From NCBI GenBank assembly GCA_020829485.1, contig JAIVFU010000200.1:1-9262 (forward strand): 9,262 bases of DNA. The letters are read 5' to 3'. The first letter of the stretch is position 1; every line of letters begins with the position of its first letter. Below the pieces are notes generated by a model. That model searched no databases. It was not told the origin of the DNA and saw only the letters and a program-made list of their open reading frames with translations. This DNA is from Nostoc sp. CHAB 5834 (GTDB taxonomy: Bacteria > Cyanobacteriota > Cyanobacteriia > Cyanobacteriales > Nostocaceae). Position numbers and translations under genes: made by a program. Shown piece after piece: positions 1-9,262 of the stretch.

Positions 1-124
1 GATTGGTGGTATTCAAGCTAGAGGGGAAAAAGGAAACTACAGTACACAACGTATTAAATTTAGCTCTAACAGTTCTGGTTAACTTTTCGTTACATAGTTA
101 TGATTTTTCCTGCCGACTTACTTA
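1..124 (+). mobile_element. End of an insertion sequence, left copy (inverted relative to the copy at 9138-9261)
   Basis: Position i pairs with position 9262-i on the other strand without a mismatch for 124 bases, after which the two copies diverge at once. Both copies stop at a TA dinucleotide (123-124 here), as expected for an IS630/Tc1-mariner-type element that duplicates TA. The last bases, CCGACTTACTTA, also end the MITE at 4006-4146. An open frame reads inward to a stop at 80-82, leaving about 40 bp of non-coding terminus. The repeat and its boundary are seen directly; the IS630-type assignment is inference, because the rest of the element lies outside the window. Confidence 0.8.
2..82 (+). 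CDS. 3' end of the IS-encoded protein, probably the transposase (partial)
   Basis: The frame is open from the window edge to a TAA at 80-82 and gives the C-terminal 26 residues, beginning IGGIQARGEKGNYSTQ and ending in a Ser/Asn-rich tail. It lies wholly inside the 124-bp repeat and ends about 40 bp before the element boundary, where a transposase gene normally stops. The same codons occur in the inverted copy at 9180-9260. I do not recognise the family from this tail, and the reading as transposase rests on position. Confidence 0.4.
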   Translation: MGGIQARGEKGNYSTQRIKFSSNSSG

Positions 125-516
125 GTTGCTGTAAATCGAATAAAGTCTATTATGTAGATGTTTCATACCAAGATAAGCAAGATTTTTACGATATTGACTT
201 ACGCCAAACAGCAAAACAAATTAAGCATAAGATAGATGAGCAGGTGTCAAAAAACCAACAGCTTTTACAGCGAGTAATTGAAAAACAAATCGAGGAAGAT
301 TTTAGAAGTGCAGAACATCAAATCAATGACTTTATTAAAATGTTTCAAGATGATTTTGACCGCTTACTGAAAGAACGGAATACGAAAGAAGCCGAGGCTG
401 AACAAATTCGTGAAATCCTTAATATTCAGAAAGAAAAGCTTACTAAATATCTGCTTGAATTAACAGCTATTCGAGTATCTTTGGATAGTTGGAAGCCATT
501 ACAAACAGTTAGATAG
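125..516 (+). pseudogene. 3' fragment of a coiled-coil protein gene cut by the IS; possibly a dynamin-like GTPase C-terminus
   Basis: About 130 codons of the original gene remain, running from the IS boundary to a TAG at 514-516. The product is charged and almost entirely helical. It is rich in Lys, Glu and Gln and resembles the C-terminal stalk of bacterial dynamin-like GTPases, ending in a segment with LTAIRVSLDSWKP. No GTP-binding motif is present; it would lie in the missing 5' part. The IS end supplies an in-frame ATG at 100, so a 138-residue ORF starting MIFPADLLS exists, but it has no ribosome binding site and its first eight codons are IS sequence. That makes a genuine start there unlikely. 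The dynamin link is a weak inference from composition and memory; that the gene is truncated is well supported by the shared IS boundary. Confidence 0.6.
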
Positions 517-563
517 ATATTGGACTTTCCTAACCCAAACAGACTAAAAAAGCCTTACCTCAT

Positions 564-583
564 AAGCCCACCCGCGTGGGCTT
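564..583. terminator. Hairpin terminator between convergent genes
   Basis: A perfect 8-bp stem (AAGCCCAC / GTGGGCTT) with a CCGC loop lies between the end of the plus-strand fragment (516) and the end of the minus-strand gene (610). A T-rich stretch follows on the plus strand, and on the minus strand a TTTTTT run lies about 10 bases further on. It probably serves both genes. Confidence 0.7.
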
Positions 584-609
584 TATTCGTGTATTCTATT
601 CTGAGAGCT

Positions 610-1098
610 TCAATTCTCTGGCAATTTAGCAAACGCCTGCTTAACTAACTCTTTTGCCTTAGCATCTAAACGCAGCCAATCGACTTCACCGAATTCATCG
701 ATTAAACTAGTATTAATATCAGCAGCTTCCTTGTGTGGGCTGTATTCAATAAAACACACTTCGTAACACAGTTCCCACAAATCGATACTCGCTTCTTGCT
801 GTTGACGCTGCAAACGTAGATGATATCCTGGATGGGGCATCGGCAGACGAGCCAGAGTCTCTCTGATTTCATCTGCTTCTTCGGGCGTTGCAGTTTCCAT
901 TCCTTGCAACAACTCAGTCACCAATGCTTTGATTTCATCAGTGGTGCTAGGCGGCCAAATCAAGACATCGTGGTAAGTTCCCGTCCAGGAAGATTCATCA
1001 AGCTGCTTGCGGATATTATCGATAACGCGAATGAAAGCAGGTTGCATGAGGATTTCAGCCTGCTGCCATGCAACTGAGTTTGTTATTTTAGGTGGCAT
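610..1098 (-). CDS. Hypothetical protein, 162 aa
   Basis: I do not recognise this family. The product is a soluble, acidic, mostly helical protein with no signal peptide or membrane segment. It has a Trp-rich middle (TYHDVLIWPP near residue 45), a proline-containing turn (ARLPMPHPGYHLRLQRQQQ near residues 83-102) and a segment LWELCYEVCFIEYSPHKEA with two cysteines. Codon use and the gene-like length suggest a real gene. A plus-strand frame at 820-1077 is its shadow. The start at 1098 is the first ATG, with no clear Shine-Dalgarno sequence. The gene is divergent from the kinase gene at 1262, with about 160 bp of shared upstream DNA, and convergent with the fragment ending at 516. Confidence 0.7.
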   Translation of the reverse strand: MPPKITNSVAWQQAEILMQPAFIRVIDNIRKQLDESSWTGTYHDVLIWPPSTTDEIKALVTELLQGMETATPEEADEIRETLARLPMPHPGYHLRLQRQQQEASIDLWELCYEVCFIEYSPHKEAADINTSLIDEFGEVDWLRLDAKAKELVKQAFAKLPEN

Positions 1099-1250
1099 TG
1101 GTAATAAACAGGGGCACTAAAAGAAAAATAAACAGTCTGCGTTTATTAAAAAGCTGCGTTTTTAATCTAAATCTTTTCTCAAGATAGCGGATTTCATTGA
1201 AGAAAATTTGGAGATATTTATTACCATCTGGAAAATTAGGTAATAACTCT

Positions 1251-1256
1251 GGGGAG
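1251..1256 (+). promoter_or_regulatory. Ribosome binding site deciding the kinase start
   Basis: GGGGAG ends 5 bases before the ATG at 1262. It overlaps the GTG at 1256, the first possible start of the frame, so ATG 1262 is the better start. Related cyanobacterial kinases usually begin Met-x-Gly-Lys-Leu-Leu, which also fits. Confidence 0.6.
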
Positions 1257-1261
1257 TGAAC

Positions 1262-3190
1262 ATGATAGGCAAGCTACTAGACCATCGTTACCAAGTAATT
1301 CGAGTCCTGGCAATGGGAGGATTTGGTCAAACCTACATTGCCCAAGATACTAGGCGGCCCGGCAATCCCCTCTGCGTTGTCAAGCACCTCAAACCCGGAA
1401 CTGACCCCAGAGTTTTTGATACTGCTAAACGCTTGTTCAACAGCGAAGCCGAAACTTTAGAAAAACTGGGCAATCATGACCAAATACCCAGGCTGCTAGC
1501 GTATTTTGACGAAAACCAAGAATTTTATTTAGTACAAGAATATATTGAAGGACATACCCTAGCTGAGGAGCTTATACCTGGTAAGCGCTGGAGTGAAAGC
1601 CAAGTAATTCAACTATTGCAAGAAGTTCTGCAAATTCTCGAATTTGTCCACCGCCAAGGTGTGATTCACCGCGATATCAAACCGGATAATATCATCCGCC
1701 GTGCCTCAGATAATAAGTTAGTTTTAGTGGACTTTGGGGCAGTGAAACAACTGCGTACACAACTGGTAACAGTGGGTGGACAACCCTCTGCTACAGTGGT
1801 TATTGGCACTCCTGGCTATATGCCCACAGAACAAGGGCAAGGTAAACCCCGCCCCAACAGTGATATCTATTCCCTTGGCATTATCGCCATTCAAGCATTA
1901 ACAGGATTACAGGCAACAGAATTGCAAGAAAACCCGGATACGGGTGAAATCATCTGGCAGCAATCAGTAACCGTGAACTCTCGACTGGCGGCGGTATTAT
2001 CTAAAATGGTGAGTTATCACTTCAAAGACCGCTACCAAAACGCCACGGAAGCGCTGCAAGCATGTTTTGAGGCGATTAATCCTGTATCAGCACTTTCCAA
2101 ACCTCAAGAATCTGCCAAAAATTCTAGTTACCAAGCAGCCAAATCCCAGCCTCAAGTATCTCGGCTGCAAACTGTTGCAGTTGCACCAGCAAAACCTGTT
2201 CCCGCAAAACCTGCCCGTAAAAATTCTGACAAATCCGACCCATGGCCGATATTAATTGGCATATTATTAGCGGGTGGTACGGCTGCTTTGGTAGCAAATA
2301 TATCTCCAAATGTGAAAAATTTAGCTTTTAACCTTACAGGTAAGGATACTGCCTTAGCAAACAAATGCTCGGCTATTGTCGTCGGAAATTCTAATATTCG
2401 TTCTGAACCTAGTTCGATAAATTCTAATAATGTTTTGCAAACAGTTGCCGATAACACCAATTTCGAGGTGACTGGCAAACGGACAAAACGAGGTTGGATA
2501 GAAGTTAAACTTAAATCTGGCCGTTTGGCTTGGGCATACTCGGATGTGATAACCAATAATCAAGAATGGGGTTCTTGCCTACGCGAAAGGGGTATTGCAA
2601 CTAGGATTGTAGATGATAGTACCTTGATTGCAACTCGAACAACTCCCAAGGTAAAACCAAAATCTAGGGATGTTGTAACTCCATTACCAGAAAAGTTGAA
2701 GGGGTCAACTGACGATGCTGGGAAAACAGAGCGATCGCAGCCTACTGATAACAGTACTAATATTATAGAACAAGCAAGACAGAAGTATGAATCGGGAGAT
2801 ATTGTTAGAGCGATCGCACTCTTAAAATCGGTTCCGGCAAATGCTGCTTCTGGTATCCAAGAGACAGGTAAAATGATTGCTCAGTGGCAGGAAGATTGGG
2901 CTAAGGCAGAGGCGTTATCTAATGAAATCAACAAAGCAATAGATGATGGTAAATGGGATAAAGTTTTAGATTACAGAAACCATCCTGAAAAATTGCCTAA
3001 TACTAAATATTGGCGAAACAGAATAGAACCATTATTTAAACAAGCAGCAGAGAATCTGGCAAAACAGGCACTAACTAAACTAGAAAATCAAGGTAATCAA
3101 AAGACTAATCAAAATAAACTTCCCAATACTAACCAACCTGTTACTACAGAGAGTCCTAATGCTACAGAAACTCCGCAAGGCGGTTTGTAA
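1262..3190 (+). CDS. Ser/Thr protein kinase with membrane segment and SH3-like domain
   Basis: This is a 642-residue Hanks-type kinase of the cyanobacterial Spk kind, phosphorylating Ser/Thr on unknown targets. The N-terminal kinase domain (about residues 8-270) shows the ATP lysine in CVVKHLKP (Lys41), the catalytic loop HRDIKPDN (from about 136), the DFG motif (157-159) and GTPGYMPTEQ in place of the usual APE segment. A Pro/Ala/Lys-rich linker leads to one membrane segment (about 328-348, ILIGILLAGGTAALVA), which places the kinase in the cytoplasm. Beyond it lies a bacterial SH3-like domain (about 370-433, with NIRSEPS and GWIEVKLKSGRLAWAY). A Gln/Asn-rich, mostly helical tail may sense cell-wall or extracytoplasmic signals. 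Oddly, the first glycine of the nucleotide loop is alanine (LAMGGFG, not LGxGGFG). Two HIP1 octamers lie in the gene. The kinase call is secure; ligand and targets are unknown. Confidence 0.95.
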   Translation: MIGKLLDHRYQVIRVLAMGGFGQTYIAQDTRRPGNPLCVVKHLKPGTDPRVFDTAKRLFNSEAETLEKLGNHDQIPRLLAYFDENQEFYLVQEYIEGHTLAEELIPGKRWSESQVIQLLQEVLQILEFVHRQGVIHRDIKPDNIIRRASDNKLVLVDFGAVKQLRTQLVTVGGQPSATVVIGTPGYMPTEQGQGKPRPNSDIYSLGIIAIQALTGLQATELQENPDTGEIIWQQSVTVNSRLAAVLSKMVSYHFKDRYQNATEALQACFEAINPVSALSKPQESAKNSSYQAAKSQPQVSRLQTVAVAPAKPVPAKPARKNSDKSDPWPILIGILLAGGTAALVANISPNVKNLAFNLTGKDTALANKCSAIVVGNSNIRSEPSSINSNNVLQTVADNTNFEVTGKRTKRGWIEVKLKSGRLAWAYSDVITNNQEWGSCLRERGIATRIVDDSTLIATRTTPKVKPKSRDVVTPLPEKLKGSTDDAGKTERSQPTDNSTNIIEQARQKYESGDIVRAIALLKSVPANAASGIQETGKMIAQWQEDWAKAEALSNEINKAIDDGKWDKVLDYRNHPEKLPNTKYWRNRIEPLFKQAAENLAKQALTKLENQGNQKTNQNKLPNTNQPVTTESPNATETPQGGL

Positions 3191-3235
3191 TATCAAGGTT
3201 GATTAAGGGAACTCCAAGAAATAAATTATCCAATA

Positions 3236-3266
3236 TTGTGGGGTGGGCAAGATGCCCACCCCACAA
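3236..3266. repeat. Perfect 13-bp inverted repeat, probable terminator or dispersed cyanobacterial palindrome
   Basis: TTGTGGGGTGGGC pairs perfectly with its complement across a 5-base loop (AAGAT), 46 bp after the kinase stop. No T-run follows directly, but a T7 stretch begins about 16 bases later. Palindromes of this GTGGGGTGGGC type are, as I recall, scattered through cyanobacterial intergenic DNA. It could end kinase transcription and also protect the 3' end. Confidence 0.6.
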
Positions 3267-4005
3267 GAGTTAATTGAATATTTTTTTATTTGGAAGTCCC
3301 TAACCATCCTGTTTAAGCATCTATTGATAATGAATAATAGATAATTTTATTACCTTTATTTATTACCAATAGACACGAAGATAAGGAAACTGTGAAAGCT
3401 ATACTAACGTTGTTAGTTTACACTTTCGCTCTGACTTTGTACTGCTGTTTGCGCTTCAGTAGTGAACCGGCACCTAAAGCGCCAAACGCTAATAAACCTA
3501 ATCCAGAAGCAGGTTCAGGTATAGTTCGTCCCTTAGATATAGCCCCAGTCACGTTATCCAATCCGAAACCTTCTCCTCCTCCTAAATCCTCAATTCGTGA
3601 TATGAAAGTCACCTTACGAATATCTTCTACAGGATTAGTAACAAACCCAAAGAAGCCATCGTTGACTGTTACTGGAATGGTGTCTAAAACTCCACCTATA
3701 TCCAACACAAGGTCTAAATTCAGCCCTTCTCCACTATTTGCTTCAAAGAAATCTGCTCCCCATCCAAAAACTGGAGTATTTAAAGTTAAGTCTACATTGG
3801 TAGCCCCAAAATCAGTGAATACTGAGGCATGATTTGTACCATTGTTGTCATCGTACTCGAAAGGTGACACCTCAATCAAGTTACGGAACGCAGGATCATT
3901 TCCTACTTGAAGGAGTGTGAACTCTCCAACGTCAACAGGGGTGGTTCGGAATTCTGTATCAGAAGTAAAACTTTCAAAATCTTCACTGAATGTGTTACTT
4001 CCTGA

Positions 4006-4146
4006 TAAGTAGAGCGGTGTGAATAATTCAAGGTTTGTAGTGAGGACTTTAGTCCTCTTATGAGGGCTGAAGCCCTCACTACGAACTAATCTCAATATTT
4101 TTTACATTACTTAATCTAGTTTGATTTATTCTCACCGACTTACTTA
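4006..4146. mobile_element. MITE (139 bp plus TA duplication) inserted in the PEP-CTERM gene
   Basis: Both ends are imperfect 26-bp inverted repeats (4006-4031 and 4121-4146) matching at 21 of 26 positions, each delimited by TA. The inner part holds two hairpins and codes for nothing. Exact removal down to one TA restores the interrupted reading frame, which proves the boundaries. The right end carries CCGACTTACTTA, identical to the end of the IS at both window edges, and the 20 or so bases before it are also similar. It is therefore probably mobilised by that IS or a close relative (IS630/Tc1-mariner type, inferred from TA duplication). Confidence 0.9.
4037..4082. repeat. Paired hairpins inside the MITE
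   Basis: GAGGACT-TT-AGTCCTC (4042-4057) and GAGGGCT-GA-AGCCCTC (4062-4077) are two perfect 7-bp-stem hairpins. The outer bases GTAGTGAGG and CCTCACTAC also pair across the whole block. Blocks of this GTAGTGAGGGCTTTAGCCCTC kind are, as I recall, very common in cyanobacterial genomes. Confidence 0.75.
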
Positions 4147-4264
4147 CAGCAGTGTTCCAATCAGTACGTGAGGTGAAAATTGTAATAGCCTTTGCCTGTT
4201 GCGTGTCAAGGCTTAACAAAGCAAGGATTGCTGCTGTGGCAGCAGCCAGATGTAATCTTTTCAT

Positions 4265-4593
4265 ACAAACTAAGTGTTGTTACCAACGTAGATTTACATC
4301 GAATATATTAGTAACTTTTGCAACATTTATATCTATTCTTCATACAAACCATAAAAATTTCCCAAAAAATTCATCCCAGCTTTAAGATTGACAATTTTGG
4401 TAATCTCTCTGAACTTCAAACGACTGTTTTTGAATAATTAATAATTTACATAAAAGCAAAACAAAACATCTAGGTAAGAATTTAACAGTGCTACCCTGTA
4501 TACTTTTCACCTAAATGCTTTTGTCCAACATTTTTTACTTACACTTACTCACAATTGTAGTAGTTGCTACTTCTACTAACAAATATTTCCCTG
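4265..4593. other. Intergenic region upstream of the PEP-CTERM gene, no gene seen
   Basis: These 329 AT-rich bases separate the minus-strand PEP-CTERM gene from the minus-strand gene ending at 4594. They must hold the promoter of the former, but I see no convincing -35/-10 pair. A 6-bp-stem inverted repeat (TAGTAG 4558-4563 with CTACTA 4573-4578) lies just after the end of the 4594-5256 gene. It could be a weak terminator, though it lacks a T-run. Short plus-strand frames here have no gene-like features. Confidence 0.5.
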
Positions 4594-5256
4594 TTACTGC
4601 ATTTCGTCGTATTCTGGGGCTTCAACTCGTCTTGCTTCCATCCGCGAAGCAGGCAAAAACTCAGCGCGACGCACTGGAACCAAGGGTGGTGTATTTCCTT
4701 GGTAAGGGTGAATTACTTGTACAGTACGGGCTGGACGCTGCCGTGGTGAGAATAAAGCCAATACACCAGCGACGACAACACCACCACCAATAGTGAGAGT
4801 TGCGCCTCCCACAGCCCAAAGAACGGGTGAAGACCACCAAGAACTTTGAGGCTGGAGTGCTGTTACTTTTTGTTGGTTATACTGCTGGGCTTGTTGCCAC
4901 TGCTGCTGAGTATTGAAATTTTGAACTTGACCTTGGAGCTGTTGATTTTGCAACTTCAGCTGTTCATTGTCGTTTTTTAAGCGCTCCAACTGCATCTGTG
5001 TGTTCAACTTCTCCATCTCCAGACGCTGATCAGTATTGGGAGCAGTTGGTGGCTGAACCTGACCGGGATACATTGGTTGCCCATAAGGCCCATAGGGATA
5101 CATTTGTGGCTGCATTCCCGGCGCTACTACAGTCCCTGGCATTTGCGGAGCAACAGCAAAGTTAGGCTGTAGGGGGGTATTTGTTCCTTTGAGCAATACG
5201 AGAGCCGCCAGCCCAGCTACAGCAACCCCACCGATAAACGCCATACTCTCACTCAT
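4594..5256 (-). CDS. Hypothetical membrane protein with coiled coil, 220 aa
   Basis: I do not recognise a named family. The protein has two hydrophobic segments: an N-terminal one (about residues 6-22, FIGGVAVAGLAALVLL) and a second near residues 147-168 (LWAVGGATLTIGGGVVVAGVL). Between them are a Pro/Gly/Met/Tyr-rich stretch (about 33-75, repeats like PYGPYGQPMYPG) and a Gln/Asn/Leu-rich coiled coil (about 78-130). The C-terminal 50 residues are Arg/Pro/Glu-rich. The layout suggests a loop or coiled coil held between two membrane anchors, or a membrane-tethered scaffold. A Shine-Dalgarno (GAGGAG) 8 bases before the ATG at 5254-5256 supports the start. It lies on the same strand as trpA, but 236 bp separate them and it has its own -10 candidate. 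Confidence 0.8.
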   Translation of the reverse strand: MSESMAFIGGVAVAGLAALVLLKGTNTPLQPNFAVAPQMPGTVVAPGMQPQMYPYGPYGQPMYPGQVQPPTAPNTDQRLEMEKLNTQMQLERLKNDNEQLKLQNQQLQGQVQNFNTQQQWQQAQQYNQQKVTALQPQSSWWSSPVLWAVGGATLTIGGGVVVAGVLALFSPRQRPARTVQVIHPYQGNTPPLVPVRRAEFLPASRMEARRVEAPEYDEMQ

Positions 5257-5264
5257 CGCCTTTG

Positions 5265-5288
5265 CTCCTCAATTGCGACCTAATTATA
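5265..5288 (-). promoter_or_regulatory. -10 box and ribosome binding site of the 220-aa membrane protein gene
   Basis: On the minus strand a perfect TATAAT (5283-5288) is followed by GAGGAG (5265-5270), 8 bases before the ATG. I find no good -35 box at the expected distance. If the TATAAT is real, the 5' leader is only about 20 bases. Confidence 0.4.
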
Positions 5289-5492
5289 ACCATTTGTGAC
5301 TGACTCACTCTCACACTCATAAATTATGCCTACTTGACTTCACATAATACTCAAACTATAAGCGACGGAATCAGCTAGTTTTTTTACATCATGATATCTG
5401 ATGTTAATATTCAAAACCATAACGGTCAAATTGTCTACCAAACAAGCATAGAAAAACTGCGCTGTTATACTTTTTTAATCTACTTTATTGGT

Positions 5493-6320
5493 CTAATCAA
5501 GAGGAGTATTTGTACTGGTGCTGGTGGTCTTGATGGCAGCCTTGAGACTTTGGCAAAATTCGGCGATCGCATTTAGTCCTTGCTCTGGTGTACCTTCTGC
5601 TAACCGTTTCACAAAAGCGCTACCTACAATTGCCGCATCTGCGCCCCATTCCTTTACCTGACGGGCTTGGGCAGCTTCGGAGATGCCAAAGCCTACACCG
5701 ATGGGTTTATCAGTGACACTACGAATTTGTTTGAGTAAATCGGACACACGGTTTTCCAGTTGCGATCGCACCCCTGTAACTCCTGTGACGCTGACTAAAT
5801 AAATAAAACCTTGAGAAGAATGAGCGATCGCTTCTATTCGTTGGGCAGAACTGGTGGGCGCTACCAACAAGATTACGTCAATTCCCATCTCACTAGCTGG
5901 TTGGAGCAAGCCTGCTGCTTCTTCCAAGGGCAAATCTGGTACTACCAATCCCGCAACCCCAGCCGCAGCAACTGAAGAGAGAAATTTTTCAATTCCCCGG
6001 TGCAAAATTGGGTTGTAATAGGTAAATAGGATAATAGGCGATCGCAATTTGGGAGTAATCCCTTGCAACATTTCTAGCACCTGCTCTAATTTCGTCCCCC
6101 TTTGTAGGGCGCGGGTAGCAGCAGCTTGAATTACTGGCCCATCAGCCAGAGGATCGGAATAGGGTATACCAAGTTCTATAATGTCGGCTCCACTACGATC
6201 TAGAATCTGCAACGCTTTTGCTGTTGTTTCTAAATCTGGATCGCCAGCAGTAATAAACGGAATTAGAGCGCACTCACCATTTTGCCCAAGGGTTTCAAAG
6301 CAATCAGAAATCGCAGTCAT
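5493..6320 (-). CDS. trpA: Tryptophan synthase alpha chain
   Basis: TrpA cleaves indole-3-glycerol phosphate to indole and glyceraldehyde 3-phosphate and channels the indole to the TrpB subunit, the last step of tryptophan synthesis. At 275 residues it has full family length. The N-terminal signature PFITAGDPD (21-29) and [19 protein letters not shown] (47-65) are present, with catalytic Glu49 and Asp60 at the same numbers as in the Salmonella enzyme. The phosphate-binding region of the TIM barrel is seen in [10 protein letters not shown] and [12 protein letters not shown]. Four HIP1 octamers lie inside the gene. No trpB or other trp genes are nearby, as is usual in cyanobacteria, where trp genes are scattered. 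The gene lies downstream of the DUF3007 gene on the same strand, a neighbourhood I recall as common in the phylum. A tandem repeat separates the two, and no clear Shine-Dalgarno is seen. Confidence 0.98.
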
Positions 6321-6340
6321 TTTTAGTCAAGTGTTAATAG

Positions 6341-6440
6341 CTAGTGGTCATTGGTCATTGGTCATTGGTCATTAATCATTGGTCATTAGTAAAGGACAAA
6401 TGACTAATGACAAAGGACAAATGAGACAACTGACCAATGA
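6341..6440. repeat. Short tandem heptamer repeats (STRR type)
   Basis: TTGGTCA-type heptamers run in tandem from 6344, with degenerate copies (TTAATCA, TTGGTCATTAGT). The right half carries the complement (ACTAATGACAAAGGACAAATGA, then GACCAATGA at 6432-6440), so the block can fold back on itself. It fills most of the gap between trpA and the DUF3007 gene. Such heptamer repeats are typical of heterocystous cyanobacteria. Confidence 0.8.
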
Positions 6441-6445
6441 TAACT

Positions 6446-6757
6446 TTACACCTGAGATTGCTCTTCTTGTTCTATTTGGGCTTGAATTCGTGCTAACTCT
6501 TCGGGAGTAAGCTCATCTAACCGCTTTTGCAGAAAGTCTTGCTCATACTGTTCCCGTTGTTGGTGGTAGGTCATTTTTTGTCCCACCGCCCGGAAAAAAT
6601 AGGTGGCTAACCAGCCAACTAACCCACTGACTAGTAAGACTTGGCTCCATATACCAGCTTGCTGATTATCCAAACCGACTAGCTGCAATCCTACATAAGC
6701 CAAGCCGCCAGCAATAAAAACGCCCAAGCCAATTCCAATAGCGTCAATCCGTCGCAT
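6446..6757 (-). CDS. DUF3007 family small membrane protein
   Basis: This 103-residue protein has two membrane segments (about residues 6-27 and 36-58: IGLGVFIAGGLAYVGLQLVGL and VLLVSGLVGWLATYFF). A charged, Gln/Glu-rich helical tail follows, with YEQDFLQKRLDELTPEELARIQAQI. I recall this pattern as DUF3007, found across cyanobacteria and often beside ndhL and trpA, but no function is established that I know of. The neighbourhood suggests a thylakoid or NDH-1-related role, which is inference. Here it would normally follow ndhL closely, but a mobile-element remnant starts about 24 bp before its ATG and separates the two genes by 486 bp. Its old promoter may therefore have been displaced. Confidence 0.85.
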   Translation of the reverse strand: MRRIDAIGIGLGVFIAGGLAYVGLQLVGLDNQQAGIWSQVLLVSGLVGWLATYFFRAVGQKMTYHQQREQYEQDFLQKRLDELTPEELARIQAQIEQEEQSQV

Positions 6758-6780
6758 GAGAGTTATGACCTACCAATTTA

Positions 6781-7000
6781 GGTGAACTACCCCGCCGTAA
6801 GACGGACGGGGCTTCCCAATTCATTGGGAACAGCCTCCATAACTCCGTAGTTTTTTTGGTCTTACATTCCCTCCAAGGGCAGAAGTCCTGGTTCCCAAGA
6901 CCCAAATCTTTTACCCTGACTTGTACTGAGCGTAGTCGTACCACTTCGTAGAAGCAAGCTACGGGCAGCGTCCCCAAGGGCTGGGTTCTCTTGCTACACT
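6781..7000 (-). mobile_element. IS200/IS605-type remnant: tnpB 3' end and right end, possible omega-RNA
   Basis: Read on the minus strand, the block ends in two hairpins: TTCCCAA-TGAA-TTGGGAA (6813-6830) and a GC-rich one (6790-6811, CCCCG pairing with CGGGG). It then reads GGTAGTTCACC. I recognise this as the structured right end of cyanobacterial IS605/tnpB elements. A minus-strand frame includes FCPWREC and ELWRLFPMNWE, sequences often seen at the broken 3' ends of these elements. No tnpA, and no tnpB catalytic region, is present. In intact elements this RNA guides TnpB, with the guide taken from the flank just past the right end, which here would be the DUF3007 upstream region. The left boundary of the element (about 7000) is uncertain. 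Confidence 0.5.
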
Positions 7001-7176
7001 TACCTATACAGCTTGGTTTTCGCTTACGGCATTAGTGGTCAAGACCCAACAATTCTATCAGAAAGTTTTGGGGATTCGTCATACATCTGATATTTGTTTT
7101 TGAGTCGTGCAAAAAATCAATCCCAGATGCAATCCTCATCCCCCGTGGTCACTGAGAGTAGTCATTGTGCTCCCTA

Positions 7177-7230
7177 TCCCCACCTTATGAGTACATTGTT
7201 CGCGTTAGCGTCTCGCAGAGAAGGTGGGGA
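7177..7230. repeat. Inverted repeat downstream of ndhL
   Basis: TCCCCACCTT (7177-7186) pairs perfectly with AAGGTGGGGA (7221-7230). The 34-base interior contains TTCGCGTTAGCGTCTCGCAG, a sequence that recurs in cyanobacterial intergenic DNA as far as I recall. It lies 14 bp after the ndhL stop and could end ndhL transcription, or be a small dispersed repeat. Confidence 0.6.
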
Positions 7231-7243
7231 TTTCCGCGACACG

Positions 7244-7456
7244 TTAAACTTCAATTTGTCGCCGTTGGGGTCGAAAATTTAGAAACGGCGATAGAACCAA
7301 CAAACCCGGAAAGAAGAAGAACACCAAAAAGTACATAAAGGTGCGCTCGATGGAGGTAGCTACATACCAACGCTGCTTCAGGTACAGCAAAATAGCAATT
7401 GGGATTACCAGAAGGTAAGCTCCAGCCAAAATCAGATACAGCAGGGCGACAATCAT
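7244..7456 (-). CDS. ndhL: NAD(P)H-quinone oxidoreductase subunit L (NDH-1L)
   Basis: NdhL is a small membrane subunit of the cyanobacterial NDH-1 complex in the thylakoid membrane, which carries cyclic electron flow and CO2-uptake functions. The 70 residues are full length for the family. They begin [19 protein letters not shown], continue [18 protein letters not shown] and end [16 protein letters not shown], with two membrane segments (about 3-24 and 38-58). The central KQRWYV and the FLNFRPxRR tail are diagnostic as I recall the family. The frame at 7251-7466 is its shadow. The downstream neighbours DUF3007 and trpA on the same strand are the usual context. No clear promoter was found on its strand, and the plus-strand tRNA promoter lies about 65 bp upstream in the opposite direction. 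Confidence 0.95.
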
Positions 7457-7773
7457 AAACTTTCAAGTCTTAAGCTTCTGTTTTCCATCATAGGCTGAAG
7501 AGCGAAACTGAGGAAAATATTGACAAAAGGTAGTGTTATGCTAAGATAGTAAATCTGCCGCCAAACAAATCCTCTAGTCAAACAAGATCGAAAACTTATC
7601 CAAATTGATTATGAGAAAACAAGGAAAACTTGCAACTCTAAAAAGCGATCGCTCAATCTGGAAAAAATATTTTTAATCTAGTTGGACAAAAGACACAATT
7701 GATGGTGGAATAGATGAGGAGGTATTTGCTGCCTCTAAAGAATAACTAGTTGTGCTAGTTGCCAAACACCTGC
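7457..7773. other. Intergenic region between ndhL and tRNA-Leu
   Basis: These 317 bases separate divergent ndhL and tRNA-Leu. They hold the promoter at 7520-7547, one HIP1 octamer (7645-7652), a 21-codon frame at 7611-7676 that I do not believe is a gene, and a 6-bp hairpin (AACTAG 7744-7749 / CTAGTT 7755-7760) just before the tRNA. Confidence 0.5.
7520..7547 (+). promoter_or_regulatory. Sigma70-type promoter reading toward tRNA-Leu
   Basis: TTGACA (7520-7525) and TAAGAT (7542-7547) are separated by 16 bases, a near-consensus pair. A transcript starting near 7554 would have a leader of about 220 nt before the tRNA. No other plus-strand gene lies in between, so the tRNA is the likely target, unless a small RNA is made. 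Confidence 0.55.
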
Positions 7774-7807
7774 GGGGGTGTGGCGGAATGGTAGACGCTA
7801 CGGACTT

Positions 7808-8091
7808 AGATAACTGAGCCTTGAAGGAGAAATCCCTCAAGTGGAAGCTCTCAAACTCAGGGAAACCTAAATCTGGTGACAGACATGGCAATCCTGAGCC
7901 AAGCCCAGAAATTTTAGATTTGCGATTTTAGATTTATGATTAGTCTTCAATCCAAAATTCAAAATTGAGGGAAGGTGCAGAGACCCGACGGGAGCTACCC
8001 TAACGTTAAGCCGAGGGTAAAGGGAGAGTCCAATTCTTAAAACCTGACTTTGCTAAAGCCATCAGGTAGTAGTGAAAACTGCGGGAGAATG
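7808..8091 (+). ncRNA. Group I intron of tRNA-Leu(UAA), 284 nt
   Basis: This self-splicing intron starts after T7807 and ends in G8091, as group I introns require. Conserved core segments can be seen: GCAGAGACCCGACGGGAGC with CTACCCTAACG near 7976-8005, and GGGAGAGTCCAATTCTTAAA near 8020-8040. A peripheral loop at 7914-7941 carries four tandem heptamers of the TDNGATT class (TTAGATT, TGCGATT, TTAGATT, TATGATT), followed by AATCCAA-type complements. These are known from the P6b stem of Nostoc-group introns. There is no homing endonuclease gene. Confidence 0.9.
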
Positions 8092-8120
8092 AAAATCCGT
8101 TGACCGTAAAAGGTCGTGTG

Positions 8121-8141
8121 GGTTCAAGTCCCTCCACCCCC
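8121..8141 (+). other. CAST homing target: GGTT PAM plus 17-nt protospacer in tRNA-Leu
   Basis: GGTT at 8121-8124 fits the NGTN PAM of type V-K systems. The next 17 bases (8125-8141) equal the solitary spacer at 8325-8341 (minus strand) at 16 of 17 positions; only base 10 differs. From the PAM to the transposon end at 8189 there are 64 bp, within the 60-66 bp reported for Scytonema hofmannii CAST. Confidence 0.9.
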
Positions 8142-8153
8142 ATTTGGCAGACC

Positions 8154-8187
8154 AAAAGACTTTTATACAAGCTATAGGAGTCTTTTT
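8154..8187 (+). terminator. Rho-independent terminator of tRNA-Leu
   Basis: AAAAGACT (8154-8161) pairs with AGTCTTTT (8179-8186), with an inner TATA/TATA pairing, and the stem ends in a T5 run (8183-8187). The transposon end starts right after it, so insertion left the tRNA terminator intact. Confidence 0.75.
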
Positions 8188-8196
8188 GTGTACAGT

Positions 8197-8282
8197 GACT
8201 AATTATTTGTCGTCGGTGACACATTGTTGTCGTTGAGCCAGATTATCTGTCGCTAGTCTAGTAGTGACAAATTCATGTCGCT
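8197..8282 (+). repeat. Four TnsB-type binding repeats at the CAST end
   Basis: Four copies fit TGACnnATTnnTGTCG loosely. Their TGTCG cores start at 8208, 8228, 8248 and 8276, with spacing of 20, 20 and 28 bp. Transposon ends of the Tn7/CAST type carry such arrays for the TnsB transposase. The first and last copies (TGACTAATTATTTGTCG, TGACAAATTCATGTCG) are the best preserved. Confidence 0.8.
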
Positions 8283-8324
8283 GATAATGCACTCTGTAAT
8301 CATTATACAAAGCAACTAAAACGA

Positions 8325-8378
8325 GGGGGTGAAGGGACTTGCTTTCAACCCGCCCCTAACTTTAATAATTACTGAAAC
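8325..8378 (-). CRISPR. Delocalised CRISPR repeat with tRNA-Leu homing spacer
   Basis: The minus-strand repeat (8342-8378, 37 nt) begins GTTTCA and ends TAGGGGCGGGTTGAAAG. Against the ShCAST repeat as I remember it, 27 of 37 positions match, with both ends conserved and the middle changed, as in the atypical repeats described for CAST homing. Its spacer (8341 down to 8325) is CAAGTCCCTTCACCCCC. It matches the 3' end of the tRNA-Leu gene at 16 of 17 positions, and the match stops after base 17. In V-K CASTs this crRNA directs Cas12k to a chromosomal tRNA gene for vertical homing. It could still be transcribed and used by a complete CAST elsewhere in the cell. Confidence 0.88.
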
Positions 8379-8403
8379 CTAACACTAATCCCGTTTGAAA
8401 TAT

Positions 8404-8440
8404 TTTTAAATCCTCCCATTGCTGAGAGGACGGTTGCAAC
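8404..8440 (-). CRISPR. Degenerate CRISPR repeat fused to the cas12k fragment
   Basis: Starting at GTTGCAAC (8440 down), a 37-nt ungapped alignment to the remembered ShCAST repeat gives about 24 matches, where about 9 would be expected by chance. It forms a small hairpin (TCCTC/GAGGA). It lies 25 nt upstream of the homing repeat on the same strand and overlaps the tail of the cas12k reading frame. I read it as the last, decayed repeat of the lost main array. It could instead be an unrelated hairpin. Confidence 0.45.
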
Positions 8441-9140
8441 AATCAAAATCAGCTAAGAAGCGTTTAAACCAGTGCAGTTGACGACTATCACAGTACACCT
8501 CAAAAGTTAAATCGCTTAAGCCATTGAAGTGAACACATAACCTACCTTTTTCGTTTGTTGACCAAACTAGGTCTTCGTTCGTTTCATAAACCAGAGGAAA
8601 AGGGACAGAACTAGATCGGGTTAAGAGAATATACTGCCTGCGTTTGGCTTCAGCATTGTCTTCTGGAACAGTTGTTGTAGCAGTAAGCAGCGTCTCCAAC
8701 CATCTAGCATTAGTTAAATCTCGACCTTTAGGAATTCGACTTGTTAGCTTTTCGGTTAGCCTTTGAATTTGGATTTCTAGCTTACGACGGCGTTTAGCAA
8801 ATTTTTCTGGATCTTCTTCTTTTTCATTGAGTTTGCAGCCATTTTTCAGCAAATAGCTGATGGCGCTACGGCTGAGTATATCGTCAGTTTCTTGGTAAGT
8901 GTCAAATAATTTATGAGATAAGCTTCGATCGGGATTGGAAGCGGATGATTTTTTGGATTTTTTAGTCTTTCTTCTTTTACTTAAAGGAGGATTAGATTCA
9001 GATTCTGGCGTAGCCATTGCCAAAATTTCAGCAGCTTTGGTACGAATTACTTCTAAGCTACAATCGCTCATTTCTACTAATTCAGTATCGCTGTTGAGCA
9101 TTTCTAGCCAACGTATCTTGCCATCTAGCTGTTGCTGTAA
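8406..9140 (-). pseudogene. cas12k: cas12k (C2c5) fragment, truncated at both ends
   Basis: Cas12k is the nuclease-dead, RNA-guided targeting protein of type V-K CASTs. This frame matches my memory of ShCas12k from about residue 101 (LQQQLDGK.RWLEMLNSD) to about 340 (CDSRQLHWFKRFLAD). Clear blocks include RSAISYLLKNGCKL, EKFAKRRRKLEIQIQRLTEK, KGRDLTNARWLETLLTATTT and NEKGRLCVHFNGLSDLTFEVYC. The family has about 640 residues, so roughly 100 N-terminal and 300 C-terminal residues are missing, including the RuvC-like half. At the 5' side the frame is cut by the IS at its TA (9138-9139). At the 3' side it leaves homology after FLAD and runs into a degenerate CRISPR repeat, ending FDCCNRPLSNGRI. 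The ATG at 9099-9101 is an internal Met, not a native start. The reading frame is still open, so the decay is recent. Confidence 0.93.
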
Positions 9141-9261
9141 GTAAGTCGGCAGGAAAAATCATAACTATGTAACGAAAAGTTAACCAGAACTGTTAGAGCT
9201 AAATTTAATACGTTGTGTACTGTAGTTTCCTTTTTCCCCTCTAGCTTGAATACCACCAATC
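9138..9261 (-). mobile_element. End of an insertion sequence, right copy, inserted in cas12k
   Basis: This is the exact inverted copy of positions 1-124. Its boundary TA (9138-9139) lies inside the Leu codon before QQQLDGK of cas12k, so the IS interrupts the gene rather than lying beside it. The rest of the IS and the cas12k 5' part lie beyond the window. The inward orientation of both copies means they could recombine and invert the 9-kb segment between them. Confidence 0.8.
9180..9260 (-). CDS. 3' end of the IS-encoded protein, second copy (partial)
   Basis: The same 26 codons and stop as at 2-82, on the opposite strand, with the frame still open at the window edge. It ends about 40 bp before the IS boundary in cas12k. 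Probably the transposase C-terminus, by position only. Confidence 0.4.
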   Translation of the reverse strand: MGGIQARGEKGNYSTQRIKFSSNSSG

Positions 9262-9262
9262 A

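Follow-up and report, generated by a model that had tools for sequence, protein, structure and literature searches.

An anchor spacer beside an intron-containing tRNA-Leu gene

The window, by which we mean the whole stretch of 9,262 nucleotides analysed from Nostoc sp. CHAB 5834 (contig JAIVFU010000200.1), carries on its forward strand a tRNA-Leu(UAA) gene (7774-8142) that consists of a 5' exon (7774-7807), a group I intron (7808-8091) and a 3' exon (8092-8142). The exon and intron boundaries were placed by hand; the intron itself is recognized by Rfam RF00028 with 76.4 bits (match 7798-8045), confirming the sequence-only reading that the target is an intron-containing tRNA gene. The anticodon UAA is likewise a hand reading. 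When run without introns ARAGORN calls no tRNA at the window tRNA-Leu, and once introns are allowed it puts the splice site in the wrong place and calls the window tRNA Ser(aga); the ortholog at locus L045 is called Leu(taa) by the same program. AT-rich short repeats, similar to GATTTTAGATTT, can be seen by eye at 7915-7945 within the intron.

Inside the 3' exon, on the forward strand, a PAM of the GTN class, GGTT (8121-8124), directly precedes the anchor protospacer CAAGTCCCTCCACCCCC (8125-8141), which lies in the T-loop, T-stem and 3' acceptor part of the tRNA gene. A terminator-like hairpin follows on the same strand at 8153-8187, just outside the element (z -2.82 for the stretch 8133-8195), and the transposon left end, of the TGTACA type and beginning TGTACAGTGAC, extends over 8189-8324 (forward strand). 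The position of this end is known from sequence and from its alignment with six relatives; relative to L034 and L044 it lacks about 20 bp internally, near 8252/8253. Immediately within it, on the reverse strand, lie the 17-nt anchor spacer, or guide, CAAGTCCCTTCACCCCC (8325-8341, read from 8341 to 8325) and a delocalised, truncated repeat of 37 nt, R* (8342-8378, read from 8378 to 8342), which is identical to the R* of L044 and whose similarity to array repeats is limited to approximately its last 12 nt. Further in, and also on the reverse strand, a last and degenerate CRISPR array repeat (8405-8441) could be identified by blastn against the array repeats of L034, L044 and L045.

Of the 17 positions of the guide, 16 agree with the 3' end of the neighbouring tRNA-Leu(UAA), and the second-best match in the window reaches only 11 of 17; at equal base frequencies 5.6e-5 chance matches of at least 16/17 would be expected in the window. 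From the PAM to the TGTACAGTGAC end there are 64 bases. Much of what the sequence-only reading had proposed is thus upheld, including the assignment of GGTT as a valid V-K PAM, directly before the protospacer, and the transposon end 64 bp past it, from 8189. That reading had also described a solitary 37-nt repeat with a guide matching at 16 of 17 positions, for which match, strand and length are correct; the repeat is not quite solitary, however, given the degenerate copy that remains at 8405-8441.

The V-K anchor spacer and its delocalised crRNA are reportedly the subject of two primary papers from 2021, one by Saito and the other by Hsieh and Peters. In excerpts from PMC9938897, V-K CASTs are described as having R* with an anchor spacer of 17 nt, a PAM of the GTN class, 46-82 nt between PAM and left end, and a target tRNA gene that points at the left end. 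The window contains R*, an anchor spacer of this length, a GTN PAM and a flanking tRNA gene, its PAM-to-left-end distance lies within the quoted range, and cas12k is on the side given in these excerpts; it differs from the excerpted arrangement in that the effector is broken, the tracrRNA region is missing and so is almost the whole array. The arrangement is a published and common one. A tRNA-Leu target is shared with ShCAST from Scytonema hofmannii, whose left end carries a 17-bp motif matching tRNA-Leu according to the abridged text of PMC10949235, the target in the window being the intron-containing tRNA-Leu(UAA). A guide-target heteroduplex of 17 bp is described for the ShCAST complex in a legend of PMC9876797.

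How the window copy was broken

Cas12k had been placed just inside the transposon end by the sequence-only reading, and cas12k is indeed there, although as a fragment only. By homology the fragment (8454-9140, reverse strand) covers approximately residues 101-331 of 639; it scores 293.1 bits against the Cas12k family, where the cut-off is 150, and 353.9 bits against the solved chain of the homologous ShCAST protein. The type V-K effector is represented in the window by this fragment alone. Compared with L044, the window is homologous through cas12k to 8453 and then again from about 8441, within the last array repeat, and approximately 1.95 kb in between (L044 6650-8602) is missing from it; the junction, on the reverse strand, is 12 nt long (8442-8453) and is possibly a spacer remnant. 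The missing DNA covers the C-terminal half of cas12k, the remaining part of the array and, by position, the tracrRNA region, and the window element has probably lost its tracrRNA in this way. One degenerate repeat is all that is left of the CRISPR array. Since these are losses in a relic, our claim is for the remains of a V-K CAST and not for a working one.

On its other side the fragment breaks off at about 9138, where one end of an IS630-like element (9138-9261, strand not assigned) interrupts it; an identical inverted copy of this end, 124 bases in length, opens the window (1-124). Relatives of this IS, many of them matching in part only, are found in 38 of the 39 genus genomes, and one of them encodes a DDE_3 transposase, on which basis we take the IS to be of the IS630 type. 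The contig ends in the IS, and the far end, the tns genes and the target duplication of the window copy would lie beyond it. A search of a plasmid collection with window 8190-9150 returned no match. Elsewhere in the window, after a kinase gene, there is a self-complementary stretch of about 115 bp (3196-3310).

With repeated IS DNA at both contig ends, and with array repeats that could yield misjoins, the fusion of cas12k to the array might be an assembly error, the element in the cell being whole or broken in some other manner. We consider this quite improbable, as 12 nt separate the two homologies and the junction does not fall at a repeat common to both parts; moreover, two further loci at the same tRNA, L198 and L199, have also lost parts of cas12k. 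A broken effector is in any case a known state for such elements. In the excerpts from PMC9938897 12 degenerated Cas12k are on record, with cas12k broken in a V-K context as in the window, to which the window adds a guide kept at a single tRNA site, a point that these excerpts do not discuss. Among our own loci with partial cas12k (L032-L040, n = 9) the anchor is kept in six and none is found in three, the DNA of all nine extending only 1.5 kb beyond the match; with six of nine retaining the anchor, the relic in the window is not unusual.

Elements at the same tRNA gene and probable homing by the anchor crRNA

V-K anchors at tRNA-Leu(UAA) occur in our sample in the window and at four other loci, and the closest counterpart is the element of Nostocales cyanobacterium LEGE 12452 (L044/L089). 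Its guide and R* agree letter for letter with the window's, the PAM and the 64-bp spacing are the same, and the element sits beside the orthologous tRNA on a syntenic chromosome. Unlike the window it has an open cas12k of 639 aa, an array and a CvkR-type gene, which matches the CvkR structure entry, Alr3614, with 297.1 bits; no right end is found before its contig runs out. Between the tRNA and the transposon end the window and L044 have different sequences, an indication, though no proof, that the two insertions were separate events.

A complete V-K element of approximately 23.8 kb, with its left end at 109009 and its right end at 132807, is present at the same tRNA in Nostoc sp. FACHB-280 (L045/L200-L202; G509:C22). 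Its cas12k is open (653 aa), its tnsB of 585 codons scores 763 bits against ShCAST TnsB over the part given, and it also encodes a TniB/TnsC-type protein and TniQ. The 5-bp outer flanks, CCTAA and TAAGC, are unlike, so that no clean target duplication is seen even in this complete element. The remaining two loci are relics. In L199 (genome G021, 12528-14060) only residues 368-639 of cas12k are left, with two stops, and in L198 (G364, 1332-2245) there are a left end, R*, the guide and three array repeats, followed by a MerR gene similar to the CvkR-type gene of L089, with no cas12k match within 19 kb. Three of the five elements at tRNA-Leu(UAA), namely the window, L199 and L198, thus keep the guide without a whole cas12k. 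A single tRNA site therefore holds two elements with open cas12k and three that are differently broken, all of which keep the guide.

The unoccupied state of this site is seen at L001, in the nearest genome compared (G001). Here the orthologous tRNA region shares 95% identity with the window across 657 bp, the site is syntenic and empty, homology ends at window position 8175, and no cas12k above the cut-off is found in the genome.

The geometry was also followed beyond this one tRNA. The Cas12k fragment, used in one scan of genome contigs, yielded 46 loci, and Cas12k was searched in 59 relatives and in 211 family genomes; the anchor survey comprised 198 sequences (197 loci and the window), from which 158 rows were obtained. 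Nine rows that matched at less than 15 of the 17 positions and one row from L052 were dropped, leaving 148 rows and 119 distinct anchors, of which 79 match at 17/17, 35 at 16 and 5 at 15. An R*-like tail and a GT-type PAM were required throughout and at least 15/17 matches in the final filter, and as selection criteria these do not count as independent evidence. Two properties that the filter did not require can be read from the same anchors. Guide-target identity is 117/119 at position 17 and 23/119 at position 18, a drop that is expected for a 17-nt guide, and a tRNA is called at most 900 bp past the end in 106 of the 119. In anchors whose ends score at least 8 of 11 the distance from PAM to end is 46-82 nt in 82 of 95 cases; the 13 outside this range possibly reflect a misplaced end motif.

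The 3' ends of tRNA genes serve many elements as attachment sites, and one might ask whether the match between guide and tRNA is accidental, or an attachment duplication of the integrase type, with no CRISPR guide involved. We give this next to no credence, for the match is inverted, lies directly behind R*, is accompanied by a PAM and ends at 17 nt, and the same geometry is repeated in the 119 anchors with 58 distinct guides.

The reading that we prefer, with a probability of roughly 0.94, is that a V-K CAST homed by its own anchor crRNA beside tRNA-Leu(UAA) and was later inactivated by a deletion, an IS and loss from its left end. The insertion would have been directed by Cas12k carrying the element's own anchor crRNA of 17 nt, which reads the tRNA gene at its 3' end, and the type V-K CAST would have been placed 64 bp past the GGTT PAM. 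A deletion would have joined cas12k at about codon 331 to the last CRISPR repeat and in the same event taken out the C-terminal half of the gene together with the tracrRNA region and the remaining array; an IS630-like element would have severed the N-terminal part of cas12k, and approximately 20 bp of the left end would have gone missing. What persists, namely the anchor guide, R* and the left end, would no longer be usable by way of the element's own Cas12k. Of the anatomy of the relic we are nearly certain, and this anatomy, the homology, the empty site and the complete relative are matters of observation. That the guide caused the insertion in the window we infer from the published mechanism. 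Counted against homing were the 16/17 match of the guide, short of 17/17, the position of the far end, tns genes and target duplication outside the contig, and the unlike 5-bp flanks of the FACHB-280 element.

Persistence of the guide and end could also mean that the relic is useful, or mobile as a non-autonomous element, either through use of its end and guide in trans by another V-K CAST or through TnsB sites that give target immunity to the tRNA-Leu. The letter identity with L044, the retention of the guide in three of five elements and the two near-complete cas12k genes in genomes of the same genus (G008, G010, G024 and G029) are in keeping with such a role. The left end, on the other hand, is short of about 20 bp, random internal deletions would also be expected to leave a terminal segment, and no far end is seen where the contig ends in the IS, and we regard a functional role of this kind as unlikely, if deserving of consideration. 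Returning to homing followed by inactivation, the claim of a CAST homing relic is well borne out by relatives that have an open cas12k, the same guide and the same tRNA (L044, L045), and by the empty tRNA of L001. The further claim that the crRNA has outlived its effector holds for this element's own broken cas12k and not as a statement about the whole cell, where presumably no other Cas12k now uses the window guide. The locus is a genuine relic of a known system, whose arrangement, tRNA-Leu target and degenerate Cas12k are already on record, and it is a clear fossil of RNA-guided homing that fits the published rule at an intron-containing tRNA-Leu.

Guide mismatches and their possible reading by Cas12k

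The one mismatch of the window guide is at position 10, where the guide has U and the protospacer C, giving a U-G wobble with the target strand. Guides were compared among relatives for 44 hand-picked anchors, with rows lacking a GT-type PAM left out. The position-10 mismatch is common to the guides of L034, L044, L045 and G021; decay of the relic was rejected as its source, and because L034, L044 and L045 carry the same guide and mismatch it must predate the decay. In the guide of L092/L198 the wobble is at position 11 instead of 10. At L042, L046 and L047 a similar R* is found with a guide that has U10 and targets tRNA-Leu(UAG) at 17/17, and the ShCAST guide is presumably of this tRNA-Leu(UAG) type as well. 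The U10 of the tRNA-Leu(UAA) guide may therefore have been inherited from a guide of the tRNA-Leu(UAG) type. A rare T allele of tRNA-Leu(UAA) is another possible source. As an explanation everywhere such an allele was rejected, being present in 0 of 195 genomes of the order, a sample with just two same-genus genomes among those listed and no C-allele control. In 118 family genomes, however, 85 places were found and 4 of them do have the T allele; since hosts with it exist they remain a possible source of the guide.

The identity of the window cas12k fragment is 97.5% to L041 and L043, which home to other sites; for L044 and L045, both homing to the same tRNA as the window, it is 97.1% and 86%. 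Similarity in cas12k thus does not track the guide, in agreement with a published remark on changing att sites.

Over the 119 anchors the mismatch is most frequent at position 15, with 16 cases, above every other position. When events are collapsed by guides within 3 differences, rather than by a tree, position 15 accounts for 9 of 31 (P 5e-5 for position 15, 0.0009 for any position), and when tRNA-Ala events are counted once for 7 of 29 (P 0.0012, any position 0.021). The tRNA-Ala guides have A, T, G or C at position 15 against a constant C. To judge from these comparisons position 15 of V-K guides looks to be barely read by Cas12k; titles and abstract openings among the matches listed in the literature contain no treatment of position-15 or PAM-distal Cas12k mismatches. 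Wobbles (U-G or G-T) make up 15 of the 31 events against 5.8 expected if all changes are equal (P 0.00015). Among the 21 transitions they number 15, where base composition predicts 12.7 (P 0.20), and a general preference for wobbles, being inseparable from transition bias, was discarded. Guide U with target C prevails over guide A with target G in 11 of 13 cases (7.8 expected, P 0.036).

We tentatively suggest, as an idea that is somewhat more apt to fail than to hold, that guides record how Cas12k reads them. Position 15 would be barely read and drift freely, and a single U-G elsewhere would be tolerated, such that a guide could slide between leucine tRNAs by point mutation, with the tRNA-Leu(UAA) guide keeping the U10 of a tRNA-Leu(UAG) guide. 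The 119-anchor survey amounts to a natural mismatch profile for Cas12k that is directly testable with ShCAST. If true, guide sliding would go some way to account for the rapid and so far unexplained turnover of V-K attachment sites.
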